A stretch of DNA of 64,000 nt. It comes from a virus. This document shows positions 1 through 64,000 of the stretch, piece after piece. Within the stretch, counting starts at the first letter, position 1. Each line of letters opens with the position of its first letter. Both the position numbers and the translations under genes were made by a program. Where the stretch lies: IMG/VR virus record IMGVR_UViG_3300005264_000022, positions 1 to 64,000 of that record, one strand, 5' to 3'. A model generated the notes under the pieces. The model was not told the DNA's origin and did not search any database. It saw nothing but the letters and a program-made list of their open reading frames with translations.

Positions 1-95
1 CCTATTGCTAAATGAGTAGTTTGAGCTAAAGCATTACCTAGAGCAATAGCTTCAACTCTTTTCTTTCTTCCGATTAATGTTTTTAAAAATGCCAT
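1..95 (-). CDS. partial small hypothetical protein (runs off the window)
   Basis: Only the first 31 codons are inside the window. The ATG at 95 follows a perfect AGGAGG ribosome-binding site at 5-6 nt spacing, so the start is secure. The visible peptide begins MAFLKTLIGRKKRVEAIAL and then reads a small alanine/leucine-rich helix. The gene overlaps the end of the upstream glycosyltransferase by 13 nt, so the two are co-translated. No family recognised. Confidence 0.6.
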   Translation of the reverse strand, partial: MAFLKTLIGRKKRVEAIALGNALAQTTHLAI

Positions 96-1129
96 ATTTC
101 CTCCTTTAATATTTCTAATTGTTGCTTTTTCCAGTTCTCAAAAGTATTAATTTTTCTATACCCTTCCAAAACTTTCTCTTTAGAAAATTTATTTATATCT
201 ATATTTTTATATTTTTTTAGTTTCCAGTAATCATCATATTTTACATCTATTCCAATATCATCATTGAATAATCCGCATCTATCTGACGAACATATAGACG
301 GTATTCCGATAGATGCCATTTCTATTGTTACAAGAGGCCCGACCTCACAGTAAGTTGGTAGATGGATTAAGCATTTGCAATCCTTAGCAACTTCTATTAT
401 CTCCTTTATATCCTTTTGCCCCATTATGATTAGCTTGTCAGATAGAGATTTGTAATAATTTGTTACTGCGTTTTCTTTCTTAGAACCGAAATAATATATT
501 TTGTCAAACCCCATTACATTAGCCATTCTAATTGAATTACTTACTCCTTTATCGCCATGAGGTCTACTTATTATTATACAATTATTCCCTCTGTTTTCAA
601 TGCTAGGAATAACATCATAATACTTTTCTATCCTAGATGACGAGTATATCACACTAGTTGATAGATTAGGATATACACTCATATTTTCTTCTATGAATAC
701 ATTATTTCTAGTAATATCTGATGCTCTAACTATGTGTGTGTTTCTTTCTTTATAATACATAATTTTTTTGAAAGTATCTTTTCTATAAGTAGCGTCATCG
801 TGATTAAACATCAGGAATGGAATATGTTTTGGACACTTGATATATACATTATTCACTCCACGATTATTTGCAGTCCCAAATATAATTAAGTTGTATTTTG
901 AATAATCAATGTCTATACCCTCATTTTCACTATCAAATAAGGGTAATACAGTTAAATTTTCTCTAATATATTCGTTGTCTTTTCTATTATTACTAATTAT
1001 TGCCGTTACCTTATGTCCATAATCTAAGTACAAATCTAATATTTTTTTATTATATGTAGCTATTCCACTCGAATTGTCATCTCTCATACTTAGTCCATTT
1101 CTGTATGAGTATAAAAATAAAATATTCAT
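83..1129 (-). CDS. GT4-like (GT-B fold) glycosyltransferase
   Basis: 348 residues. The N-terminus MNILFLYSY followed by a SGIATYNKK segment looks like the first Rossmann unit of a GT-B glycosyltransferase. The C-terminal half carries the family-4 donor-site signature YCEVGPLVTIEMASIGIP (two Glu seven residues apart), preceded by a beta strand with ISRPHGDKG. Such phage enzymes transfer sugar from a nucleotide-sugar to DNA bases, teichoic acid or virion proteins; the acceptor cannot be read from sequence. With three DNA methyltransferases in the same arm, DNA or surface modification is a reasonable guess. It lies 4 nt from the nucleotidyltransferase gene, in the same operon. Confidence 0.75.
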   Translation of the reverse strand: MNILFLYSYRNGLSMRDDNSSGIATYNKKILDLYLDYGHKVTAIISNNRKDNEYIRENLTVLPLFDSENEGIDIDYSKYNLIIFGTANNRGVNNVYIKCPKHIPFLMFNHDDATYRKDTFKKIMYYKERNTHIVRASDITRNNVFIEENMSVYPNLSTSVIYSSSRIEKYYDVIPSIENRGNNCIIISRPHGDKGVSNSIRMANVMGFDKIYYFGSKKENAVTNYYKSLSDKLIIMGQKDIKEIIEVAKDCKCLIHLPTYCEVGPLVTIEMASIGIPSICSSDRCGLFNDDIGIDVKYDDYWKLKKYKNIDINKFSKEKVLEGYRKINTFENWKKQQLEILKEEIWHF

Positions 1130-1133
1130 CCAT

Positions 1134-1478
1134 CTAAAATAAGCTATTGATTAATAATTGAGATTCATTATTTAGACTATAATATGTTTCTATCCAAGCA
1201 GGGTTTCCCTTAGTAGCGTGCTTACTAAATGTAAATATATCATTAACCAATATTTCCCCATTGTCCATTACATATTTCTTTGTTATCTCCTGTCTTTTAC
1301 ATAGTTGTACTAGTGATGGAATTACAATAGCCGTAGCATCTACATCTGAATTTGAATCTGCCAAATTATAATTTTGACTACCTTTTAAAGCTACTGCATA
1401 AACATTAAATCCTTTTTCTTTTAAAAACTCCTCATATTTTTTTAACTCGCACATAATATTTTCTTTTTTTGTAAACAT
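1134..1478 (-). CDS. nucleotidyltransferase core (Pol-beta superfamily), short
   Basis: 114 residues containing KGSQNYNLADSNSDVDATAI near residue 30-50, the GS...DxD signature of the Pol-beta nucleotidyltransferase superfamily. Phage proteins of this kind that I know are usually 200-300 residues; this one ends shortly after the second conserved strand (NDIFTFSKHATKGNPAWIE), so it is a minimal or truncated form. The start at 1478 follows AGGAGG. Substrate unknown. Confidence 0.6.
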   Translation of the reverse strand: MFTKKENIMCELKKYEEFLKEKGFNVYAVALKGSQNYNLADSNSDVDATAIVIPSLVQLCKRQEITKKYVMDNGEILVNDIFTFSKHATKGNPAWIETYYSLNNESQLLINSLF

Positions 1479-1498
1479 TTAATTGCTCCTCCTATTTC

Positions 1499-1819
1499 CT
1501 ACCACATCTGCTCCCCATTCTTATCCAACTTAAACTTTTCATTGACACCACAATGCTTACAATAATCAAATATCCAATTACCTGTTAAATTGCACATAGC
1601 ACTGACTTCTTCACCAATAAAATCACCACTATCTATTAATCCTTTTCTATATTTCTTAACATAAGAATTTAATGATTCATCTGACAAAAACTTACAATTC
1701 CCATAACTACCATTATTCATTACACCATAGCAATAGCAAAGGTGGTTTGGTATGTACTCTTTTGCATTACGTCTCATCTTTGCTATATCTTTATATCTTA
1801 ATCTACTTGGTATTCTCAT
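1499..1819 (-). CDS. Cys-rich hypothetical protein
   Basis: 106 residues, basic N-terminus (RIPSRLRYKDIAKMRRNAKE), then Cys residues in CYCYG, NCKF, MCNLTG and DYCKHCG. The spacing suggests a metal site. It begins behind a GGAGGGTA ribosome-binding site and belongs to the same leftward operon as its neighbours. No family recognised. Confidence 0.55.
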   Translation of the reverse strand: MRIPSRLRYKDIAKMRRNAKEYIPNHLCYCYGVMNNGSYGNCKFLSDESLNSYVKKYRKGLIDSGDFIGEEVSAMCNLTGNWIFDYCKHCGVNEKFKLDKNGEQMW

Positions 1820-1886
1820 ATTACCCTCCTAATTTATATTAGCTATGCGGTTTTGACCTTGACCTTGACTTTATCTTTTACCACAA

Positions 1887-2054
1887 TTACAAGTTTTTAT
1901 TAATGCTACTTTCTTTATCTGCAATAATCTCATCGTTCAATCTTATTCCACAAATAGGCATCATAACCTTACTTGGATTATACACTTCAATTTTTTCATT
2001 AGAAATATTACCATCCTTTATTGTCTTTCTTTTTGGTATTACAAACACTCCCAT
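1887..2054 (-). CDS. small hypothetical protein (55 aa)
   Basis: Short frame starting ATG at 2054 behind GGAGG with 5 nt spacing. It reads MGVFVIPKRKTIKDGNI and ends with INKNL. It fills the gap between two other small genes in the same direction, which favours it over the overlapping plus-strand frame. Just downstream (about 1847-1870) the DNA has a small GACCTT-type hexamer repeat. Function unknown. Confidence 0.55.
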   Translation of the reverse strand: MGVFVIPKRKTIKDGNISNEKIEVYNPSKVMMPICGIRLNDEIIADKESSINKNL

Positions 2055-2063
2055 TTCAACCTC

Positions 2064-2273
2064 CTATAATCCTCTCAATACTTCCTCTATTTTGTCATAA
2101 GCATTGTCTATTAATTCCTCAATTCTTGATCCCTCATCTCCATCTATATCCCTAGCTAATCCTATTGCCTCTTCCAACGACACACTCACATCTTGCAAGG
2201 TTCTATCTGCATCCTCTAAGAAAGCCTCCACATCCATAGTTAAGTCTCTTAATTTATCTATTTTCTTTAACAT
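2064..2273 (-). CDS. small acidic coiled-coil protein
   Basis: 69 residues with heptad-like leucines (LKKIDKLRDLTMDVEAFLED, then SLEEAIGLARDI and IEELIDNAYDKIEEVL). Predicted as one long amphipathic helix pair. Its ATG overlaps the 3' end of the preceding 37-codon gene, so translation is probably coupled. No function assigned. Confidence 0.5.
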   Translation of the reverse strand: MLKKIDKLRDLTMDVEAFLEDADRTLQDVSVSLEEAIGLARDIDGDEGSRIEELIDNAYDKIEEVLRGL

Positions 2274-2380
2274 AGCTTCTTAATCACGCTCCCTCGTTTA
2301 GCTCTCAACCTTAACATCCGTCTATAATACTTCTTCCAATAACCTTTAATCTCATCTTCTATATCTCTCTTTGAAAACAT
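2267..2380 (-). CDS. very small basic protein (37 aa)
   Basis: Frame MFSKRDIEDEIKGYWKKYYR followed by RMLRLRAKRGSVIKKLC, strongly basic. The ribosome-binding site is weak. Its stop overlaps the start of the next gene by 7 nt, the usual packing here, and it occupies an otherwise empty stretch. Confidence 0.4.
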   Translation of the reverse strand: MFSKRDIEDEIKGYWKKYYRRMLRLRAKRGSVIKKLC

Positions 2381-2394
2381 TTAATTTTCATTAC

Positions 2395-2634
2395 CTACAC
2401 TTCCAAAACGCTAGTATAACTAGAATCACCACAAGTCTCGCATCTATCTCCATATTCACCTTTACCATAACTTTCAGTAATATCTATAATAATACTATTC
2501 ACATCATCAATATTTAAATGATCTGCTAAGTAATGTAAAATTCCTCTTAACTCTTCATTTGTATGTTTACTAATACATTTACCATCTATATCCATTACAT
2601 CATGGGTACACCCATCTACTTTAATTAATTCCAT
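2395..2634 (-). CDS. small protein with C-terminal CxxC
   Basis: 79 residues starting MELIKVDGCTHDVMDIDGK and ending with a CETCG pair, likely half of a metal site. The gene starts 14 nt inside the 3' end of folD, so it is co-translated with it. Function unknown. Confidence 0.5.
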   Translation of the reverse strand: MELIKVDGCTHDVMDIDGKCISKHTNEELRGILHYLADHLNIDDVNSIIIDITESYGKGEYGDRCETCGDSSYTSVLEV

Positions 2635-3466
2635 TTTTGCCCTCCTTGTAACTGTCTACTACATTCCTTACCAAATATCCTCTAGTGATTAAACCTACTC
2701 CACCAATATATGGAGTGTATCTAGCAATAGCTCTACATTCTTCATTAAAATCTCCTACAATCTTCCCATTAACTCTACTAACACCCACATCTATTAGAAT
2801 TGGTTTATTTGCACCTAAATGTCCTCTCTGTATCAATCTAGGTCTGCCTACGCATGATATAACTGCATCGCAATCATGAAACTCATTTTGCTTTATTACT
2901 GATCTTGACGTATAGCATGACACTGTAACTCCTAAATTAATTAGCATTTGTACTAGGTATTTTCCTGTTGTCTTACTTCTAGCTCCTACTACTGCCATTT
3001 TCTTTCCAGCAATAGAATCTAATTCGTTATACAACAAAGATACAATTCCTCTTGGAGTAGCAGGGATTTTACTTAGATCCCCTAAACATATACTAGCATA
3101 AGCTCTGTCTGTAAGATGATCTACATCTATAATTCCTCCACTAAGTACTTCATTTTCATATGCTTCTATACAGTTCTGTGGTGCAGGTAATTGGAGTATA
3201 GCTCTTTTACCTTCGTTAAACTCTAACATACACATTTCTCTTAAAAATTCATCCTCTGTTAATTTAACTATATTACAAGTTATATTAGCCTCATCAGAGG
3301 TTTTATGTTTTAAAGACACATAGATATCAGATGCAGGATCAACTTTTCTATTCTCATCCTTTATTATGTAGCAAGTATATTTAACCTTCACATTTAATTT
3401 TTTAACGTCCTCTATTACTTTATTTATTACCTTCTTGTAGAACTCTTTTGTATTTATCTTATTCAC
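2621..3466 (-). CDS. folD: FolD: methylenetetrahydrofolate dehydrogenase / cyclohydrolase
   Basis: 281 residues, the normal length of bacterial FolD. Family hallmarks in order: Y49xxxK53 (IYVSLKHK, catalytic Tyr/Lys), QLPAP, DVDHLT, TPRGIVSLL, the NADP-binding GKKMAVVGARSKTTGKYLV, ISCVGRP, IDVGVSRV, VGDFN and the C-terminal GGVGLIT loop. It interconverts 5,10-methylene-THF with 10-formyl-THF in the cytosol, feeding purine and thymidylate synthesis. A folate gene is unusual in a phage; with the ribonucleotide reductase and dUTPase in this arm it makes sense as nucleotide supply. It sits between small genes and DNA ligase in one operon. Confidence 0.9.
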   Translation of the reverse strand: MNKINTKEFYKKVINKVIEDVKKLNVKVKYTCYIIKDENRKVDPASDIYVSLKHKTSDEANITCNIVKLTEDEFLREMCMLEFNEGKRAILQLPAPQNCIEAYENEVLSGGIIDVDHLTDRAYASICLGDLSKIPATPRGIVSLLYNELDSIAGKKMAVVGARSKTTGKYLVQMLINLGVTVSCYTSRSVIKQNEFHDCDAVISCVGRPRLIQRGHLGANKPILIDVGVSRVNGKIVGDFNEECRAIARYTPYIGGVGLITRGYLVRNVVDSYKEGKNGIN

Positions 3467-3469
3467 TAT

Positions 3470-3679
3470 TTAATCCCCCTCTATTACTTCACATATTACA
3501 TGATGTCTTAGCTCGCTATCTACCCACGTTGCACGAGTGCCTTTGATTTCTCTTATATATTCTTCCACCCTTTCATCACAGAGCCTATCAGTCTGTGTAA
3601 AAGTATCACCTACAACTTCTATTGTTTTAGTTTTTATCTTTATCACCTTTTGGTTTTCCAAATTTAGGCAATTTATCAT
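3470..3679 (-). CDS. small hypothetical protein
   Basis: 69 codons from the ATG at 3679, which has AAGG 6 nt upstream; an in-frame GTG lies 12 nt further up at 3691. The product begins MINCLNLENQKVIKIKTKT and has a beta-rich N-half followed by a charged helix (ERVEEYIREIKGTRA). It overlaps the 28-codon gene upstream in another frame. No family recognised. Confidence 0.45.
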   Translation of the reverse strand: MINCLNLENQKVIKIKTKTIEVVGDTFTQTDRLCDERVEEYIREIKGTRATWVDSELRHHVICEVIEGD

Positions 3680-3713
3680 TAATACCTTCACTTTTCTTTT
3701 TAGAATTATTCAT
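3627..3713 (-). CDS. very small Lys-rich peptide (28 aa)
   Basis: The ATG at 3713 follows GGAGG with ideal spacing, a better signal than the overlapping longer frame has. It encodes MNNSKKKSEGINDKLPKFG then a Lys/Gly/Asp tail. It overlaps the next gene by about 50 nt in a different frame. The strong ribosome-binding site is the main support. Confidence 0.4.
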   Translation of the reverse strand: MNNSKKKSEGINDKLPKFGKPKGDKDKN

Positions 3714-3735
3714 AATACCTCCTATAACAAAAACA

Positions 3736-5031
3736 TTAATATTGGCTTGGTGTATCTTTATCTTCTCTGATTTGCAAGAATACTGGAAATCTCAATCCAT
3801 ATCCACCTTTTTGATTTTTGGTTATTCCAAAGTGTTGCACTTCTACTATCTTATCTAACACAAGGCTCTTATCTCCCCATATAGCAACTCTATCCTCATC
3901 TTTGAATCCACTACCACAACCTACTTTATAAGCCTTACTATCGACCATTAGCTCTACTGTAATACCTCCTAGCATTCCTTTATACTTACCTTCACCTTCA
4001 AATACATCTACTACTCTTAGATCATAAGTACCCATTCTCTTAACTTTTAATATGTTATGAGTTCTTTTACATAGATATGGGGCATTTAGGTTAACCATGA
4101 CACCTTCATCTCCATTGGTAATAGCAACTTCTAGCAATTCTACAATTTTATCAGTATCTCTACCTACATATAAATCTTCTACTAATTTAATAAAGTTGCC
4201 ATCCATTTTATTAATCGTATAAGCCAAAGCATCTTTTCTATTTCTAAATAGTATCTCACTAACGCCACTTCTAAAATCTTTTAATGGTATAATATCGAAA
4301 ACGTAAAACTCCAACCCTGTCTTATTCTCCTCTTTTGTTCTACACAACTTCATAGTTTTTCTGAATAAGTCATCGGATTTCATATTCTCGGTATTAATAG
4401 CTAATAGTTCTCCATCAAACATAGTATTATCAATATCGGCTTTCTCGAATTCCTTAAATATTTCATTTAGCCCAAGCATAGGTTTTCCGCTTCTAGTGAA
4501 CGCACTCACCATTCCATTTTCTTTTATTATGGCTACTCTATTTCCATCTAATTTCTTAGTAATGGTAAATTCTTCACCCTTTACTTTAGCTATATGGTCT
4601 TCGTATTTCTTAGCTAACATAATATCGAATACATATATTTTATCATCTTTGAATACTTTATTATATGTTTTAGCAGATATGCCACATTTAAACTCTTTAG
4701 TAAATAATCCTTCCAAGAATGTTTGATATTTTTCATTGTCATCATATTTATTAATAAAACCTTGTATAGCTCTTATATCTGAATCCTTACCAGTATTATT
4801 GCATTTAATATATTCCATAGTCTCTATTGTAGTATCTAGTTTTATATGTGGTATTGTAGATACATCCTTACTTAGTTTCTTAGAACTCATTCCAGTAGTT
4901 ATGCTATCATCTAATAACCACTTTAACATCCCTTTAAACCAATAATCATCTTTGTTATCTTTTAGGAATAATTCCTTTTCATTAGTACTAGTAGTTTTAC
5001 TTAATTGTATTACTTTTTCATATGAGTTCAT
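3736..5031 (-). CDS. ATP-dependent DNA ligase
   Basis: 431 residues. Nucleotidyltransferase motif I is K160-LDG (TITKKLDGNR); motif III is around FDGELLAI, motif IV around DEGVMVN and motif V around ILKVKRM, followed by a C-terminal OB domain. It seals nicks during replication and repair using ATP. The 150-residue N-terminal region (LLDDSITTGMSSKKL) matches the DNA-binding domain of T4/T7-like viral ligases in position. Downstream of folD in the operon driven from the promoter at 5509-5537. Confidence 0.9.
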   Translation of the reverse strand: MNSYEKVIQLSKTTSTNEKELFLKDNKDDYWFKGMLKWLLDDSITTGMSSKKLSKDVSTIPHIKLDTTIETMEYIKCNNTGKDSDIRAIQGFINKYDDNEKYQTFLEGLFTKEFKCGISAKTYNKVFKDDKIYVFDIMLAKKYEDHIAKVKGEEFTITKKLDGNRVAIIKENGMVSAFTRSGKPMLGLNEIFKEFEKADIDNTMFDGELLAINTENMKSDDLFRKTMKLCRTKEENKTGLEFYVFDIIPLKDFRSGVSEILFRNRKDALAYTINKMDGNFIKLVEDLYVGRDTDKIVELLEVAITNGDEGVMVNLNAPYLCKRTHNILKVKRMGTYDLRVVDVFEGEGKYKGMLGGITVELMVDSKAYKVGCGSGFKDEDRVAIWGDKSLVLDKIVEVQHFGITKNQKGGYGLRFPVFLQIREDKDTPSQY

Positions 5032-5040
5032 ATTATCCTC

Positions 5041-5310
5041 CTATTGTTCTAATATTAATCCAATTTTTATATCCTTGATTCTTCTATTATCAATATGATC
5101 AAATAATTCACCTTTATAATAGAAATGTATCGTATTATCTATTATCTTACTACTTATATCATTATGTAGTAAACAATCTAACTTAGCGACTATTTCATTA
5201 TTTGTTCTATATTTCTCCGCACAATATATATACTTAATATAGTGTATTGCTCTCATATAGTCCATCTTTTCTGAGAATGTTACACATAGTGTTCCACCTT
5301 CTAATTTCAC
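5041..5310 (-). CDS. hypothetical protein
   Basis: 89 residues with a GTG start at 5310, directly behind the stop of the previous small gene. It begins MKLEGGTLCVTFSEKMDYM and ends in KIGLILEQ, mixed alpha/beta. No family recognised. Confidence 0.5.
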   Translation of the reverse strand: MKLEGGTLCVTFSEKMDYMRAIHYIKYIYCAEKYRTNNEIVAKLDCLLHNDISSKIIDNTIHFYYKGELFDHIDNRRIKDIKIGLILEQ

Positions 5311-5478
5311 CTACATCAACCTCTCTCTAAAATCCTTAGTCATCTCATCTAGCAATTCTTGACACACATCATTACTATCTTGTTTCCATATTTTCTGCAA
5401 TTTGCAAAAGGTAACTTTGTTATTCTCTATTCTATCACCTTCATATTCACATCCATCACAAGTACATTTTTTACTCAC
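5311..5478 (-). CDS. small CxCxxC protein (55 aa)
   Basis: GTG start at 5478 behind GGGAGG. The N-terminus SKKCTCDGCEYEGD has CxCxxC and a further Cys follows at FCKLQ, suggesting a bound metal. The C-terminal half is a helix. First gene of the operon led by the promoter at 5509-5537. Confidence 0.5.
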   Translation of the reverse strand: MSKKCTCDGCEYEGDRIENNKVTFCKLQKIWKQDSNDVCQELLDEMTKDFRERLM

Positions 5479-5508
5479 TCAATCCTCCCTATTTTAATTT
5501 TATATCTA

Positions 5509-5537
5509 ATAATATCACATATGATTGTGTATGTCAA
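5509..5537 (-). promoter_or_regulatory. vegetative promoter (-35/-10)
   Basis: Reading leftward: TTGACA, 17 nt, TATTAT. Drives the operon of the small CxCxxC protein, DNA ligase, FolD and genes beyond. Confidence 0.7.
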
Positions 5538-5542
5538 CACAT

Positions 5543-6535
5543 TTATACTAATTCATTCCAATATTCTTTTTTAATTAATTTCATTTCCTTTTTATCAAAT
5601 ATAGCCTTTGGTAATAAGAAGTTCTTTATAACAAAATCCCTAGTTAATACAAATAACTTATTCTCGTCGCTATCTGCATATAATTGCTCTGCATGACTAA
5701 CTAACTTATTTCTAGTCTGTGCATTTAGTTGCTTAAAGTTGTTATAATATCCATCGACTAGTTTATCTATCATCAACATTTTATCAGTACCAACTCTCTC
5801 CTTTCTAGTTAATTTTAAATTATGTTTTCTAAGTTTTAGCACCTCTTCGTCAAACTGCTTGATTATATTACTTTGATTGTCTATAGCAAGCGTTTTAACA
5901 CCTTTTACCTCTTCGATCACTACAGACTTAGGTATTACATTTGCACCTATTTCGTCTGTTAAATTATCTCCTAATTCCCTTACTAATCTTCTAACCTTAT
6001 ACTTTCTATTTTTCTTTCCATCTATAAACTTCTTAGAGTTAGATAAAGTTGATTGTATTTCTCTAAAGAATGTAGCATTGTTTTTAACAAATTCAAGCTC
6101 TGACTTAACTAGTTCTCTACCTATCCTTATCTCTGCAATCCTATCCGCTACATACACCTTCCTAGCATCAGTTATCACATCTCTTTTTAATTGTAGGTAA
6201 TGTTCAAAGTCCATCACTTCATCTTGGCTATCTTTAATTTTAATTTCCAATAGTTTCATATATGCACCATAGCCCAATTTATTAAGTTGATCTACATTCG
6301 ACACTATACTTAGAAAATCCTTCAAACTAGTAGCCTTTGCATCTTTTAAATAATCCTTTGATACAACAACATCTTTTTTTACTTTTCTACTATCAAACAA
6401 TTCTACACCATTACTCTTTAGCTCTGCCCTTATCTTTGATACCTTAGATTGGCTTAACCCTGTCTTGATTATTGCATCTTTTAGTGATGACCCTTTTACT
6501 ACATTTAATATATCTTCATCATACATATTCAACAT
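5543..6535 (-). CDS. N-terminal HTH protein, function unknown
   Basis: 330 residues. Residues about 15-45 (SSLKDAIIKTGLSQSKVSKI) read as a helix-turn-helix of the type used in homeodomain-like DNA binders. The rest is helical and charged with no signature I recognise. It is the only gene between two promoters, so it is transcribed alone from 6566-6594; a regulator is plausible. It has AGGAGG upstream. Confidence 0.55.
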   Translation of the reverse strand: MLNMYDEDILNVVKGSSLKDAIIKTGLSQSKVSKIRAELKSNGVELFDSRKVKKDVVVSKDYLKDAKATSLKDFLSIVSNVDQLNKLGYGAYMKLLEIKIKDSQDEVMDFEHYLQLKRDVITDARKVYVADRIAEIRIGRELVKSELEFVKNNATFFREIQSTLSNSKKFIDGKKNRKYKVRRLVRELGDNLTDEIGANVIPKSVVIEEVKGVKTLAIDNQSNIIKQFDEEVLKLRKHNLKLTRKERVGTDKMLMIDKLVDGYYNNFKQLNAQTRNKLVSHAEQLYADSDENKLFVLTRDFVIKNFLLPKAIFDKKEMKLIKKEYWNELV

Positions 6536-6565
6536 TTGCTAACCTCCTGTTTTGTTGTTGATAGT

Positions 6566-6594
6566 ATTATATATTATTTAGTAGCATCTGTCAA
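6566..6594 (-). promoter_or_regulatory. perfect-consensus vegetative promoter
   Basis: Leftward TTGACA, 17 nt, TATAAT, both hexamers exact. Located 31 nt upstream of the HTH gene's ATG and just beyond the terminator of the neighbouring cassette. Confidence 0.85.
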
Positions 6595-6605
6595 TAATTA
6601 TTTAT

Positions 6606-6632
6606 AAAAAAAGAGAGATAATTAAATCTCTC
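6606..6632 (-). terminator. Rho-independent terminator
   Basis: Leftward transcript folds GAGAGAT / ATCTCTC (7 bp, 6 nt loop) followed by seven U. It closes the 7643-6637 cassette. Confidence 0.85.
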
Positions 6633-6636
6633 AATT

Positions 6637-7053
6637 TTATTCTCCCACTGGGATAAACTCTCTATCATAAACCAAGCCACCCGTATATGTAGGCTCTGCA
6701 TATACCTCTACAATAGGACCAGTCTTTATATTAGCTTGTCTATTTAGATTAGAGAATGAGCCAATAGCACTAGTCTGTTCATAGCCTATTTGAGTTCCTA
6801 CATCCGTTACAGTTGGAGCTTCTATAATCTCTATATCATAATATCCTCCGCCTTCTACTTGCATTACTCTATTAACTATATGAACTAGTCTATTACCTCC
6901 ATTACTATCAACCTTACCAACTCTGACTAGTATGGATACCTCACCACCGTTTTTATCTACCTCTTGATGTGCTACATGGCACTGATATGCCTTCCCACTG
7001 AATATATATTGTACTATATACGGTCTATTACCAAATATTGTTTTTATTGCCAT
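6637..7053 (-). CDS. beta-rich small protein, candidate virion-associated
   Basis: 138 residues, short alternating hydrophobic strands and many Gly/Thr/Val, no cysteines of interest, no enzyme motif. It is the last gene of a three-gene cassette that has its own late-type promoter (7675-7704) and its own terminator. The late promoter is shared with the capsid operon, so a structural role is inferred from regulation, not from similarity. Confidence 0.5.
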   Translation of the reverse strand: MAIKTIFGNRPYIVQYIFSGKAYQCHVAHQEVDKNGGEVSILVRVGKVDSNGGNRLVHIVNRVMQVEGGGYYDIEIIEAPTVTDVGTQIGYEQTSAIGSFSNLNRQANIKTGPIVEVYAEPTYTGGLVYDREFIPVGE

Positions 7054-7388
7054 GAGATCACCTCTGTGACGAATAACGGGACTTCGTCTATTTTAGCTAC
7101 TGCATATATCTTAGTATTAGAGAATGGCTTTACGTCTATTATATCTATATCTCCCGATCTAATTAATTGCCCTTCACCATATACCATATTCTCATCAAAG
7201 CTCCAATATACATAATAGCTAGAGAAGTTCTTCAACATAACTTGATGTCTACCTTTGATATATTCTGTACCTGCCTTACATTCAGTAGATGTAGAATTTA
7301 TATATATTTCTTTTGCAGTAGTCGATGGCGATGCAACTTTCTCCTCATTCAATATTCCCTGCCTTCCTAATCTTACTGTATTTGTCAT
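7044..7388 (-). CDS. beta-sandwich-like protein, candidate decoration/fibre component
   Basis: 114 residues starting MTNTVRLGRQGILNEEKV. The pattern of short strands ending in a YVYW turn, a Gly/Pro loop, and a late KIYAVAKIDE strand resembles the small beta-sandwich proteins that decorate phage heads or fibres. The neighbouring 80-residue protein has the same pattern (FYVYLSEAD ... GRYLFVRG), so the two look related. It overlaps the downstream gene by 10 nt. Confidence 0.5.
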   Translation of the reverse strand: MTNTVRLGRQGILNEEKVASPSTTAKEIYINSTSTECKAGTEYIKGRHQVMLKNFSSYYVYWSFDENMVYGEGQLIRSGDIDIIDVKPFSNTKIYAVAKIDEVPLFVTEVISWQ

Positions 7389-7400
7389 ACTACACCTCCT

Positions 7401-7643
7401 TTATGTAATAGATACATCTGTTTTTGGATTACCCCTTACAAATAAATATCTACCGTCTGTTACGTACTCTAACCTTTCACCTATTTCAATAGGATATCCT
7501 ATTATATTAGAACTGGGGACTTCATCTGCCTCAGATAAGTAAACGTAAAATTCTTTCTTTTTATCTATATTTTTTATTATTACTGAACTACCTAGAACGG
7601 GAATGTTTTCCCATTCTGATAGTGTCTTGTTGTTTGTTATCAT
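7401..7643 (-). CDS. small beta-sandwich-like protein, first gene of late minus cassette
   Basis: 80 residues: SVIIKNIDKKKEFYVYLSEA, a loop, then IEIGERLEYVTDGRYLFVRG. That order (strand, YVYxS, loop, GE-containing strand, LYAI-like strand) matches its neighbour and small phage decoration domains. It starts behind GGAGG about 30 nt below the late-type promoter. Assignment is structural inference only. Confidence 0.5.
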   Translation of the reverse strand: MITNNKTLSEWENIPVLGSSVIIKNIDKKKEFYVYLSEADEVPSSNIIGYPIEIGERLEYVTDGRYLFVRGNPKTDVSIT

Positions 7644-7674
7644 TCATACCTCCTTTTATTATTTTATTGACCCA

Positions 7675-7704
7675 CTATATTAGACACTACGATAGTCGTG
7701 ACAG
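7675..7704 (-). promoter_or_regulatory. late-type phage promoter, copy 3 (leftward)
   Basis: A 30 nt stretch that aligns without gaps to those at 47915 (+) and 53553 (+); 19 of 30 columns are identical in all three, including GTGTCT plus ATAT at the -10. Reading leftward it runs CTGTCA, then ACTATC, then GTGTCTAATATAG. It drives the 7643-6637 cassette. Confidence 0.65.
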
Positions 7705-7705
7705 T

Positions 7706-7729
7706 AAAAAAGTAGGAAATAAATCCTAC
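7706..7729 (-). terminator. Rho-independent terminator
   Basis: Leftward GTAGGA / TCCTAC stem with a 6 nt loop and six U. It ends the transcript of the 51-codon gene and insulates the late promoter behind it. Confidence 0.8.
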
Positions 7730-7738
7730 CTAATTATA

Positions 7739-7894
7739 TTATCCGTAATAATCCATAGCTAGAGATTTAATTCTTTTTACAGAAGACGGCTTTGGTTCTT
7801 CCTTCAATACTTCTCTAATTGCTCCAGTATAAGTATTACCACCTTTTACTAGCTCACTCACTTCTTTTAATTCTCTCATAAATTTTACTTGCAT
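7739..7894 (-). CDS. small hypothetical protein (51 aa)
   Basis: ATG at 7894 follows CTAGGAGG at good spacing. It reads MQVKFMRELKEVSELVKGG and ends SLAMDYYG. It is the last gene before a strong terminator, so it is a real transcription unit end. Function unknown. Confidence 0.5.
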   Translation of the reverse strand: MQVKFMRELKEVSELVKGGNTYTGAIREVLKEEPKPSSVKRIKSLAMDYYG

Positions 7895-7902
7895 ATATCC
7901 TC

Positions 7903-8247
7903 CTAGTTAGATCCTATGATAACGTTTGATACATCTACATTGTTAGCCTTAGCCCAAGCAACTAAATCATCAGTATTGCTTATGACAGTTGGCTTAGTCC
8001 ATATATGATTCATAGAATTGACAGTTAAGCTTCTACCTAATATTTGATGTTCCTCTGTTATTTCATACACACTTACTATTTCATTATCTTTGTAAATATC
8101 GCAAATATAAGCAACCTCTCCGAAGTTAGATGTATTTCCATTTTGCCAACCTACTAACGTTCCAATATTAGTAACAGTAACTAAACCTCTTATCCCTTCT
8201 TTATCCTCTAATACCATTCCACCTTTTAATTCAATACCATCTCTCAT
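7903..8247 (-). CDS. hypothetical protein
   Basis: 114 residues, beta-rich N-half (ELKGGMVLEDKEGIRGLVTV) and a C-terminal helix (DDLVAWAKANNVD). It lies 3 nt from the PcfJ-like gene. No family recognised. Confidence 0.5.
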   Translation of the reverse strand: MRDGIELKGGMVLEDKEGIRGLVTVTNIGTLVGWQNGNTSNFGEVAYICDIYKDNEIVSVYEITEEHQILGRSLTVNSMNHIWTKPTVISNTDDLVAWAKANNVDVSNVIIGSN

Positions 8248-8250
8248 TCC

Positions 8251-9441
8251 TTATCCTCCTATGTATTTACTTATTTTTAATTCTTTAGTTTTTGCATACT
8301 TTTTTATAAACTTCATTTCATCTGCACTCGGATTCCTATTTAATAGTCCTTTAACTTGATATATTGTATCATTTTGTATCTCCATTGTTAACAATCTTTC
8401 ATCAATTTCTTTTTTATTTCTAATGAATACTACTAATGTCTCTCCATCTATTACCTTGTTTATATATGATTTAACACAATGCGAAAGCTCTCTTCCCTCT
8501 AACTTCATATCATCGGTATCTTTTGGATAAATTACTATAAAATTTCCATTATCTTCATATTCTAAATTAGTATTAATATACATCTCTGCAAATATCTCTT
8601 CCGAGTACTGCTCTTTAAATAGGTTGTAATGAGATGATATAATGTCATGCTTACTTCTTAAAAATTTAGGATACTTTTCTACCGACTTTTTGTTCCTAGC
8701 CATAGCTAAGCTTTGTGAATAATAATCTTTTAAGTAGCCTAAACTACCACCAAACCTTATACCCTCTATTTCTTTTATGTAGACTATATAATCAACAAAC
8801 GATTTATAATCATAATTATACTCTTTTATAAACTCAATCATTTGTTCAAATCTCCACACATTTAATCTTATAAAACTTTTTACACTAGAGATATCGTGTT
8901 TCATATTCATATGTCTAATCATATTGAAATATACATCTCTATTCTCACTATTTACTATCCTAAAAAAAACATTTTCTATTTTACAATTTCCATCACTACA
9001 CACGTTTATTAATATTCTAATTATATCTTTTGGTATTAACTTCATGTCTACATTGCTTAGATATACATTATCCCTTAAATTAATCCCTAACTTATGAAAT
9101 GGCTCTGCTTTTATATATTTACCCATCCTAGACAGGAATGTCCCTACACTATAACAAGTGTTTTCTTTTTTGTTTACATATTTCATAAAGTCTATGAACT
9201 TCTCATCATTTATATTAGAAAAAGCTCTATCTATATTGTATCCTCGAAAGAATAATGTTAAACTTTTAGCTTGAGACTCTTTTCCATTTTTTTCTCTAAA
9301 CATATTTCCAGTCTTTAGATCATACTTGGCAATACCCCTTTCATCATGGCTAAATATTAACACTCCTCTATCTTTAATTACATTCATCAATGTACCCTCA
9401 TCTCCATCTATTATTTTAATTCTTTTAAAATCTAACCCCAT
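8251..9441 (-). CDS. PcfJ-like protein
   Basis: 396 residues. The C-terminal 100 residues carry the PcfJ signature: LEGRELSHCVKSYINKV, then GETLVVFIRNKK, LTMEIQND and QVKGLLNRNPS. PcfJ-like proteins occur in conjugative elements and phages; their biochemical role is not established. The N-terminal two thirds are helical and unlike anything I can name. It overlaps the next gene by 17 nt. Confidence 0.7.
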   Translation of the reverse strand: MGLDFKRIKIIDGDEGTLMNVIKDRGVLIFSHDERGIAKYDLKTGNMFREKNGKESQAKSLTLFFRGYNIDRAFSNINDEKFIDFMKYVNKKENTCYSVGTFLSRMGKYIKAEPFHKLGINLRDNVYLSNVDMKLIPKDIIRILINVCSDGNCKIENVFFRIVNSENRDVYFNMIRHMNMKHDISSVKSFIRLNVWRFEQMIEFIKEYNYDYKSFVDYIVYIKEIEGIRFGGSLGYLKDYYSQSLAMARNKKSVEKYPKFLRSKHDIISSHYNLFKEQYSEEIFAEMYINTNLEYEDNGNFIVIYPKDTDDMKLEGRELSHCVKSYINKVIDGETLVVFIRNKKEIDERLLTMEIQNDTIYQVKGLLNRNPSADEMKFIKKYAKTKELKISKYIGG

Positions 9442-9994
9442 TTAGATCTGCCAGTCTTTTCACTTGTGCATTTAATGCTCTTATTTCTCTCTCTATCGTA
9501 TTCTTTTCTCCAAATCTAGCAATCAGTTTCAAGCAGTGAAACAAGATTCCAGTATCATCCTTTTTGTTTAATTTCCATTGTCTAGTAATAAAGTATGGAT
9601 CTAGTCTTACACTACCATTATCTATATCTGATTGTGTTAATTCATATTCGAATCCATAATGTTTATCGGAAAAACCCCCATTGTTTGTAGATTGCCCTTT
9701 ACCTTCCTTATTTAACATATCTTTCATTTCTCCACTAGCCACTGTTTCATCATAATCATATATGTTCATTTCTTCCTCCTTAGTTACAAGTTCATCGTCA
9801 TAAATCTCTCCAGTTTTTTCAACTACATCATAGACATTACCACTACAAAAATCATTTTCTTTTTCAAAATCCTCTATCATTTTATCTCTACCCTTTCTGA
9901 CATTATAACAAAACACTTCATTTGTTCCAATAATATTATATCTATATTGTTCATTATGACTCAAACAATGGTCTATCACTTCTTTATAATTCAT
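9425..9994 (-). CDS. conserved phage protein, unknown function
   Basis: I start it at the ATG at 9994, which has GAGGGG upstream, rather than at the TTG 12 nt earlier; that gives 189 residues. The N-terminus (YKEVIDHCLSHNEQYRYNI) is separated by an acidic linker from a C-terminal block (LDPYFITRQWKLNKKDDTG, then KLIARFGEKNTIEREI) of a kind I associate with small conserved phage proteins. No enzymatic residues stand out. Confidence 0.5.
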   Translation of the reverse strand: MNYKEVIDHCLSHNEQYRYNIIGTNEVFCYNVRKGRDKMIEDFEKENDFCSGNVYDVVEKTGEIYDDELVTKEEEMNIYDYDETVASGEMKDMLNKEGKGQSTNNGGFSDKHYGFEYELTQSDIDNGSVRLDPYFITRQWKLNKKDDTGILFHCLKLIARFGEKNTIEREIRALNAQVKRLADLNGVRF

Positions 9995-10020
9995 TATTCC
10001 CCTCAAGTCCGTTCTCTTTC

Positions 10021-10122
10021 TTATTTTTTTTTCTCACACGCATAAATTCTTCCAAAGTTACTAACTTTATATAACCCTTCATACCCTTCAACGTCTTTCC
10101 AAATTTCAAATTTATCTATCAT
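10021..10122 (-). pseudogene. NUMOD4 remnant of an HNH homing endonuclease
   Basis: 33 codons reading EIWKDVEGYEGLYKVSNFG then RIYACEKKK. This is an almost complete NUMOD4 motif, the DNA-binding module at the N-terminus of HNH homing endonucleases; compare DIIEYEGLYKISSYG in the full enzyme at 26536-27048. It stops in a run of nine A with no HNH part following. Its ATG overlaps the endolysin stop (ATGA). A decayed endonuclease is most likely; a retained DNA-binding peptide is possible. Confidence 0.6.
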
Positions 10123-10652
10123 ATTTTTATATCTCCAAGAGAGCTACGTTTGAGAAGCCATCCACCAATAAATGTTTCATTTTTTTCTCTAGCTTTAGTA
10201 ATTTCTATATAACGGGAAATCTTGTTCGCCTCAAATATCAGTCTTAGCCTCGATGGATCATTAAACCTATTTACATGACCTATTGTATTTTTACCTATCA
10301 TTCCATCAACAACTAAAGGATTACCTTCAACGCACATATTGTAAGCCTCTTGTAATATCTTCACAGCTCTACTCCTACCCGAATTTACTGCTATGTCAAA
10401 TACTTTATATGCCAATTTTTGATCGCTAAATTCATCTAGTCTTAATGGATTCCAATATCTATTTGAATATATTTCCATAGCTAATGAATATGGTAGATCT
10501 TGCATCCTACCTCTATATCCATACTCTCTAGCAACTGCCTCTGTTATTCCATATCGAGTCGCCCCTCCTAAATCTCGACTATCATTCACATAGCCTTTCT
10601 CTAATCCTATCGTCTTCTTTATACTAGCCTTGGCTAATTTACTCATACTCAT
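10119..10652 (-). CDS. GH108-family endolysin (N-acetylmuramidase)
   Basis: 177 residues from the ATG at 10652, which follows AATAGGAGG with 10 nt spacing. GH108 features: GLEKGYVNDSRDLGGATRYG (catalytic Glu in the EKGY motif), ITEAVAREYG, YWNPLRLDEF, KVFDIAVNSG. It cleaves peptidoglycan at lysis. A frame extension to an ATG at 10697 would add a hydrophobic IIILIGG-like segment that could act as a signal anchor, but its ribosome-binding site is weak. No holin was recognised next to it. It stands among early-strand genes, far from the tail genes. Confidence 0.82.
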   Translation of the reverse strand: MSMSKLAKASIKKTIGLEKGYVNDSRDLGGATRYGITEAVAREYGYRGRMQDLPYSLAMEIYSNRYWNPLRLDEFSDQKLAYKVFDIAVNSGRSRAVKILQEAYNMCVEGNPLVVDGMIGKNTIGHVNRFNDPSRLRLIFEANKISRYIEITKAREKNETFIGGWLLKRSSLGDIKI

Positions 10653-10774
10653 TAATAATATTCCTCCTATTAATATAATTTTAATCTTATCAGACATTTA
10701 TCACATCCACAAATAATTCTTGTATTACTTTTTTCTATAAGTTTCACTACATATTTACCTATAATATTTGTATT

Positions 10775-10802
10775 TTGAGATTTTATAGTATTTTTATATA
10801 AT
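10775..10802 (+). promoter_or_regulatory. possible rightward promoter for a small RNA
   Basis: TTGAGA, 16 nt, TATAAT on the plus strand, placed just before the symmetrical hairpin element at 10824-10910. No plus-strand protein follows. Weak evidence. Confidence 0.3.
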
Positions 10803-10823
10803 TTACCACTCACATATAGCTCT

Positions 10824-10910
10824 GAGAGTTCGCTAGTAAGCCACTACGAAGTTTTAAATCAAATTAGGTAATCTAACTAAGGTAAAAACTCAAGTGGCTT
10901 AAAAGCTCTC
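10824..10910. ncRNA. nested long-hairpin element (candidate small RNA or cruciform)
   Basis: Four nested complementary pairs: GAGAG/CTCTC, TAAGCCACT/AGTGGCTTA (9 bp), AGTTTT/AAAACT and TTAG/CTAA. The symmetry lets either strand fold. It occupies the 10653-10919 gap between the endolysin and a small gene, where no frame is convincing. Imperfect copies of a GAGCT-ATATG-GAG stretch (minus strand) flank it. No U-run, so not a simple terminator. Confidence 0.45.
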
Positions 10911-10919
10911 ATATAAGCT

Positions 10920-11186
10920 CTATACTTTTTCTAATATAATTTTCTTAATATCCTTCTCTTTTCTATTAATATATTCTAGTAATTCTGTTAAAGTTTTAGC
11001 TTCGTCACATGACTCATTCATATAAATTCTAATAATTTCATTAATTGCACTTTTAATATCTCTGTGATACCCTCTGTGAGTCCAAGACTCTTTTTTAACT
11101 CCATCTTTTTCTGTTATTGATTTCTCATGTAATGTTACATTGAAATAATCGCTATTAACCAATTTCCATTTATCAAATAATATCAT
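10920..11186 (-). CDS. hypothetical protein
   Basis: 88 residues starting MILFDKWKLVNSDYFNVTL; a short beta region then two helices (IKSAINEIIRIYMNES, LTELLEYINRKEKD). Behind AGGAGG. Function unknown. Confidence 0.5.
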   Translation of the reverse strand: MILFDKWKLVNSDYFNVTLHEKSITEKDGVKKESWTHRGYHRDIKSAINEIIRIYMNESCDEAKTLTELLEYINRKEKDIKKIILEKV

Positions 11187-11195
11187 TTAATCCTC

Positions 11196-11534
11196 CTAAT
11201 CTACAAATTTAATTTCTTTTACATCGTACTTACTCAAACTTTCATATATATTTCGTGCTTTTATATAATTTTTAAATGCTCTATTTTTAGCATTTATTAA
11301 TAATTGCCTTTTTATGTACTCGGTATCACAATCTCTCTCATAATACGCAATATTTCTATCTTCTTTTAATATTCCTATTTGCATCCTTTTTAGATATACA
11401 GAATTGTTATTTTCATCTCGATATTCACCACGATCTTTTCGTCCGCATATTCTATGCAACGTCAATGGTCTTTTTATAAAGTATGATTTTTTACTAGTTA
11501 TACATAGCCTCAACTGTATTATTTCATCCTCCAC
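11196..11534 (-). CDS. hypothetical protein
   Basis: 112 residues, N-terminal strands and a basic helical C-half (AKNRAFKNYIKARNIYESL). Its stop and start abut its neighbours (one base shared with the upstream stop). No family recognised. Confidence 0.5.
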   Translation of the reverse strand: MEDEIIQLRLCITSKKSYFIKRPLTLHRICGRKDRGEYRDENNNSVYLKRMQIGILKEDRNIAYYERDCDTEYIKRQLLINAKNRAFKNYIKARNIYESLSKYDVKEIKFVD

Positions 11535-11878
11535 TATACCCTCCTATACTCTTTAGTCTCAATTCCTAGTTTATTAGCCATAGCAAAGAATTTCTCATTA
11601 TGCCCTTGATTGCTTTCACTTAACATTTCAGTAGCTATATGTACTACCTCATGTTCTATTACACTCTCAATCAACTCATAGCTACGGCTCTTCAACTCTT
11701 TGTTTATCTCTAACACTACATTTGTAACATTTTTACCATTTCTAGTAATGCCTACTCTAGCATTTATATTATTTGGCAACTCTTTTATTTCTATATCTAT
11801 AATATCTAATACACTCTTATCTAAATGCTTCACTATTATTTCTTCTGCTATAATCTCCATTTGAATATTAGAACACAT
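11534..11878 (-). CDS. SprT-like zinc metallopeptidase
   Basis: I start at the ATG at 11878, with GAAGG 7 nt upstream, not at the ATG at 11917, where GGAG is only 1 nt away. The 114 residues include HEVVHIATEM and, 12 residues on, GHNEKF: the HExxH zinc site and third ligand seen in SprT-like proteins. In the SprT/Spartan family such proteases act on proteins crosslinked to DNA; in phages the substrate is unknown. It overlaps the upstream gene by 11 nt. Confidence 0.65.
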   Translation of the reverse strand: MCSNIQMEIIAEEIIVKHLDKSVLDIIDIEIKELPNNINARVGITRNGKNVTNVVLEINKELKSRSYELIESVIEHEVVHIATEMLSESNQGHNEKFFAMANKLGIETKEYRRV

Positions 11879-12296
11879 ATTTATCACCTTCAAATAATCT
11901 GAATGTATAATAGCCATGCTCCGTTTTTAATAGCTTTACATCATGCAATCTTTCAAAATATCCTAATGCACGCTTAATATCATAATCAGTATATCCTAAT
12001 TCGCTAGATATGTATTCCATTGGATCTTGTCCTTGTTGTGGTAAATTGTTAAATTTAATATTACTCTTTTTTATTGCATATATCTTATTCATAATAGAAT
12101 GTTTGTGATCTAACTTTTTATATTCAGATTCAATCTTTCCTTTTCTATGTGAAGTGATTTTACCAGTGCCAGTGGGGTGTTTCTTAGCTCTACCATGTAA
12201 CTTCAAATGCCTATAGCTATATTTAACACCACCTCTTACTGATGATTTTGTTAGTAATACTCCTAACACCTCGATCCGATAATCAATTTTCGCCAT
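11868..12296 (-). CDS. basic hypothetical protein
   Basis: 142 residues, very basic N-half (HLKLHGRAKKHPTGTGK, HRKGKIESEYKKLDHKH) and a C-terminal alpha/beta segment (YDIKRALGYFERLHD) that could be a winged helix. First gene behind the promoter at 12326-12355. DNA binding is a guess from composition. Confidence 0.5.
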   Translation of the reverse strand: MAKIDYRIEVLGVLLTKSSVRGGVKYSYRHLKLHGRAKKHPTGTGKITSHRKGKIESEYKKLDHKHSIMNKIYAIKKSNIKFNNLPQQGQDPMEYISSELGYTDYDIKRALGYFERLHDVKLLKTEHGYYTFRLFEGDKYVF

Positions 12297-12325
12297 GTAT
12301 TTCCTCCCTTGATCTTTATATAGAG

Positions 12326-12355
12326 ATTATAACACATAGCTGAAATTGATGTCAA
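12326..12355 (-). promoter_or_regulatory. vegetative promoter
   Basis: Leftward TTGACA, 18 nt, TATAAT with a TGTGT stretch before the -10 (extended -10). Drives the 12296-to-endolysin operon. Confidence 0.8.
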
Positions 12356-12364
12356 GGATTTATT

Positions 12365-12681
12365 TTAAAATTGAACTAATTCTCTACCAACTAAAACTTT
12401 ATTCTCTTGCCCCATAGATTCTCTAGGTGCATACATTTCTTTTATTTTACTATTTGGAACAAATGTAAGAGCCTCTGCTATATTATCTCCTTGTTGTGTT
12501 GTTACTTGAACCACACATCCAACACCATATATTTCCATAGCTTTTGTTGATTTCATCCATCCCTCATCTTTTGAACTAGCCTTTGAAATTAATTTAAATG
12601 TATTACCATTTCCCCAAAATTTAATATCCTTTACATTTTTTTAGCTTCATTTGCATCTGTGTTTCCTAATGATTTTTTCAT
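12365..12681 (-). pseudogene. small protein gene split by a frameshift at an A7 run
   Basis: The ATG at 12681 has AGGAGGG upstream and reads MKKSLGNTDANEAKKM before a stop. Reading one A of the A7 run (12636-12642) twice continues as VKDIKFWGNGNTFKLISKA and runs straight into the 63-residue frame ending GRELVQF. The intact product would be about 105 residues. The second frame also has its own ATG (12556) behind GAGGG. Either a -1 slippage site or a simple frameshift. Confidence 0.55.
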
Positions 12682-12693
12682 ACTCCCTCCTAT

Positions 12694-13935
12694 TTATCTA
12701 CAATCAATTATAATACCTTGTATATCTTCTCCAACTATAAACATATTCTGTGATACAGATGAAAATGATATGTTTAATTTTTTATCAGAGTAACTATTTT
12801 CACCACATAGACTAGAACTTCTTGCATAATCCGCAGTTAATAGCCCACTATGAACATGACCAAATAGCGAATAATCAGCCCATATTCCACTATACGTAAA
12901 CCATCTTTCTTTTACTGATTTGATCTCTCTGTCTAAATTTCCATGTTTTAAATTATTTCCATGCAATAAAATTATCTCTTTTCCATTTACATTAATCATA
13001 TCTTCTAATTTATCGCAATCGTTAATGAAGTTTGCGTGTTTTAAGTATCTCCTCTTGAGCATTTGGTATACCATATAGTCTAAACTATCTTTTGCTATTT
13101 CATCCACATTAGACATATGCTCATATTCTTTCATTCTCGATTCGTTACCTACCACACCCGACATACTAAGCTCATAACCTTTCTCCAACAGATAATCTAC
13201 CATCTCGCAATACAAATCAAAAGACCTAACAAAAGCCTCTGCTCTGACATATTGATTTGTTAATAATTGATCCGTTCTGTATGAAAGATTTGTTAAATCA
13301 CCAGTAAATACAATATTAATAATACTTATGTTCATAGGTTCTGCATATTCTAAACACTTATTCACATATTTGAAAAGCCTCTGCCTAGCTACATCCATAT
13401 TAAATTTATTAGTAGGCAAATCTATCTTTTGACCCAAATGCAAGTCCGATAACTGGAGGATCATTTGCTTATTTAAATTCTCCTCTCTAGGTTTAATATT
13501 ACACGGCTTATAGCTCGGGCATCTATTTTCAACATATCCCATCAACGATTCCATAAAATTAGAATACACTTCATCATTACGGAATAGAGATCTGTCTTCT
13601 TTTCTTAGAACTCTTAGATTATCTCTAGCAGCCTGTAATTGTTTTCTTAATTTAGAGTTCTCAACTTCTAATGCTTCATCTACCTTTTTAATTATAACCT
13701 TCTCATTATTTGGATAATGGCTTGGTTTTAATTCTCCAGTCCTAATTTCCTTTCCATAGCTAATTGATATACCACCATCTTCAAATTCACATACATATCT
13801 CTTAGTATAATTCTTTCCAATGGAATGTATTCCTGTTACCTTAAACTCACCATTTCTATTACTAGCAAAAGTTCTATTTATGTATTTTTCCATATCGTTT
13901 TGACTAGGTTTAATATTGTTATCTACTCTATACAT
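12694..13935 (-). CDS. calcineurin-like metallophosphoesterase with N-terminal extension
   Basis: Start at the ATG at 13935, behind TAGGAGG with 4-5 nt spacing; the frame also opens at 13962. The 413 residues have a beta-rich N-terminal domain, a coiled coil (VENSKLRKQLQAARDNLRVL), then the metallophosphoesterase motifs in order: LSDLHLGQKID, FTGDLTN, GVVGNESR, LLHGNN and LFGHVHSG. The usual GNHD/E is GNES here, so one metal-site His is replaced. Such phage enzymes are nucleases or phosphodiesterases; the substrate is not evident. Confidence 0.75.
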   Translation of the reverse strand: MYRVDNNIKPSQNDMEKYINRTFASNRNGEFKVTGIHSIGKNYTKRYVCEFEDGGISISYGKEIRTGELKPSHYPNNEKVIIKKVDEALEVENSKLRKQLQAARDNLRVLRKEDRSLFRNDEVYSNFMESLMGYVENRCPSYKPCNIKPREENLNKQMILQLSDLHLGQKIDLPTNKFNMDVARQRLFKYVNKCLEYAEPMNISIINIVFTGDLTNLSYRTDQLLTNQYVRAEAFVRSFDLYCEMVDYLLEKGYELSMSGVVGNESRMKEYEHMSNVDEIAKDSLDYMVYQMLKRRYLKHANFINDCDKLEDMINVNGKEIILLHGNNLKHGNLDREIKSVKERWFTYSGIWADYSLFGHVHSGLLTADYARSSSLCGENSYSDKKLNISFSSVSQNMFIVGEDIQGIIIDCR

Positions 13936-13970
13936 CTTACCTCCTAATATATAATTACCCATTCTTTACC

Positions 13971-14300
13971 TTATGCTTTTAATATTTCAATAGCTTTATC
14001 AACCGCCTCTTCACCACATAACTCACATTCTTCCCATTCATCCTCCGACATATTATCATATAGGAACTCGTCAACAAATTCAGAAAATCTTTGTCCATCA
14101 ACACCTTCGCCATCATCATACATTTCTAATTCTTGAGCTAAATCTCTGCACTTTAAATGTGTTTTCCAAGTGTACAAGTCACCCTCATATTTTAATTTTG
14201 AATATTCATATTCTTCACCTTTATTTATTTTTCCATCACAAAACATACAAGTGTGCTCAATCCTAGCTTCTTTATTTTTCATTGATATCATTTCTATCAT
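13971..14300 (-). CDS. zinc-binding hypothetical protein
   Basis: 109 residues with two Cys pairs, HTCMFCDG near residue 18 and CELCGEE near residue 95, and a His/Cys (THLKC) between. The middle is acidic. RBS TAGGAGG. Probably one zinc-binding fold; function unknown. Confidence 0.5.
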   Translation of the reverse strand: MIEMISMKNKEARIEHTCMFCDGKINKGEEYEYSKLKYEGDLYTWKTHLKCRDLAQELEMYDDGEGVDGQRFSEFVDEFLYDNMSEDEWEECELCGEEAVDKAIEILKA

Positions 14301-14329
14301 TTTATACCTCCTAATAAATAGCTACGGAA

Positions 14330-14698
14330 TTAATCCGCAACTATATCTTTATCAATATCAACATCACATTCTGCAATAATATTCATATGCAAATCAACAT
14401 CCCATGCAATAGGCTTTACTTCATTCTCAAACTTGTATACTCCATCCTTTAACCATGTAATAGCAAAGTCATAAGTCTTCTTTGGCATATATACTACAGT
14501 GGCATTTCTATTCTCTGTATTCTTAACTCCTTCTACTGCGTGTTTAACTGAGGCTTTAATTTCCATATGTCCTTCACCAATCATTTTTCTCTTCCTTTGT
14601 ATCTTCTTTTCTTTTTTAATTACTCTTGACTTTTCTCTCTTTTCCTTTTGAACTAATACCTTCTTCTCATTTCTTCTTTTTTTCCTAGCCGATCCCAT
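14330..14698 (-). CDS. hypothetical protein with highly basic N-terminus
   Basis: 122 residues. The first 40 are almost all Lys/Arg/Glu (SARKKRRNEKKVLVQKEKRE), followed by a mixed domain (ATVVYMPKKTYDFAITWLK) and an acidic end. Nucleic-acid binding is possible from charge alone. Confidence 0.45.
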   Translation of the reverse strand: MGSARKKRRNEKKVLVQKEKREKSRVIKKEKKIQRKRKMIGEGHMEIKASVKHAVEGVKNTENRNATVVYMPKKTYDFAITWLKDGVYKFENEVKPIAWDVDLHMNIIAECDVDIDKDIVAD

Positions 14699-14708
14699 TT
14701 ATTTCCTC

Positions 14709-14934
14709 CTATAATTTATTAAAAGCTACAAATAATAATTCATCAAATTCAAAACCTTTGATTCCATATGTCTTCTTCTATCGCTTTTGTTGCGGTAATA
14801 TATTGTTCTATTGTTTCTATTCCACTAGCAATAGTGAAAACACCACTAGCAAACCCAATACTTTCATATTTATCCCCTTTCACCTTCTTTTTTCTGTCAA
14901 CCGAATAGAAATACATAACTTCTTTATTACTCAT
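14709..14934 (-). CDS. small hypothetical protein, C-terminus possibly frameshifted
   Basis: The primary frame from 14934 encodes 61 residues and stops at 14749 (EEDIWNQRF). The +1 frame from the same point continues GIKGFEFDELLFVAFNKL to a stop at 14709, which looks like a natural C-terminus and fills the gap to the next gene. I therefore mark the full span. Whether this is a decayed end or a recoding event is open. Confidence 0.4.
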
Positions 14935-14968
14935 TCAAGCCTCCTTTAAATTGTGTTACAACAAGATC

Positions 14969-14997
14969 ATTATAACACAATCATTTATTAATGTCAA
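14969..14997 (-). promoter_or_regulatory. perfect-consensus promoter inside an inverted repeat
   Basis: Leftward TTGACA, 17 nt, TATAAT. An 8 bp inverted repeat, TTGTGTTA/TAACACAA with a 13-15 nt spacer, overlaps the -10 and start region (about 14951-14980), so repressor control is possible. Drives the 14934-12365 genes. Confidence 0.82.
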
Positions 14998-15393
14998 CTA
15001 TATTTTTACCACACTCATAGATTCTATGAAACTACTAAACACTCCAGTCTTTTTCCATTTTCCATCTACTAACATATTGCCTTCTTTCTCATATGTTGAT
15101 CCTACTATAACTAGTTCATCTTTCTTTGCAGTCATATCATCTTTCTTAACTTTATAAGTTTTAACATCTCCCGTCTTCAATGAAAATGTCTTAACTATGT
15201 AGGTAGAATATGGTTTTTTACTATCAAGAATATATAACATCTCTTGCTCGGCAGTAGGAAATATTTTACTAGTATGTCCTAGTATTTGTAACTCATTTAC
15301 AGACTTTTGTATTTCAAATAAATCCTCATTTGCTAATTCTATAGTTTTAACCACGTTGTACAGAGTTGATAATATTCCAATCTTTATATGCAC
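14998..15393 (-). CDS. C-terminal domain of DNA polymerase III alpha, in a separate frame
   Basis: 131 residues opening with GTG at 15393, inside the 3' end of the polymerase gene and in its +1 frame. ELANEDLFEIQKSVNELQILG followed by alternating strands (TYIVKTFSLKTGDVKTYKV) resembles the C-terminal linker and OB-type domain that ends phage DnaE polymerases. The potential start has only a weak ribosome-binding site. Joined to the upstream frame it would give about 1,090 residues, a normal size. Either a recoded/frameshifted polymerase end or a separately made domain. Confidence 0.55.
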   Translation of the reverse strand: MHIKIGILSTLYNVVKTIELANEDLFEIQKSVNELQILGHTSKIFPTAEQEMLYILDSKKPYSTYIVKTFSLKTGDVKTYKVKKDDMTAKKDELVIVGSTYEKEGNMLVDGKWKKTGVFSSFIESMSVVKI

Positions 15394-18271
15394 TCTTACT
15401 ACCTAGAGCCATAGTGAGGATGTCAGACACTTCTTGCTCATTAATACCAAAGTCAATTACACCTATTTTATGTAAGAATTTAATATCAGTAGCAGATAGT
15501 TTGATTTTGGTATCTTTGATACAAACAATGAAATCTATAATATTATTTATAGCCATAGTATCCATTTTTTTTAATTCTACTTTTAATTTCTCATATTTTT
15601 CAGTAGCTTTTGCAATACTTTCACTCTTATATGCTATCTTACTTTCTGAGCTTATAGTTAATTGAGCTATGTCTAATAATGCTTTTTGCTTTCCAAACTC
15701 CTTAAAGAAATTTAGTTTAATTAATATTGATACATCAGATGAGGATAATTTAACTTCATTATCTTTCATATAAATCAATAGATCAAAAAATGAATTGAAT
15801 TTTAAACCATCTAATTTATTCAATTCTTGCTCTGCATTTTTAGATAGCCCTTTTGCCCCATATAATCCTTCATAGATAATGGCTTTATCTTTATCGTATG
15901 AATATTCCATAGTAGCTTTCCCAAATACAGGTGGTAGAATTTCTATATTAGTATGTTGTTTGATATAATTAAATATCTCTTTCATTTTATCAGTTTTACT
16001 TTTAAATTCATTTAGATTTGCAGTGATAAATTCTTTTTCATGATATGTTCTCAGCCATCCACATATGAAACCAGTGATAGAATAGGTTATTGCGTGATTG
16101 TATGAAAATGAATATCCGCTAGAAAATTCAACTATTTTAACAAAATCGTCTACTATTTCATCACATTTTTCTATAGATACATCATACATTCTTGGAAAAT
16201 TATTTCTAAATCCCGTTCTTATTTCTGATGTTATTTTGTCAAATACAGACTTGTCTTGCTTTTTCCCGACGGCTTTCCTAACTACGTCTGCCATAGCCTC
16301 GCTATAGCCACAAAATGTTCTCAAATACAAAATTAAATCTTCTTGATACAAAATATATCCCGAATTGTTTTTAAACAACTCATTTATAGCAGGATGACCA
16401 TTGTCATATTTGTTACCATTTAAATACTCCTTTCTTATAGATTCTCCAGAGGGGCGTATAATCCCAGAGGTCATACTCATAATTTGTATAGGATCAGACC
16501 CCTTGATATTATCTAAAGCCATTACTAATTGCTTGTGCGATGTTTCTGCTTCAAATTGGAACATAGATACAGGACTCTTTTTTATATTATCCCACACATT
16601 CATATCTGTAAAATCACAAGTCTGTGGATTAAGCCTTTCTATTCCTATATATTTAAAGGCTTTATTTATAACACCTATGTTAGCTAATCCTAGTGCATCC
16701 GCCTTTACATATCCTAACGCCTCTAATTCCTTCATATTAAGTTGTGATATAGTTCTGTATCCATCTTTGTGATCTTTGTCTGTTATCGTTATTAATCCTA
16801 TCTCTTTTTCTATATCTAAATCTGATACTAATACACCAGCAGGATGCCTTCCTATTTTAGTTATAGTTCCTATTGTGCTATCAACATCTCTGAAAAATTC
16901 TTTATATTTGTCTTCCTTTCTAAAATTGGTAACATTATTTTTTATTTTGGCAACTTCATTTAGTGGTAATCCAAAAGCTCTACCCATCATGTCTATTGAA
17001 CCCGCCTCTTGTTCTGTTCCGAATGTGATTATTTCAGAACAGTTTAACCCGTCTACTCCATAAAACCAATCTTTAGCCTTATCTCTGTCTAACGGACTTA
17101 TGTCCACATCCACATCCGCAAGCGAAATCCGAAATGGATTCATAAATCGGCTAAAATTTGTCTTAAACATCACAGGATCTATTTCTGTTATTCCTAACAG
17201 GTATGAAACTATACTTCCACTACTCGATCCACGACTGAAACCTACGTCAATACCGTCTTTTTTTAATCCATCAATCCAATCTGAAAACAACAACATATAA
17301 GACTCTGCTCCCATAACCCTATACACCTCTAGCTCTTGAACCAACCTGTCTGCGTATTCTTTATTTCCCATAAATCCTTTATTTTTAAATTCTACCAAAC
17401 ATCTATCTGTCATAAGTTTAATTGGATTATCATATAACTGTGGATACTTAAAACTCATATCTAACTCATATTCTTCCGCCATATCATACAATACATTAGT
17501 ATTAGCTAAAGCAGACTGTGCATCTTTTTCGTTTATTCCTTGTTGAATAAATCCTAATAACATTTCGTCATAGCTCTTCATAGATAAATCAAAACTATCC
17601 TCATCGCCAAAGTCCATCCCTTTCGATTTCTGCATTTTAGTTCTAACTTCACCCATTTCCTTAGTTGTGTAGTGAACATCATTTGATGCTATTAAATTAT
17701 AGCCATGTTGTTTTGATAATTCTATTAATTTCTTATTATATTCAATCTGATCTATATGATTGTGTGGTTGTATCTCCAAGAAGAATCTATCTTTATTTTT
17801 TAATCCCCACTCTAGTAATTTTTGTGAGACCTCCCCATCCATATCTTTAGCCAATGGTGATGCAAGACAAGCAGTCGCTATTGCAATATTCTTACAATTC
17901 ATTAAGTCACCTATCATAACACGAGGTCTACGATAGAATGATCTATCTCTCTTATAAGCATTAGATATAAGTTGATTAACCTCTAACCTACCCTCATTAT
18001 TTAATCCATACACACATAGATGAAATGAATTATCTGCTTCTCTTGAACTTGTTATGTATATCTCAGACGCATGAATATATTTATAACCATTCTCTTCGAA
18101 TGCTTTCTTTTTATTGAACCATCCGCAGTTATTGCCGTGGTTTGTTATTATTAATCCTTTCATGCCTAACTCTTTTGCTCTCTTTATATGATCCTTATAC
18201 CCACTCGGCGAATCTGTTAAAATAGAATTGCTTAACTCATCATGCGTATGGCACGAACACCAATTATTCAA
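15347..18271 (-). CDS. dnaE: DNA polymerase III alpha subunit (DnaE type) with PHP domain
   Basis: 974 residues. TTG start at 18271 behind GGGAGG with 8 nt spacing. The N-terminal PHP domain shows CSCHTHDELSNS, ITNHGN and SNDVHYTT. The palm shows GFSRGSSSGSIVSYLLGIT and the catalytic LADVDVDISP. GRHPAGVLVSD and LYQEDLILYLR are also DnaE hallmarks. It is the replicative polymerase of the phage. The frame ends before the usual C-terminal domain, which continues in the +1 frame (14998-15393). Promoter at 18304-18332. Confidence 0.88.
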   Translation of the reverse strand: MNNWCSCHTHDELSNSILTDSPSGYKDHIKRAKELGMKGLIITNHGNNCGWFNKKKAFEENGYKYIHASEIYITSSREADNSFHLCVYGLNNEGRLEVNQLISNAYKRDRSFYRRPRVMIGDLMNCKNIAIATACLASPLAKDMDGEVSQKLLEWGLKNKDRFFLEIQPHNHIDQIEYNKKLIELSKQHGYNLIASNDVHYTTKEMGEVRTKMQKSKGMDFGDEDSFDLSMKSYDEMLLGFIQQGINEKDAQSALANTNVLYDMAEEYELDMSFKYPQLYDNPIKLMTDRCLVEFKNKGFMGNKEYADRLVQELEVYRVMGAESYMLLFSDWIDGLKKDGIDVGFSRGSSSGSIVSYLLGITEIDPVMFKTNFSRFMNPFRISLADVDVDISPLDRDKAKDWFYGVDGLNCSEIITFGTEQEAGSIDMMGRAFGLPLNEVAKIKNNVTNFRKEDKYKEFFRDVDSTIGTITKIGRHPAGVLVSDLDIEKEIGLITITDKDHKDGYRTISQLNMKELEALGYVKADALGLANIGVINKAFKYIGIERLNPQTCDFTDMNVWDNIKKSPVSMFQFEAETSHKQLVMALDNIKGSDPIQIMSMTSGIIRPSGESIRKEYLNGNKYDNGHPAINELFKNNSGYILYQEDLILYLRTFCGYSEAMADVVRKAVGKKQDKSVFDKITSEIRTGFRNNFPRMYDVSIEKCDEIVDDFVKIVEFSSGYSFSYNHAITYSITGFICGWLRTYHEKEFITANLNEFKSKTDKMKEIFNYIKQHTNIEILPPVFGKATMEYSYDKDKAIIYEGLYGAKGLSKNAEQELNKLDGLKFNSFFDLLIYMKDNEVKLSSSDVSILIKLNFFKEFGKQKALLDIAQLTISSESKIAYKSESIAKATEKYEKLKVELKKMDTMAINNIIDFIVCIKDTKIKLSATDIKFLHKIGVIDFGINEQEVSDILTMALGSKSAYKDWNIINSVQRG

Positions 18272-18303
18272 TATATTTACCTCCCTCTTTTCATGTTAAG
18301 TCT

Positions 18304-18332
18304 ATTATACCATAAAAGGGTTGGATGAACAA
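18304..18332 (-). promoter_or_regulatory. promoter for the DNA polymerase gene
   Basis: Leftward TTGTTC, 17 nt, TATAAT with TGG in front (extended -10). Its -35 lies inside the preceding terminator-like hairpin. Confidence 0.5.
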
Positions 18333-18335
18333 CCC
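18314..18335 (-). terminator. terminator-like hairpin after the AUU methyltransferase
   Basis: Leftward GGGTTG / CAACCC, 6 nt loop, then UUUU. Right behind the stop codon. Confidence 0.55.
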
Positions 18336-18808
18336 TAATATATTAAAATGAAATCTCCTTTTATCTGAATACCTCTATTGGTATCTATATACTTAACATA
18401 CTCTTTTGCTTTCAAATTTCTTTGATATGTATTAATTTTAGTTATTCTGCCTACTCCACTCTTATCACCACTATATATTTTTATTATAACTTTACAATCA
18501 AACCTAAGTAGATTATTAATTACATCAATCATAATACTATCATCTTTTATAACATTTAGAACATTATTACATAGTATAGTGTCATATTTTTTATCCAAGA
18601 TTTTATTATATTTGTCATTGAATTTATCATATAATTCTATGTTTATTTTATTTTCTTTGCAAAATTTTATAATATTTTCCGTATATTTTCCACATCCATA
18701 ATCTAATACATTTTTATCAACTAATTCATTTTTAAATCTTTTGTATGTACTAGCTAAACTGTTAATGCTAGTTTTAGCACTATTCTCTTCTTTGAAAACT
18801 GGCTTAAT
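18335..18808 (-). CDS. SAM-dependent methyltransferase with an AUU start codon
   Basis: The only open frame here has no ATG, GTG or TTG before residue ~70, yet upstream codons encode a clear class I SAM-binding motif, VLDYGCGKYTENI, then KYDTILCNNVLNVIKDD (motif IV region). The upstream in-frame stop TAG leaves only ATT codons; the ATT at 18808 lies 8 nt after AGGAGG, an ideal distance. That gives 157 residues. Substrate unknown; it is unlike the DNA methyltransferases elsewhere in the window. A near-cognate start would keep expression low. Confidence 0.7.
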   Translation of the reverse strand: MKPVFKEENSAKTSINSLASTYKRFKNELVDKNVLDYGCGKYTENIIKFCKENKINIELYDKFNDKYNKILDKKYDTILCNNVLNVIKDDSIMIDVINNLLRFDCKVIIKIYSGDKSGVGRITKINTYQRNLKAKEYVKYIDTNRGIQIKGDFILIY

Positions 18809-18826
18809 ATTAATCTCCTCCTAATT

Positions 18827-18850
18827 AAAAGGGTTACACTCGGCAACCCT
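18827..18850 (-). terminator. terminator-like hairpin
   Basis: Leftward GGGTT / AACCC with a 9 nt loop and UUUU, between the HNH gene and the methyltransferase. Confidence 0.5.
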
Positions 18851-18863
18851 AATATATTATTAT

Positions 18864-19465
18864 TTATTTACCACTAGCACCTAACTTGCCTTCTATTTGG
18901 TTGTGTATCCTAGTATGATTTGAATGTGATAATACCACTAAATTATCTATGTTATTATTTTGCTTATCTAAATCTATATGGTGTACCGCATAATCCATAC
19001 TTAAAAATTCTTTATCATTAATTACTATTTTATTTACACTATTCAGTAGATGCCTTTCTGCTACTAATCTGTGCTTATAATACCTACCATCCTTATCTTG
19101 AAATGGATGATCTCCACAATATATTTTCATATACCCACTACTAGACACCGTTTCCCATCTTTGAATGATGCGTTTAATTTACCTTTTAGTCCATATTGAT
19201 GATTATTTTTTCCGCTAAAGGATGTTGACATATATTTATTACTACATTCTCTTCCGCAACAGCTTGTTTTGCTCTTTTTTAATTGGCTTTTCTTTTTATA
19301 AAACTCTATACCACAAATAGGACATTTGCAATTTGGTTCGTTATTCCATTTTTTATACAAGTCTGTACACTTACTGGAACAAAAATTTCCTAATTTATAT
19401 TTTTTATGCTTTATAAATTCTTTGCCACATTGTTTACATTTTGTTTTATCTACCCGTACTTCCAA
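18864..19465 (-). pseudogene. HNH homing endonuclease split by a frameshift
   Basis: Two overlapping frames together make one enzyme. The first (from about TTG 19465) has zinc knuckles KCKQCGKEF and CPICGIEF and a NUMOD3-like GKNNHQYGLKGK, ending SFKDGKRCLVVGI. The second (GTG at 19148) starts SSSGYMKIYCGDHPFQDKDG and has the HNH core AVHHIDLDKQNNNIDNL with a later SNHTRIH. One extra base at the GGGAAACGG position would join them. It overlaps the 3' end of dut, a typical parking place for a homing gene. Confidence 0.65.
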
Positions 19466-19907
19466 CTCCACCCTCCCTTTTTTTGGTAACATTGCACCCA
19501 TCTGCTACTAAATATTTCTCAAATATACCTTGGCATACTCTTTCGCCAACATTTAACCACACATCATCTTCACCATAATTATGCAATGCTATTCCTATAT
19601 TTCCATCATTTTTAGGATTAGAATAATAATCAGAATCAATTATTCCTGTCCCATTAGATATTCTTACTTTTCTTTTAATACCTATTGAACTTCTAATATG
19701 CAACTTTAACACTTCGTCATCTTGCATATAAGCTTTTACATCACTCATAGTCATAACAGTTTCATTAGGCTTTATTCTTATATCCTCTTTTATTCTAAAA
19801 TCATAACCTGCACTTTTTGAACTACCCCTAGTTGGTAATATTGTTATACTCGTATGTTTTCCGCACTTTCCATCAACTTCTCTAAATCCTCTAATTTTTA
19901 CATTCAA
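19446..19907 (-). CDS. dut: dUTPase
   Basis: 153 residues; TTG start at 19907 behind GAGGAGG. All five trimeric dUTPase motifs are present: SAGYDF, RSSIGIK, NGTGIIDSDYY, GERVCQGIF and REGGVGSTGR. It hydrolyses dUTP to dUMP, keeping uracil out of phage DNA and supplying thymidylate synthesis. Operon with small zinc and metallopeptidase genes. Confidence 0.93.
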   Translation of the reverse strand: MNVKIRGFREVDGKCGKHTSITILPTRGSSKSAGYDFRIKEDIRIKPNETVMTMSDVKAYMQDDEVLKLHIRSSIGIKRKVRISNGTGIIDSDYYSNPKNDGNIGIALHNYGEDDVWLNVGERVCQGIFEKYLVADGCNVTKKREGGVGSTGR

Positions 19908-20037
19908 TTTTCTTTTCCTCCTCTAATTCTATACACTCATATTCAGTACCACAATATACACATTTATATTTATTAATATCTATTCCAACTTTTAATTTAT
20001 TCTTACAGTTAATGCAAGTTATTATTTCATAATTCAT
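19891..20037 (-). CDS. small zinc-ribbon protein (48 aa)
   Basis: Starts in a TAATG overlap with the upstream stop (20037) and ends 17 nt inside dut. It has TCINCKNK and KCVYCGTEYEC, two CxxC pairs about 17 residues apart: a zinc ribbon of the Com/zf type. Function unknown. Confidence 0.55.
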   Translation of the reverse strand: MNYEIITCINCKNKLKVGIDINKYKCVYCGTEYECIELEEEKKIECKN

Positions 20038-20366
20038 TACATATAATCCTTCATCACAACAAACATCTTAGGCATCTGAACCGCTATCCAATCCACTAGA
20101 GATTCATCGTGACACCACTCTACACCTGCAACCCCCGACTCGTCCATGAACGCATGAATTAACTCATGTCTTATTGTTTTATTATTAAATTTAGATAAGT
20201 CCTCCTTGCATCTTAGGGTTCTATTCATTAAATCACTTCTTACAACTACCTTATTTACCGAACTATCGCAATAAGCATTTAATTCATCTAAATTTTCATC
20301 TTCTTCTATACTTTTAAACAATACATCATACTCACTACCTAAAATATTAACTTTAAAATCTTCCAT
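20037..20366 (-). CDS. zincin-like metallopeptidase
   Basis: 109 residues with RHELIHAFMDESG (HExxH) near residue 66 and a downstream WCHDESLVDWIA helix that supplies a third acidic ligand. Small phage zincins of this layout are common; substrate unknown. RBS GGAGG, start directly after the alpha-CTD-like frame. Confidence 0.6.
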   Translation of the reverse strand: MEDFKVNILGSEYDVLFKSIEEDENLDELNAYCDSSVNKVVVRSDLMNRTLRCKEDLSKFNNKTIRHELIHAFMDESGVAGVEWCHDESLVDWIAVQMPKMFVVMKDYM

Positions 20367-20552
20367 TTATACCTCCAAATAACTATATTTATCAATCAAC
20401 TCTAATATTTCTTCGCAACTTTTTCTACCTAAATTCTTTATTAATAATAAATCTTCTTTTTTTAATTTAATCATTTAATCTACAGTATCAATTCCAACCT
20501 CTTTAAGACAATTAAATGATCTAACTGTCATACCAGTATATTCTAATTCCAT
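20367..20552 (-). pseudogene. RNA polymerase alpha C-terminal domain mimic with an in-frame ochre codon
   Basis: Frame from ATG 20552 (GGAGG upstream) reads MELEYTGMTVRSFNCLKEVG then IDTVD, TAA, and in the same frame MIKLKKEDLLLIKNLGRKSC and EEILELIDKY. This is the helix-hairpin-helix alpha-CTD: LxxTGLSVRSxNCLKxxGIxTV, DLIxLxEEDLLxIKNLGxKSxEEI. The single TAA at 20475 replaces roughly one residue. An ATG immediately follows it, so two half-domains could also be made by restart. Confidence 0.65.
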
Positions 20553-20563
20553 TTACACCTCCA

Positions 20564-21178
20564 TTATCTAATACAAAATTCTTTAAAGTGTGGTAAAGTT
20601 TCACACCAATCACAAAAATTTCCCCAATCCTCTTTTAATTTATGCGTCTTTCTTTGTTGATATATCGTTTTTAATTGTAAATAATTAGACGTAACTCTCA
20701 TAGACTGCTCTAACCCCATTGGTGTATTTGATATAATTTTCATATACACTTCATATTTGGACATAACACAATCTACAATCTCATCATACCTATTATAAAT
20801 ATCTATCCATTTATTTAAATTTTCAATCACAATATCATCTACGTATCCATTACAACTCTTCTTTATATCCATTTTGGTTAGCCTGTGCATTTTACTTGTG
20901 CTAGACACTATATCATGAAATGAGTATCTTTGGAATTGTGGTGTCCAATAATTAGGATACTTTACATCAAATTGCACTATAACTCCCTTCAAAAAATTGT
21001 CATGCCCTGTGCCAGTTTTTACATTACCCAACTTAATTGCTCTTTTTATATCAGTATCTTCTACCATGTCAACCGCATCATCATCCCATTCACCAATATC
21101 ATTCGATCTCATTGGATAACCACTAGCTATTACACTCTCTTCTAATCCGTAAATCCTCGTGTTGCATATCTCTAGCAT
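20564..21178 (-). CDS. conserved phage protein of unknown function
   Basis: 204 residues. KLGNVKTGTGHDNFLKGVIV, then YWTPQFQRYSFHDIVSSTSK with MHRLTKM, and NTPMGLEQSMRVTSNYLQLK are blocks with the strong conservation pattern of an enzyme core, but I cannot name the family. It has its own consensus promoter at 21215-21243. Confidence 0.55.
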   Translation of the reverse strand: MLEICNTRIYGLEESVIASGYPMRSNDIGEWDDDAVDMVEDTDIKRAIKLGNVKTGTGHDNFLKGVIVQFDVKYPNYWTPQFQRYSFHDIVSSTSKMHRLTKMDIKKSCNGYVDDIVIENLNKWIDIYNRYDEIVDCVMSKYEVYMKIISNTPMGLEQSMRVTSNYLQLKTIYQQRKTHKLKEDWGNFCDWCETLPHFKEFCIR

Positions 21179-21214
21179 TTTTTCTCATCTCCTCTATTTA
21201 TTTAATGCACAATC

Positions 21215-21243
21215 ATTATATCAAACATATAAAACATTGTCAA
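21215..21243 (-). promoter_or_regulatory. perfect-consensus promoter
   Basis: Leftward TTGACA, 17 nt, TATAAT; the -35 overlaps the stop codon of the RuvC-like gene. Drives 21178 to dut. Confidence 0.85.
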
Positions 21244-21992
21244 TTAAATTTTACTTTTTCTTTTAATATATGAAGCCCAATCATGATTGCCTCACTTTCG
21301 TCCTCATTTTTTTCCATGCCCATTACATCTCTAACATATTTGATGGCTTTAGCTTTTGCATCTTCTCTATTATTTTTGCCCTTAAAAAATGATGCTCTCC
21401 ATACATTAGGCAATACTAATTCAAACTTATAACCTTCGCATATCAACCTGTCAATTATAGCCCCCTGTAGCTCTGCGAGAGCCTTGAATGATGTTACCCC
21501 TGTATTTCCATGAGAAGATAGAAATATATCCTCTATCACCACTATATCAACCTTGTGTTGCTTTATACGGAACATCACCTCATTTATCATCTTGTGGATT
21601 CTAATAGATTTATTCTTATCTGATTTAGATATTATCCCCGACTCGATATAATTAACACCTAACGAAAAACTATACCCCGTCACTTTGGTTGCCAAATCTA
21701 ATGCAAATATTCCATAATCATCACCAACAACAATTTTACTTTTATTTAGCAATGGGGTTTTGACTTTAGCTTTTGACTTTGGTTTTGCTTTTGACTTTGG
21801 TTTTTGAAAAGAGAAAGTTACAGCTCCATTTTTAATTTGATTGTAGTCTACAATCTTCACCTTTCCGTTTATAACAAACCTAATTCTATACTTATGTTTA
21901 GATGATTTTAGACCTAAATATTCCTCCACTACGAAAATTTCATTACCTTTTGCTTTATGTACAGTTTTAACGAACCCTTTATAATTAATCAA
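21240..21992 (-). CDS. RuvC-like Holliday-junction nuclease with N-terminal extension
   Basis: 250 residues. RNase H-fold core from residue ~95: FALDLATKVTGYSF (first Asp), VDIVVIEDIF (Glu), ALAELQGAII, and EDESEAIMIGLHIL (C-terminal acidic pair). Likely resolves recombination and replication junctions before packaging. The N-terminal ~75 residues form a separate beta domain joined by a Lys/Pro/Ser repeat (KPKSKAKPKSKAK). It overlaps the next gene's stop by 4 nt. Confidence 0.75.
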   Translation of the reverse strand: MINYKGFVKTVHKAKGNEIFVVEEYLGLKSSKHKYRIRFVINGKVKIVDYNQIKNGAVTFSFQKPKSKAKPKSKAKVKTPLLNKSKIVVGDDYGIFALDLATKVTGYSFSLGVNYIESGIISKSDKNKSIRIHKMINEVMFRIKQHKVDIVVIEDIFLSSHGNTGVTSFKALAELQGAIIDRLICEGYKFELVLPNVWRASFFKGKNNREDAKAKAIKYVRDVMGMEKNEDESEAIMIGLHILKEKVKFN

Positions 21993-22687
21993 TCAACATC
22001 ACCCCAAACCACTGTCATCATCTTAGAGTATATATCTCTCAAACAAGCAACTGCTTTGCCTTCATATATCCTACTACCTCTTAGATATTTTTCATCTATA
22101 TTATATTCTTTTATCCTCTTACATCCCGACTTGAAATATAACAATAAATTCATCTGATCTTCCTCAATACCACACCACTCCATAAAGTTGTCACACTCAT
22201 TAGTAGCTCTGTATTTTCTATCAGTTTTCAATATCAATGTTACCAACTCTCTTTTATACCAAGATAGCTTAGGTCTTCCATGTGAATTAGCTTGATGATT
22301 AACGTTCAGCTTGTTCAGTCTAACAACCCTTCCTAGAAAGAATGTAGCTAATCTCTTTTGGAAATCTGTATAATGCAATTCATTCATTTTTATCAATTCT
22401 AATTCTGTATAGTAATCATCAATTCTAGCTATTCCACTATTGTTATTCTTATACTTTCTATATACATTTCTAAATCTATTTAGTATTGCAATCTTTGCTC
22501 CATTTTCATTCTGTAATTTTTCTAGTCTTCTGCAATCATCTACTATGAAATATACATAACAATCAGATATTATATCCTCTTTGCTCATTCCAACTTTCAT
22601 ATTAGATAAGTCTTTAACAAAATTGTTTATATAAGGCTCTTTGCATCTGCTAATTAATATATTCCAAAATTCCTCTTTGTCTATCAT
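21989..22687 (-). CDS. hypothetical protein
   Basis: 232 residues, helical and basic; MSKEDIISDCYVYFIVDD faintly recalls sigma-factor region 2, but no -10 or -35 binding helices follow convincingly. RBS GGGAGGAG. Unknown function. Confidence 0.45.
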   Translation of the reverse strand: MIDKEEFWNILISRCKEPYINNFVKDLSNMKVGMSKEDIISDCYVYFIVDDCRRLEKLQNENGAKIAILNRFRNVYRKYKNNNSGIARIDDYYTELELIKMNELHYTDFQKRLATFFLGRVVRLNKLNVNHQANSHGRPKLSWYKRELVTLILKTDRKYRATNECDNFMEWCGIEEDQMNLLLYFKSGCKRIKEYNIDEKYLRGSRIYEGKAVACLRDIYSKMMTVVWGDVD

Positions 22688-22702
22688 CGTCTCCTCCCTA
22701 AT

Positions 22703-22725
22703 AAAAAGGAGAAGATTATTCTCCT
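22703..22725 (-). terminator. Rho-independent terminator-like hairpin
   Basis: Leftward GGAGAA / TTCTCC, 5 nt loop, U5, between two co-directional genes. Confidence 0.65.
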
Positions 22726-23000
22726 CCTAAAACCTTTTTAACTTTTATTACATGACTTCTTTTACTATTCAATTCAGATTTTCTATCATTCCATTTAACT
22801 TTATCTTCATCTATTTTATTCTCTAACTCAATTATCTTCTCAATTCTCTTTCTTGCAGACTCATCATGTTTAACTTCTTCTCTCTCTATTGCTTTGACTA
22901 ACTTTAAATTCATCTGTTCAAATTTCTTTTCTAATTTCAATATTCCGTTAGCTAAAAATCCTAACTGTAAATCTTCCATCCATAGCAGTATCTTATTCAT
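22716..23000 (-). CDS. coiled-coil hypothetical protein
   Basis: Start placed at the ATG at 23000 that overlaps the upstream stop (ATGAATAA); earlier in-frame starts extend to 23024. The product has a short hydrophobic N-terminus and a long charged coiled coil (KRIEKIIELENKIDEDKVKW). Function unknown. Confidence 0.45.
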   Translation of the reverse strand: MNKILLWMEDLQLGFLANGILKLEKKFEQMNLKLVKAIEREEVKHDESARKRIEKIIELENKIDEDKVKWNDRKSELNSKRSHVIKVKKVLGGE

Positions 23001-23295
23001 AAACCACACCATCTTTTGTGTCATAAATATTTTCTTGATCTAATATATCATATTTTGGATTATTGTGATACATTTCCATTAGAATTATTTCCATAGATCT
23101 TACTAAGGTGCAATTAGCTTTTTCTTTTATCATTCCGATGTCACATTTACCATTTCCAAATCTTTTTACTAGCTCTTCCATATCACCATCCAAACAAATT
23201 TCTAAGTCTTCCATTAGATCTAAATCCATCTTTATGTCATTGTACTCTAATGTACTTTTTAATCTTCCTTTTCTAATCATCTTTGATAATTCCAT
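22993..23295 (-). CDS. hypothetical protein
   Basis: 100 residues, mostly helical and acidic (MDLDLMEDLEICLDGDMEEL). RBS GGAG. No family recognised. Confidence 0.45.
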   Translation of the reverse strand: MELSKMIRKGRLKSTLEYNDIKMDLDLMEDLEICLDGDMEELVKRFGNGKCDIGMIKEKANCTLVRSMEIILMEMYHNNPKYDILDQENIYDTKDGVVYE

Positions 23296-23321
23296 CCTTC
23301 TCTCCTATTTTAATTTATTGT

Positions 23322-23340
23322 GGTGGGAATTTCACCCACC
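23322..23340 (-). other. intercistronic hairpin
   Basis: GGTGGG / CCCACC with a 7 nt loop between the reductase stop and the next gene, no U-run. Possibly an RNA-processing or 3'-stabilising element. Confidence 0.45.
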
Positions 23341-23355
23341 TAATTTATTTACAGG

Positions 23356-26300
23356 TTAATGGCAGTGCGAATATCCGCAATCATAACACTGTTGGCAACC
23401 ACCTATTGAAGCTAATTCCCCACCACAATCTGGACATTTTTTACTTTCTATTATAGCAGAAGTCGATTTTGGTTTTGGTTTTGAAACTTCTTTTTTTATA
23501 TTAACACTTTTAAATTCCCCACCCATATTGTCTTGGACAGATATTATAGCATCTATTAAAATATTTGGACAATTAATACCATCAACAGCTCTACCTCTCA
23601 TTCTTGAAGATACACAAGAATTGCAACCTTCTATTCCTTTTACAGATTCTTTTATATCTCTCAAGTCTCCACCCAATCTTAATACTTGAGATATGAGGAT
23701 TGCTTCCCCTGTAATATTTTTAGTACAACCACTTCCCATCTTTGGTATTACATAACAATCTGTAACTCTCGACTCTGATTGTGAATATCCTATCATAACC
23801 TTCATTTCTCCACATCCATGTGTTATCTTTTTGGGTATATAATATGTATCGCTAGGAACTTCAGACATAATACCTCTTTCTAATACAGGATAAGTATCCA
23901 ACTCTTCTTCTTTTATATCATTTAAGACTCCATCGAGTGAACCATCTACATATATGCTCATTGAGGTTACTCCACGCTTCCATGCTTCTATGTACATATC
24001 TTTAATTTCATCACATGACACATCTTCTTTTAAATTTGTAGTATTAGAAGAACACATATCTGTATATTTCTGTATTGATTCTAACATCTTAACTTTAGAT
24101 AAAGGAGATATTTCTCTTGAATCCACACAAGCTTCTATGTCACCACCATTATCAATACATTTTTGTATCTGTGGATGTTTTATTGTAAAAGTATCATATT
24201 CTCCTCTAACTCCATCTTTAGTTACAGACCTAGTATATTCACTTCTAAATACAGGCTCTATCCCTGTAGAATAACCTAACATTGTTGATCCAGTTCCCGA
24301 AGGTGCATGAGCCATTAATGCACAATTTCTTAATCCTTTAATATATTGCAAACCTTTTTCTTCCATTTCTTTTTCCATTGATAAGATGGTTTCCGATTGC
24401 CCTCTTGTTGAACCCATGTATACAGACGCATCTATACAAGCCCCTTGCATTCTCATGGTCAACTCTTTTGTAAATTCAATTGCCTCGTCAGATCCATATT
24501 TCAAGCCTAACGCTATAAGACAATCAGCTAAAGACGTAATTCCTAGCCCCAAATTTCTCCATTCTTTAGCAACAATTCTTTGTTTTTCTAAAGGATTTCT
24601 ATCTATACCTTCATCTAATATAGTATCCATTTCTTGTATTACCTCAAATACATCTTTATAAAAATTCTCATAATCAAATTCTGCTTTCTTAGTAAATGGA
24701 TTTTTAACATAATTACAAGCAACCATAGTGGCTAATAGGCAAGTAGCACCATCTATTCCAACCATCTCATTACATCCATTTTGTGACATATCTGCGGTCA
24801 TTACAGAATTACCGAATAAATGATAATATTTAAACCTATCTACAAATACCAATGCAGGATCAAAAGCTTTCTTAGGAATGTCTATTATGGCATCCATTAT
24901 CTTAACTGTATCTACTGTATGCTCTATAGTTTCTCCTGTATCTTCAACGAAATAGTCCGCCCTATATGATTCTTTGTTTACATAATGTTCCATAAATCTA
25001 TCTGTTACATACATAGAAATATTTGTTGATAATAAATCACCAGTAAACCCTTCATTTTTTTTCTTAATTGCTATAAACTCTAAAGCATCAGGATGTTCTA
25101 CACTTAAAGTCTGTAACAAAGCTCCCCTTCTTCCACTACTTCCTGCCATTGTATTCTCTGTTGCATTGTCGAATATTTTAGCAAAAGGAACTACACCTGC
25201 CGTGGTATTTTCTCCTCTTCCTGCTTTCGCACCTTTTGGTCTAATGTTTGATAAGCACAAACCAACACCTTGTCCTGCTTGATACATCTTCATTAATTCT
25301 GTCTGTGTATCGCCTATTGCCTCTATTGAATCCTTTATGTAAGCTTGTGTGGCACAGTTATGTGTAAGAATATTCCCTTCTAAGCAAAATGATTGGCTTG
25401 ATGGAACTACTGCACAGTAAACAGTTTCTTTGATTCCAGTTCTTTCTACACTTCTTATTTTTTCATTGTGAAATGTATTCTCTTCTGTTTCTATTAGAAT
25501 ATGATTTTTATTTAAAAAGAACCATTTTGGTAAACTTTTAACATCTAAAGTTAATCTGTATAACCTTGATTCTTTTTCTGTTAAATTACTTACCCTCTCA
25601 TGCACTTTTATTTCGTTCGTAGGGACGCCTAAAGATGCTAATATATCGTTCACTATTTCTAAATTTTCTATAACAGTTGAAGTTATAACGGCTCTGTTTT
25701 CACTTAAACACCCATCAGTAGCAAAATATCCAGCCAAGAAACCTAATAAGTACCCTTTAGTTTCTTTTAAAGTTGGTATTTTGTTTATAAAGTTAGGTAG
25801 TCCACTTATTACAGTCTGATCTAATTCTTCATTTTCAGTAATGCTACCAGTATTATTAAAATATTTGACAAATTCTCTTTTATCGCCACAAAGAGTTAGG
25901 TTGTTGTATTTTTTATTGTGACTTCCATCACCAAAAAACATACCGTGAGCTACTCCGAATGTACACATATTCACAACCGATATGTTTCTTCTACCATTGT
26001 GTATCTTTTTCAACAAAGTGCCTTCTCTTAAATCCTTTGTGAATACTTCCTTATAGTGATTGCTGTCTCTAGTTGGTCTTGAGTTCCTAGCGAACCATAT
26101 ATGATCTTCTGTAGCAAATATTTCCTTTCCATTAGTTAAAGTTATTTTCAATAGTTCTTGTACACCAAACTCTTTAGATTCGGCTTTTACAAAAGTTCCT
26201 GTCTTATCCAAAACTTTAAATTCTTTTCCAACGAGCGAATCTATACTTCTTAAACCTTTATCTGTGACTATTCTAGTGTCTTTTCTAAAACAATTAGAAA

Positions 26301-26520
26301 AAGACATTCCGTTGTCTATTCCTCTGTTAGCCATTATCCTTCCACCAAATATAACTTTTTTATCCTTTATTAATTTTTCAATTTCTTTATTTCCTCCGCC
26401 AACTCTATTACAAAATTGATCTACCGCTTCTCCTTTTTGAAAATATTTTTCTGTTGCTATTTTATATCCCAAGTCAGTCTTTCCAACCCATTCATATACA
26501 TCCTGTCTATCCTTTTTCAT
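23356..26520 (-). CDS. nrdJ: class II (B12-dependent type) ribonucleotide reductase with intein
   Basis: 1,054 residues: about 742 of enzyme interrupted by a 312-residue intein at residues 77-388. The extein reads GMSFSN / CATQAY, then QAGQGVGLCLSNIRP, GRRGALLQTLSVEHPD, NGCNEMVGIDGATC, AHAPSGTGSTM and the C-terminal redox tail GGCQQCYDCGYSHCH. The enzyme reduces ribonucleotides to deoxyribonucleotides and, being class II, needs adenosylcobalamin but no oxygen; that suits an anaerobic host. RBS AGGAGG. Same operon as the HNH gene at 26536. Confidence 0.88.
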   Translation of the reverse strand: MKKDRQDVYEWVGKTDLGYKIATEKYFQKGEAVDQFCNRVGGGNKEIEKLIKDKKVIFGGRIMANRGIDNGMSFSNCFRKDTRIVTDKGLRSIDSLVGKEFKVLDKTGTFVKAESKEFGVQELLKITLTNGKEIFATEDHIWFARNSRPTRDSNHYKEVFTKDLREGTLLKKIHNGRRNISVVNMCTFGVAHGMFFGDGSHNKKYNNLTLCGDKREFVKYFNNTGSITENEELDQTVISGLPNFINKIPTLKETKGYLLGFLAGYFATDGCLSENRAVITSTVIENLEIVNDILASLGVPTNEIKVHERVSNLTEKESRLYRLTLDVKSLPKWFFLNKNHILIETEENTFHNEKIRSVERTGIKETVYCAVVPSSQSFCLEGNILTHNCATQAYIKDSIEAIGDTQTELMKMYQAGQGVGLCLSNIRPKGAKAGRGENTTAGVVPFAKIFDNATENTMAGSSGRRGALLQTLSVEHPDALEFIAIKKKNEGFTGDLLSTNISMYVTDRFMEHYVNKESYRADYFVEDTGETIEHTVDTVKIMDAIIDIPKKAFDPALVFVDRFKYYHLFGNSVMTADMSQNGCNEMVGIDGATCLLATMVACNYVKNPFTKKAEFDYENFYKDVFEVIQEMDTILDEGIDRNPLEKQRIVAKEWRNLGLGITSLADCLIALGLKYGSDEAIEFTKELTMRMQGACIDASVYMGSTRGQSETILSMEKEMEEKGLQYIKGLRNCALMAHAPSGTGSTMLGYSTGIEPVFRSEYTRSVTKDGVRGEYDTFTIKHPQIQKCIDNGGDIEACVDSREISPLSKVKMLESIQKYTDMCSSNTTNLKEDVSCDEIKDMYIEAWKRGVTSMSIYVDGSLDGVLNDIKEEELDTYPVLERGIMSEVPSDTYYIPKKITHGCGEMKVMIGYSQSESRVTDCYVIPKMGSGCTKNITGEAILISQVLRLGGDLRDIKESVKGIEGCNSCVSSRMRGRAVDGINCPNILIDAIISVQDNMGGEFKSVNIKKEVSKPKPKSTSAIIESKKCPDCGGELASIGGCQQCYDCGYSHCH
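25357..26292 (-). mobile_element. LAGLIDADG intein inside the ribonucleotide reductase
   Basis: Begins at Cys77 (CFRKDTRIVTDKGLRSIDSL), has block B ending in ATEDHIWFA, two dodecapeptide-like motifs (GVAHGMFFGDGS and LLGFLAGYFATDG), block F around VYCAVVPSSQSFCLEGN and terminates ILTHN before Cys389. All splicing residues (Cys1, terminal His-Asn, +1 Cys) are present, so it should splice. The full-size middle implies an active homing endonuclease. Confidence 0.9.
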
Positions 26521-26535
26521 TAATTCCTCCTCTGT

Positions 26536-27048
26536 TTAATCACATTTTATTATTTTAAATCCAACGTACTTCCCAATTTTTATTTTTTCTTTAGTTTTTA
26601 TATATTTAGTTATAGTAGAACTTGATAATCCTGTTTTCTGCTTTACCTCAGAATGCCCAAGGCAACATACTTCTATAATACCACTTGACAATATATATAT
26701 CTTTTTGCAATTTATTAATCCGTCATCAAATGCTTGTTTTGTATTCTCTGATACAGTACCCCATTTTAAATTCTTATAATAATTATTTGTTTTATTGTTG
26801 TCTAAGTGCATTACAATATCACAATTCTCTTTTTTATCTATAAATGCAAACGCTACAAGCCTGTGAACTCTAAAATATCTAACTTTACCTCTATAATTTA
26901 ATTCTATTTCATTATATCCATGAGATATATTCTTTTTAATTTTCAAATTCCTTTTACTTCTCACGCTATATACATTCCCATAAGAACTTATTTTATATAG
27001 ACCTTCATACTCTATTATATCCCTCCATTCTTCTTTATCTACCATCAA
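26536..27048 (-). CDS. HNH homing endonuclease (NUMOD4 + HNH_3)
   Basis: 170 residues: NUMOD4 (DIIEYEGLYKISSYGNVYS), HNH core HRLVAFAFI ... VMHLDNNKTNNYYKNLKW, then a C-terminal helix-turn-helix (GLSSSTITKYIKT) of IENR1/NUMOD1 type. Free-standing between the reductase and its promoter. It probably spreads by cutting cognate sites in rival phages. Confidence 0.85.
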   Translation of the reverse strand: MMVDKEEWRDIIEYEGLYKISSYGNVYSVRSKRNLKIKKNISHGYNEIELNYRGKVRYFRVHRLVAFAFIDKKENCDIVMHLDNNKTNNYYKNLKWGTVSENTKQAFDDGLINCKKIYILSSGIIEVCCLGHSEVKQKTGLSSSTITKYIKTKEKIKIGKYVGFKIIKCD

Positions 27049-27074
27049 TTCCTCCTCTTTTCTAATATAGAATC

Positions 27075-27103
27075 ATTATAGCACATCATAATATTTTAGT
27101 CAA
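27075..27103 (-). promoter_or_regulatory. vegetative promoter
   Basis: Leftward TTGACT, 17 nt, TATAAT; lies over the stop codon of the primase gene and drives the HNH/reductase operon. Confidence 0.78.
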
Positions 27104-28096
27104 GCAATTTGTGACTATTTTATGAAACATTTCCTCACCGCAATCAGTTGGTGATTTCTTACTGCCTTTCTCCATATATTCATTACCTTTATCATACAGG
27201 ATGTGTATGTTAGCATTAGGTATTTGTTCTTTTATTTTTGATCCTAAATTTATATAATGAATGTATTCAATACCTTCATCTAAAGCTAACACAATATTTT
27301 CTACGCCACACTCTTTCAACAGTTTAATTTGCTCATTCTTAATAGTAGAACACCCTAGTGATACTGCATTTCTTACATCAAATGAAGCACATTGCATAGT
27401 TGATTTTTCAGACTCGAATATAAATACTATTTTATCATGTTTAATTTGATGTTGGTTCTCATATAGACCATATAGGAAGTTTCCCTTACTAAAATGTAAT
27501 AGACTAATGTATTTATACTTATAATCCTTATTAAAATCATAATTAGATCTAGCATTACACCCTACTACATTGCCATCCATATCCTTCCACAATATAACTA
27601 TCCTATCTGAATTTTGGTCATATCTAATATCAAACTCATGTTGTACGAATATGTTAATTCCATCTTGCCTAAATGTACTAGATATGATTGGTTTAAATTG
27701 GTTCACCTCTCTATCTGTATATATCCTCTCACCACGTAATTCATCCATATGTGGAAACAATCCATTAAATAGACTAGACTGCTTTTGCACATCTATCTTA
27801 GTCATATTATATGTGTCATCTGTAATCCCTAGATAGCCTCTAAGCTCTCCTATAGCCTCCCTAAAGGATAAGCCTGTCTTCATCATAATAGCATTAATAA
27901 TGTCTCCAGACTCTCCCGTAGACCACCTGTTAAAGTGTAATGTATTCACATTCAACTTGCAACTTCCTGTTGATTCATTATCAAAAGCAAATGACAGATA
28001 TTCACTTCCCGAAAAGTTGCAGAATCCATATTTCTCTAGTAAGTTTATTATTAGTTCTTTATTATCCCTCAATCTCATCTTTACAATATCTGCCAT
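27086..28096 (-). CDS. DnaG-like primase (Toprim domain)
   Basis: 336 residues. Residues 30-90 follow the layout of the CHC2 zinc domain (LNVNTLHFNRWSTGESGDII) but lack most of its cysteines. The Toprim core is IVFIFESEKSTMQCAS (Glu of motif I) and NIVLALDEG (DxD-like motif). It lays RNA primers for the phage polymerase. It sits between a DNA methyltransferase and the reductase, one gene from the helicase. Confidence 0.8.
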   Translation of the reverse strand: MADIVKMRLRDNKELIINLLEKYGFCNFSGSEYLSFAFDNESTGSCKLNVNTLHFNRWSTGESGDIINAIMMKTGLSFREAIGELRGYLGITDDTYNMTKIDVQKQSSLFNGLFPHMDELRGERIYTDREVNQFKPIISSTFRQDGINIFVQHEFDIRYDQNSDRIVILWKDMDGNVVGCNARSNYDFNKDYKYKYISLLHFSKGNFLYGLYENQHQIKHDKIVFIFESEKSTMQCASFDVRNAVSLGCSTIKNEQIKLLKECGVENIVLALDEGIEYIHYINLGSKIKEQIPNANIHILYDKGNEYMEKGSKKSPTDCGEEMFHKIVTNCLTKIL

Positions 28097-28104
28097 TTGT
28101 CCTC

Positions 28105-28833
28105 CTATAATTGTGTTTCTTTTATTCTCTTTACTGCTATATCAAAATATTTTTCGTCTAACTCAATGCCTATACCTCTTCTACCAACATTCTCACAAGC
28201 TACCAATGTGCTACCGCTACCCATAGTAAAGTCTAAAACTATATCTCCTTCATTAGTATATGTTTTGATTAAATACTCCATAAGTAATACTGGCTTTTGA
28301 GTAGGATGATACCCATTCATATCATTTTTAAATTCTAATAAATCACTTGGATACCCTGTTTTTTCTTGATTCCATTCTTTTTTATAATTTTGCATAGTTG
28401 TCTCTGAGCTTCTTCCTCTAGTTGCTTTGCCTGTAAATTTCTCTAATCCTTGAGGAAAATAATTGTTTTTATAAAATACCATTATTTCTTCAATTTGTCT
28501 AAGAGGTTGCCTCTTTGCATTAAGAAAGTTACCTTTATTACTTTTTAACCAATACCAAGAATATTTAAAATGTTTTATATTTGAATGCATCAAATTTGCA
28601 CTAAACGGTTTCACTCCAAATAATATAACTGGCGTTTTATCTTTTCTTATTTTATTCAATTTGCTCCACATTTGTTCAAAATTAACTATTGAATCCCACT
28701 TCGCCCAAGTAGTTCCATATGGGGGATCAGTTATAACACAATCAACCTTCACACCTCTCTCAATCAATTTATCCATCACTTCTAAACAATCACCATTGAT
28801 TAAATAACTATTACCAATCATCTCTTCTCTCAT
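28105..28833 (-). CDS. N4/N6 DNA methyltransferase (DPPY, beta-type order)
   Basis: 242 residues. Catalytic TDPPYGTTWAKWD at ~37, target region in the middle, and C-terminal SAM motif LDFTMGSGSTLVACE followed by GRRGIGIELDEKYF; catalytic motif before SAM motif is the beta order. Methylates adenine N6 or cytosine N4, probably to protect phage DNA. No restriction partner lies beside it. Confidence 0.88.
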   Translation of the reverse strand: MREEMIGNSYLINGDCLEVMDKLIERGVKVDCVITDPPYGTTWAKWDSIVNFEQMWSKLNKIRKDKTPVILFGVKPFSANLMHSNIKHFKYSWYWLKSNKGNFLNAKRQPLRQIEEIMVFYKNNYFPQGLEKFTGKATRGRSSETTMQNYKKEWNQEKTGYPSDLLEFKNDMNGYHPTQKPVLLMEYLIKTYTNEGDIVLDFTMGSGSTLVACENVGRRGIGIELDEKYFDIAVKRIKETQL

Positions 28834-28851
28834 TATACCTCCATTTATAAT

Positions 28852-30336
28852 TTAATCTGATGCAACTGTGCATATTCCAATTTCTCTTAGCAATCCCCAT
28901 GCGTAATTCATTTCATACAAGACATAAACATCACGACTTCCATAACGATTCTTAGCCACATTCATAACTAAATATTTCTTAGTAGGATCTAAGTTTATAT
29001 ATTCTTGATAATAACCACTATTATCGTTATTCATTTTCCATTTGAATGGCTTTACATCATGTTTTTCTCCAGTATATTCACTATCGTATAATGGTCTACA
29101 AGCTAATATTACATCTAATACTTCTGCTATAGACTTAGCCTCTGATAGTATCGACTCATCTAAACTTCTCTTCTGTATTTCTTTATGTCTTAATGCAGTT
29201 TGATATGTAGCAAAACAACTAACATCGATTGTCCTACAAGTCTCATATATCCTTCTTGAGCTATCTATCAGCTCTCCTCTAACTTTATCACTAGCAGGAT
29301 TCTCTGCTTTATATGTGTCTAAGAAAAAATGTCTAACGCCTCTATAGGCATATCTTCTGACTATTGAAAGAAACTCACTTACAGTATATCTATTTGCTTT
29401 CTTAAATAATATTTTATCTTTATAATTTTCTCTAATATATTGTCTAGCTTTTTCTATCATAATTTCTTGTTCGGGTGTGTATACCCCTTTTGCCAAATCA
29501 TTTCTATTCAATTTCCAATAATTAAACTTTAAGCACATCGTTCTGATTAGTAATAATTCTTGTATTTGATGTTCCTCTGATTCATTACAATACAACAATA
29601 CAGTTTCGCCTAAATCTACAATACTCATTGCAATCAAATTGTACATAATCGTACTCTTACCGTTATTTACGGTACTAGTCAACAACGAGAAATTACCCAT
29701 ATGTAATCCCAATGTAGTATTAGAAATAATTCTTAATCCTTCATATGGAGTCCCTATTTTCTTACCCTCTCTTAAATCTTGTAAGAATTGATCTGTAATA
29801 GTTATAGACTGCACTCCTGTATCTGCTACACTATTCTTTCTAATCTCATTTAACTTATAATCAACATATGATGCTAATTCATCTTGATTCATTATTTCAG
29901 TCATACCTTCTAACTTTTCTTGCAACTCAACTGTTAGCTTAAACGTTTCCAATGCAGAATTACTAGTAGAAAAGTCTGATAAGTATGTATCAAAATTTAT
30001 AGCCTTGATTTCTTTTTCTAAGTTCTTCATAGCTTGATAGCCATTGTATTTTATAAACTCACTTCTTAATATCTCTGCATCTGCTAACACAGTATCTATA
30101 ATAGATAAATCTACAGATGTAGCTCCCTTCTCTGATATTTTCTTTAGCACAGTGAAAAATATTCTACCCTCATTAGTTAGCATATTGCTAGGTTTGATTC
30201 CCGAACAATTTAAGAATAGAGATAGATCACTAACTAAACATCCTATTAATTTACCTTCTATACTTCCTCTGTGCTTCACAAGATTGAGTGGAAACTCTCT
30301 TATCGCCCCTTTACTTGTAACAAAATTATATTGCAT
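28852..30336 (-). CDS. DnaB-type replicative helicase
   Basis: 494 residues: N-terminal domain (IEGKLIGCLVSDLSLFL), Walker A FSLLTSTVNNGKSTIMYN, VRHFFLDTYKAENP at the Walker B position and a late FATYQTALRHK segment typical of phage DnaB-like ATPases. A hexameric helicase that unwinds ahead of the polymerase and recruits primase. It overlaps the Dam-like gene by 11 nt. Confidence 0.8.
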   Translation of the reverse strand: MQYNFVTSKGAIREFPLNLVKHRGSIEGKLIGCLVSDLSLFLNCSGIKPSNMLTNEGRIFFTVLKKISEKGATSVDLSIIDTVLADAEILRSEFIKYNGYQAMKNLEKEIKAINFDTYLSDFSTSNSALETFKLTVELQEKLEGMTEIMNQDELASYVDYKLNEIRKNSVADTGVQSITITDQFLQDLREGKKIGTPYEGLRIISNTTLGLHMGNFSLLTSTVNNGKSTIMYNLIAMSIVDLGETVLLYCNESEEHQIQELLLIRTMCLKFNYWKLNRNDLAKGVYTPEQEIMIEKARQYIRENYKDKILFKKANRYTVSEFLSIVRRYAYRGVRHFFLDTYKAENPASDKVRGELIDSSRRIYETCRTIDVSCFATYQTALRHKEIQKRSLDESILSEAKSIAEVLDVILACRPLYDSEYTGEKHDVKPFKWKMNNDNSGYYQEYINLDPTKKYLVMNVAKNRYGSRDVYVLYEMNYAWGLLREIGICTVASD

Positions 30337-31051
30337 TATTCACCTCTTTATATATAAACAACTTTTCTATGCTATTTTTATTACCTCCTACTCCCCCATT
30401 TGCACTTAGAGAGCTTTTCACTTCTTTCTGCCATACACATTCAAAATCATTAGGTGCATTATATTCAGATATAAAAACTTTATGCCCTTTTTTAGCCATC
30501 TCTCTGCACCATTCCCAAAACTCGGAATGATTAAAACTATCTTTATATTTTGTAGTGTTGTCGTATGGAGGATCACAATAGATTATAGAATTATTAGGTA
30601 TTTCTAAATCCTCATAGCTAGAATGTACAAATTTAATACCTTTTATGTTTTGCACTTGTTTTATAGTGTTCCTATATGCTTCGGACTGATAATTTCTTAT
30701 TCCGCCTTTTGTTTTTACTATCCCAGCATATCCTCCAAACCATTTTCCCGAATAACTACAATTTATTCCGACATAGCCCGTTATATGTAAAAATTCCTCT
30801 TTATTATTTTTTATAAAGTCATAACACTTTTTTGTATAATCTTTGTTGGGAACCCACCCATTTTCCAATTCTATCCACATATTCGCTACATACTTATTAC
30901 TATCCGCTCCAATCCTATTTCCATTAACTTTATCTATCATATTAGCACCGCCAACGAAAGGCTCGACATACCATTGACCTTCTTTTCTACCTTTCAATAT
31001 AAGCGGTAGGATGTGTTTAGCTATCCTGTTTTTACTTCCCATGTATTTCAT
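30326..31051 (-). CDS. D12-class adenine DNA methyltransferase (Dam-like)
   Basis: 241 residues: KYMGSKNRIAKHIL (motif X), EPFVGGANM (motif I), IIYCDPPYDNTTKY (motif IV). Adds N6-methyl to adenine; the specificity cannot be read. It is second of three DNA methyltransferases within 4.4 kb. Confidence 0.9.
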   Translation of the reverse strand: MKYMGSKNRIAKHILPLILKGRKEGQWYVEPFVGGANMIDKVNGNRIGADSNKYVANMWIELENGWVPNKDYTKKCYDFIKNNKEEFLHITGYVGINCSYSGKWFGGYAGIVKTKGGIRNYQSEAYRNTIKQVQNIKGIKFVHSSYEDLEIPNNSIIYCDPPYDNTTKYKDSFNHSEFWEWCREMAKKGHKVFISEYNAPNDFECVWQKEVKSSLSANGGVGGNKNSIEKLFIYKEVNNAI

Positions 31052-31572
31052 TAATCCTCTCCCATCATCTTCAATAACTCACCAATATCATTCTTACCTT
31101 TTCTCTTAACATATTTTATATCTTGTATGGAATGTTCATAATCTTCAAATTTAACATTCTCAATTTTCTTATTATTCATGGTCAACTTCACACCATCTTT
31201 AACATGATTATCTATAACTGCTAAAGCATAGTTGATCTTATCTGCACCTACAATTATACAATTATTTTCAATACCCTCATTTATATCTTTCATGCTAGAT
31301 TTGATTGTGTTATACATTACTTCATTACTTTTATATTTATCCACAATCTTTTTATTAAGTGCATTAATCCTAATTATAGAATTTGGTGCAAACTTATTTA
31401 TTCCACTAATATCTTTCAATAGATCCATTGTGAGTGTCTTATAAGTCTCCTCACGAGCTATCAACTCATACTCCGACTTATTGCAGTAGTACATATTCCT
31501 CTTACCTTTAAGAACCTTATACGCATCATCACGTTCTATCTTATCTCCACAAGCTTGACATTTAACTTTCAT
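31051..31572 (-). CDS. hypothetical protein with N-terminal zinc ribbon
   Basis: 173 residues; KVKCQACGDKI and later YYCNKSEYE supply three Cys near the N-terminus, the rest is helical. Starts behind GGAGGTG under the promoter at 31590. Function unknown. Confidence 0.5.
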   Translation of the reverse strand: MKVKCQACGDKIERDDAYKVLKGKRNMYYCNKSEYELIAREETYKTLTMDLLKDISGINKFAPNSIIRINALNKKIVDKYKSNEVMYNTIKSSMKDINEGIENNCIIVGADKINYALAVIDNHVKDGVKLTMNNKKIENVKFEDYEHSIQDIKYVKRKGKNDIGELLKMMGED

Positions 31573-31589
31573 CTCTCACCTCCGAAAGC

Positions 31590-31618
31590 ATTTTAGCATA
31601 TTGATTGTATTATGTCAA
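31590..31618 (-). promoter_or_regulatory. vegetative promoter
   Basis: Leftward TTGACA, 17 nt, TAAAAT. Drives the Dam-like, helicase, beta-type methyltransferase and primase genes. Confidence 0.75.
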
Positions 31619-32458
31619 TTAATTTTCTTCTTTTAATTCTTTGAATATATGTGATATTACATCAACCGTCCAACCATCACCAATCAAATCTGTAGCTTTG
31701 GACTTAATACACTCTATTTTTATATGTTTTGGGATGGTTTGAAGTTTTCTATATTCATCAAGTGTTAAATCTCTTATTTCTCCATTCTTCATAGTTATAA
31801 ATTGAGTATTCCATGCAGAATATCCCCTTGATGTGATTGGGAGACTTTTTTCGCCATCTAACCTTACATACATAGTCTCTAGCTTTCTTTTTATAAACGC
31901 TTTCTTTTTTTCACTAAATTTTTCCTCTCGGATAGCTTCATATTTTATAATATCTTTTAATTTAATATTTTTATCATTTGGTTGTTCAACGTTAGGTATA
32001 TTTGTCCAATAGAGCCTCCTTCTATGTTGTGCTGAGACTAGGCTTGAATTAATCATTATGGGTTTTACGCCTAACATCTCTGTTATTTTATCCCTATCTT
32101 TATTTTTCATTGATGCCACATTTTCTAATAAAAAATATTTTGGCTCGACCTCTTTCAAAATTCTCAAATATTGATAAAATAAAATGCTTTTGTCCCCTTC
32201 TAGCCCCTTCCCTCCAAATTTTATCAATGAAAGATCTTGGCAAGGGCTTCCTCCTATCAATAGGTCTATTTTCGGTAATACAGAAACATCTAAACACGTA
32301 ATGTCCCCTAACTGTCTTGTATTCGGATAGTTCAACATAGTAGTTTCTATTGCATGTTTTTTTATTTCGCTTGCGTAATAATTTTTAACATTAATTCCAA
32401 CTTTTTCAAGTGCCATTTGCCCACAACTCATTCCATCAAATAAACTTAATACATTCAT
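31619..32458 (-). CDS. C5-cytosine DNA methyltransferase
   Basis: 279 residues from the ATG at 32458 (AGGAGG 10 nt upstream; the frame opens 27 nt earlier). Motif I LSLFDGMSCGQ, catalytic GGSPCQDLS, ENVAS, QHRRRLYWTN, and motif IX/X region RKLQTIP and LIGDGWTVDV. Methylates cytosine C5. Together with the two others it points to broad restriction evasion. Confidence 0.92.
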   Translation of the reverse strand: MNVLSLFDGMSCGQMALEKVGINVKNYYASEIKKHAIETTMLNYPNTRQLGDITCLDVSVLPKIDLLIGGSPCQDLSLIKFGGKGLEGDKSILFYQYLRILKEVEPKYFLLENVASMKNKDRDKITEMLGVKPIMINSSLVSAQHRRRLYWTNIPNVEQPNDKNIKLKDIIKYEAIREEKFSEKKKAFIKRKLETMYVRLDGEKSLPITSRGYSAWNTQFITMKNGEIRDLTLDEYRKLQTIPKHIKIECIKSKATDLIGDGWTVDVISHIFKELKEEN

Positions 32459-32483
32459 ATAATCTGATCCTCCTAATATTTTC

Positions 32484-32510
32484 AAAAGAAAAGGAGGTTT
32501 TTACACCTCC
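32484..32510 (-). terminator. Rho-independent terminator
   Basis: Leftward GGAGGT / ACCTCC, 6 nt loop, then a U-rich tract (UUUUCUUUU). Confidence 0.72.
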
Positions 32511-32529
32511 ACTCTTCAGTTAATTTCAC

Positions 32530-32751
32530 CTATACTAATTTACCTTCACTTTTTGCTAATTCATAATAGATTCTTCCATTCAGTATCACAATGTAAGAAG
32601 TCATGTGTTTTAATTGCTCTTCTAACATTTCCGTTGACGGATTTCCGTCATTTTTTAAATAATACTCACGAGTAATATATTTTCTACCTGTTTTTATTTT
32701 TACACTTAATTCATCCCTTTCTTTTACCATTCTCTCAATATATTTTTCCAT
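32530..32751 (-). CDS. small coiled-coil phage protein
   Basis: 73 residues, helical, with the pattern ERMVKERDELSVKIKTGRKY ... LEEQLKHMTSYIVILNGRIY seen in a widespread small phage protein family (crAss_c23-like). Function unknown. Confidence 0.55.
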   Translation of the reverse strand: MEKYIERMVKERDELSVKIKTGRKYITREYYLKNDGNPSTEMLEEQLKHMTSYIVILNGRIYYELAKSEGKLV

Positions 32752-32767
32752 TTTTTACCTCCATAAA

Positions 32768-32986
32768 TTAATTAACTAATGGTGAATTAGATAAATCCAT
32801 CATCTTTAAATATTCACCAAGTTCTAAATATGCCTTTGCTACTTCAATACAATCATCATAGCTATGGCATCCCTCTTCTTCAAATTCTCTAATCTTCAAC
32901 ACGTTCTCTTCAAAATTATCAGATAACTCACAGGCATCTAATCTATCTAAATCTAATATATCTAATTGTACTTGTTTAGTTAGCAT
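32768..32986 (-). CDS. small acidic hypothetical protein
   Basis: 72 acidic residues, helical (NVLKIREFEEEG, AKAYLELGEYLKMM). It overlaps the ATPase gene by 11 nt. Unknown. Confidence 0.45.
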   Translation of the reverse strand: MLTKQVQLDILDLDRLDACELSDNFEENVLKIREFEEEGCHSYDDCIEVAKAYLELGEYLKMMDLSNSPLVN

Positions 32987-34124
32987 TTATATCATATCCA
33001 ACATATGTAGCAATTTGTCCTACAACATCCATATTAGATAATTTAATAGCTTCTTGATATGATGGATTTAGACTATTTAGCCATTGAACTACTTCGTTTG
33101 CCATATTTATTATATTAGTTTCAATATATGAAATTAATTTTGCTTTCTTAACATTGTCAACAGAATTAGTATCATCTTTCTTTAATGCTTCAATTACAAC
33201 CTTCTCTTCTTCTTTATGTTTAGCAATTTGTTTTTCTTTTTCTTGCTCTAATATTGTATCATCCTCTATACCTGATGCAGATTTAACTGCTTTCTTAAAT
33301 ATATCCACAAATAGATCGGCAGTTTCTTTAGCACTATGCCCTGCTTCAAATTCAGTAGGCACATCTTGAAACCTAGATTTAGCTCCCTTATATTCATCAT
33401 TAGCTCTTAATCTTACAAATCTATCTCCAATTACTTCAGTCTTGTTTACAATCTTTCTATCAGTCGTATACATTAATGAGAAGTCACAATCTTGTAATAT
33501 AATTGCATCAAAGCCTTCGCCCGTATCTGAACCATAGTACATATATTTTTCTCCAGTACCTTTTGTTTCTTTTTGTTTTAATTTAGAATGTGATATAAAA
33601 TACGGTAAAAACCCTGCATTTCTTAATCTAGCTATTATATCCTCGGCTAATAATTGATTTAATGCCCCATGTGGTCTACCATGCCCCTTCCAACAAGCAT
33701 CAAATGTTTTATATTCTCCGACTTCTTCAAAATGAATCTCTTCTATTTTCTTTTTCCCATACTTTTGTAATACAGTTGTAGAATCTATCCCTACTATCTT
33801 TATAGGGAAGTTAGGGTCTTTCTTCTTTTCTGATGTCAATATATCTATTGCTTTAACTACTTCGTCCCAACTTTTTAATATTCCATTCTTTAGTCCTGTC
33901 TTTTGATCTGTCAGTTTAAACACGTTTAACCCGTTCAATGCAGAATAACCTAACTCTAACGGTAATAGTATTCCTATATTTTTATTTCCAGTCTCCTGTC
34001 CAAATCTCTTGCATAGTGCATCAAACAGACTTGTCTTACCAGAACCGCTTTCTCCCATAATTCTTATTGAATAATCAAATAGGTCTAACGATGTTTCGTT
34101 TGTCTCCATAAAATCAAATTGCAT
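32976..34124 (-). CDS. P-loop ATPase of the AAA_24 / Sak4-like phage group
   Basis: 382 residues. Walker A IMGESGSGKTSLFDALC at ~30, Walker B-like FPIKIVGIDSTTVLQKYG, and FISHSKLKQK as a sensor strand: the phage nucleotide-binding protein layout related to RecA-like Sak4 annealing/recombination ATPases. Next to an ssDNA-binding candidate and a RecB/Cas4-like nuclease, it probably belongs to a recombination module. Confidence 0.75.
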   Translation of the reverse strand: MQFDFMETNETSLDLFDYSIRIMGESGSGKTSLFDALCKRFGQETGNKNIGILLPLELGYSALNGLNVFKLTDQKTGLKNGILKSWDEVVKAIDILTSEKKKDPNFPIKIVGIDSTTVLQKYGKKKIEEIHFEEVGEYKTFDACWKGHGRPHGALNQLLAEDIIARLRNAGFLPYFISHSKLKQKETKGTGEKYMYYGSDTGEGFDAIILQDCDFSLMYTTDRKIVNKTEVIGDRFVRLRANDEYKGAKSRFQDVPTEFEAGHSAKETADLFVDIFKKAVKSASGIEDDTILEQEKEKQIAKHKEEEKVVIEALKKDDTNSVDNVKKAKLISYIETNIINMANEVVQWLNSLNPSYQEAIKLSNMDVVGQIATYVGYDINAN

Positions 34125-34150
34125 TGTATCATCTCCTCTAATCTCTTTTA

Positions 34151-34765
34151 TTAGTTGCTCTCTATTAACACTATATCAAAATCTATACCATATACCTCTT
34201 CATATACATCTTTATGGTAAGAATTAACTTCTCCATAATTTGCGTCAAATATTTTTCTAATATCATACCCATTCTCGATTGAATATTTTTTTAGCGGCCT
34301 CCATGATATAGGTAGTCCATGCTCTATCATAACTCTTTTCACAGAATACCAATCTTTATTTATATCCAATTGGATCTCAATTCTATTCTTTTCCTCTTCA
34401 ACTCTATCTAATTCTTCAATTAATCTAACTTGCTCTTTTGCAATCTCCAATCTAGTCATTGGTTTGTTATACTTCTTTTCTACTTCTATAAAATATTTTC
34501 TAGCCACTTTTCCTTTTTCATTTCTAGCTAACATTGATAATTCTTTTGCCATGTCAATCTCGATAACGTAATCGCTTGTCCTATTCCCGTTCGACATGAT
34601 GTCGAGCTTAATATAATCAACACCTTCGTCGAAAAACTCATCTTCGACTATATTTTTCTTACTCCATCTAGCCCATTGACTTTTATCATGTCCTAAGAAA
34701 TTATACAGTTCTCTAGCCGACACTAACTTTTTTCCATCAATATCTTCTACTTTTATTAATTCCAA
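34151..34765 (-). CDS. AntA/AntB-type antirepressor
   Basis: 204 residues. N-terminal AntA domain: VSARELYNFLGHDKSQWARW, then DYIKLDIMSNGNRTSDYVIE and MAKELSMLARNEKGKVARKY. A coiled coil and a C-terminal KilA/BRO-like segment (WRPLKKYSIENGYDI) follow. Known members act on lysogeny repressors; no such repressor is visible, so the target may be in a host prophage. Confidence 0.8.
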   Translation of the reverse strand: MELIKVEDIDGKKLVSARELYNFLGHDKSQWARWSKKNIVEDEFFDEGVDYIKLDIMSNGNRTSDYVIEIDMAKELSMLARNEKGKVARKYFIEVEKKYNKPMTRLEIAKEQVRLIEELDRVEEEKNRIEIQLDINKDWYSVKRVMIEHGLPISWRPLKKYSIENGYDIRKIFDANYGEVNSYHKDVYEEVYGIDFDIVLIESN

Positions 34766-34798
34766 TTTTAACCTCCCTCTTTTATTAGTCTTACATTT

Positions 34799-34825
34799 GA
34801 GGATTGGACATTAATTCCAACCCTC
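34799..34825 (-). other. intercistronic hairpin
   Basis: GAGGATTGG pairs with CCAACCCTC (8 of 9) between the 408-residue gene and the antirepressor. No U-run. Confidence 0.4.
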
Positions 34826-34840
34826 CATATCTAATACTAA

Positions 34841-36067
34841 TTATTTAAGAAATTGTGACATATCCATTCCTAAGTTTGGTGGTGTAGGTGTTTGTGGCGG
34901 CATATTCGGTGTAACTGGTGCAGTTGGAATACCTACCATATTTTGTGCTTGTTCCATAGTTACAGTCTTAGGTACATCTGCTTTAGAACCAAATATATCT
35001 ATTGGTTGTACATCATCTATTGTTACCCCGCCAACGAACATTGGCTCAATTAGATAATGCTTGGTAGTCTTCGGTCTAATACCTCTAATCTTTTTAATCT
35101 CATCTATTGAATATCTAATAGGATCAACTTGATGTAATACTTTTTCTTGAGTAGTTAATGAATTTATATTCAAATCTCCACCAACCTCTTCTCCTTTAAC
35201 CCTACATACAAACTCAGTTGTATAATACTTCATAGGTTGTAATTCGTCACCTGTTGGAGTAGAATTAATCATACTTTCTATCATTGAATATATTTGTGGT
35301 GAATTTACTATATCCATATTTAATCCAAATACATCTTTAGTCTTAACAATTCTATTTACATATGTATTATCTTCTAATCTTTGTTGAACTGGAACAAATA
35401 TATTAAATGGAATTTTCTTCATAGCTTGTGTTTCAAATTTATCATATGGAATGAAATCCGCAGAGTTCTTAATGAAATGCGTCTCAATTCTTAACTCTAA
35501 CTTTTCGTCTTCATTTTCATATGATGGTCTGATGTATGATGGGGTAAAGTTCATTCCAACACCCTTCTTTCCACTATAGTAATTCACACTTCCATTTACT
35601 GTGAACTTTTGACCTTTTAGCAATGCCATATTTTCCATAATTGTTTTTAAGTAATGTGAATCTGCTAATGTTTCAATAACTTCTTTTCCATCTAATGAAA
35701 TCTTTCTTTTTAAGAAATCCATACATCCTTCTAATGTTTTAGGATCTGATGCCATGGATTCATCTAACCTAGAAGTCGCAGTATCGTTTTTACCTTTATA
35801 TGATATAGTCGCTTTCTTATCTACACTAGCATATGATCTAATCTTTAAATATTCTCTAGTTCCATCTGCCTCAACAAACATATTTAATATTGTCTCTGTT
35901 CTATTTGGAACTCCATCTTTCATTGTAATTACTTGTTTTATATGACCATAATCAATAATCTTTTGCGTATTCCCAAAATACTCACCCATTGTTTCCTTTG
36001 GCTCTGGCAACGTATCATTAAATCCTATCTTTCCTACAAAACTAAATTTCGAATATAACTTCTTCAT
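34841..36067 (-). CDS. candidate ssDNA-binding / recombination protein
   Basis: 408 residues, beta-rich, no enzyme motif. An N-terminal strand set (KIIDYGHIKQVITMKDG) and a KGQKFTVNGSVNYY segment could be OB-like, and the C-terminus is a Pro-rich tail ending SQFLK. It lies between the ATPase and the nuclease genes, where phages usually keep an ssDNA-binding protein. Assignment rests on position; a conserved unknown is the alternative. Confidence 0.5.
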   Translation of the reverse strand: MKKLYSKFSFVGKIGFNDTLPEPKETMGEYFGNTQKIIDYGHIKQVITMKDGVPNRTETILNMFVEADGTREYLKIRSYASVDKKATISYKGKNDTATSRLDESMASDPKTLEGCMDFLKRKISLDGKEVIETLADSHYLKTIMENMALLKGQKFTVNGSVNYYSGKKGVGMNFTPSYIRPSYENEDEKLELRIETHFIKNSADFIPYDKFETQAMKKIPFNIFVPVQQRLEDNTYVNRIVKTKDVFGLNMDIVNSPQIYSMIESMINSTPTGDELQPMKYYTTEFVCRVKGEEVGGDLNINSLTTQEKVLHQVDPIRYSIDEIKKIRGIRPKTTKHYLIEPMFVGGVTIDDVQPIDIFGSKADVPKTVTMEQAQNMVGIPTAPVTPNMPPQTPTPPNLGMDMSQFLK

Positions 36068-36111
36068 TTGTACCTCCGTTTATTTTTATTGATCTCTTAT
36101 TGAACAAAATT

Positions 36112-36140
36112 ATTATAACACACTCTAAATTATAAGTCAA
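36112..36140 (-). promoter_or_regulatory. vegetative promoter
   Basis: Leftward TTGACT, 17 nt, TATAAT with TGTGT before the -10. Confidence 0.8.
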
Positions 36141-36149
36141 TACTTTTTG

Positions 36150-36452
36150 CTAACTATTTTCTTCCTCTATATCTAATACAATACATATACCGTTATCTAA
36201 TTCTTTTAACGCATTTTCCCAAATTTCTTTATTAGTTTTCATTTGGGTTAATTCTAAACTTAATATCATAACTCTATCTTTATAGCCAAAATCTTTGCAA
36301 AATTGAATACAAGCAGTGTGATCTATAATTGTCTTCTCTAATGTGACTATACCATTAACACATTCATCAATACCATCTTCTAATTCTTTTATAACCTTAC
36401 TCCTATACTTACGAGAATATCTTATTAGTATAGCTCCTATGAGTTTATTCAT
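36150..36452 (-). CDS. hypothetical protein
   Basis: 100 residues, helical with a basic N-terminus (LIRYSRKYRSKVIKEL). It overlaps the nuclease gene by 4 nt. Unknown. Confidence 0.45.
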   Translation of the reverse strand: MNKLIGAILIRYSRKYRSKVIKELEDGIDECVNGIVTLEKTIIDHTACIQFCKDFGYKDRVMILSLELTQMKTNKEIWENALKELDNGICIVLDIEEENS

Positions 36453-37756
36453 ATAGAACCTAGCATCAATTTGCTTTTCTCAACAAACGAATTTATATGT
36501 TGTTTATAATATTTGCAATTATCACCATGATTACAGAGATTTGAGCAAAAAAAGACGTCCTCTGCTATATCTTTAGGTTGATACATCACTTCGGGTTGTC
36601 CTAGCTTATTTTCAATCATCCCAACTGTCTCTATAATATAATTTTCCATTTCTACCATAATTTCATCTGTTAATTCATATCTTTCATAATATGGCAATAT
36701 ATCAAATCCCAAAGCTCTTAGCTCTTGTTTAAGCTCGTCTGATACCTTAGACCATAGATTATGAGACTTAAACTCTTCTATAACCTCTGTGTCTACGTTA
36801 GCCCACTTTAAATGTCTTTCTAACTTACTAGCCACATCTTTTCTCTCATAAATAATACTCTTAGATTCTTTCTCATATCCAAATTTATCACATATCTCAT
36901 CTTTATATTCTAATCCTATTTTAGCTAAGTCTACTTTTTTTAATCCTTTGAATATACCTATATCTATTCCACAGTCGTTAATATAAAATTCCTTCATATC
37001 TTTAACTGATAGTTTAGAGAAGTCCCTATGCCAACTAGATGGTATCAAACACTCACAATATTTCATCATATTCCATTGTACATATTTAACCTCTAGCCCT
37101 GTCAATCTCTTATACATATGAGCATAAACTGCTAACTGTCTCCCATACTTTAACAAGTCTTTTGGCTTAAATTTAGTAGATGATTTATGATCTGATATTA
37201 TAGCATATGACTTACCATTTTCATCTTTACAACAATATAATTCATCTATAAATCCTTGCATAAATATACTATTGTTCATTCCAAATGTACCACACACAAA
37301 CATCTCTGTAATAGGTTTGCCTATAGGTGGAATTTCATATTCTTGAAAAAACAATCTCAAGTTCTCAATATATCCAACCTCTATTTTATCAGATGGGAAT
37401 TTCATACCTACTAATTTAGCTTTGGCATATGTCTTTTCAAATATTGGCAACATTTCTTCTTTTTTTATTTTGCCATTAGTGTAGTCCTCTAGCACGTCGT
37501 GACCTATTGATCCGAGTGTGGAGTAAATATTATCCTTACCACGATTCCATTTTATATAAGATTCGTAATATCCATATTGACATTCTAAGAAACTACCTAG
37601 CCTTGAATATGAATACACTACCTTGCCTAATTCTTTTGCTCTCTTTTTAAACTCAACTTCCAACTCACTCCTAACCCTTTTCTTTACCTCTTCTGCCTTT
37701 ACAGGTGTTGTTGGTACAGTTATTGAAGGGATGGGAGGTATATTAATATTATTCAT
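36449..37756 (-). CDS. RecB/Cas4-like PD-(D/E)XK nuclease
   Basis: 435 residues. SYSRLGSFLECQYGYYESYI is the N-terminal Cas4/RecB entry motif with the first Cys; FMQGFIDELY supplies the D; AIISDHKSST is the D-xK active site; QLAVYAHMYK is the QxxxY motif; C-terminal CSNLCNHGDNCKYY completes a likely 4Fe-4S cluster. It would resect or process DNA ends with the neighbouring ATPase. Confidence 0.85.
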   Translation of the reverse strand: MNNINIPPIPSITVPTTPVKAEEVKKRVRSELEVEFKKRAKELGKVVYSYSRLGSFLECQYGYYESYIKWNRGKDNIYSTLGSIGHDVLEDYTNGKIKKEEMLPIFEKTYAKAKLVGMKFPSDKIEVGYIENLRLFFQEYEIPPIGKPITEMFVCGTFGMNNSIFMQGFIDELYCCKDENGKSYAIISDHKSSTKFKPKDLLKYGRQLAVYAHMYKRLTGLEVKYVQWNMMKYCECLIPSSWHRDFSKLSVKDMKEFYINDCGIDIGIFKGLKKVDLAKIGLEYKDEICDKFGYEKESKSIIYERKDVASKLERHLKWANVDTEVIEEFKSHNLWSKVSDELKQELRALGFDILPYYERYELTDEIMVEMENYIIETVGMIENKLGQPEVMYQPKDIAEDVFFCSNLCNHGDNCKYYKQHINSFVEKSKLMLGSI

Positions 37757-37779
37757 TTTACCTCCTTGCTTAAATTTTT

Positions 37780-38067
37780 TTACAACTCCATATCATCACA
37801 TACAACAATTCTTCTATTATCTTCAATTAATTCACCTTGAAGATAAATATCAATTCCGATATCACCAACACCATACTCAGTCTTATTAAAGTACAATTCG
37901 CAATATAAATAACTCGGTAGTTCGTTGTTTATCATACAGGAAGTCTGTTTTAATATTTCATCGGTAGCGACCTCGTTTCTATTTATTCCTGTGTGTTTTT
38001 TAATAGCTTTAAATAGTGAATTATATTCATTTCTACTTGCGTAAAACATTCCATCTATTTTTTCCAT
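37780..38067 (-). CDS. hypothetical protein
   Basis: 95 residues, helical N-half (YNSLFKAIKKHTGI) and a C-terminal strand set ending in an acidic tail. Behind GGAGG. Unknown. Confidence 0.5.
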   Translation of the reverse strand: MEKIDGMFYASRNEYNSLFKAIKKHTGINRNEVATDEILKQTSCMINNELPSYLYCELYFNKTEYGVGDIGIDIYLQGELIEDNRRIVVCDDMEL

Positions 38068-38087
38068 TCTACCTCCTTTACATTTTC

Positions 38088-38303
38088 TTATTTTTTAGCT
38101 TTTCTTTTTTTTAAAATAGCTATTCTTTTTTTTAATGAATTAGTTTCTTCTATTGAATATTCAAAAAAATTATCTATATTATTAGGGTCATTAGCACATT
38201 CTTTACAAATAAAAACTTTAAATCCTGTTGAGCAATCTGTAATGCTTGATTTTTTATTTGAATACCATGTTTTTCTACAATCGTCACATATTGAATTATC
38301 CAT
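38088..38303 (-). CDS. small zinc-finger protein
   Basis: 71 residues with SICDDCRKTW, TDCSTGF and ICKECAND: two CxxC pairs framing a treble-clef-like site, then a basic coiled tail (KKRIAILKKRKAKK). Possibly DNA binding. Confidence 0.5.
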   Translation of the reverse strand: MDNSICDDCRKTWYSNKKSSITDCSTGFKVFICKECANDPNNIDNFFEYSIEETNSLKKRIAILKKRKAKK

Positions 38304-38336
38304 CTTTTATCCTCCTACAAAACAAATAACAAATTG

Positions 38337-39326
38337 TTACACTATAGCTCCAACCTCATAATTATAATTTGGATCTGCTTTCATCTTTTTAATTCTATCA
38401 CTCTCAACTTGATTTTCATATGCTTCATCCTCGGTCATATTTCTAAAGAAATTAACAGAATTATATATCATCATATCTAATCTAACATTATCAATTTCAA
38501 TTATATGACCTTCAGTATTTAGCACTGCGGTTCTACCTTTTTCTGTTATCCTAGTAGGCAAATCCTTCTCTTTATTGTTAGGCACTTTAATTCCAACAGC
38601 ATTCATCTCTTCTTTTATTGTATCAAACTTAGGTGCAGTATTATCTAATACAGGTTGCACTGGTGTACTCATTATACTATCTATTACAGGAGAACTTTCA
38701 TAATTATCTTCTTGCTTATCTCTATTTGGCATGATTCGATTTAATATAAAATCTCTATTTCCCGAATGATTAGGATTATATATTCCTTCTTCTAATCCTT
38801 CATCATCTACAACCGTCTCAGTAGCTTGTACAGGCTCTTGAACTACTTCTTGAGTTAATACAGGCTTAACTTCTTCAGCTACCTTAATTTCCGCAACAGT
38901 AGGTTCTAGCTCTACTTTATAACTAGCCTTAGTTTCTTTTTTCTCTTTTAGTAGTTTGTCCATATCTAATGTTTTCAATATGTCAATAATCTTTTTATCT
39001 AAATCTACTAAGAATTTCTCATATACATCGTCACCAACTGCTTTGATTTGAGCTTTGATTTCTTCTAACTTTTTTGTATTTCCATCTTGTAACGATCTAA
39101 AGTATGATACCATCAATGCCTCCTTGTTTTTAATTACTTTCTCTAGTGCATTGGATTTACTTAAACATTCATCATCAATTAAATCTTGAACATCTCCAAC
39201 CTCTAAACCTGCTCTAGGTTTTTCTTGTGATACCTCTTCATACACCTCTACTGATTTTTCCTTTACCATATAAAGCAAATCTGCATCAAGTTGATCTTTT
39301 ACTTCCATTGTTGTTTTATCTCTCAT
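38337..39326 (-). CDS. acidic coiled-coil hypothetical protein
   Basis: 329 residues, low complexity: helical N-half (EEIKAQIKAVGDDVYEKFLV), a Glu/Val/Pro-rich linker (PTVAEIKVAEEVKPVLTQEV) and a short ordered C-terminus. No signature. Co-directional with the HU-like gene. Confidence 0.5.
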   Translation of the reverse strand: MRDKTTMEVKDQLDADLLYMVKEKSVEVYEEVSQEKPRAGLEVGDVQDLIDDECLSKSNALEKVIKNKEALMVSYFRSLQDGNTKKLEEIKAQIKAVGDDVYEKFLVDLDKKIIDILKTLDMDKLLKEKKETKASYKVELEPTVAEIKVAEEVKPVLTQEVVQEPVQATETVVDDEGLEEGIYNPNHSGNRDFILNRIMPNRDKQEDNYESSPVIDSIMSTPVQPVLDNTAPKFDTIKEEMNAVGIKVPNNKEKDLPTRITEKGRTAVLNTEGHIIEIDNVRLDMMIYNSVNFFRNMTEDEAYENQVESDRIKKMKADPNYNYEVGAIV

Positions 39327-39355
39327 TTTATCCCTCCATATTAATTAATTTATAT

Positions 39356-39380
39356 AGGAAGAGAAAATTAATCCTCTCCT
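39356..39380 (-). other. intercistronic hairpin
   Basis: AGGA-AGAG pairs with CTCT-CCT around an AT-rich loop, between the HU-like gene and the acidic protein. No clear U-run. Confidence 0.35.
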
Positions 39381-39392
39381 AATACAAAGCAA

Positions 39393-39581
39393 CTAAATCT
39401 TCAACTTAGATCCCTTCTTGAATCTTACAACTTCTTTCTGTGGTGTTATAACTTCTTTGCCATTTACCACCGATCTTCTTTCTCCTTGCATTGCCTTATA
39501 AAACTTCCCAAATCCAGAGAATCCAACCTCTCCTTCTTTAGCTACCTCTACATATCTTACTACAAACTCTTTCTTGTTCAA
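39393..39581 (-). CDS. HU-like DNA-bending protein, shortened
   Basis: 62 residues; TTG start at 39581 behind AAAGGAGG. GFSGFGKFYKAMQGERRSVV then NGKEVITPQKEVVRF is the HU beta-arm region (GFGxF ... Rxxxx NPxTGExI ... xVxFKxGxxLK). The N-terminal helical part is only ~20 residues instead of ~45, so dimerisation may differ. Behind its own consensus promoter. Confidence 0.7.
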   Translation of the reverse strand: MNKKEFVVRYVEVAKEGEVGFSGFGKFYKAMQGERRSVVNGKEVITPQKEVVRFKKGSKLKI

Positions 39582-39615
39582 ACCTTTTCCTCCTTTTATT
39601 TTATGTGTTGAGTGT

Positions 39616-39644
39616 ATTATAGCACACTCATAAGCTTATGTCAA
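39616..39644 (-). promoter_or_regulatory. perfect-consensus promoter
   Basis: Leftward TTGACA, 17 nt, TATAAT; the -35 overlaps the end of the DUF-type gene at 39641. Drives the HU-like gene and those beyond. Confidence 0.85.
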
Positions 39645-39988
39645 CACAATTCTCCTAAATATATAAATTCTTTTTCATTAGCTATGCAAAACTCCTCTAG
39701 TAATCCTACTAATATATTCCTATGACAGAATTTACCTAGATCACAATAACAAGCCAATGACACCACATCCTCGCTACACAACTCTAGCCATGCAGATTTA
39801 TTATCTATCATACTCTTTCTCATTCTATTAATGTATAGCTCTGTAAATTCTTCCTCTGTTATCTTATTCATTTTCTTATTCCATACCATTTGCCAACTAG
39901 GGGAGAATATTGGATTTCCAGTTTTGATTGTGACATCTTTATATCCATTAGCTTTATAGTTAGAAATGTGGATAGTGTAGGCTAACAC
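39641..39988 (-). CDS. DUF488-like small phage protein
   Basis: 115 residues; the late motif SLACYCDLGKFCHRNILVG (CxC ... FCHR) is typical of small phage proteins of the DUF488-related group. Biochemical role not known. Overlaps the Rha-like gene by 7 nt. Confidence 0.65.
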   Translation of the reverse strand: MLAYTIHISNYKANGYKDVTIKTGNPIFSPSWQMVWNKKMNKITEEEFTELYINRMRKSMIDNKSAWLELCSEDVVSLACYCDLGKFCHRNILVGLLEEFCIANEKEFIYLGELC

Positions 39989-40740
39989 TCCTTATCCATA
40001 TTAGCTTTTACACCCTTACTCTCTAATAAATTATGTATCATAATTCTACCCTTCTGTCTCCACTTTGTATTTAACTTAGTTCTAATATTCCCATAGCCAT
40101 CATCATATTCTACTGTTTCAGATTTAGTATAGCCTTTTGATAAGTGTTGAGAATATAATAACCATTGACCACTTTGCTTATATTGCACTTTCTCTTCATG
40201 TAGTATCTTATTTAAAGATTGACCGCTTATATCATAATCCTTTGCAATCTGAGTGACCGTCAACAAGTCATCTGATCTTAATATACTATCATAATACTCT
40301 ACCTTTGGCTCATACTCAGTTATTAACATTTCTTGCTCTTTAGTTTTATACTCTAGTTCCATGACTATTTTTTGCTCTTTTATCCAAGCCTCTGCTCTAG
40401 CAATAGGATCTACTATTTGGTAACTAGGTAATGCAATATTGTTTTCTAATTCTCTGCAATACTTAATTAGTTTCATTCTATGAGTTGCAGAATACCCTGT
40501 TATAATAAGCATTAATCCATCTTTTGATAGTGTATAATTTTTTACCCTCTTATTCTGCTTTGATAAGAATGTGGACTCTGAAATGTCACTATCCACTTTT
40601 GGATGCTCCTCTAAACCCCTTATTTCTATTAGTATTTTTTCAATGTCTCTTTTTACATGCCCATGTTCTTTTCCTGTTAATTCCGCTATCATATTACTTG
40701 TTATTTTATCATCTTCTATTTCCATTTTAATTAATTCCAT
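39982..40740 (-). CDS. Rha-family regulator with KilAC domain
   Basis: 252 residues. N-terminal Rha domain: TSNMIAELTGKEHGHVKRDI, YTLSKDGLMLIITGYSA. C-terminal KilAC winged-helix domain: SDDLLTVTQIAKDYDISGQS, then LNKILHEEKVQYKQSGQWLL and TKWRQKGRIMIHNLL. A paralogue lies at 49170 on the other strand. Rha proteins interfere with growth or regulate phage genes in related systems. Confidence 0.85.
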   Translation of the reverse strand: MELIKMEIEDDKITSNMIAELTGKEHGHVKRDIEKILIEIRGLEEHPKVDSDISESTFLSKQNKRVKNYTLSKDGLMLIITGYSATHRMKLIKYCRELENNIALPSYQIVDPIARAEAWIKEQKIVMELEYKTKEQEMLITEYEPKVEYYDSILRSDDLLTVTQIAKDYDISGQSLNKILHEEKVQYKQSGQWLLYSQHLSKGYTKSETVEYDDGYGNIRTKLNTKWRQKGRIMIHNLLESKGVKANMDKEC

Positions 40741-40918
40741 TCAACTCCTCCTTATATAATAAATCTTCGTTTAATTCCCACAATGGACACATCGGCAAAA
40801 TAAAATCCTCTACCCTTTCTCTATTGTTAGTTGCACAATACATAGCTCTAATTTCATTTAATCTTGTATGCTTGCAAGTTGCACAAGCCTCTGTTAGTTC
40901 ATATTCGCCTATTTTCAT
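40727..40918 (-). CDS. small Cys-rich protein
   Basis: 63 residues with ACATCKHTR, YCATNN and MCPLWE: four Cys that could hold a metal. Overlaps both neighbours by 14-20 nt. Unknown. Confidence 0.5.
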   Translation of the reverse strand: MKIGEYELTEACATCKHTRLNEIRAMYCATNNRERVEDFILPMCPLWELNEDLLYKEELNGIN

Positions 40919-41819
40919 TTGATTCCCCTGTTAGTTTTTTAAATTTAAATACATAGTTATATTTTTCTTTTGTTTTTTTTGAAGCTTTCTGTTTTTCTAT
41001 TTCTACATCTAATATATTCCTATCTTTTAAATCCTGTATAGCTTTATTTAATACTCCTATTCCAAATGTTCCCATATTTTTATAATTTACACCAAAAAAA
41101 TCTTTTATATATTCATAACCAATAGGATAAGTTTTTGATTTCCCTTTCCATATACTATATAATTCATATATTCTAACTTGATGTTTTGTTAAATTAAACT
41201 GTTTTCCATATATGTTACAATCAAAGAATATAGATTTACCATCTTTTTCTCCATTTGTAACAATATTATTAAATTCATTTTTGTTTATAGTAATCTTAAA
41301 CACATTTAAAAATATTTCTTTTGCATCAAGTATTAATGTATCTTTTAACCATATTTTTGTCAATAATGAAACAACACTTCTTTTTACAATATTATCCGTT
41401 CCTCCATGTCTATCGCCATATATATATTTATTTATTAAATCTATATCTATTAAAATATTATCACTATTTCCATAATTATAATATTCATTTATTATATAAA
41501 TTCCTACTTTTATCTCCGCTAAAGTAATATCACTATTTCTATTGACAATGCCTTCTTTAGAAAAAGGTATATCATTTTTTCTTATGCGTCTAATACTACC
41601 AAGCCCGTGAGCTTCTCTATGACATTTACTACATAAAGTCATTAAGTCGCTTATATTCTCATTCTCTAAGTTATCATAATTAAGGTGATGTATTTGCAGT
41701 CCCTTTTTCTTACCACACATTTCACATACTGGATTGTGTTGTAACTTTTCTTCACGTTTATTTTGCCAATGTTCTGATTTTAAATATACCTCTCTATACC
41801 ATTTTTGTCTTTTAGTCAT
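40899..41819 (-). CDS. HNH nuclease fused to a Rep_3-like initiator domain
   Basis: 306 residues. Residues 1-80 are an HNH domain (PVCEMCGKKKGLQIHHLNYD, then LMTLCSKCHREAH). From ~95 on, the protein is colinear with its neighbour at 41812: shared blocks include FNLTKHQVRIYELYSIWKGK, IKDFFGVNYKNMG and LNKAIQDLKDRNILDVEIEK. This winged-helix segment resembles the C-terminal half of Rep_3/RepB plasmid initiators (LYELL ... LKxLLGV ... LxxAIKEI). The HNH fusion is absent from the paralogue. Confidence 0.65.
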   Translation of the reverse strand: MTKRQKWYREVYLKSEHWQNKREEKLQHNPVCEMCGKKKGLQIHHLNYDNLENENISDLMTLCSKCHREAHGLGSIRRIRKNDIPFSKEGIVNRNSDITLAEIKVGIYIINEYYNYGNSDNILIDIDLINKYIYGDRHGGTDNIVKRSVVSLLTKIWLKDTLILDAKEIFLNVFKITINKNEFNNIVTNGEKDGKSIFFDCNIYGKQFNLTKHQVRIYELYSIWKGKSKTYPIGYEYIKDFFGVNYKNMGTFGIGVLNKAIQDLKDRNILDVEIEKQKASKKTKEKYNYVFKFKKLTGESNENRRI

Positions 41820-42615
41820 ATTTTATTTCTCCTTCTAATTTTTTAAATTTAAATATATAGTTGTACTTGCCACTTTTGTATCCAGTTGCTTTAACCTTTT
41901 CTATATTTATATCTAACATATTTCTTTCTTTTAAGTCCTGTATAGCTTTATTTAAAGCTCCAATTTTAAAAGCTCCCATATTCTTATAATTTACATTAAA
42001 AAAATCTTTAATATAACTGTCATAACCTACTGCATAAGTTCTTGATTTACCTCTCCATAAATAATATAACTCATACAATCTAATTTGGTGTCTAGTTAAA
42101 TTATATCTGCTTCCATATATCCATGGCGGAATAAATATAGTATTCCCATCTTTTTTTGCATTAATATTTAATATAATATTTTCAATTAATGGAGCATCAA
42201 CTAAAATATCTATATACTCTCTTTTATATTTATATTTTACTGTTTTAAAAACAAAAGCTCTACGTATTTCGATTTCTTCATTTTCATAATATTTAACCCA
42301 AGCTTCTCCAATTATTTTATCTACAGCTTCGTCTACATTATTGAAATTTCTTTTTTGATTTGGATTCGAGTGCATATACTCAAACATATCTTTTACACTA
42401 CATCTTATTCCAAACAAAGATTGTACTTTTCCATTAAGCTCATGTTTTTGTTCTATCATATTATGAGTTTTTCCCTCAAATCTCAATTTTGTATTTTTAT
42501 AATATTGATCTAAAACAAAAACGCCATACCTAACCTCCATAGGCTTTAATTTGTTATTTCTATTAACCACCGTTTTATTATTAAATGGTAGCGAATCATA
42601 TTTCTCTTTTTTCAT
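41812..42615 (-). CDS. Rep_3-like replication initiator candidate
   Basis: 267 residues from the ATG at 42615, which has AAGGAGG upstream (the frame opens at 42645). Shares its C-terminal winged-helix half with 40899-41819 (LTRHQIRLYELYYLWRGK, YIKDFFNVNYKNMG, LNKAIQDLKERNMLD). The N-half begins KTVVNRNNKLKPMEVRYGVF, also present in the paralogue. It is first in the leftward arm, directly beside the repeat-rich region 42700-42930, the position expected of an iteron-binding initiator. Family call is by pattern, not search. Confidence 0.6.
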   Translation of the reverse strand: MKKEKYDSLPFNNKTVVNRNNKLKPMEVRYGVFVLDQYYKNTKLRFEGKTHNMIEQKHELNGKVQSLFGIRCSVKDMFEYMHSNPNQKRNFNNVDEAVDKIIGEAWVKYYENEEIEIRRAFVFKTVKYKYKREYIDILVDAPLIENIILNINAKKDGNTIFIPPWIYGSRYNLTRHQIRLYELYYLWRGKSRTYAVGYDSYIKDFFNVNYKNMGAFKIGALNKAIQDLKERNMLDINIEKVKATGYKSGKYNYIFKFKKLEGEIKYD

Positions 42616-42643
42616 AAATCCCTCCTTAATTTGATATAAAATC

Positions 42644-42672
42644 ATTATAACACAATCTTTTTTAAAAGTAAA
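42644..42672 (-). promoter_or_regulatory. leftward promoter of the initiator genes
   Basis: Leftward TTTACT, 17 nt, TATAAT preceded by GATTGTGT. Copies of an AAGTAAAG-type word cover and precede the -35, so it is probably regulated. Confidence 0.7.
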
Positions 42673-42700
42673 GTATTTTTATCTTTTTTTATCTTAAGTG

Positions 42701-42761
42701 AAAGTACCTTTACTTTAAAAAATACAAACACCTTTATCTTAAATGGGAATACCTTTACTTT
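42701..42761. repeat. short direct repeats beside the leftward promoter (operator/iteron-like)
   Basis: The word ACCTTTACTT occurs at 42706 and 42751 and as ACCTTTATCTT at 42730, spaced 24 and 21 bp. Further partial copies of the complement (AAGTAAAG) lie at the promoter itself. Spacing near two helical turns suggests protein binding on one face. Confidence 0.55.
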
Positions 42762-42835
42762 CTTTTTGATTCAAAATTCAATATTTAATACGTATACTTG
42801 CTCTTGTATCAATTCCAAAAATATATTAACATACT

Positions 42836-42869
42836 CTTTAACAAGTATTAACCTTTAACAAGTATTAAC
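42836..42869. repeat. perfect 17 bp tandem duplication
   Basis: The 17-mer CTTTAACAAGTATTAAC occurs twice head to tail (42836-42852, 42853-42869) with no gap or mismatch. It lies between the two divergent promoters, 190 bp from the initiator gene. Confidence 0.75.
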
Positions 42870-42873
42870 TATC

Positions 42874-42926
42874 GTTATTATATAGAAGAATACACGTTTA
42901 CACTTTGCATTAATCTATATAATAAC
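42874..42926. repeat. perfect 12 bp inverted repeat
   Basis: GTTATTATATAG (42874-42885) and CTATATAATAAC (42915-42926) with a 29 nt spacer. The spacer carries TTTACA and the right arm TATAAT (15 nt apart), so it may hold a suboptimal promoter or a melting site. Confidence 0.65.
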
Positions 42927-43028
42927 TCTTTGTCGGATTTCACTAAAGTTCACCCAACCGAAAACCTCTTGAAAGTCAAAACCTCCTTTTGCTATATTTA
43001 AATTTTCTGATTGTGTATTAAAATATAT

Positions 43029-43057
43029 TTGACACTATTCTAAATCTATGATATTAT
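43029..43057 (+). promoter_or_regulatory. rightward vegetative promoter
   Basis: TTGACA, 17 nt, TATTAT. First promoter of the plus-strand arm; about 150-180 nt of untranslated leader follow before the KilA-N gene, including a GTGGTTT/AAGCCAC hairpin. Confidence 0.78.
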
Positions 43058-43244
43058 TATTTCATAAAGCAGAATACAGATAGCCAATAATTTACCGAGC
43101 TAGGAGTATTTGAAGTAAATAGTATATGAGAGTAGAAATAAGAGAGTTTATATGTAAAGGTATGCAATGATATAGGTAAGGTGGTTTGAAAGCCACTACG
43201 GTCACGAGAGAGTGCTTAGAATTGAAATGGGAGATGATTGGAAT

Positions 43245-43946
43245 ATGGATTTAGCAACAAAGATATTTGAAGGTAAAGAAATTAAATTTAGAAGAGATGA
43301 TGGCGAGTTGTATATGAATGTTAATAGTATAGCAGATAAGTTTATGATTGATAATTGGAAAAGAAGTGCTAATACTATTAGATATATAAAAGCATTAGTT
43401 AGCTCCCTAGAATCTACGGAGTTTAATAAAGATAAAAGTCGTAAATTTAACAACTTGGACTTAACGCTTGATAATGTTGACCTAAATACAAACTACGTAA
43501 AATCTACGGAGTTTATAATCACACAAGAAGGTAGAAATGGTGGAACATGGATACATGAAAAATTAATACTAAGTTTTGCAAGATATATTTCAGTAGAATT
43601 TGAAATATGGGCAGATGAAGTTATTAAAAAAGTTATACAAGATGGGTATTATATTTCAGAGAAAATAAATATAGATCAAATCAATAAGCTAGAGCAAACA
43701 CTAAATAATATGGAGATAGATTTAAATTTAGTTAAAACTTCATTATTTGTAGCTAGAGATCAAAGAGATGAGTTTGAAACTAAACTAAATAAGACTAGTG
43801 AATATAAGGCGGATTATAATGTATTCAATAGAAAATTAGCTGAGAGAGATGAAACTATAAGAGAACAAAATAAAATGTTAGCTATAGCTAGGTGGGATAT
43901 TCTAGTGTTAAAAGATGATATTTCAGTATTAAAGGAGGATAAATAG
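43245..43946 (+). CDS. KilA-N domain protein
   Basis: 233 residues from the ATG at 43245 (GGGAG 11 nt upstream; an in-frame GTG lies at 43212). KilA-N core: GELYMNVNSIADKFMIDNWK, then EGRNGGTWIHEKLILSFARY and EFEIWADEVIKKVI. A long C-terminal coiled coil follows. KilA-N proteins bind DNA and are often early regulators. Confidence 0.82.
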   Translation: MDLATKIFEGKEIKFRRDDGELYMNVNSIADKFMIDNWKRSANTIRYIKALVSSLESTEFNKDKSRKFNNLDLTLDNVDLNTNYVKSTEFIITQEGRNGGTWIHEKLILSFARYISVEFEIWADEVIKKVIQDGYYISEKINIDQINKLEQTLNNMEIDLNLVKTSLFVARDQRDEFETKLNKTSEYKADYNVFNRKLAERDETIREQNKMLAIARWDILVLKDDISVLKEDK

Positions 43947-43947
43947 T

Positions 43948-44100
43948 ATGAAATTTAAAATAGACAAAGCATCAGATTGGAGTTATAAAGGCGAGGTGGA
44001 GATAAATACACTGGAGGAGCTTATTGATTTTGTAAAAAAAGAAGGTGACATTGTATTCACTGAGGAAAGTATTACTATTTACGATGACTATTTGAAATAA
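43948..44100 (+). CDS. small hypothetical protein (50 aa)
   Basis: ATG at 43948 behind AAGGAGG, directly after the KilA-N stop. It reads MKFKIDKASDWSYKGEVEIN and ends TIYDDYLK, acidic. Unknown. Confidence 0.55.
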   Translation: MKFKIDKASDWSYKGEVEINTLEELIDFVKKEGDIVFTEESITIYDDYLK

Positions 44101-44139
44101 TATTATATCTATTTATAGCCACAAGCAAAGGAGGTATAC

Positions 44140-44418
44140 ATGACGAATAGAGATGAAAGATTGCTTAAAAATTTAGAAAGTTTTATTTTAGATGAGTCTG
44201 TGGGCTATTCAGAAAAATTAAATGCGGAGGATAAAATAAAAAATATATTGTTTAAAAATAGGAATAATACTAAAATTCAAATAGATTATAGTAAAAAAAT
44301 AAATAAATTAGAGAAAGAGAGTTTTAATATGTTTATGGTAATAATTATATTAACATTCGTAGCTTGTGTTCCATTACTATTATTAGTATTAGATATGAAT
44401 TATTATAGCCACAGGTAG
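44140..44418 (+). CDS. C-terminal single-pass membrane protein
   Basis: 92 residues; charged helical N-part then one transmembrane segment (MFMVIIILTFVACVPLLLLV) close to the C-terminus. AAAGGAGG upstream. It could sit in the host membrane early in infection; whether it has any holin-like role cannot be said. Confidence 0.6.
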   Translation: MTNRDERLLKNLESFILDESVGYSEKLNAEDKIKNILFKNRNNTKIQIDYSKKINKLEKESFNMFMVIIILTFVACVPLLLLVLDMNYYSHR

Positions 44419-44513
44419 TCCTTAGCTCCTCATATGGAGCTTTGAGACTTAATTAGGTATTAGTTGTAGGGTAAGTGTATAGAATTGTATAGTGATGATG
44501 TGAGGAGGCAATA

Positions 44514-44894
44514 ATGAATTATCGAGTATGGTGTAAAAATAAAAATGAATGGGAGAAAGATGATACAGCTATGCTAAAAGATGGGAGTTTAATTACATTA
44601 AATAATATGCACCCATTAAGAAGGGAAACACATATAGTTGAATTTATGGCAGATATAAAAGATGTACATGGTGTATATGATGGTGATATATTGTTTTATA
44701 AAGGTAGCAATGGTGAGTTTGGTTATTTTGATAATGATGATCCCGATGGAATATTTGTTGTCAAACTAGAAGAAGGGAAGTTTAAAGCTGTCTGCCCGTG
44801 GTTGTTAGAAGAATGGGATTTAGATGATTTTAATTTTGATAGAGTTATTGGGAATATACATGAAAATAAATGGCTATTGGAGGATGGTAGATAA
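44514..44894 (+). CDS. YopX-family protein
   Basis: 126 residues. DIKDVHGVYDGDILFYK and the closing FDRVIGNIHENKWLLE match the YopX pattern (KDxxGxxIYEGDI ... VIGNIYEN). Small beta-barrel proteins common in phages of low-GC bacteria; role unknown. Confidence 0.78.
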   Translation: MNYRVWCKNKNEWEKDDTAMLKDGSLITLNNMHPLRRETHIVEFMADIKDVHGVYDGDILFYKGSNGEFGYFDNDDPDGIFVVKLEEGKFKAVCPWLLEEWDLDDFNFDRVIGNIHENKWLLEDGR

Positions 44895-44957
44895 ATGTTA
44901 GCATGGATTAAACATATATTAAAAGTTAAAGTAAAATATGATAAGGTGAAGTTATGA
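44895..44957 (+). CDS. very small basic peptide (20 aa)
   Basis: MLAWIKHILKVKVKYDKVKL, amphipathic and basic, starting right after the YopX stop and ending in an ATGA overlap with the next small gene. Low support: length only and packing. Confidence 0.3.
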   Translation: MLAWIKHILKVKVKYDKVKL

Positions 44958-45046
44958 TAAAAATATTAGAAAAGTATTGTAGTGAAAATGATATTGATTG
45001 TAATGAGTGTAAATATAGAAGAATGTGTAGTAGTATTAGGAGGTAA
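44954..45046 (+). CDS. very small Cys-rich peptide (30 aa)
   Basis: Starts in the ATGA overlap at 44954: MIKILEKYCSENDIDCNECK then YRRMCSSIRR, four Cys. One of several small Cys-rich products in this early arm. The next gene's ribosome-binding site (AGGAGG) lies in its last codons. Confidence 0.4.
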   Translation: MIKILEKYCSENDIDCNECKYRRMCSSIRR

Positions 45047-45049
45047 TTT

Positions 45050-45247
45050 ATGGAAATAAATGCAGATATGTTAGATGAAAGGATAGATAATGAAATACAA
45101 GAAATTTATGAAAATACTTGGAATTTGATTGAAGACTCTATGGACAATATTGAGTATGATTTTGATATAGATGATGATGATATTCTATTAGATGGAATTA
45201 GGGCAGAATTTATTGAAAGATTAAAAAAGAAATTATTTAGTATTTAG
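45050..45247 (+). CDS. small acidic hypothetical protein
   Basis: 65 residues, very acidic middle (DNIEYDFDIDDDDILLDG). AGGAGG upstream. Unknown; acidic DNA mimicry would be speculation. Confidence 0.5.
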   Translation: MEINADMLDERIDNEIQEIYENTWNLIEDSMDNIEYDFDIDDDDILLDGIRAEFIERLKKKLFSI

Positions 45248-45255
45248 GAGGAATT

Positions 45256-45813
45256 ATGATTAAAATTAATAATTGGGAAGAGTTGCAAAAATATGAAATT
45301 ATGAATCATCCAAAAAGAAAAGACATTAGGATAATGTACAACAATACAGATGTTTGTTTTTACTTTTATGAATTAGAAAAAGCCATAAAGATATTAAATG
45401 TACTAGGTTGCAGTTTTAAATATATAAAAAACGAAGATTTAGAAAACCTAAAACCAATAGCTAGAAGAATTATAGAACCGAATTTATACGCAAAAGATAG
45501 ATATAAAAGTATGCAGAGAATGAAGCTATACTGTATAAAAGAAACCATTAAAGGTTTAGAAAAAGATAAAAAATATAGAGTACAACTAAATGGCAATGAC
45601 TTACATTGTATAATTGACTATGAAGATTATATAGTTGATTGGAGTACATTTTTTAAAGATAAAAATGAGTGGAATAGTTTTGTTAAAGAAATTGCAGAAA
45701 TTATAATTGATTATAAAAAAGAGTTGGATAGAGAAAAAGAAGAATGTTTGGAATCATATGAGCGAGATTATGAATTATATGGGGAAATTATATTAACAGG
45801 ATGTGAATTATGA
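45256..45813 (+). CDS. hypothetical protein
   Basis: 185 residues, helical with a basic centre (DRYKSMQRMKLYCIKETIKG) and an acidic C-terminus. AGGAGG upstream; overlaps the next gene by 4 nt. Unknown. Confidence 0.5.
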   Translation: MIKINNWEELQKYEIMNHPKRKDIRIMYNNTDVCFYFYELEKAIKILNVLGCSFKYIKNEDLENLKPIARRIIEPNLYAKDRYKSMQRMKLYCIKETIKGLEKDKKYRVQLNGNDLHCIIDYEDYIVDWSTFFKDKNEWNSFVKEIAEIIIDYKKELDREKEECLESYERDYELYGEIILTGCEL

Positions 45814-46040
45814 TTAAAAATGTGTGGCTATATTCTGTTAGGTATGCTCTAACTAGAAATACTGGAGCTATGTTACAAGTGGCTAGTGAGATTATAGAAA
45901 ATATAGAAATGATTCCAATTAGAGAGAGAAAGCAGATTAAAGCTGAATGTATAGATCATATAGAGATGTATGGTAATAGCTATGGCAATAAGGGTGAGAT
46001 AGAAGATGTTATCAGTGTGATTATTAAGAAGGAGGGATGA
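45810..46040 (+). CDS. small hypothetical protein
   Basis: 76 residues, helical (SVRYALTRNTGAMLQVASEI). ATGA-type overlaps at both ends show it is translated with its neighbours. Unknown. Confidence 0.5.
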   Translation: MIKNVWLYSVRYALTRNTGAMLQVASEIIENIEMIPIRERKQIKAECIDHIEMYGNSYGNKGEIEDVISVIIKKEG

Positions 46041-46264
46041 TGACTAAATTTTTAAGGAAACTATTAACAAAAAATAATAAACGTATTCCATTGTATAGAG
46101 TTAATTTTAACTTAGAGAAATATAGAAAAGGTGAGCCTAGTTGTAATGTAGCATGGCATCCAAATATACAGAAATTATCTATTGAAAATAAGAGTGAAAT
46201 ATATAAACATATGAAAGCAGTTGCGGACATAATTAGAGATAATTTAGACATGGAGGATATGTAA
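46037..46264 (+). CDS. small basic hypothetical protein
   Basis: 75 residues, basic N-terminus (MTKFLRKLLTKNNKRIPLYR) then a mixed helix. AAGGAGGG upstream. Unknown. Confidence 0.5.
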   Translation: MMTKFLRKLLTKNNKRIPLYRVNFNLEKYRKGEPSCNVAWHPNIQKLSIENKSEIYKHMKAVADIIRDNLDMEDM

Positions 46265-46265
46265 T

Positions 46266-46445
46266 TTGAATATAGAATATATTAGAGATGGAAAGTATAG
46301 GATAGATGGTGAATTGTATGAAATGCAGAATTGTATAAACCCGTATGATGAATGTGAAGGTTGTGCATTTGAGGACTGTTGTGGAGATCAAGAATTTTAT
46401 TGTGTTAAATATGAGAGTTGTAATTTTAGGAGATTAGATGAATAA
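46266..46445 (+). CDS. small Cys-rich protein (59 aa)
   Basis: TTG start at 46266 behind GGAGG. It reads MNIEYIRDGKYRIDGELYEM then a C-terminal half with seven Cys (NCINPYDECEGCAFEDCCGD, FYCVKYESC), so at least one metal site. Overlaps the helicase start by 8 nt. Confidence 0.5.
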   Translation: MNIEYIRDGKYRIDGELYEMQNCINPYDECEGCAFEDCCGDQEFYCVKYESCNFRRLDE

Positions 46446-47910
46446 TTATACAGATGAGCAATTAGCAATAATAAATAGTAAGGATAAAGTTATAATAGGT
46501 GAAGCAGTGAGCGGATCAGGAAAATCTAGCACTGCGGTAGGTTTTGCGAAAAAAAGAAGAAACAAAAAGATACTGTATTGCGTATATAACGCCTCCATGA
46601 AAAAAGAGAGTGATAGAGATTTTAAGCATTTATCTAATGTGACAGTAAAAACTACTCATGGACTCGCATATGCAAAGTTTGGGTTTAAATATAAGAATAA
46701 ATTGTTGAGAGGAAGTTATAGAGTTACAGATACTATAAAGGATTTAAGATTAGGCAGAAAAGATTTCGACTTTGCTAGTCAAATATTAGATATGTATAAT
46801 TATTATTTAATCTCTGATTTTGATACTATTGAAGAAGCAGTTGGCGTTAAATATGAAAATGATACTACTATTAAAAAGAATTTAATAAAATATATTAATA
46901 AGCTATGGAAGAAGAAAGTTGATGTTAGTAGTGGGGTTGGGATAAGCCATAACTTCTACTTAAAATTATACCAATTATCTAAGCCTAATTTGGGAAACGA
47001 GTATGATATTTTAATACTAGATGAGCTACAGGATGGAAATATGATAATATTAGACTTATTGAATAATGCCAGTTGCGAACAAAAATTATGTTTAGGAGAT
47101 TCTCGGCAACAAATTTATTCATGGAATGGGGCAAAGAACGCACTACAGAGAATAAACGGTACTAGATATTCTTTATCTAACTCATTTAGAGTTGGGCAAA
47201 GAACTGCGGAAATATGTAACTATATCTACAAGGAATTTCTTAATGAGGATTTAAACATGAAAGGCTTAAATACTAATCATAATATATACTCACATAAGAG
47301 CCTTGACGTGTACTCTAAGAGCAATCTAACAGTTATATGTAGGAGAAACTCAACTGTATTAGAACACGCCCTAGAATCGGTTCTGAGAGGTCGTAGCATA
47401 TGTTTCATAGGTGGAATTAAAGGATATAAATTAGATCTATATAAATCTGCATATTATTTTATGGTAATGGGAACATCAAAAGATCCAATGCTATCTAAAT
47501 ATTCTTCATGGAAAGAAATGGTAGACTGTGCAGAGGAGACGGAAGATACGGAACTAAAATCAATAATTGGAATAGTTAAAAGATATAATACTAAAATTCC
47601 CGAAGGTGTTGAGAAAATAAAGGAATGTGTTACAACAGATATGAAAAATGCAGATATAATATTAACCACCGCTCATAAGTCTAAAGGATTAACTATTATG
47701 GGTGAAGGAACTTTGATAGCAAGTGATATGATTAGTTTATGCGAACTAAAAGAGTCTATTATAGGAATAGCTCAGAGTGGTGATGTAAAGTATGCTATGC
47801 AATATTTAGAAGATAATAGAGAGGAGTTAAATTTGTTATATGTAGCATTAACTAGGTCAAAGACAAATTTGTATTTAAATGACGATATTATAAAATATTT
47901 AAGAGGGTAA
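46438..47910 (+). CDS. UvrD/Rep-like superfamily I helicase
   Basis: 490 residues: Walker A GEAVSGSGKSSTAVGFAKK, motif Ia TVKTTHGLAYAKFG, Walker B YDILILDELQDGN, LGDSRQQIYSWNGA (motif III), SNSFRVGQRT (IV), TTAHKSKGLTI (V) and NLLYVALTRSKTNLYL (VI). A short SF1A helicase, likely for repair or recombination. AGGAG upstream. Confidence 0.85.
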   Translation: MNNYTDEQLAIINSKDKVIIGEAVSGSGKSSTAVGFAKKRRNKKILYCVYNASMKKESDRDFKHLSNVTVKTTHGLAYAKFGFKYKNKLLRGSYRVTDTIKDLRLGRKDFDFASQILDMYNYYLISDFDTIEEAVGVKYENDTTIKKNLIKYINKLWKKKVDVSSGVGISHNFYLKLYQLSKPNLGNEYDILILDELQDGNMIILDLLNNASCEQKLCLGDSRQQIYSWNGAKNALQRINGTRYSLSNSFRVGQRTAEICNYIYKEFLNEDLNMKGLNTNHNIYSHKSLDVYSKSNLTVICRRNSTVLEHALESVLRGRSICFIGGIKGYKLDLYKSAYYFMVMGTSKDPMLSKYSSWKEMVDCAEETEDTELKSIIGIVKRYNTKIPEGVEKIKECVTTDMKNADIILTTAHKSKGLTIMGEGTLIASDMISLCELKESIIGIAQSGDVKYAMQYLEDNREELNLLYVALTRSKTNLYLNDDIIKYLRG

Positions 47911-47914
47911 TACG

Positions 47915-47944
47915 TTGACACAACTTTCTGCGTGTCTTATATAG
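47915..47944 (+). promoter_or_regulatory. late-type phage promoter, copy 1
   Basis: TTGACA, 17 nt holding CAACTTTCTGC and GTGTCT, then TATATAG. Same 30 bp motif as at 53553 (+) and 7675 (-). Lies immediately after the helicase stop and faces the non-coding RNA region. Its leader contains GATGAG/CTCATC and a 9 bp ATCCTTTTA/TAAAAGGAT stem (47985, 48015). Confidence 0.7.
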
Positions 47945-48059
47945 ATGAGTTGATTAATTTCGACTCCCTCATCTCTTTTCATGTATCCTTTTAAATCGCT
48001 CTTGGGTGGTGGCGTAAAAGGATTTAGTATTACCTCACCGCCCATCAAGATAAAAAGTG

Positions 48060-48088
48060 TTGACAATCGCAATTGATTGTGTTATAAT
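48060..48088 (+). promoter_or_regulatory. perfect-consensus vegetative promoter for the large RNA
   Basis: TTGACA, 17 nt, TATAAT, with GATTGTGT before the -10 as in several early promoters. No protein gene follows for more than 1 kb, so its product is RNA. Confidence 0.88.
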
Positions 48089-48094
48089 AATTTT

Positions 48095-48953
48095 AGTTAT
48101 AAGTGATTAGGCACTATAAAGAGGGATACGAAATTTATATACCACCTAGAGATAATATATGGGAAGAACGTTAGGATTTATTCGTGCAATGGGATAGCGT
48201 TCACGATAGAGAGGTTTGGGTATTTTCTATCAAAGCAATAAGTCGAGAACAGCGGACGGGACTACAAACCTCACCGCACATATGGATATTTAGCTCAAAT
48301 GGTAGAGGAGCTGTCGGCACAGGCGGTTAGTTGTGGGTTCAAATCCCATAATATCCAAAACTATTATTAAATAGTGATGTAACTATTAACTATCGGTGCT
48401 AGTAGATCCGATTAATTAAAATAACTCTAAAGGAGTAGAGACTTCCTATATGTAGAATAAAAGTTGACGGCAAAACTGTTACAAGACGCTTGGCTATATG
48501 TCATAAAAGTATCAGTCCGATTATAAGATGTCGGTTAAAATTGAGGTTGCAAACTCAATATCTTTTAGAATTATTCCATATATACTTAGTAGCGAAAGAC
48601 AATCACCTCTCATAGAAGTGTCTCATGTGTCTCCTAGTAATAGGACGGATTGAAAGGTATATCCTTATAAGATGGAGTAAAATAAAAACCAATTCGAAAG
48701 CTCAATCGTTAAGAGCATTAAAAAAGTATGGCTTATGCTTAGGTCGGTAGATTAATTTCTGAAAGTAATTCGAGGTTATAATTGGACGTGCCTTGAATGA
48801 TAAGTATTTTATATGATGACCTCTTAGAGCCAAGAGGTAGCTAATCAAAAGAAGGCTCAATCAGAAGAAAAAGATTTTGTATCAACTTATCATTTATTTG
48901 AAAGGAGGTCAACATTATCTCGGCATCTGCCCTCCGTTATGGGTAGTAAATAT
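48095..48953 (+). ncRNA. large structured non-coding RNA candidate (GOLLD/ROOL-like setting)
   Basis: About 860 nt between a perfect promoter and a tRNA gene with no convincing reading frame on either strand. It is far more GC- and purine-structured than the neighbouring coding DNA and rich in stems: GAGGTTTG/CAAACCTC (48211, 48265), CTATT/AATAG (48361), ATCGG/CCGAT (48393), CTCTA/TAGAG (48425), ATTGAG/CTCAAT (48539), CCTA-GTAA-TAGG with a GNRA loop (48633), CCTCTT/AAGAGG (48820) and GGAGG/CCTCC (48904). Phage position, length and the adjacent tRNA match the giant RNAs called GOLLD and ROOL. That identity is inference; no sequence match could be tested. End and exact start unknown. Confidence 0.6.
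48284..48357 (+). ncRNA. tRNA-like fold inside the large RNA, no usable anticodon arm
   Basis: GGATATT/AATATCC form a 7 bp acceptor, GCTC...GAGC a D-arm with a GGTAGA loop, and GTGGG-TTCAAAT-CCCAT a canonical T-arm. The bases between (CTGTCGGCACAG region) do not make a 5 bp stem with a 7 nt loop. So it is a decayed tRNA or a tRNA-like module. A second cloverleaf-like piece, CCAATT...AATTGG with a GCTC/GAGC arm, lies at 48689-48785. Confidence 0.45.
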
Positions 48954-49028
48954 AATCCGTTGGTGTAATTAGTAGCACGAGATTCTCCAAAAATTTAAGC
49001 GAGGGAGCATAACCTTCACGGATTGCCA
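48954..49028 (+). tRNA. tRNA-Trp (anticodon CCA), CCA end encoded
   Basis: Acceptor AATCCGT/ACGGATT (7 of 7), D-arm GTGT/GCAC, anticodon stem AGATT/AATTT with loop CTCCAAA, T-arm GAGGG/CCTTC, discriminator G and CCA. The T-loop is AGCATAA rather than the usual TTCRANY, so it departs from the canonical form there. It directly follows the structured RNA and is probably cut from the same transcript. Confidence 0.85.
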
Positions 49029-49029
49029 A

Positions 49030-49152
49030 ATAAGATAAAGCGAGTGTAAAAGTTTCAAACTTTACCTCATACACAATCTTATAATAATGAAGCTAGTAGT
49101 CAGTAAGAACGTTCCTCGAACTCTAGGAATCTACTGTTTTCGCTACTCGCTT
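49030..49152 (+). ncRNA. structured RNA segment after the tRNA (possible pseudoknot)
   Basis: ATAAGAT (49030) pairs with ATCTTAT (49076), while AAGCGAGT (49038), which lies inside that pair, complements ACTCGCTT (49145). Both together form a pseudoknot. Inner stems GTGTA/TACAC, AGTAG/CTACT and TTCCT/AGGAA add to it. There is no reading frame. It ends just before the GGAGG of the Rha-like gene. Confidence 0.5.
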
Positions 49153-49169
49153 AACTTATAGGAGGTTTA

Positions 49170-49874
49170 ATGGATTTAATAAAGATTGAAAGAAATGAAG
49201 ATTATGGATTAGTAGTATCAAGTAGGACGATAGCAAGTGAATTAGAAAAACAACATAGCGATGTGGTTAAAAAGATAAAAAATGTGTTAGAAAGTGGAAC
49301 GGAAAGTTTTCCTGTCCAGTATATGAACAGAGGAAAGGAATCTACTGAACACTTATTAACTAAAGATGGCTTTGTGTTATTAGTTATGAATTATGTTGGA
49401 TATAATGACTTTAAAAGATCTTACATTAATAAGTTTAATGAAATGGAAAAACAATTAAATTCAATTACAAAAAAGAAAATGTTACTAGCAGACTTATTTG
49501 ATGAAGATAAAATGATTGTAGTGCAAGCACATAAAGAATTAGTTAGATTGGAAACCGCACCTTTAATAGAAAAGATTGCATTAGATGAACCTAAAGTAGA
49601 ATACCATGATAAAGTTTTAGATACTGACAGTTCATTCACTACAACACAGATAGCAAAGGAAGTAGAAATGACTGCTAGAAGTTTAAATATAGTATTAGAG
49701 CAAGAGGGTATTCAATTCAAACAATCTAAACAATGGATGTTGAGAGCTAAATATCAAGATATGGGATTAGTTAAGACTAGAACATATGTTACAGATTGTG
49801 GAATATCATCACACGCTACAGTATGGACAGAAAAAGGTAGACAATTCATACAAGAATTATTATTAGATATATAA
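49170..49874 (+). CDS. Rha-family regulator with KilAC domain (second copy)
   Basis: 234 residues: Rha part VVSSRTIASELEKQHSDVVK and EHLLTKDGFVLLVMNYVGY; KilAC part SSFTTTQIAKEVEMTARSLN and FKQSKQWMLRAKYQ. Paralogue of 39982-40740. ATAGGAGG upstream. It is first after the RNA region, so it is expressed from the same promoters. Confidence 0.87.
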   Translation: MDLIKIERNEDYGLVVSSRTIASELEKQHSDVVKKIKNVLESGTESFPVQYMNRGKESTEHLLTKDGFVLLVMNYVGYNDFKRSYINKFNEMEKQLNSITKKKMLLADLFDEDKMIVVQAHKELVRLETAPLIEKIALDEPKVEYHDKVLDTDSSFTTTQIAKEVEMTARSLNIVLEQEGIQFKQSKQWMLRAKYQDMGLVKTRTYVTDCGISSHATVWTEKGRQFIQELLLDI

Positions 49875-49892
49875 AAAATAGGAGATGATGTG

Positions 49893-50180
49893 ATGCAAGA
49901 AGGATTATTGAAATTTGGAGAAGCAATCAAACAAATGAAAATGGGTAAAAAAATAGCTAGAAATGGTTGGAATGGAAAAGAAATGTACGTAGTATATATG
50001 AAAGGGTATCCAAATGGAATAGGAGCTAATAAAAATACAGCAGATGCTTATGGTGTAGAAGAGGGTACTATAATGAAATTTAGACCATATATGCAACTCA
50101 AAACTGCACAAAACGACATAGCTATGTGGAGTCCAAGTGGTTCTGATACATTAGCGGAGGATTGGATAGCGGTGGGATAA
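49893..50180 (+). CDS. tad2: DUF2829 protein, Tad2 family (anti-Thoeris)
   Basis: 95 residues from the ATG at 49893 (AGGAG upstream). The DUF2829 pattern is clear: KFGEAIKQMKMGKKIARNGW, NGKEMYVVYM, FRPYMQLKTAQNDIAMWSP, ending DTLAEDWIAVG. Tad2 proteins with this domain bind the gcADPR signal of Thoeris and block the defence. Function here is by family; some DUF2829 proteins bind other cyclic nucleotides. Followed by a terminator. Confidence 0.82.
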   Translation: MQEGLLKFGEAIKQMKMGKKIARNGWNGKEMYVVYMKGYPNGIGANKNTADAYGVEEGTIMKFRPYMQLKTAQNDIAMWSPSGSDTLAEDWIAVG

Positions 50181-50194
50181 TTAAATAAGAAGTG

Positions 50195-50230
50195 ATAGCT
50201 AAGATATTGTTTCTTGGCTATTTTTATTTT
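50195..50230 (+). terminator. Rho-independent terminator
   Basis: ATAGCTAAG / CTTGGCTAT (9 bp with one G-U), 9 nt loop, then UUUUUAUUUU. Ends the Rha/Tad2 unit ahead of the terminase genes. Confidence 0.78.
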
Positions 50231-50269
50231 ATAATATGTGAAATTATTAACAAAATTAAGGAGGAATAT

Positions 50270-50974
50270 ATGAGTAAATTAAAGAGGAGTTTAGCATCAG
50301 AAAGAAAGTATCAAAAGTTTTATTTAGACAAAGAATCGGTACCCGAAAATAATGTAAGTCCAGTTATCATTTACGAGAAACCTAGAAATCCATTGACTAT
50401 AAATAGCTTAATGGGTATAAATTATCAAGCGGTGTCAAAGGAGAAATTAACACACAATGTAATTAATCAATGGCACATAGAAGAGGCTCTTAGAAGAGAA
50501 ATGGCACACGAGAGAATAAGATCTAATATCTTAGCTAGGAGAATGATTGCTAACGGCTTAAACGCCACACTAGAGCTTGATGAGATTAAGGAATATGAAG
50601 AAGGTTTAACTAATGTAATACAAGATGATATTGATATGGTTATGGAAAAAGCTCCTAGAGGTATTCGTGAGGAAATATTAATAAGAGTTAAAAATGAAAT
50701 GGCTAAAGTATCTATTGAAATCAAACAGGATTATGAATATAATTTATTTAGAATTGATACGCAATTAGCATACCTAGATTCATTAATGGCGGATGTTATT
50801 TCTGCACAAGATAGAAGGATTTCATTGAAAGATAAAACATCTATTTTGCAAAGGTTATCTAAAGAGCAAAGAGAGGCTATTAAAATGAAGAAGGAAATAT
50901 TGCAAGATATGGGTGTCAATCTAAAAGAAGTGAGTAATATATGTTGGATTTATCACTGTCTAGGGACGAGATAG
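50270..50974 (+). CDS. terminase small subunit candidate
   Basis: 234 residues from the ATG at 50270 (AAGGAGG, 5-6 nt); the frame opens further up, inside the terminator. Strongly helical (EEALRREMAHERIRSNILAR, DDIDMVMEKAPRGIREEILI). No HTH I can point to. It overlaps the first terL codons by 34 nt; that position is the main argument for TerS. Confidence 0.5.
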   Translation: MSKLKRSLASERKYQKFYLDKESVPENNVSPVIIYEKPRNPLTINSLMGINYQAVSKEKLTHNVINQWHIEEALRREMAHERIRSNILARRMIANGLNATLELDEIKEYEEGLTNVIQDDIDMVMEKAPRGIREEILIRVKNEMAKVSIEIKQDYEYNLFRIDTQLAYLDSLMADVISAQDRRISLKDKTSILQRLSKEQREAIKMKKEILQDMGVNLKEVSNICWIYHCLGTR

Positions 50975-53513
50975 AACAACTTAAATCTATAGAGGTACTA
51001 ATAGAAGAGGTAAAATCTACAGAGGACGCAGATGAGCTTATAAAGACCTTAGCTAGTAAACATAATATAGTTAAATCATATCTGAGTGAACTTAGACTAG
51101 CCAATATGCCAGAAAAAGATGTCAAGTATGTAAAAGATGTCAATGCTAGAGTATGGGGTATCTTAGAACCTATCTATAACCATTTAGTTGTAATGGCTAA
51201 GGAACATATGAATCAATGGTATAAGAGGATTAAGAGAGAGAGTGGGGCTATCGATCCCAAGTTATATGATTATCAAGAAGATTTAGCTAATTTTTTACTA
51301 GAAGCTATAATAAAAAATGAATTAACAGACACGATATATACGTTGGTACTATCAAGGGGTGAATGAGTTGCCCTCCTATATAGAAATATATAGGTAATAA
51401 TTCTGCTTAACCTAGAAATCTAGGGTGTGGTGCTAGTATAGTACTGCTAACGGTTGATAGCTGAAGCTCCTGTCGTGAGACATAGGTATGCCAATCCCGT
51501 GCAAGAAGGTGTTATGAGAGATTTATAACACTGGCGAAGTGTAACGATCAGACGAATATTGAAAGTAACGCATAAGGTTATTAGTAGGTTAGTAGTCGTA
51601 GGTTTAATGCGAAATTCATTATTCCGAAAGAGCAGAGGGCTTAACATTTGAAGATGAAGTCTAAAATATGATCTAGTCCCACTATTAAATTAGTGTTAAA
51701 ATACTACGAAAGTAGGGGTGTCAACGAGTGGAAAAACATATACCTTATCCGTGGTAGGAGCGTTCATCACGTTACATCACGACAGTTATATTTTACACAA
51801 TTCCAACACGGATTTTGTAATGATTATATCAGCACCAACACAAAAACAATTATCGGGATTCTATGATAATATATCAGATTTCATGAGTGTATCAAAATCA
51901 GTAGGTATAATATCAGATAAGAAATCAGAATCCTCTGAATTGAACTTAATTCAGACTAAAGATAATGTAAATGAAACACAATTATCAACCTCTAGTGGTG
52001 CAAGGTTTGCTACTATTTTCTATAGACTAGGAGCAGACTCAATAGAGGGATTACACTGTAATTAAAATAATGGTTACGTAACTTGGTGAACCTATAAATA
52101 TAGGGTGTCATATTAAATATGGCTAACGGTTTCCCCTTCAGTAATGATGATTGCTATGGCGACATAGTGGGATGTAAGCGAGGCTAACTCCATAATGGAT
52201 ATGCGAATACCGTGGATTTACTTATGTAGGTCTGTAACGACTAAAATATATCGTATAGATAAGATATAGAGACTGGTAGGATGAAATGCCTATTGGGTAG
52301 CGTCAAGCAACTCTAGTAGTTGAAGAGATAGTCTAGTCCGACTCTTAAATGAGTGTTGAAGTACAGTGAAAACTGCGGTAGTTCGTTATTAATGGTAGAT
52401 GAAGCCAAGTTTTTGTCGCGTAGAGCGATAACTCAAAATTTATTGCCTATTACAACCACTCGTAGTGGGGTATTCCTTATGCTATCATCTGCGAATGATA
52501 AGTGGTGTGAGTTTCAAGATTACTGCTTTAAAAATAGAGAATTGGATATAATTGATACTGAAGAAAAAGGTAGCAGATTAAGAAGGAAAGGTTCGGATGA
52601 AACTAAGAATTTATATTTCTATGGTAGAAGGCATTATCAAAATCATTGGGAATATATGGTAAAATCAGATCCAAAATACATGATGGCAATATCTACACAT
52701 TTAAATGCAGTAGGAAATAATAGAGAAGACACATCTTTTGCTACACAAAGAGATAACCTATTCTTATCTAAAAAGACATCATCTTTCTTTGATATAAATG
52801 AGCTAGAAGGCATTGGAATATTTCAATATTATAATCCACATACATTTATTAACAACCCTCGTTATGTTATAGTCGGAGGACTTGATATTGCCGTGAGTGG
52901 AGATATTTCGGATTTTACAATCAAAGCTATTGAGAATGGGTATGGAATGGATAGGAAGTCTTATATATTATTTAGAATGGTAATGAACCCGACTAAGTCA
53001 AAACAAGCAGACTCAGTATATAATCAAATGAAATCTGTATTTCAATGGATAAGAGATATGAGAGCAGTTAGATATACTAAATTGCATGAGAAGAATATAT
53101 TCCCTATTGTATTTAATAATAAAAATAGATTTGAGATATTAGAACATTACTATAATAGAATACAGTCGGGATTAGAAATTATGCCTAAAATTCCCGAAGA
53201 GTATAAGGTAGATGAGCAACTTAGAAATATGTATATAAAAAATAAAGACAAGTTTGATGATGAGTCTAACTGGATTAGATTTGTACATGAACACGCTAAA
53301 TTCGGTAGAAATGAAATCAAGGATAATAATGATATGGTTAAGGTAGAATATAGACAAGCTAATGAAAAATATTTACATGACGATGCTATCTTTTCATCGA
53401 GTATTGCCTCATCTTGCCTATTGTACAATCCTAATGTTCATGCTACTGGTCACAAAGCAATCACATCTCAGAGAGGTGTATCAAGATTTAAAAGAAGTTG
53501 GAAGAAGAGGTAA
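50941..53513 (+). CDS. terL: terminase large subunit, split by two group I introns
   Basis: Joined exons 50941-51360, 51718-52057 and 52378-53513 give 631 residues in one frame. Exon 1 ends TLVLSRG; exon 2 starts VSTSGKTYTL, so the splice rebuilds the Walker A GVSTSGKT. Exon 2 ends IEGLHC and exon 3 continues SSLLMVDEAKF, the Walker B. The C-terminal nuclease domain shows VGGLDIAVSGDISDFT and KYLHDDAIFSSSIA. TerL pumps DNA into proheads and cuts concatemers. Unspliced RNA can only give fragments. Ends at a terminator. Confidence 0.88.
51361..51717 (+). ncRNA. group I intron 1 in terL (no ORF)
   Basis: 357 nt. P1: exon end AGGGGU pairs with GCCCU 9 nt into the intron, with the U-G at the splice site. 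Core words shared with intron 2: GGGTGT, GCTAACGGTT, GTAACGA, CTAGTCC, and a terminal GAAA-capped hairpin (CTAC/GTAG) two bases before the 3' splice site after G51717. No endonuclease inside. A boundary 3 nt later (51720) would also keep frame. Confidence 0.8.
52058..52377 (+). ncRNA. group I intron 2 in terL (no ORF)
   Basis: 320 nt. P1: exon end CACU pairs with GGUG downstream with a U-G at the splice site. GTAACGACTAAA and AGATAGTCTAGTCC form P7; the terminal CAGT-GAAA-ACTG hairpin is followed by CG and the 3' splice site after G52377. It splits codon UGU (Cys) after its first base. Sister of intron 1 by sequence. Confidence 0.8.
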
Positions 53514-53526
53514 TGATAAGAAAGTG

Positions 53527-53551
53527 GGTAGCTTAGGCTACCTTTTTTTTT
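53527..53551 (+). terminator. Rho-independent terminator after terL
   Basis: GGTAGC / GCTACC with a TTAG loop and nine U. Immediately before the late promoter. Confidence 0.9.
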
Positions 53552-53552
53552 A

Positions 53553-53582
53553 GTGACATTACTTTTTGCGTGTCTAATATGG
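53553..53582 (+). promoter_or_regulatory. late-type phage promoter, copy 2 (capsid operon)
   Basis: GTGACA, then TTACTTTTTGC, GTGTCT and AATATGG: the same 30 bp motif as at 47915 and (minus) 7675, with no gap. Sits between the terL terminator and the first head gene. Confidence 0.72.
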
Positions 53583-53586
53583 TGAG

Positions 53587-53976
53587 GTGAATAAGAGAGT
53601 GAATATTTATGATGTATTTGATGTAAAAATAAAATATTTTGACCACAAACTTGCAGAATGGAAATTTAGCAATGTGAAAAATGTTTATGACTTTGAATAC
53701 GACAAAGAATTTTGTGACTTAATTATTAAATATATAGCCAATGTAGATATTGGTTCTAATTCTTCTTATATAGTCTCAGAAATAAAAGAGTTAAAGTTTT
53801 CATATGGAATTATGCTTAAAGAACAGTATCGTACTTATAATTTAGAAATCAAAAGTGATACTATGATTTTAACAAGAATGAAAAGGTCTGCCAAGTGTAA
53901 ACGTAAATATGGAAAAAGTAATTCTTTTAAATCTAATTCATATAAAAGAAGAGGAGGTGTTAAAGATAGTAATTAA
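53587..53976 (+). CDS. hypothetical protein ahead of the portal
   Basis: 129 residues; GTG starts at 53587 or 53599 (the second is better spaced from GTGAGG and less close to the likely RNA start). Mixed N-part (IYDVFDVKIKYFDHKLAEWK), very basic C-terminus (KCKRKYGKSNSF, SYKRRGG). First gene of the late capsid operon; unknown role. Confidence 0.55.
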   Translation: MNKRVNIYDVFDVKIKYFDHKLAEWKFSNVKNVYDFEYDKEFCDLIIKYIANVDIGSNSSYIVSEIKELKFSYGIMLKEQYRTYNLEIKSDTMILTRMKRSAKCKRKYGKSNSFKSNSYKRRGGVKDSN

Positions 53977-55378
53977 TGGAGAAAGGTTGAGAGAAAAACC
54001 CATTCACAAACTTATAAAACAAAATAAAGATATGTACAATTCCGACACGAGTAAGAGATATGAAAGGTTTGAAGAAAGATTTGTAGATCCTAAGTTATCA
54101 AAAGAAGAACGTATGCCAATAGATGCTTATTATCCAACACAAGAGTTTCATGACATCATAACTGAATTATCTGCACAAATTCCTGCCGAGTTTAGCTCTA
54201 CTGGTAAAGAGTCAGATTTTCTAAGATTATCTTTAATTGAAGGTTCGCACCTTAAAGAAGTATTGCATAAAGTATACACAGAGAATTTATTAGGTGTAAA
54301 TGCTTATGTATTCCTAAGACCTAAGTTGTCTAGTGATACCAATAAGTTTGTAGTATTTGATATGGATATAATTCCTGCGGAGAATGTGTGGGTAGAATAT
54401 GATATATTTACAGATGAGATTAAAAAAATAACAACACAAGAAAGAAGAATTACATATATAAATGGCGATGAAGAAATTAAGTATCTTTACACTAGAGTAT
54501 ATACTAAGGAAACAATAGAAACTTTCTTTAGACATACAACTGGTGAGAGGATAGCAGAAATGGTAGACAAGAAAGAGGATAATCCTTTTGCTACATATAA
54601 TATGTTGCCGATTGTTGAGTTCAAAGGATATAGTGAAAACGAATATCCACTAGCTAGTAAATTAGTTGAACCACAATTACAATTAGACAATCTCAATACA
54701 AATGTTGAAAATTTAATCAATATGCACTCAAACCCAGTATATGTAATAGAGAATACTATGAGAGATTGGAGCGATGCTACATTTGGAGCAGGAGAGGTTG
54801 TTGGACTAGAAGGAGAAGAGAAATTCAAACCTACTAGTGCAGATATGCAACTACCGTCTTTAGATAACCATAGAAATTATAAAAGAGATGAAATGTATAA
54901 AACTGGAGGATTAACAACTCCATCACTAAGAGAGAAGATGTTTGGAACAGACTCATCTAAAGTAACTAAAGTAGCATCTGCCGAATTTGTAGCAACTGCT
55001 AGAATAATCACTGCCTTTGCAAAAAGGTCATTAAATAGAATAGCAAAGTTATTATTAGAATTAAATGGGAAGCAAATGACTAACGAATCACTTATTCCGC
55101 CTATTGAAGTACTACCATACGATTTAGAAACAGTATTTAATATGTCTGCGGTAGGATTGAATTTAGGATTGATAGATGATAATTGGATTTGGAGTAGATA
55201 TATGCCAGAGCTATCAGATGAAGAAAAAGATAAAATAAGAGAGTTCTTCGAGTCTAGGCAAGATTTAGATGTTGGGGAAACTAATGTATCTAATGTAGCA
55301 AAACAGAATAAGCCTATGGGAAACAAAGAACAGGCAAATACTAGTAAGGAGGAGCGAGATGGAAAAGTTGCAAAATAA
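53966..55378 (+). CDS. portal protein
   Basis: About 470 residues. KLIKQNKDMYNSDTSKRYER, then IPAENVWVEYDIFTDEIKKI, LVEPQLQLDNLNTNVENLIN and SLREKMFGTDSSKVTKVASA give the portal pattern (SPP1/gp6-type). The start is uncertain: AGGAGG at 53952 is 8 nt from an in-frame ATA (53966); a TTG at 53987 has GGAG 5 nt upstream; an ATG at 53909 has no ribosome-binding site. The portal forms the DNA channel and neck of the head. Confidence 0.75.
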   Translation: MVINGERLREKPIHKLIKQNKDMYNSDTSKRYERFEERFVDPKLSKEERMPIDAYYPTQEFHDIITELSAQIPAEFSSTGKESDFLRLSLIEGSHLKEVLHKVYTENLLGVNAYVFLRPKLSSDTNKFVVFDMDIIPAENVWVEYDIFTDEIKKITTQERRITYINGDEEIKYLYTRVYTKETIETFFRHTTGERIAEMVDKKEDNPFATYNMLPIVEFKGYSENEYPLASKLVEPQLQLDNLNTNVENLINMHSNPVYVIENTMRDWSDATFGAGEVVGLEGEEKFKPTSADMQLPSLDNHRNYKRDEMYKTGGLTTPSLREKMFGTDSSKVTKVASAEFVATARIITAFAKRSLNRIAKLLLELNGKQMTNESLIPPIEVLPYDLETVFNMSAVGLNLGLIDDNWIWSRYMPELSDEEKDKIREFFESRQDLDVGETNVSNVAKQNKPMGNKEQANTSKEERDGKVAK

Positions 55379-55952
55379 ATTCTACTATCTTAATGAAGAG
55401 ACAGAAGATGAGGTAAAAGAAAAAGAAAGATTAGAGTTAGAAAAGAAACAAAAAGAGGAAGACGCAAAAGCTAATGTAGTTACAATGGTGTCTGAGGAAG
55501 TAAAGAAGTCCTTAGATGGTTTAAATATAAAAGAAGAAATTGCAAATGCAATAAGTGAAGCTATGAAGGGTGTGAATCCTAAAGAAGAAAAAAAAGACGA
55601 ACCTAGTAAAATTGAAAACTCTATTGAATCAATTCAAAAAAAATTAGAACTACAGGAAGAAAATGCTCTTATAGAGAAAAAGGAATCTGTAGCAAAAAAA
55701 TATGGAATTGATATGGAGGATTTAGAAAATTTCAAGGATTTAGCTTCGGTAGAGAAGTTGATCGAAAAAGTTTCTTCTAATACTAAAGACAAGGTAATTA
55801 AGGATGATGGATATATCAAGAAAGATAATATGGAGAATTTAGCTAAAGCTATGAAAATTCTCACAGACGATGAAGAATATATCAAACTTAATGAAAAGAA
55901 AAGTAGTGAAACGCTTAATGTATTTAAAAATTTATTCAAAAAGAAAAAATAA
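55359..55952 (+). CDS. scaffolding-like capsid assembly protein
   Basis: 197 residues, Lys/Glu-rich and helical throughout (KEKERLELEKKQKEEDAKAN), with a basic C-terminus (VFKNLFKKKK). Size, composition and place between portal and capsid gene fit a scaffold. Overlaps the portal by 20 nt. Confidence 0.65.
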   Translation: MEKLQNKFYYLNEETEDEVKEKERLELEKKQKEEDAKANVVTMVSEEVKKSLDGLNIKEEIANAISEAMKGVNPKEEKKDEPSKIENSIESIQKKLELQEENALIEKKESVAKKYGIDMEDLENFKDLASVEKLIEKVSSNTKDKVIKDDGYIKKDNMENLAKAMKILTDDEEYIKLNEKKSSETLNVFKNLFKKKK

Positions 55953-55966
55953 TATAGGAGGTAAAA

Positions 55967-56392
55967 ATGGCAAAGTTAAGTATAATTTCAGTTTCACATG
56001 AAGCTGGTTGGTTTGAAGGTGTTATGGGGCAAGGGATTCCTCTTGTATCTGCCGTGGAATTAAATAGAGGTGAAATGATAACTGCTGGAGGTGCAAAAGC
56101 ATCGTCTGCTGATGGTACATTACCACCTATCGGATATGTAGGATTTGCTACTGGTGACTATGCAAAAGTAGATGCAGTACAAACATTTAGAGCAGTAAGA
56201 GATGCTTTTGTTTATATGGATGTAGCTAAAGCACCCGGTACTCCAATCTATTTATCAGATACCGCAGGAGAGTTATCAGACGCATCTGGTACAGTTAAAT
56301 TTATAGTAGGTTACTATGTAGCAGATTCAGAGGCTAATGTATCATCATCTAATATGGCTTGTCTTGAGATAAGACCGTTAGTGAACGCATAA
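55967..56392 (+). CDS. capsid decoration protein candidate
   Basis: 141 residues, Gly/Ala/Ser-rich with short strands (LPPIGYVGFATGDYAKVDAV, FIVGYYVADSEANVSS). Directly upstream of the major capsid gene with AGGAGG, as decoration proteins usually are. By position and composition only. Confidence 0.55.
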   Translation: MAKLSIISVSHEAGWFEGVMGQGIPLVSAVELNRGEMITAGGAKASSADGTLPPIGYVGFATGDYAKVDAVQTFRAVRDAFVYMDVAKAPGTPIYLSDTAGELSDASGTVKFIVGYYVADSEANVSSSNMACLEIRPLVNA

Positions 56393-56417
56393 TAAAATAA
56401 AATTAAAGGAGGAATAA

Positions 56418-57485
56418 ATGGCATTTAAATATAGCTTATCACATAGAGTATTAGAAGATTTAACTAAAGATGCTCCAGTGATGGAACAACTAGGAATGGC
56501 AACATTTAATGACTTACAGGCGTGGTTTGACGCTTTAGGTTTATTTGAAAGAATAGATGTAATGATGATTGCGATAAACAATCTTGAAACATTAGATCCG
56601 TTATTTTCAATGATTACAAGAAGGGGTACAGATGCTACTCATGTAGAAATGTATTCAAGAGCAAGTTTCAAAAAAGGTGCTTGGGACACAATGGGAAAAG
56701 GTTCTAAACCAGTCTTGCAAGAGTTCACAATCCCTTATGATGACTATGACTGTGCAATTGAAGTTGACAGAAAAATGTTCAAGAAAAATAAGGAAGTTAT
56801 TGTAGATATGATTATATCTAACGTATATGACGCTTATAAAAGAATTTTAAGAGGTATAGCATTAGATTCATTAATGACATTACCAACTGCCGAATCTAAG
56901 CACATTCCTTCATTTTGGAGAGATAGTTCAGGATATGCAGTGGCAGAAAGACTAGTTCCGTATGCAAATGGATTAAAAACATTCACAAATGCCGAAACTC
57001 ATTATATGGGAAAATCTGCAATGGATGACCAAATTGTAAAAGAGATTACTAAAAAAGTAAGATCTAAAGGTTACGGAAGAAATGGATTAGTTGTAGTAGC
57101 TAATGAAAACACATGGTCTGATTTTGAAGATCAATTTACATATGATGAAGTTAGAAAGAATGAGTTAGTGGAAGTGTCGGGTGACTTTGCTCCTAGACTT
57201 GGAACAACTACTTATGTAACTCTTCCAGAAACAGACTTTCCAAATGGTTATGTGCTCTGTTTCGACCCTACGGTTTCATTCTTATACCACAAAGAGGCAG
57301 AACAATCTGATATGCAAGGTCTTATCAGAGAGTTTGACAACTTTGAAGCAATTAGAACAAATAATAGAGCAGAATTTATGATCTATGAAACAGGTATGGG
57401 AGTAGTTGAAAAAGGTGCAGGTGCGGTAATGTACATCGGTAATGCAACTTATCAAAACCCAAACTTATCAACATTACTAAGCTAA
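56418..57485 (+). CDS. major capsid protein
   Basis: 355 residues, HK97-like size. RVLEDLTKDAPVMEQLGMAT at the N-terminus, then TIPYDDYDCAIEVDRKMFKK, RNGLVVVANENTWSDFEDQF and RNEAR-like late block TNNRAEFMIYETG. AAGGAGG start. Forms the icosahedral shell. Confidence 0.75.
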   Translation: MAFKYSLSHRVLEDLTKDAPVMEQLGMATFNDLQAWFDALGLFERIDVMMIAINNLETLDPLFSMITRRGTDATHVEMYSRASFKKGAWDTMGKGSKPVLQEFTIPYDDYDCAIEVDRKMFKKNKEVIVDMIISNVYDAYKRILRGIALDSLMTLPTAESKHIPSFWRDSSGYAVAERLVPYANGLKTFTNAETHYMGKSAMDDQIVKEITKKVRSKGYGRNGLVVVANENTWSDFEDQFTYDEVRKNELVEVSGDFAPRLGTTTYVTLPETDFPNGYVLCFDPTVSFLYHKEAEQSDMQGLIREFDNFEAIRTNNRAEFMIYETGMGVVEKGAGAVMYIGNATYQNPNLSTLLS

Positions 57486-57490
57486 CACAT

Positions 57491-57524
57491 TAGGGAGGGA
57501 GTATTTCTCCTTCCCTATTTTTAG
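57491..57524 (+). terminator. terminator-like hairpin after the capsid gene
   Basis: AGGGA-GGGAG / CTCC-TTCCCT stem with a short loop and U5. Probably partial, reducing connector expression relative to capsid. Confidence 0.65.
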
Positions 57525-57532
57525 GAGGATAT

Positions 57533-58252
57533 ATGGCAAAGAAAAAAGATGAATTAATTGAAGATGCTATAAAATTGAAAATAGAATTAGATGGCAGTGA
57601 AACTATACCCATTTTAGAAGAAAAAATTAAGGTAGCTGAATCAGATGTTTCTAATTTACCTTTTGAAGCTATAGTTGAAAGAATAGAAATACATGAAGAT
57701 AATATAGCAAAGAAAAAATCTAGGAACGCAACGCTAGAACAATTAAATAGAAATAGAAATTCCGAGATAGAAATTATCAAAAGAAAGACTATTTTAAAAC
57801 AAACTAAAGAAGATAAAGATGGCATTAAAGAAAAAAATAAAATTATAACTGAAAATAATAGACAGATATCTAAAAATTTAGCAGAGATAATGGAAATGGA
57901 AACTTGTAAAAATGAATTAGAAAGAGAAAAAGGTGTGAGGATTCCCGAAATAATAAACTCATATGCAATAGATTATATCAAAGCAAAGTGTGCTAAAGAT
58001 TATATATGTGATGAAATAATTACTAAGGTCACAGAATTAATTACTAAACAAAAGGAATTAGAGCTTATCGAAATGGATAAGAGAAATGAATTTAATTCTG
58101 CTTTAGCTAAATATAATGTGGGAGACATTTCCGCAGATATGATTGCACTTGAGAATGATTTAGATGTAGATAAAACTAAGCTAAGTCAAAAGTTAAGAAG
58201 TTATGTTAGATCATACTCTAAGAAATTAACTCAGTTCAGAAAGAAAGTATAG
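57533..58252 (+). CDS. coiled-coil protein in head-tail region
   Basis: 239 residues, almost all helix (RNATLEQLNRNRNSEIEIIK, NRQISKNLAEIMEMETCKNE). AGGAGG start. Late operon, after the capsid gene; unknown role. Confidence 0.5.
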   Translation: MAKKKDELIEDAIKLKIELDGSETIPILEEKIKVAESDVSNLPFEAIVERIEIHEDNIAKKKSRNATLEQLNRNRNSEIEIIKRKTILKQTKEDKDGIKEKNKIITENNRQISKNLAEIMEMETCKNELEREKGVRIPEIINSYAIDYIKAKCAKDYICDEIITKVTELITKQKELELIEMDKRNEFNSALAKYNVGDISADMIALENDLDVDKTKLSQKLRSYVRSYSKKLTQFRKKV

Positions 58253-58262
58253 GAGGTGCAGA

Positions 58263-58487
58263 TTGGCTAGAACTGTTGAAGAAATACAATTAAATATTGA
58301 AGAAGTGAAGATAGCAATAGCCTCTCCAATACAAAGTATTAGAATTGATGATATGCAAAGGACTTTTAAAGGCTCTAGTGAGTTGATAGAGGCACTTAGG
58401 ATGTTGGAACGTGAATTAGTAGAGCTAGAAACTGGTAGTAAGCCTAGAAAGTTCTATACAGCTAAGAGACGTGGGTATAATGGCTAA
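58263..58487 (+). CDS. gpW-like head-tail joining protein candidate
   Basis: 74 residues; TTG start behind AGGAGG. MARTVEEIQLNIEEVKIAI, then TFKGSSELIEALRMLERELV and the basic tail KFYTAKRRGYNG follow the gpW layout (helix, two short strands, helix, RRGY end). Would close the neck of the head. Confidence 0.5.
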   Translation: MARTVEEIQLNIEEVKIAIASPIQSIRIDDMQRTFKGSSELIEALRMLERELVELETGSKPRKFYTAKRRGYNG

Positions 58488-58923
58488 TGTTACAGTTAAA
58501 ATAACGGATGATCAAACTAAACTAAATGAATTATTAGCTATGAATGGAACTAATATTGAAATAGCGGTTGGATTATTTAGCGAATCAGACCCCGAAGCTA
58601 CATTGAAAGGTCAATATAACGAGCAACACACTCCTAGTCCAAGTAAAACTATAGTTCCAAAAAGACCGTTTATAGAACCTACTTATATAGCTAACGAGAA
58701 GTGGTTAATAAGAATGGTGAAATTTGAATTAAAGAAGGGGAAACATCCTCACATATTCTTAACTCACCTTATGGAGCAAATGGTTATGAAGGTTAAACAT
58801 AGAATAAATATGGGACACTTTAAAAAGTTAGCTCCATCTACTATCAAAAAGAAAGGTCATAATTTGCCATTGAAGGACACTATGCAAATGTATAACGCTA
58901 TTAAGTCTAGGAGGATAAAATGA
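58480..58923 (+). CDS. head-tail connector / tail completion protein
   Basis: 147 residues from ATG 58480. The segment TIVPKRPFIEPTYIANEKWL (a PxRPFl-type motif) followed by a helix, and LAPSTIKKKGHNLPLKDTMQ near the end, match the phage virion morphogenesis/gpG-gp10-like family (KRPFL ... APxTxxRKG ... LxDTGxL). Connects head to tail. Confidence 0.65.
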   Translation: MANVTVKITDDQTKLNELLAMNGTNIEIAVGLFSESDPEATLKGQYNEQHTPSPSKTIVPKRPFIEPTYIANEKWLIRMVKFELKKGKHPHIFLTHLMEQMVMKVKHRINMGHFKKLAPSTIKKKGHNLPLKDTMQMYNAIKSRRIK

Positions 58924-59267
58924 TGCAATTTAAAATGAAGCCCTTACTAGATAAAACTAAAATAGAATATATAATTACTAGAAGTAGCCAAACATTGGTT
59001 AATGGTATGCCTGTGAATTCGATTGAACCATTTAATACATACTTAACTGTTACTAATGCAAAAAAGGAAGATATGGATAGTATTGGAACTGGTAATCATT
59101 TAGGCAGTTTATTAAAGGTTAGAATACTCATAGAAGAAATTAATCAGATAAAGCTTGGAGATAAATTCGAGTTCGATAATGATACCTATGAGGTAACTAG
59201 AAAAAGACCTTATCAGAATGGGACTGCCGACTTTAGAATATTCTATGCTGGATTGGAGGGGAGTTAA
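58920..59267 (+). CDS. head closure / neck protein candidate
   Basis: 115 residues, beta-rich, ends with TYEVTRKRPYQNGTADFRIF. Overlaps both neighbours by 1-4 nt. Role by order in the operon. Confidence 0.5.
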   Translation: MMQFKMKPLLDKTKIEYIITRSSQTLVNGMPVNSIEPFNTYLTVTNAKKEDMDSIGTGNHLGSLLKVRILIEEINQIKLGDKFEFDNDTYEVTRKRPYQNGTADFRIFYAGLEGS

Positions 59268-59794
59268 TGGTAGATATAAATGTATTGAGTGCAGATTTCT
59301 ATAATGAATTGATAAATAAAGTTAGGATCACCGACATTCAAATATTAGCAGAGCATACTATGTATAATATACTTCAAGAAAATCTATCTTTTCCGAGAAT
59401 AATTCATGGGGTGACAGGTGTGTTCGATGATGATTATAACTATGCTAGTGATTATGAATACAATGCGGTAGATGATGTATTAGATAGAACAATAATAACT
59501 GTACCTAAAGTTGCATATAGGTTTTCCATTTTTGCAGATGACTACTCTGCCTCGGAAGTATTCAACACAATAAATAAAATTCATAGATATTTTTCTAATG
59601 ATTATATAAAACATTTAGATGGAAATATAGAGGTTATAAATACTTCTAGCATTATTTCTAGTATAGTGGAAAAAAATGACCAAGCTATTGTCGGGTGGTA
59701 TTTCACAATGGACTTTAGAATGGAAGATACAATGATAATACAAACTGATTATGCGACATCCATAGGAGATGTTGATATAAATTTAAAAAACTAA
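59267..59794 (+). CDS. tail terminator / neck protein candidate
   Basis: 175 residues; a central VPKVAYRFSIFADDYSASEV strand and VGWYFTMDFRMEDTM near the end recall the neck terminator (gp12-like) group. Directly precedes the sheath gene, the usual place for a tail terminator. Confidence 0.5.
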   Translation: MVDINVLSADFYNELINKVRITDIQILAEHTMYNILQENLSFPRIIHGVTGVFDDDYNYASDYEYNAVDDVLDRTIITVPKVAYRFSIFADDYSASEVFNTINKIHRYFSNDYIKHLDGNIEVINTSSIISSIVEKNDQAIVGWYFTMDFRMEDTMIIQTDYATSIGDVDINLKN

Positions 59795-59805
59795 AGGAGG
59801 GTTAA

Positions 59806-60795
59806 ATGGCGGAAATAATCAAGATAAATTTTGAAGATAGGACTACACCTATTACTCAGGCTGGGTTAAATAAGATATTAGTTTTCACAAAGGAAAAGGC
59901 GGTGGCTTATATGGAGGGCGATGAGATTGCAACATTTAGTGGGTTAACTTCATCAGATGAGGCTTATAAGTCTATCTCAGCTATATTATCACAAACAAGT
60001 CAAACGGTGGCATTATATGGAGACTTAGAAACATTAGATGTAGAGGCTTCACTAACAACAGTTGGTGGAAGAGATTTCTTCTTCATAGTTCCAGTAGGAT
60101 TTGATACGGCAGAGTTGACGTCAATCTCAACATGGTGTGCTTCAAATGATAGAATGATGATATGTACACCAGCATATGACACATCAGTAGCTAATATTAT
60201 AGCATTAGGAACTGCTATGGCTAGTGAAAACTCTGGGATATTTGCTCATATAGGAACTCCCGAATCTGCACAAGTGTATTTAGCAAGTGGAATTTGTGGG
60301 TTATTAGCTCCAAAAGATCCCGGATCTGCAACATGGGCTTTAAAAACACCTAATACTATAACAGTAAATGAATATGCTCCTGCCGATGAAACATTATTAT
60401 TAGCGGATAATATTAATATATTTACTGAAGAATATGGTAGAGGTATTACACAAGATGGTACTGCAACTAATGGCTCATACTTAGATATAACTAGAGCTAA
60501 ATATTGGTTAAGATATAGATTGCAAGAAGAATTAGCATTATTGTTTATGAATAGAGATAAAGTTCCATTTACAGTAGTAGGGCAAACGCTAATAAAAAAT
60601 GCAATCCAAAAGGTGATAAATGTAGCAGACAGAATGGGGATATTGGTAGAAGAAAAAACTGCTGTATTAGTTCCCGACCCCGATGTGTTATTAACAAATG
60701 ATAAAGCTAATAGAGTATGGAATGGAATAGAAATTGAGACTACTGTACAGGGAGCTGTCCATAGTATCAGTTTGAAAATAATCCTTTCAGTATAA
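59806..60795 (+). CDS. tail sheath protein (DUF3383-like)
   Basis: 329 residues. AEIIKINFEDRTTPITQAGL, a Rossmann-like middle (DFFFIVPVGFDTAELTSIST), then SYLDITRAKYWLRYRLQEEL and a C-terminal IKNAIQKVINVADRMGILVE with TVQGAVHSISLKI: the DUF3383 sheath pattern. Makes the contractile sheath, so the phage is a myovirus. Confidence 0.78.
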   Translation: MAEIIKINFEDRTTPITQAGLNKILVFTKEKAVAYMEGDEIATFSGLTSSDEAYKSISAILSQTSQTVALYGDLETLDVEASLTTVGGRDFFFIVPVGFDTAELTSISTWCASNDRMMICTPAYDTSVANIIALGTAMASENSGIFAHIGTPESAQVYLASGICGLLAPKDPGSATWALKTPNTITVNEYAPADETLLLADNINIFTEEYGRGITQDGTATNGSYLDITRAKYWLRYRLQEELALLFMNRDKVPFTVVGQTLIKNAIQKVINVADRMGILVEEKTAVLVPDPDVLLTNDKANRVWNGIEIETTVQGAVHSISLKIILSV

Positions 60796-60828
60796 ATAGA
60801 ACGTAAATTGACGGAGGTGTTTAGATAA

Positions 60829-61224
60829 ATGGCAAAACAATATAATCCAAAAGATGTACTTTGTCTAGTAGATGGTGAGATAATTGAAGGATATGGTACT
60901 GATACATTTATAGAGTGTAGTATGGCAGAGGACAAGAATACATTGACTATTAGTAATGATAGCGAAGGTACTTTTAATAAAAATCCAAATCATAGTGGAA
61001 CTATAAAATTAACTTTAATGCATAACTCTGATTCAGTAGAGATATTAAATTTATTAACTTTAGTAAATGTTCCTTATGCCATCTCAATATATGATAAAAA
61101 TATGATATCGGGAAAAGCTTTGGCATATGGGTGTATGTTAAAGAAAAAGCCAGACTTAGTTAGAGCTAAAGAGGTTGGGACAATAGAGTTTGAATATATA
61201 TGTGAAAAATTAGTGCTATATTAA
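60829..61224 (+). CDS. tail tube protein (DUF3277-like)
   Basis: 131 residues: DVLCLVDGEIIEGYGTDTFI, GTFNKNPNHSGTIKLTLMHN, then YGCMLKKKPDLVRAKEVGTI. The NxSGxIxLxL strand and the order after sheath fit the myoviral tube. RBS GGAGG. Confidence 0.75.
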   Translation: MAKQYNPKDVLCLVDGEIIEGYGTDTFIECSMAEDKNTLTISNDSEGTFNKNPNHSGTIKLTLMHNSDSVEILNLLTLVNVPYAISIYDKNMISGKALAYGCMLKKKPDLVRAKEVGTIEFEYICEKLVLY

Positions 61225-61239
61225 AATGATGGAGGATAT

Positions 61240-61981
61240 GTGAATATGGGAATGGTAGAGAAATTAAAATTAAAAGAAGGTAAATACTTAGACATTACGG
61301 TTGGTAAGAGCGAACTAGCCATGAAAGTCCCCACTACAAGAGAAATAATTAGAATGGAATCAAGCAACACTACTATTGATGGCAATGTTGATGTAGCAAA
61401 ATATATAGAAGGTATATGCAAATTCATAGTTCCAAAAAGGGAAATAAATGATTTATGTGAAGTCCCATCTGAAGTGGAGTTGAATTTAGGTGAAAAGGTT
61501 ATAACTCTAAAAGGTATAACTGCTAAAAAGGCTTTGAAAATTATATCAGACTCGGCTAAGATTGAAAAAGATCCAAAAGATCCAACTAGTATAATTCTAA
61601 GACCTAATACAGAGGGAATGTTAGATGCAATATTAGACTTAGCAGAGGAAAAGGTTGATATAGATGACCTTAAATATAAAGAAGTTATGCAAATACCTAA
61701 TCTATTTCAAGAGAAGATTGAGGTGGGTACATTAATAGATGTGTACAATTTCTTTCAAGAGAATTTCCAAGCCTAAGTATACCTTAAAAAATGGATATGA
61801 TCAAGAAATTATTGATATAGATAGATACAAGATAAATTTAGAGAAATCTCCCGAAGAAATGATTATATATAAAGTAGGGGAGGCATTTGGATTAGATAAA
61901 GCTAACGATATGACCCTAGACGAGCTTTACAATGCTTTTGCTTATATATTAATAACAAATGAAAATAAAACAACAGAATAA
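61240..61981 (+). CDS. tail assembly chaperones, joined by programmed frameshift
   Basis: The first frame (61240-61776, 178 residues, ends FQENFQA) overlaps a second frame (to 61981) whose product KPKYTLKNGYDQEIIDIDRY ... LDELYNAFAYIL has no ribosome-binding site of its own. This is the conserved gpG/gpGT arrangement before the tape measure gene. The second frame is +1 (equal to -2). The overlap 61739-61776 contains CTTTC, where a Phe tRNA could slip +1, and the zero-frame stop GCC-UAA. Both products act as tape-measure chaperones. Confidence 0.75.
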
Positions 61982-62008
61982 GGGGCTGAGATGCCCTTAT
62001 TTTTTTAG
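61977..62008 (+). terminator. terminator-like hairpin before the tape measure gene
   Basis: AATAAGGG / CCCTTATT, 9 nt loop, seven U; the stem includes the stop codon of the chaperone extension. Confidence 0.7.
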
Positions 62009-62025
62009 AAAAAAGGTGGTGAGAT

Positions 62026-64000
62026 ATGGCAGTTGAAACAATCAGAGACTTGGCATTTGCAGTAAGTTTAAAAATGAATATAGCTGGGTTGAAGACTGCA
62101 AACAACCAAGTTACCAAATTTAAGAATAATGTAATAAAAATGACTAGAAGTGTGAATAAAAACATAGGGCTAGTCAATAAGAATATAAATGGTATTAAAA
62201 CATTCAAAGCCGTCAATAGAATAAATAAAATTGGAGAGGCTATAGATAAGATAAAGAATAAGTCTATTCCAATAGGGGTAGCTCCAACAGGAGGAGGTAG
62301 TAGTAAGCCTGATCCTGCATTTAAAGGTAAAAAAGGTAATGCAGTATATGGGACATCTCCATTTGGATACCAATTAAACAGACTTAACGCTATGGTATTA
62401 ACTAGTACAGGATTGGCACTAGCAGGAATAAATATGTTACAACTTAAAGGATTAAAGAGCAAAGCACAAGGATTAAAAACTAGCAAAGACATTTTATCTA
62501 ACTTAAACAAGCAAAAGTCTGCATACGGCTCTCTGAGGAAGAATTTAAAGAGTGTAAGAGATTTGCTAGGTCAAGCTAAATATCAAGCTCTAGGTGGGGC
62601 TAAGGGTATCACAAACATGGCTAAGGCATCTATGAGTTTATTTGCTACTATGAAGATGATAAGAGGTATGTTTAGAGTCGGAAACAAAGCAATAGAAGAA
62701 TATAAATATAGAATGGAAGGATTAGTAAGAGAGGAAACTTTCTTTGCAAATGCTTTGAAATATAGAGAACAAACAGTAGAGGGAATGACTAAATCGGGAG
62801 CTAAAAACTTTAGAGAGTTTAAAAAAGCTAGTGCAGAGTCGCTAATAGATGCTAGAAAAAATGTTAGAGCCGTTGCCGAAGAAGGAGTTCTCTCTGCTAG
62901 GTCTCTACACGTTGCCGTTGGACAGATGGCTTCATTCCAAATAGATACGGATGCTTGGTTTGGTGGAAAGAATGGTGAGAGAAATATAGGATTAATAGCC
63001 GATTTGGCAGCATCTGTATTTGGAGCTACCGCATCAAAAGACAATATGATAAGACTAGCTAATATGCTAGGGAAATCTAGTGCTATGAATTTGTTTGGAC
63101 AACTCCAAAGAAATGGTATTGTGTTTACAGACTTACAGAAAAAGACAATAAGAACTGGAAATGAAACTGAAAAACTCAGTGCTATAATGGAAGGATTAGA
63201 GCAGAACGTTGGCGGATTAAACAAGGAGATGTCTAAGAGTGCAATCGGTGCTTACTATAGACAAATACATAAGACAGAGAGTGCTATGGGTAAGTTAGGG
63301 GAAACTACAATCAGAATTAAAACATCATTTATTAAATTATATAATGCTATATTCCCAATGATAAGTGGGACAATAGAAATGTTTGCACCAATGTTAGCGA
63401 TTGTGGCGGATAGTGTATCATTATTATTCAATGCGGTCAATTCATTAAATCCCGTTCTGTTAAAATTACTAGGAACATTCCTTGCATTAAAAATAGCAAT
63501 GCCGTTGGCGAATGTATTGTTTGGGAAACTAGGAAAGACAATATTAGGGTTTTTTGGGATATCATTGAATGTAACTAATAGTGGAATGGCTAAATTATTC
63601 ACATCTGTAAATAGTGGTGCGACTAAAATGTTTAATCCAATAAAGAAAGTGTTCGGTAGGATGCCATTATTTATGAAGACAGGATTTACAAAAATGTTAG
63701 CACCATTTAGAATTTTCATTACTGCTATACAAGGAATATTAACATTCTTTGGAATAACTGTTAGTACTGCATTTCTACCAGTAACACTAATAATTATAGC
63801 ATTAGGTTTAGTAGTTCAAGATTTATGGACAGTATTTCATGGTGGAGAAGGTTATACAAAAGGACTGGTAACTCAATTTAAAAATTTATGGGAGAACTTA
63901 AAACCTCTAAGAGAGGAAACTAGTAGATTATTTGAAGCATTGGGTGGAATGGATACTGTAAAGGCTATATTTGAAGGTATCTTTGTTGCATTTATATCGC
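62026..64000 (+). CDS. tape measure protein (partial)
   Basis: Open for 658 codons to the window edge from ATG 62026 (GGTGGTG upstream). Repetitive helical N-part (NQVTKFKNNVIKMTRSVNKN), then a hydrophobic region with several membrane-like helices (FLALKIAMPLANVLFG, TAFLPVTLIIIALGLVV). It sets tail length. Two long minus-strand frames under it are its shadows. Confidence 0.85.
   Translation, partial: MAVETIRDLAFAVSLKMNIAGLKTANNQVTKFKNNVIKMTRSVNKNIGLVNKNINGIKTFKAVNRINKIGEAIDKIKNKSIPIGVAPTGGGSSKPDPAFKGKKGNAVYGTSPFGYQLNRLNAMVLTSTGLALAGINMLQLKGLKSKAQGLKTSKDILSNLNKQKSAYGSLRKNLKSVRDLLGQAKYQALGGAKGITNMAKASMSLFATMKMIRGMFRVGNKAIEEYKYRMEGLVREETFFANALKYREQTVEGMTKSGAKNFREFKKASAESLIDARKNVRAVAEEGVLSARSLHVAVGQMASFQIDTDAWFGGKNGERNIGLIADLAASVFGATASKDNMIRLANMLGKSSAMNLFGQLQRNGIVFTDLQKKTIRTGNETEKLSAIMEGLEQNVGGLNKEMSKSAIGAYYRQIHKTESAMGKLGETTIRIKTSFIKLYNAIFPMISGTIEMFAPMLAIVADSVSLLFNAVNSLNPVLLKLLGTFLALKIAMPLANVLFGKLGKTILGFFGISLNVTNSGMAKLFTSVNSGATKMFNPIKKVFGRMPLFMKTGFTKMLAPFRIFITAIQGILTFFGITVSTAFLPVTLIIIALGLVVQDLWTVFHGGEGYTKGLVTQFKNLWENLKPLREETSRLFEALGGMDTVKAIFEGIFVAFIS

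Follow-up and report, generated by a model that had tools for sequence, protein, structure and literature searches.

Results of our analysis indicate that the window (the whole stretch of phage DNA analysed here, 64,000 bases long) very probably contains, at 42.64-42.93 kb, an iteron-type replication control region, most likely an early or plasmid-like theta origin, which would be driven by Rep1, the product of the gene directly downstream of the iterons. The gene that follows rep1 encodes HNH-Rep2, in which a nuclease domain of HNH type is fused to a second Rep-like protein. By analogy with free-standing HNH enzymes of phage T4, we favour for HNH-Rep2 the role of a homing-type HNH endonuclease, with the Rep domain serving for targeting, and rank it above the roles of an origin nickase and of a negative regulator. 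The iteron origin and the homing-type reading of HNH-Rep2, taken together as one statement based on sequence, have in our estimation an even chance of being correct.

The window comprises bases 1-64000 of the 68,790-base virus record IMGVR_UViG_3300005264_000022 (G000), classified in IMG/VR as 'linear'. Since no end repeat of at least 12 bases is present between the first and the last 3 kb of this record, the genome is probably incomplete. Its genes are on the minus strand from 1 to 42.6 kb and on the plus strand from 43.2 kb onwards. The minus-strand side encodes a PolIII-type DNA polymerase, a DnaB-like helicase, a DnaG-like primase, and an ATP-dependent ligase, as well as a ribonucleotide reductase and several methylases; the plus-strand side includes the gene of a DUF3383 protein. 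The DNA polymerase is closest (about 36% identity) to those of phages infecting Clostridioides, Bacillus, and Thomasclavelia. Two related phages, with one rep gene each, encode Reps 58-60% identical to Rep1: IMGVR_UViG_3300036466_000234 (G002), which is syntenic with most of the window, and IMGVR_UViG_3300036940_000134 (G003, also L016). The locus is known from three genomes only. Neither a tyrosine integrase (PF00589) nor ParA (PF13614) was found in these three records, all of which are possibly fragments. The phage of the window encodes antirepressors (KilAC/Rha), and their presence, together with the incompleteness of the record, makes the label 'lytic', given to this phage in the preliminary description, an assumption.

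Several other features of the window can be noted. A FolD-like protein (phrog_7320, tetrahydrofolate dehydrogenase/cyclohydrolase) is encoded at the end of the early operon (2621-3466). Two tRNA genes are present at 48283-48358 (called tRNA-Cys, with the anticodon aca, which is atypical for Cys) and at 48954-49028 (tRNA-Trp, cca). The ribonucleotide reductase is specified by one 1054-aa ORF (23356-26520), to which two separate ORFs with about 1 kb between them correspond in G002 (19389-22634), which suggests an inserted element or a split gene in the latter phage.

Table 1. Predicted features of the rep region, in window coordinates.
Feature	Position	Strand	Basis
HNH-Rep2 (306 aa), fusion of an HNH nuclease with a second Rep-like protein	40899..41819	-	ORF, Pfam, BLASTP
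Rep2 part of HNH-Rep2; WH1 strongly diverged and shortened, WH2 conserved	40899..41597	-	
HNH domain part of HNH-Rep2, residues 1-74, CxxC...HH...CxxCH	41598..41819	-	PF01844
Rep1 (267 aa from ATG 42615), divergent Rep_3-like initiator with two winged helices	41812..42615	-	profile and fold; Rep3_C 14.8 bits
Putative rep promoter, TTTACT-17-TATAAT	42644..42672	-	
Inverted partial iteron, AAAGTAAAGT, across the -35 box of rep; putative operator for autoregulation	42665..42674	+	
Fourth, decayed iteron-like copy, AAGATAAAAAAA, 21 nt beyond iteron 3 and in register with it	42684..42695	-	direct reading of the sequence
Iteron 3, AAAGTAAAGGTA	42705..42716	-	
Iteron 2, AAGATAAAGGTG (variant)	42729..42740	-	
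Iteron 1, AAAGTAAAGGTA	42750..42761	-	
AT-rich 17-bp tandem repeat, two copies; possible unwinding element or operator	42836..42869	.	
21-nt inverted repeat; palindrome in the same place in relatives	42874..42926	.	
Putative divergent promoter facing the KilA-N gene, TTGACA-17-TATTAT	43029..43057	+	
Regulator with a KilA-N domain, encoded at the head of the divergent operon	43212..43946	+	PF04383, E 1.7e-13

The two minus-strand ORFs encoding related proteins, reported in the preliminary description, are both present. They are arranged in tandem, and the ATG of HNH-Rep2 overlaps the stop codon of Rep1 by 8 nt (ATGACTAA). The start of Rep1 listed in Table 1 is the likely one, since a GGAGG ribosome-binding site is located just upstream of it, while the ATG at 42645, from which the protein would be 277 aa long, overlaps the -10 box. 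The two proteins were also claimed to share about 200 residues. Their BLASTP alignment supports this as a whole (E 7e-54; 38% identity in 267 columns, of which 43 are gap positions), but only WH2 is well conserved: the C-terminal part of about 120 aa is 63% identical, vs. 17% identity with 39 gapped columns in the N-terminal half. The dN of the Rep1-Rep2 pair is 0.25 in WH2 (0.25-0.32 over the comparisons made) and 0.88 in WH1 (0.82-0.88); all these estimates are subject to saturation and to alignment uncertainty. We considered whether Rep2 stems solely from a simple, recent duplication of rep1, but WH1 is far more diverged than WH2, the distances of which are nearly star-like among Rep1, Rep2, and the Rep of G002. 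Rep2 may be a copy that evolves fast or, alternatively, a mosaic formed with another Rep. In the Rep_3 family, WH1 also binds DNA and serves dimerisation.

By profile and fold, Rep1 and HNH-Rep2 are clearly very divergent relatives of the two-winged-helix Rep_3 initiators, such as RepE and Pi, in agreement with the Rep_3-like winged-helix character ascribed to them earlier. An HMM was built from five bona fide Rep_3 proteins (Pfam-checked) and run on all ORFs of the three phages. The four phage Reps ranked first in this search (42.8-55.2 bits), followed by a divergent ORF of G002 (27.1 bits), with the next ORF at 6.5 bits. In the profile-profile comparison (hhalign), the phage Reps matched bona fide Rep_3 proteins at 97% (E 7e-11), vs. 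0.6% for an unrelated control alignment, and the Rep of Dulem virus 30, a bona fide Rep_3 protein with both domains far over the Pfam cut-off, matched the phage Rep family at 92% (E 6e-7). Additionally, phrog_4402 ('replication initiation protein') matches the C-terminal part of HNH-Rep2 (E 3e-6) and the Rep of L016 (1.6e-4). The Pfam cut-offs of Rep_3 (PF01051/PF21205) are not reached by these proteins: the Rep3_C score is 14.8 bits for each of the window proteins and 17.5 bits at best in the group (Rep of L016), vs. the cut-off of 21.1, and Rep3_N (WH1) gives no Pfam match in the phage Reps. We therefore term them divergent Rep_3-like initiators. A tblastn search of plasmids with Rep2 returned only 34 records (Moraxella, Psychrobacter, and Acinetobacter; E 0.3-0.9), and the matches listed are annotated as RepM/RepB or replication initiators, except for one 'hypothetical' protein that passes as Rep_3 in Pfam.

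The fold comparison was based on an AlphaFold model of the L016 Rep obtained from a four-row alignment, which is of low confidence (pLDDT 49). In Foldseek, this low-confidence model gave as its top matches structures in which RepE is complexed with operator or iteron DNA (E 3e-4 for the best one). With the same model of pLDDT 49, VIA matched both winged helices (residues ~23-260) to Pi with a Z of 8.2 and to RepE with a Z of 8.0, vs. 4.8 for the first unrelated row. A Z of about 8 is weak alone and is made credible by the agreement of the sequence profile. An earlier model from three rows (pLDDT 44) gave meaningless Foldseek matches; it was the four-row alignment with another first sequence that led to RepE and Pi. 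The very divergent Rep_3-like ORF that follows the Reps in the HMM ranking (27.1 bits) was not found in the record of the window and has no Pfam match; it is located on the minus strand at 3206-3955 of L012 (G002:3206-3955), which is the same as L005:19663-20412.

Searches of phages, plasmids, and viral contigs with the Rep1 protein yielded nothing, likewise the two-sequence alignment, and the relatives were reached only via the phage DNA polymerase and a three-row alignment. Scans of genome contigs, as well as a scan of viral contigs with HNH-Rep2, gave zero relatives. When four large phages whose polymerases are related were searched by HMM, no Rep of the Rep1/Rep2 kind was revealed.

Directly upstream of Rep1, at 42684-42761, there is an array of three iterons and one decayed copy with a spacing of 21-24 bp (Table 1). 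The iteron core AARRTAAAGGTR occurs three times in 64 kb, in each case in this array, while its chance mean is 0.32 and none of 100 shuffles reached three occurrences. In G002, the sequence ACCTTTACTTT (top strand) is present in four copies at 24, 23, and 22 nt spacing, and the array of L016 is organized likewise; in the alignment of the three phages, the window is short of exactly one iteron unit. A PWM constructed from the eight sites of G002 and L016, with the window sites left out of training, has the three iterons of the window as its top sites in 64 kb, at 42702 (17.2 bits), 42747 (17.0), and 42726 (12.9). Thus, the presence of iteron-like repeats beside rep, as proposed in the preliminary description, is strongly supported by their conservation in both relatives. 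The clustering of direct and inverted repeats mentioned there was confirmed, and the repeats proved to be two 29-nt direct repeats at 42688 and 42733, the 17-bp tandem repeat, and the 21-nt inverted repeat, but their location, given as 42.70-42.93 kb, had to be corrected, as the iterons proper occupy 42684-42761 and the other repeats are further upstream. The iteron-pair DNA pattern was also used to search viral contigs. Beyond the two relatives it was found at seven loci, none of which encodes a Rep: four of the matches fall within other genes' coding sequence, and the remaining three are in non-coding DNA away from any locus of this type. These loci were rejected as relatives.

Promoter-like sites are located on both sides of this region, at 42672-42644 on the minus strand and at 43029-43057 on the plus strand, which is consistent with the divergent promoters postulated previously. 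The -10 box of the rep promoter with the surrounding 14 bp (GATTGTGTTATAAT) is identical in the window, G002, and L016, and the -35 box in the two relatives is TTGACT. As the -35 box of the rep promoter lies inside the inverted partial iteron, autoregulation is likely. The region is AT-rich (74%) and contains the conserved 17-bp repeats. In the case of the 17-bp tandem repeat and the palindrome (42836-42926), it is the position that is conserved in both relatives and not the exact sequence; these repeats may serve for unwinding or as an operator of the KilA-N gene. Convincing DnaA boxes were not found: only sites with one mismatch were seen, and their positions are not conserved between the window and the relatives.

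From this arrangement we infer iteron binding, origin firing, and autoregulation by Rep1. Monomers of Rep1 would bind to the direct iterons, open the AT-rich stretch adjoining them, and recruit the DnaB-like helicase, DnaG-like primase, and PolIII of the phage itself, and dimers of Rep1 would repress rep at its promoter via the inverted half-iteron on the -35 box. The GC skew, proposed in the preliminary description as a check, does change sign between 41 and 45 kb, from about -0.37 to +0.46, but this switch is inseparable from that of gene direction. Since all genes turn direction where the skew flips, the skew cannot serve as separate evidence for an origin, and we dropped it from the argument.

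It is rather doubtful that the repeats are solely a regulatory operator, with the Rep-like proteins acting as transcription factors of the divergent early operons and replication starting elsewhere. Such a function would agree with the position of the repeats between divergent promoters, beside the KilA-N regulator gene and the antirepressors, with the uninformative GC skew, and with the autoregulation known for many initiators. The Rep_3 family is defined by initiation, which argues against this possibility. Moreover, rep1 heads an operon that includes, downstream, the genes of the helicase, primase, and polymerase. The array, in which three to four direct iterons recur every 21-24 bp and which is conserved together with the gene, matches iteron origins, where three to seven iterons of 17-22 bp are located beside rep (PMC4980987).

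The predicted iteron origin of the window resembles those of mini-F (RepE) and R6K (Pi) in the two winged helices of the initiator, in the array of three to four direct iterons that precedes rep, and in the overlap of the promoter by an inverted half-iteron. It differs from them in that the window Reps are only 11-15% identical to RepE and Pi and fall below the Pfam cut-offs, in the lack of clear DnaA boxes, in being carried by a large phage that encodes a replisome itself, and in the HNH fusion of one Rep copy. Rep_3 proteins of Dulem virus 30 (XCD06759.1) and Clostridioides phage HGP05 are likewise phage-borne, but, unlike those of the window, they pass the Pfam cut-offs and have no HNH seen by Pfam. 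A precedent for plasmid-type origins in tailed phages is provided by the extrachromosomal prophages of mycobacteriophages with RepA/parABS, in which the phage-encoded initiator RepA is sufficient for autonomous replication (PMC7157519). Those phages are temperate and carry parABS (PMC7157519), whereas no ParA was found in the incomplete record of the window.

The fusion of an HNH domain to one of the two Rep copies, noticed in the preliminary description, is confirmed by the PF01844 match at residues 32-71 of HNH-Rep2 (24.2 bits vs. the cut-off of 21.4). The HNH part ends at about residue 74, and the homology to Rep begins there, almost at the Rep N-terminus. In G002, rep is directly followed by a free-standing HNH ORF of 151 aa, which is 63% identical to the first 82 residues of the fusion and has an unrelated tail. 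The CxxC, HH, and CxxCH motifs are kept in both. In L016, a Bro-N antirepressor gene is located after rep instead of an HNH gene. Hence, the locus directly after rep, a general hot spot, occurs in three states in the three genomes: with a fused HNH (the window), a free-standing HNH (G002), and no HNH (L016). The simplest reading of these three sequences is that the fusion would be derived, rather than the free-standing gene being a product of fission. The idea of a captured homing domain is thereby supported in part, by the separate HNH of G002 and its absence in L016. Comparison of the fusion with its free-standing homolog gives a pN of 0.23 vs. a pS of 0.77 for the HNH, values to which saturation and alignment uncertainty likewise apply. 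Amino acid change is thus restrained in HNH and WH2, and not in WH1, and therefore the nuclease and WH2 look retained, while WH1 does not. An HNH-initiator combination was not met elsewhere in the collections searched, and no paper on HNH-initiator fusions was found in the open-access journal literature covered.

The hot spot extends between rep and a small conserved gene (39393-39581 in the window) and corresponds to 39600-41819 of the window, 4900-7830 of L011, and 6805-8140 of L016. Its content of antirepressor, DUF488, and HNH genes varies among the three relatives through gain and loss. Another HNH adjoining a replication gene is present in Thomasclavelia phage TR-TP1 (L018, 1995-6620), where the annotation divides the related PolIII gene into two parts that flank an HNH endonuclease gene.

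In the case of HNH-Rep2, the nuclease activity, its target, and its role are what we infer from the composition and setting of the gene. Presumably, HNH-Rep2 arose by fusion of an HNH endonuclease gene, located immediately after rep, with the gene of a second Rep-like protein, and it would be a homing-type HNH nickase or endonuclease, the translation of which would be coupled to that of rep1. It would use the WH2 of Rep to find the rep/origin DNA of related co-infecting phages, and its action would favour the inheritance of its own rep region or exclude that of the co-infecting phages. Homing or exclusion at rep/ori is ranked first because the layout of HNH-Rep2 is like that of free-standing HNH enzymes of T4. 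One of them, MobE, comprises an HNH and a separate C-terminal region presumed to bind DNA, occurs sporadically, and is encoded by a promoter-less gene, the start of which overlaps the upstream stop codon; MobA and MobE nick one DNA strand (PMC2988022). HNH-Rep2 shares with MobE the HNH followed by a C-terminal region, the lack of a promoter, the ATG-stop overlap, and the sporadic occurrence. In contrast to MobE, its C-terminal region, as predicted from sequence, is a Rep initiator-like module related to the product of the neighbouring gene. What would count against the favoured reading is that an HNH-Rep2 aimed at iterons would meet also its own origin. A further reading, in which HNH-Rep2 is an origin-guided nuclease with an initiator domain re-used for aiming, attacks the origins of competing related phages or plasmids with the same iterons, and thereby exerts origin-targeted interference between mobile elements, appears unlikely.

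The conservation of both HNH and WH2, as well as the location of the iterons about 0.9 kb upstream of the fusion gene, could also indicate that the nuclease acts on the origin of its own phage. In such a case WH2 would bind the iterons, and a nick would switch replication from theta to a recombination-dependent or rolling-circle mode, or end initiation. PhiX174 and filamentous phages switch modes with paired nuclease-active Rep proteins (PMC6854812). We consider this quite unlikely, since WH1 is the least conserved part of HNH-Rep2 and since, in the single-rep relatives, HNH is either a separate gene or missing, which implies that an HNH-Rep protein is not needed for replication in this group.

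The retention of WH2 along with the divergence of WH1 might suit a mainly negative regulator, i.e., a WH1-defective Rep that would compete for iterons or form heterodimers with Rep1, with HNH being incidental. Antagonistic shorter forms of Rep are known, namely, Pi30.5 of R6K and RepR' of pIGRK (PMC6854812). Like HNH-Rep2, they are second, altered Rep forms encoded together with an active initiator, but they are N-terminal truncations of the same gene and have no nuclease, whereas HNH-Rep2 is the product of a separate gene and contains HNH. In this HNH, however, the metal and catalytic motif is preserved, and amino acid changes vs. the free-standing homolog are fewer than silent ones, which would be unexpected of an inert domain; we consider the mainly regulatory role rather unlikely. 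Even less probable is that HNH-Rep2 is a functionless chance fusion heading to decay: its WH1 is indeed strongly diverged and shortened, but the frame of 306 aa is without stops, and the amino acid sequence is conserved in both end domains. The homing-type endonuclease thus remains the role that we favour.

Phage-borne iteron origins beyond those of classical phage-plasmids are little described, and that predicted in the window is too divergent to be recognized by standard Pfam annotation. The three states of one locus raise the question whether the DNA-binding domain of an initiator can be recycled to target a homing or interference nuclease. If this is true, origins would be a target class in the competition between mobile elements.

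Follow-up and report, generated by a model that had tools for sequence, protein, structure and literature searches.

What does a phage encode in a stretch of 1.26 kb (47911-49169) that contains no protein gene and is headed by strong promoters? The stretch lies within the window, i.e., the 64,000 nucleotides analyzed here, and the earlier note had proposed that it forms a giant structured RNA, either of the GOLLD or ROOL type or new. The absence of protein genes is confirmed, with no ORF longer than 57 amino acids between the UvrD-like helicase gene (46438-47910), which forms the 5' border of the stretch, and the rha gene. The perfect promoter claimed at 48060 also holds: P2 (48060-48088, + strand) reads TTGACA-17-TATAAT with an extended -10 TG, matches the consensus at 12 of 12 positions and is similar in type to further strong promoters in this phage (starting at 36140 and 14997, and others). 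The supposed late promoter, P1 (47915-47943, + strand; TTGACA-17-TATATA), is indeed promoter-like, but is sigma-70-like and not recognizably of a late type; its equivalent in two related phages, L021 and L022, is TTGTCA-16-TATATA. The helicase frame of L022 (3393-5900) comprises 835 amino acids versus 490, with an intein-like insertion after a ...LDEC motif.

Folding and modular composition of the stretch

The stretch resembles GOLLD and ROOL in its phage origin, its lack of ORFs, its tRNA-like neighbours and its length of about 1 kb, but differs from both in lacking a covariance-model match. Membership in these families was thereby rejected, as neither Rfam model matched at the gathering score or at E 10. 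Only tRNA (48284-48357) and the 6A RNA, RF02925 (48814-48865), were recovered in the stretch at gathering score, and no other Rfam family appeared at E 10, either here or in L021. The stretch contains no tmRNA, and a nucleotide search of the region against phages and plasmids gave no match. The description of the stretch as full of stems applies to three patches (approximately 47900-48109, 48250-48389 and 48950-49159), the only ones with a local folding excess. The excess is weak for the stretch as a whole: the global minimum free energy of 48098-49165 gives z = -1.96 on the + strand and -0.26 on the - strand, with coding controls ranging from -1.64 to +0.29.

The first of the structured modules, PK-A (47947-48043, + strand), consists of a hairpin (47947-47966) and an H-type pseudoknot with helices S1 (47985-47993/48015-48023) and S2 (48004-48012/48035-48043). 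A census of pseudoknots over the region did not rise above shuffled sequences, with the marginal exception of PK-A, the top-scoring one, whose score was reached by 3 of 30 shuffles. The element is conserved in L021 (7295-7393) and L022 (5935-6032) at 80-81% DNA similarity; S2 displays three double and two single compensatory differences and no broken pairs, and both S1 and the hairpin are kept. Since L021 hardly differs from L022 at this site, this covariation amounts to one comparison rather than two. A pattern search for PK-A recovered only these two phages, plus one chance match in coding sequence, and the element appears as a promoter-driven hairpin and pseudoknot RNA confined to a small phage group. 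The sequence behind PK-A differs among the three phages. In L022 the next gene follows shortly, and in L021 there is an ORF-free stretch (7395-7950, about 550 bases in total) that contains a strong promoter as well as a tRNA-like element whose anticodon loop has 6 nt; it is analogous to the window in layout and without similarity to it in sequence. Judging by these differences, the stretch resembles a set of RNA modules that can be exchanged behind PK-A. Further relatives, sought by means of the helicase and the ORFs at 50270 and 52353, amounted to only two phages, both without a 6A unit. Downstream in the window, a conserved ORF in a terminase-like position (50941-53513) is split at approximately 51366-51718 and 52065-52353; its counterpart in L021 lies at 8761-11468, the second gap containing an ORF that resembles a GIY-YIG homing endonuclease, and no Rfam intron match was found.

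Two tRNA-like elements are present on the + strand. Element 1 (48283-48358; predicted by ARAGORN, with an Rfam tRNA score of 44.7 bits), which had been overlooked together with the Rfam match at 48814-48865, has a tRNA-Trp-like body and an anticodon loop reading GCACAGG. Its body is nearest to the tRNA-Trp of Clostridia, and all five BLAST-matching loci that were checked are tRNA-Trp. Element 2 (48954-49028) is the one tRNA that had been seen, at which the proposed giant RNA was said to end. It is tRNA-Trp-like, with the Trp anticodon loop CTCCAAA, G73, an encoded CCA and a non-canonical T loop, and is detected by ARAGORN only, Rfam giving no match even at E 10. Judged by canonical anticodon and T arms, neither element qualifies as a functional tRNA: element 1 lacks U33 and has an aberrant anticodon arm, and element 2 lacks the T-loop consensus.

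A single new ornate RNA of about 1.07 kb, running from P2 to rha and including the tRNA-like and 6A parts as domains in the manner of GOLLD and ROOL, is unlikely. The ORF-free character, the strong promoter and the tRNA-like parts would be in keeping with it, as would the analogous order of PK-A, promoter, tRNA-like element and ORF-free sequence in L021. However, the unmatched GOLLD and ROOL models, the slight fold excess, which is lacking on the + strand of L021, and the dissimilarity of the two phages beyond PK-A all argue against it, and a covariation test has no relatives to draw on. For 48360-48800 no homologue was found. What stands of the earlier proposal is a non-coding, promoter-driven phage stretch with real structured RNA; a single giant folded RNA, known or new, is not supported. 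By sequence comparison, the parts backed by homology are separate small modules, namely a pseudoknot RNA, tRNA-like elements and a TenpI-type (6A) antitoxin unit, and a single long transcript spanning all of them is possible.

Identity of the 6A RNA

Rfam RF02925 is an sRNA family whose name, 6A, and type give no function. In its consensus, a hairpin is followed by an A-rich linker and by a tail that can pair with the hairpin loop. With a DNA pattern made from the window copy, genuine 6A units were retrieved from several viral contigs, and in two of these (L010 and L020) two units are followed by a terminator-like hairpin and then by an ORF of about 140 amino acids, identified as TenpN. Two similar units, with covarying loops and tails, are located upstream of toxins that a protein search recovered from Fusobacterium and Leptotrichia. 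Of 391 Clostridia-class genomes scanned with the 6A model, five were positive, and in each of them a TenpN homologue lies directly downstream on the same strand; the unbiased count is 4 of 4, because the fifth genome (G001) had been selected via its toxin. All nine aligned toxins belong to the TenpIN family of type III toxins according to the NCBIfam model, and single-sequence and profile searches of the PDB gave only a weak match to CptN (E 0.08).

The 6A repeats are spaced at about 51 nt and occur in two or three copies; this spacing and the arrays of two agree with the description of TenpI as 50 nt x 2.1 (PMC12373285). In an alignment of 21 units, 93% of the stem and pseudoknot cells are paired and 10 of the 11 pairs exhibit double changes, with a covariation score of 0.588 versus 0.205 for shuffled alignments; the signal is lost when the partners are slid. 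The 6A RNA is thus demonstrably a TenpN-linked repeat and likely the TenpI-type antitoxin itself, on account of TenpN adjacency, the NCBIfam assignment, repeat length and number, and covariation. No paper equating 6A with TenpI was found, in a search that did not extend to the 2017 paper believed to contain the first description of the motif. The present account thus departs from the Rfam entry, to which a function is assigned and a pseudoknot added.

6A units without a toxin gene

The window unit (48814-48865, + strand) matches RF02925 in sequence and structure at 46.7 bits, above the gathering score of 41.2 (E 5e-6), and scores 56 bits with our own model, R1, which includes the window copy among its sequences. 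Its hairpin, CCTCTTAGAGCCAAGAGG, retains the stem CCTCTT/AAGAGG, and the loop pairs with the tail GGCTC in a 5-bp pseudoknot (GAGCC/GGCTC). Differences from the family consensus at stem pairs 2, 3 and 7 and pseudoknot pair 5 are compensatory, and the flanks resemble repeat boundaries by inspection, with TGAT preceding the stem and AGAAGA following the tail. As read from its sequence, the copy is structurally intact. It shares with TenpI of the TenpIN type III toxin-antitoxin system the unit of about 51 nt, the stem, the loop-tail pseudoknot and the A-rich linker, but differs in being a single unit, without a toxin gene, within an ORF-free stretch of a phage. R1 detected no further significant unit in the window. 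A weak match at 48670-48712 (+ strand; repeat GAAAGCTCAATC), 155 bp upstream of the intact unit, scores 12.6 bits (E 0.015 within the region and 0.67 within the window) and may represent a decayed second unit, which is not claimed here. TenpN was absent from the 68,790-base phage record by two methods, with its detection in two other viral records serving as positive control; a TenpN gene could lie outside this 68.8 kb contig, which may be incomplete. The combination of tandem repeats, terminator and TenpN gene that characterizes a TenpIN locus does not occur in the phage record and, with one unit and no TenpN there, the element is called a stand-alone unit or decoy.

Units without TenpN recur in four lineages, the window included. 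In one lineage (L008, L014, L016 and L017), one unit lies between the portal and scaffold genes, and the units of L008 and L014 are identical at 54 of 56 positions (96%), compared with 597 of 848 (70%) over the full aligned length of 800 bases. L019 bears a solitary unit in an ORF-poor stretch (1384-1720) between holin and endolysin genes; the 5' half of a tRNA-Leu-like sequence directly follows it. The fourth lineage, L190, carries two 6A units and a terminator-like hairpin (1366-1467) before a PhoH-like gene. Since several of these records are fragments, the absence of TenpN applies only to the sequence they contain. Two additional 6A-like DNA patterns matched viral contigs mostly by chance, L190 excepted, and a Fusobacterium-type 6A pattern gave no matches.

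These comparisons bear on whether the window unit is a functionless relic of a TenpIN module that formerly resided in the phage and of which only the antitoxin half is left. Its solitary state, the missing toxin and the possible decayed unit upstream would suit such an origin, but the fully paired stem and pseudoknot with their compensatory differences, and the recurrence and strong conservation of toxin-less units in other phages, speak against it, and we regard a relic as improbable.

The proposed antitoxin decoy and its setting

Downstream of the stretch, the + strand codes for a Rha/KilAC antirepressor-like protein (49170-49874; PF09669 and PF03374) and a Tad2-like protein (49890-50180; PF11195, E 6.7e-24). 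Tad2 is a known type of anti-Thoeris protein, and its presence next door fits an anti-defence locus. No + strand terminator occurs between P2 and rha, the first terminator-like hairpin downstream of P2 being located beyond tad2 (50194-50222). The rha ribosome-binding site is located at the end of a hairpin region (49060-49165, + strand; fold z -2.43). This arrangement, together with a long inverted repeat that covers the ribosome-binding site of rha, would also suit a leader with a regulatory role in the rha-tad2 mRNA, in which the tRNA-like and 6A parts act in cis, e.g., as a TenpN-cut switch. Yet that repeat is near chance expectation by our estimate, and the other 6A units adjoin very different genes (portal-scaffold, holin-endolysin and PhoH-like), such that a leader function appears very unlikely.

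The reading we favor, and consider likely, is that 47911-50222 is a phage anti-defence locus producing a TenpI-type antitoxin decoy against TenpN, and that the window unit is probably a functional, natural decoy. In type III systems, the toxin cuts the antitoxin RNA into units and is kept inactive by this RNA, and phage takeover halts the antitoxin supply and frees the toxin, as established for ToxIN. By analogy, P1 and P2 would drive a long non-coding leader containing the TenpI-type (6A) pseudoknot. The host TenpN ribonuclease would cut out and bind the phage unit like its own TenpI, which it could do since the stem, the pseudoknot and the boundary-like flanks are kept. Infection would shut off the host TenpI supply and tend to free TenpN, and the phage-made unit would substitute for it, thereby preventing abortive infection. 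Transcription of the unit, its processing, its binding by TenpN and its benefit to the phage are steps that we infer.

Phage PhiTE escapes in this manner by making pseudo-ToxI, likewise a copy of a type III antitoxin RNA that is carried by a phage and for which mimicry was proposed (PMC3475682). The window differs in carrying a TenpI-type rather than a ToxI-type copy, and a complete, intact unit in a wild phage, whereas the wild-type PhiTE locus of 1.5 repeats encodes no full unit, is inactive and requires expansion (PMC3475682). The same comparison also counts against a decoy, as just one intact unit is present here. RNA anti-CRISPRs (Racr; PMC10651486) are similar as solitary phage copies of a host defence repeat RNA, but target Cas proteins, unlike the window unit, whose proposed target is a toxin-antitoxin ribonuclease. 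The decoy moreover leaves about 1 kb around the unit unaccounted for. PK-A and the flanking tRNA-like modules may be separate RNAs or domains, and a decoy role for them is only a guess. A broader locus mimicking several host RNAs (TenpI, tRNA-Trp as bait against tRNA-cutting defences and a new pseudoknot RNA), with cargo rapidly exchanged between related phages, is conceivable but rather doubtful.

The present analysis provides a likely function, that of a TenpI-type antitoxin, for an Rfam family listed without one, and shows that TenpI copies lacking a toxin occur naturally and repeatedly in phages. Phages may thus commonly counter toxin-antitoxin systems by RNA mimicry, a strategy known from PhiTE mutants selected in the laboratory, and solitary antitoxin units offer a simple search handle for phage RNAs directed against toxin-antitoxin defence.

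Follow-up and report, generated by a model that had tools for sequence, protein, structure and literature searches.

The gene for the terminase large subunit (terL) is interrupted by several group I introns in more than one group of phages. Bacillus phage Moonbeam carries multiple group I introns in terL (PMC4299906). Introns occur in 5 of 52 terL genes of the Bastillevirinae, some of which hold two or three, and were spliced in infected cells (PMC11878797). The terL genes of Jug phages are divided into two to three fragments by group I introns, with splicing supported by metatranscriptome data (PMC12363816).

The window analysed here comprises bases 1-64000 of virus record IMGVR_UViG_3300005264_000022 (68,790 bases in total). 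On its + strand, three successive reading frames spanning 50941-53513 make up one terL gene in three pieces (Table 1). The initial annotation of this DNA proposed two insertions, neither with an ORF, and this was borne out. It also regarded two related introns in one terL as unusual, a view that the published Moonbeam, Bastillevirinae and Jug phage genes contradict. The locus resembles those of Moonbeam, SIOphi and other Bastillevirinae, where group I introns, two or three in number, divide terL. The Jug phages, with genomes of 360-402 kb, are likened to it by description.

Table 1 Features of the terL locus in the window.
Feature	Position	Strand	Description
terL exon 1	50941..51360	+	140 codons, ends LVLSRG; 84% DNA identity to L002
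Group I intron 1	51361..51726	+	366 nt, ORF-less, SRG^SGKT in Walker A, phase 0
Intron 1 P3, 5' strand CUGCU	51444..51448	+	pairs with AGCAG 51631-51635; read from sequence
Intron 1 P4, 5' strand ACGG	51450..51453	+	pairs with CCGU 51497-51500; P4 covaries across the family
Intron 1 P7, 5' strand GAUCA	51546..51550	+	pairs with UGAUC 51669-51673; double compensatory change
terL exon 2	51727..52062	+	112 codons, SGKT ... GLHCN
Group I intron 2	52063..52385	+	323 nt, ORF-less, GLHCN^LLMVDEA just before Walker B, phase 0
Intron 2 P4, 5' strand ACGGU	52126..52130	+	pairs with ACCGU 52209-52213; read from sequence
Intron 2 P7, 5' strand GACUA	52239..52243	+	pairs with UAGUC 52329-52333
terL exon 3	52386..53513	+	LLMVDEA ... 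end, stop included

Related introns lie in herellevirus terL genes; among the closest known are the terL introns of phages EF24C, iF6 and Ef2.3 (Enterococcus) and Bromius and Semele (Lactobacillus). In SIOphi and Ef2.3 the annotation shows terL as four pieces. The Enterococcus phage terL introns are 81-84% identical to the last 60-70 nt of intron 2, and intron 2 also matched, more weakly, DNA from the terL region of each of SIOphi, Moonbeam and Bromius, for SIOphi and Moonbeam with its 3' part. The Semele terL region shares 24 bases with intron 1, which also has, close to its 3' end, a 57-nt stretch with 86% identity to the recA intron of Staphylococcus phage MSA6 (I-MsaII); the latter lies in another gene and has an endonuclease ORF, whereas intron 1 has none. 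Some Moonbeam terL introns likewise contain endonuclease genes, unlike those in the window. In iF6, SIOphi and Bromius terL is broken at KSRQLGL, in the same P-loop as intron 1 but a few codons further on (SRQLGL^, compared with SRG^SGKT here), and none of the breaks read in the Enterococcus or Lactobacillus phage terL genes falls directly ahead of Walker B. We considered whether the insertion site was that of the Enterococcus terL introns and rejected this, as the sites differ. Moonbeam, SIOphi and the Bastillevirinae also have other TerL sequences and, where read, other insertion codons. A literature search found no paper that mentions Walker A together with a terminase and a group I intron. 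Multi-intron terL is thus already known; new here are the lineage and these insertion codons, which we do not claim to be unpublished.

Exon junctions and the spliced protein

The initial annotation joined 50941-51360, 51718-52057 and 52378-53513. This correctly gave one open frame, of 631 residues, but the joints were misplaced: with corrected junctions the spliced TerL has 627 residues and carries LVLSRGSGKT and GLHCNLLMVDEA. The intron 1 junction was settled by a relative, IMGVR_UViG_3300036466_000234 (L002; 63,439 bases), in which the intron 1 site is empty and LVLSRGSGKT reads through (AGT AGA GGA AGT GGA AAA for SRGSGK). Because joining 51360 to 51727 gives the LVLSRGSGKT of L002 exactly, intron 1 ends at 51726 and not, as first drawn, at 51717. 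Since L002 reads LVLSRG-SGKT, with no VST, the GVSTSGKT originally given as Walker A includes three intron codons, and the motif is SRGSGKT. If this joint is shifted by one base, the U-G is lost or else the intron no longer ends in G. The alignment to an intron-less homologue suggested with the initial annotation is thus available at this site, where L002 is continuous.

P1 to P10 are the standard names for the helices of group I introns. Intron 2 was first placed at 52058-52377, with its 5' site after TGT, where P1 showed no readable U-G. Moving the site five bases downstream, so that it follows GTAAT, gives the P1 GUAAU^UA/UGGUUAC with U-G at the site. The corrected 3' end, ..UUCG, agrees with related introns, which read ..ACG or ..UCG/..UUCG before the exon where readable. 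On these two grounds the intron was moved to the position in Table 1. A 5' site after AAT and the reading frame also suit intron 2 of L002, whose TerL frame has 650 residues. LLMVDEA is unbroken in the spliced frame (GLHCN-LLMVDEA), as originally reported, and follows Walker A in the expected order.

Without splicing, translation would end after a single codon of intron 1 (SRGE*), and intron 2 begins with a stop codon. Between the window and L002, with dS above 1, dN/dS was 0.031 in exon 1 and 0.041 in exon 2; in exon 3 it was 0.043 before and 0.056 after a gap described below. Purifying selection is thus strong in every exon, and what it conserves is a protein that only splicing would produce. 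The proposal that TerL depends on splicing thus gains indirect support, because the unspliced frames stop and the exons are constrained (dN/dS 0.03-0.06).

By sequence, identification of the product as a terminase is modest. The corrected protein matched the PHROG 'terminase large subunit' at E = 6.4e-4, and L002 TerL matched PHROG terminase at E 3.4e-4 and 1.9e-3; the earlier joint gave no Pfam family at E<=1 and nothing from PHROG at E<=0.01. Searching phages by tblastn returned no TerL relative at 1e-5 with the earlier joint, and two weak matches (E 0.1-0.3), one an annotated terminase, with L002 TerL. No TerL relative was found in genome_contigs and no match to TerL among solved structures, and a predicted structure of the exon 3 product (L002 as first row, the window as second) had a pLDDT of 28.9, too low to be of use. 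In viral_contigs the TerL query found L002 as the sole locus (again as L003), besides a cut piece of 69 residues, L004, which ends inside terL exon 1. A query with 56418-57482 returned the L002 contig again together with L006 and L007, both of which begin too late for terL by match position (L006 starts before the gene matching 56418-57485 of the window), and a query with 53909-55375 found no related contig. L004 and L006 both come from metagenome 3300036940 and might be parts of a single virus broken near terL.

Downstream of terL, 58471-58923 encodes a neck protein and 59806-60795 a tail sheath. Closely upstream, on the + strand, is a gene for a Tad2-like (Thoeris anti-defence) protein (49890-50177; E 6.9e-24). 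The + strand also has, at 48283-49028, a row of tRNA-Cys, the Rfam '6A RNA' (RF02925, 46.7 bits, cut-off 41.2) and tRNA-Trp. Two further genes lie on the - strand: that for ribonucleotide reductase (23359-26520) has an intein splicing domain (E 2.6e-8) with LAGLIDADG, a third splicing element, and 40902-41819 encodes an HNH endonuclease (E 3.7e-5), possibly a free-standing homing enzyme.

Group I core of the two introns

In intron 1, P1 pairs 51356-51362 with 51368-51374 (7 bp), sets U51360 opposite G at the splice site and is present in the minimum-energy fold. In intron 2, P1 pairs 52058-52064 with 52071-52077, with U52062-G, and is present in the centroid and absent from the minimum-energy fold. 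The proposed U-G at both 5' splice sites was therefore found, for intron 2 at the corrected site, as was the proposed GAAA-capped hairpin right before the 3' end of each intron. The terminal base is G in both (51726, 52385). P10 was weak by eye.

We examined the core across related introns. Among the matches listed, the P2 word occurred at 128 places (126 in loci and two in the window); a P7 word lay within 420 nt at 26 of these, of which 22 were taken and 18 left after repeat removal. Fourteen of these 18 introns, together with the two from the window, formed a 16-row alignment of ORF-less introns that omits L031, L083, L084 and L105, whose inserts are longer. Over a 30-pair structure, 90.7% of cells were paired, and both partners varied in 17 of the pairs. 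Covariation scored 0.404 versus a shuffled mean of 0.134, a value that 0 of 500 shuffles reached, and slid partners scored at most 0.173. P2, P2.1, P3, P4, P6 and P7 were paired in 93-100%; the 53.8% for P8 stems partly from the MAFFT alignment being out of register in the P8 columns, as it also is slightly for P3 of intron 1. P7 was GACUA/UAGUC in 15 of 16 rows and GAUCA/UGAUC in intron 1, with two compensated pairs.

A search with the Rfam group I model, suggested as a check on the original claim, did not confirm it: RF00028 scored 22.7 and 17.0 bits, below the gathering score of 50, and the second match was poorly aligned. As a control, RF00028 was run on the records of five phages whose annotation includes introns or split genes, namely EF24C, iF6, Ef2.3, MSA6 and S2G3; it gave three matches, the best at 36.6 bits and none over 50. 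The scores below cut-off thus look like a limit of the model, which one report terms incomplete (PMC11878797). Fold energies relative to shuffles gave z -2.69 for intron 1 and -0.28 for intron 2, so that fold energy, being no better than in shuffles, lends intron 2 no support. The putative group I assignment rests on structure, namely P1, the terminal G and the covarying core. Taken together, L002 (for intron 1), covariation and exon conservation back the original placing of group I introns at the Walker A codons of TerL and just before Walker B.

Origin of the introns and alternative readings

Intron 2 occupies the same site in L002 (4616-6003; 1,388 nt), where it contains a GIY-YIG ORF (Pfam 22.2 of 22.6 bits; PHROG E 5.8e-7) that by alignment sits in the P8 loop. 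At L002:4930-5050 a frameshift parts the start codon of this ORF from the GIY motif, which could be decay, error or frameshifting. No homing endonuclease ORF was found in either window intron. Homing introns favour conserved codons, and we infer spread by endonuclease homing. Just upstream of intron 1, the exon departs from L002 at 7 of 12 bases with the residues unchanged, a divergence matched by 10 of 1860 12-base windows in terL. In this comparison of two sequences, the pattern would fit exon co-conversion during homing or later adaptation of the guide (P1). Intron 1 itself may have been gained in the window lineage or lost in the L002 lineage.

The two introns had been taken for sisters, duplicates of each other. 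They do share core words, as noted at the outset: GCUAACGGUU, AACCUA.AAAU.UAGGGUGU and CUAGUCC.ACU.UUAAAU.AGUGUU are common to both, and the P9-region word occurs exactly twice in the 64 kb, where shuffles expect none. These words are nevertheless family signatures, the P2 word being present at no fewer than 120 exact places in viral_contigs and the P9 word in 8 stretches. The exons upstream of family introns stem, by eye, from varied phage genes. Core identity between introns 1 and 2 was 52.8% over 214 shared columns, rank 118 of 120 pairs, for which the median was 62%. In a 22-row tree (the 18 family introns, L008, intron 2 of L002 and the two window introns), intron 2 joined its L002 counterpart, to which it is 81% identical, with support of 100/95; a tree pairing introns 1 and 2 exclusively was rejected (AU p = 0.0024). 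Duplication or transposition inside this terL is thus very improbable. Since a clade of intron 1 with both copies of intron 2 survives the test (p 0.084), an older common source is possible. The record held no family copies beyond these two, only three single-word matches with 3-4 mismatches. Introns 1 and 2 appear to be separate arrivals, intron 2 probably older than the split from L002. At L073:4195, the frame upstream of a family intron ends in ISRGLDWG plus a few residues and resembles a TerL nuclease motif.

We consider it highly probable (about 0.92) that this terL holds two ORF-less, probably self-splicing, separately arrived group I introns of a widespread IA-like phage family. The empty intron 1 site, the shared intron 2 site, the conserved core and an open frame under purifying selection are features of the sequences themselves. 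After transcription, each intron would fold on its P3-P8 and P4-P6 cores; exogenous guanosine would cut after U51360 and U52062, and the exons would then join while the introns leave with their terminal G, yielding a TerL of 627 residues in which both Walker motifs are unbroken. We infer this chemistry, and that it proceeds without helpers. Intron 2 would already have been present in the common ancestor with L002, the copy there now having a homing-endonuclease ORF.

Insertions that are not introns, in a broken pseudogene or an assembly chimera, might account for the weak Rfam scores. Against this speak the precisely empty site in L002, the covariation, the purifying selection acting on each of the three exons and the shared position of intron 2 in another contig, and we give it hardly any credence. 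Less remote, though still unlikely, is that the introns are real but the gene copy is dead, so that splicing no longer matters. Relative to L002, the window TerL lacks 24 residues (IYGVSAIAIDETGVGKSAGDYLIE, including DETGVGK), an in-frame 72-nt gap between 53054 and 53055; we take the missing segment to be a probable TerL nuclease motif (motif II). A tblastn search for these residues in the rest of the record gave nothing convincing (best E 0.079). The gap may reflect a genuine deletion or faulty assembly, and the terL copy accordingly defective or mis-assembled. Against a dead gene, the frame is retained, and selection past the gap looks normal, with dN/dS near that of the rest of the gene.

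A further reading treats the introns as a regulated switch, in which splicing or skipping of exon 2 sets the timing or amount of ATPase-competent TerL. The initial annotation had suggested that splicing could hold TerL back until late infection. Because both introns are in phase 0 and exon 2 has 112 codons, skipping it would keep the frame, dropping SGKT through N252 and leaving 515 residues. Exon skipping between two introns is reported in SIOphi (PMC11878797), for the terminase in the Results of that paper and for the polymerase in its Discussion. L002, however, manages without intron 1, and selfish homing by itself predicts introns at conserved motifs. No regulatory role would need to be invoked, and we judge a switch improbable; its more specific form, in which a 515-residue TerL without the P-loop is made and the splicing choice tunes ATPase-competent against ATPase-dead subunits, is slightly more doubtful still.

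As two probably separately arrived group I introns, these insertions extend multi-intron terL genes to another, little-known phage lineage, in which annotation pipelines may split and overlook TerL. The two relatives form a natural comparison, since one has intron 1 and the other lacks it, while intron 2 contains an endonuclease ORF in just one of them; this makes gain, co-conversion and endonuclease loss testable.
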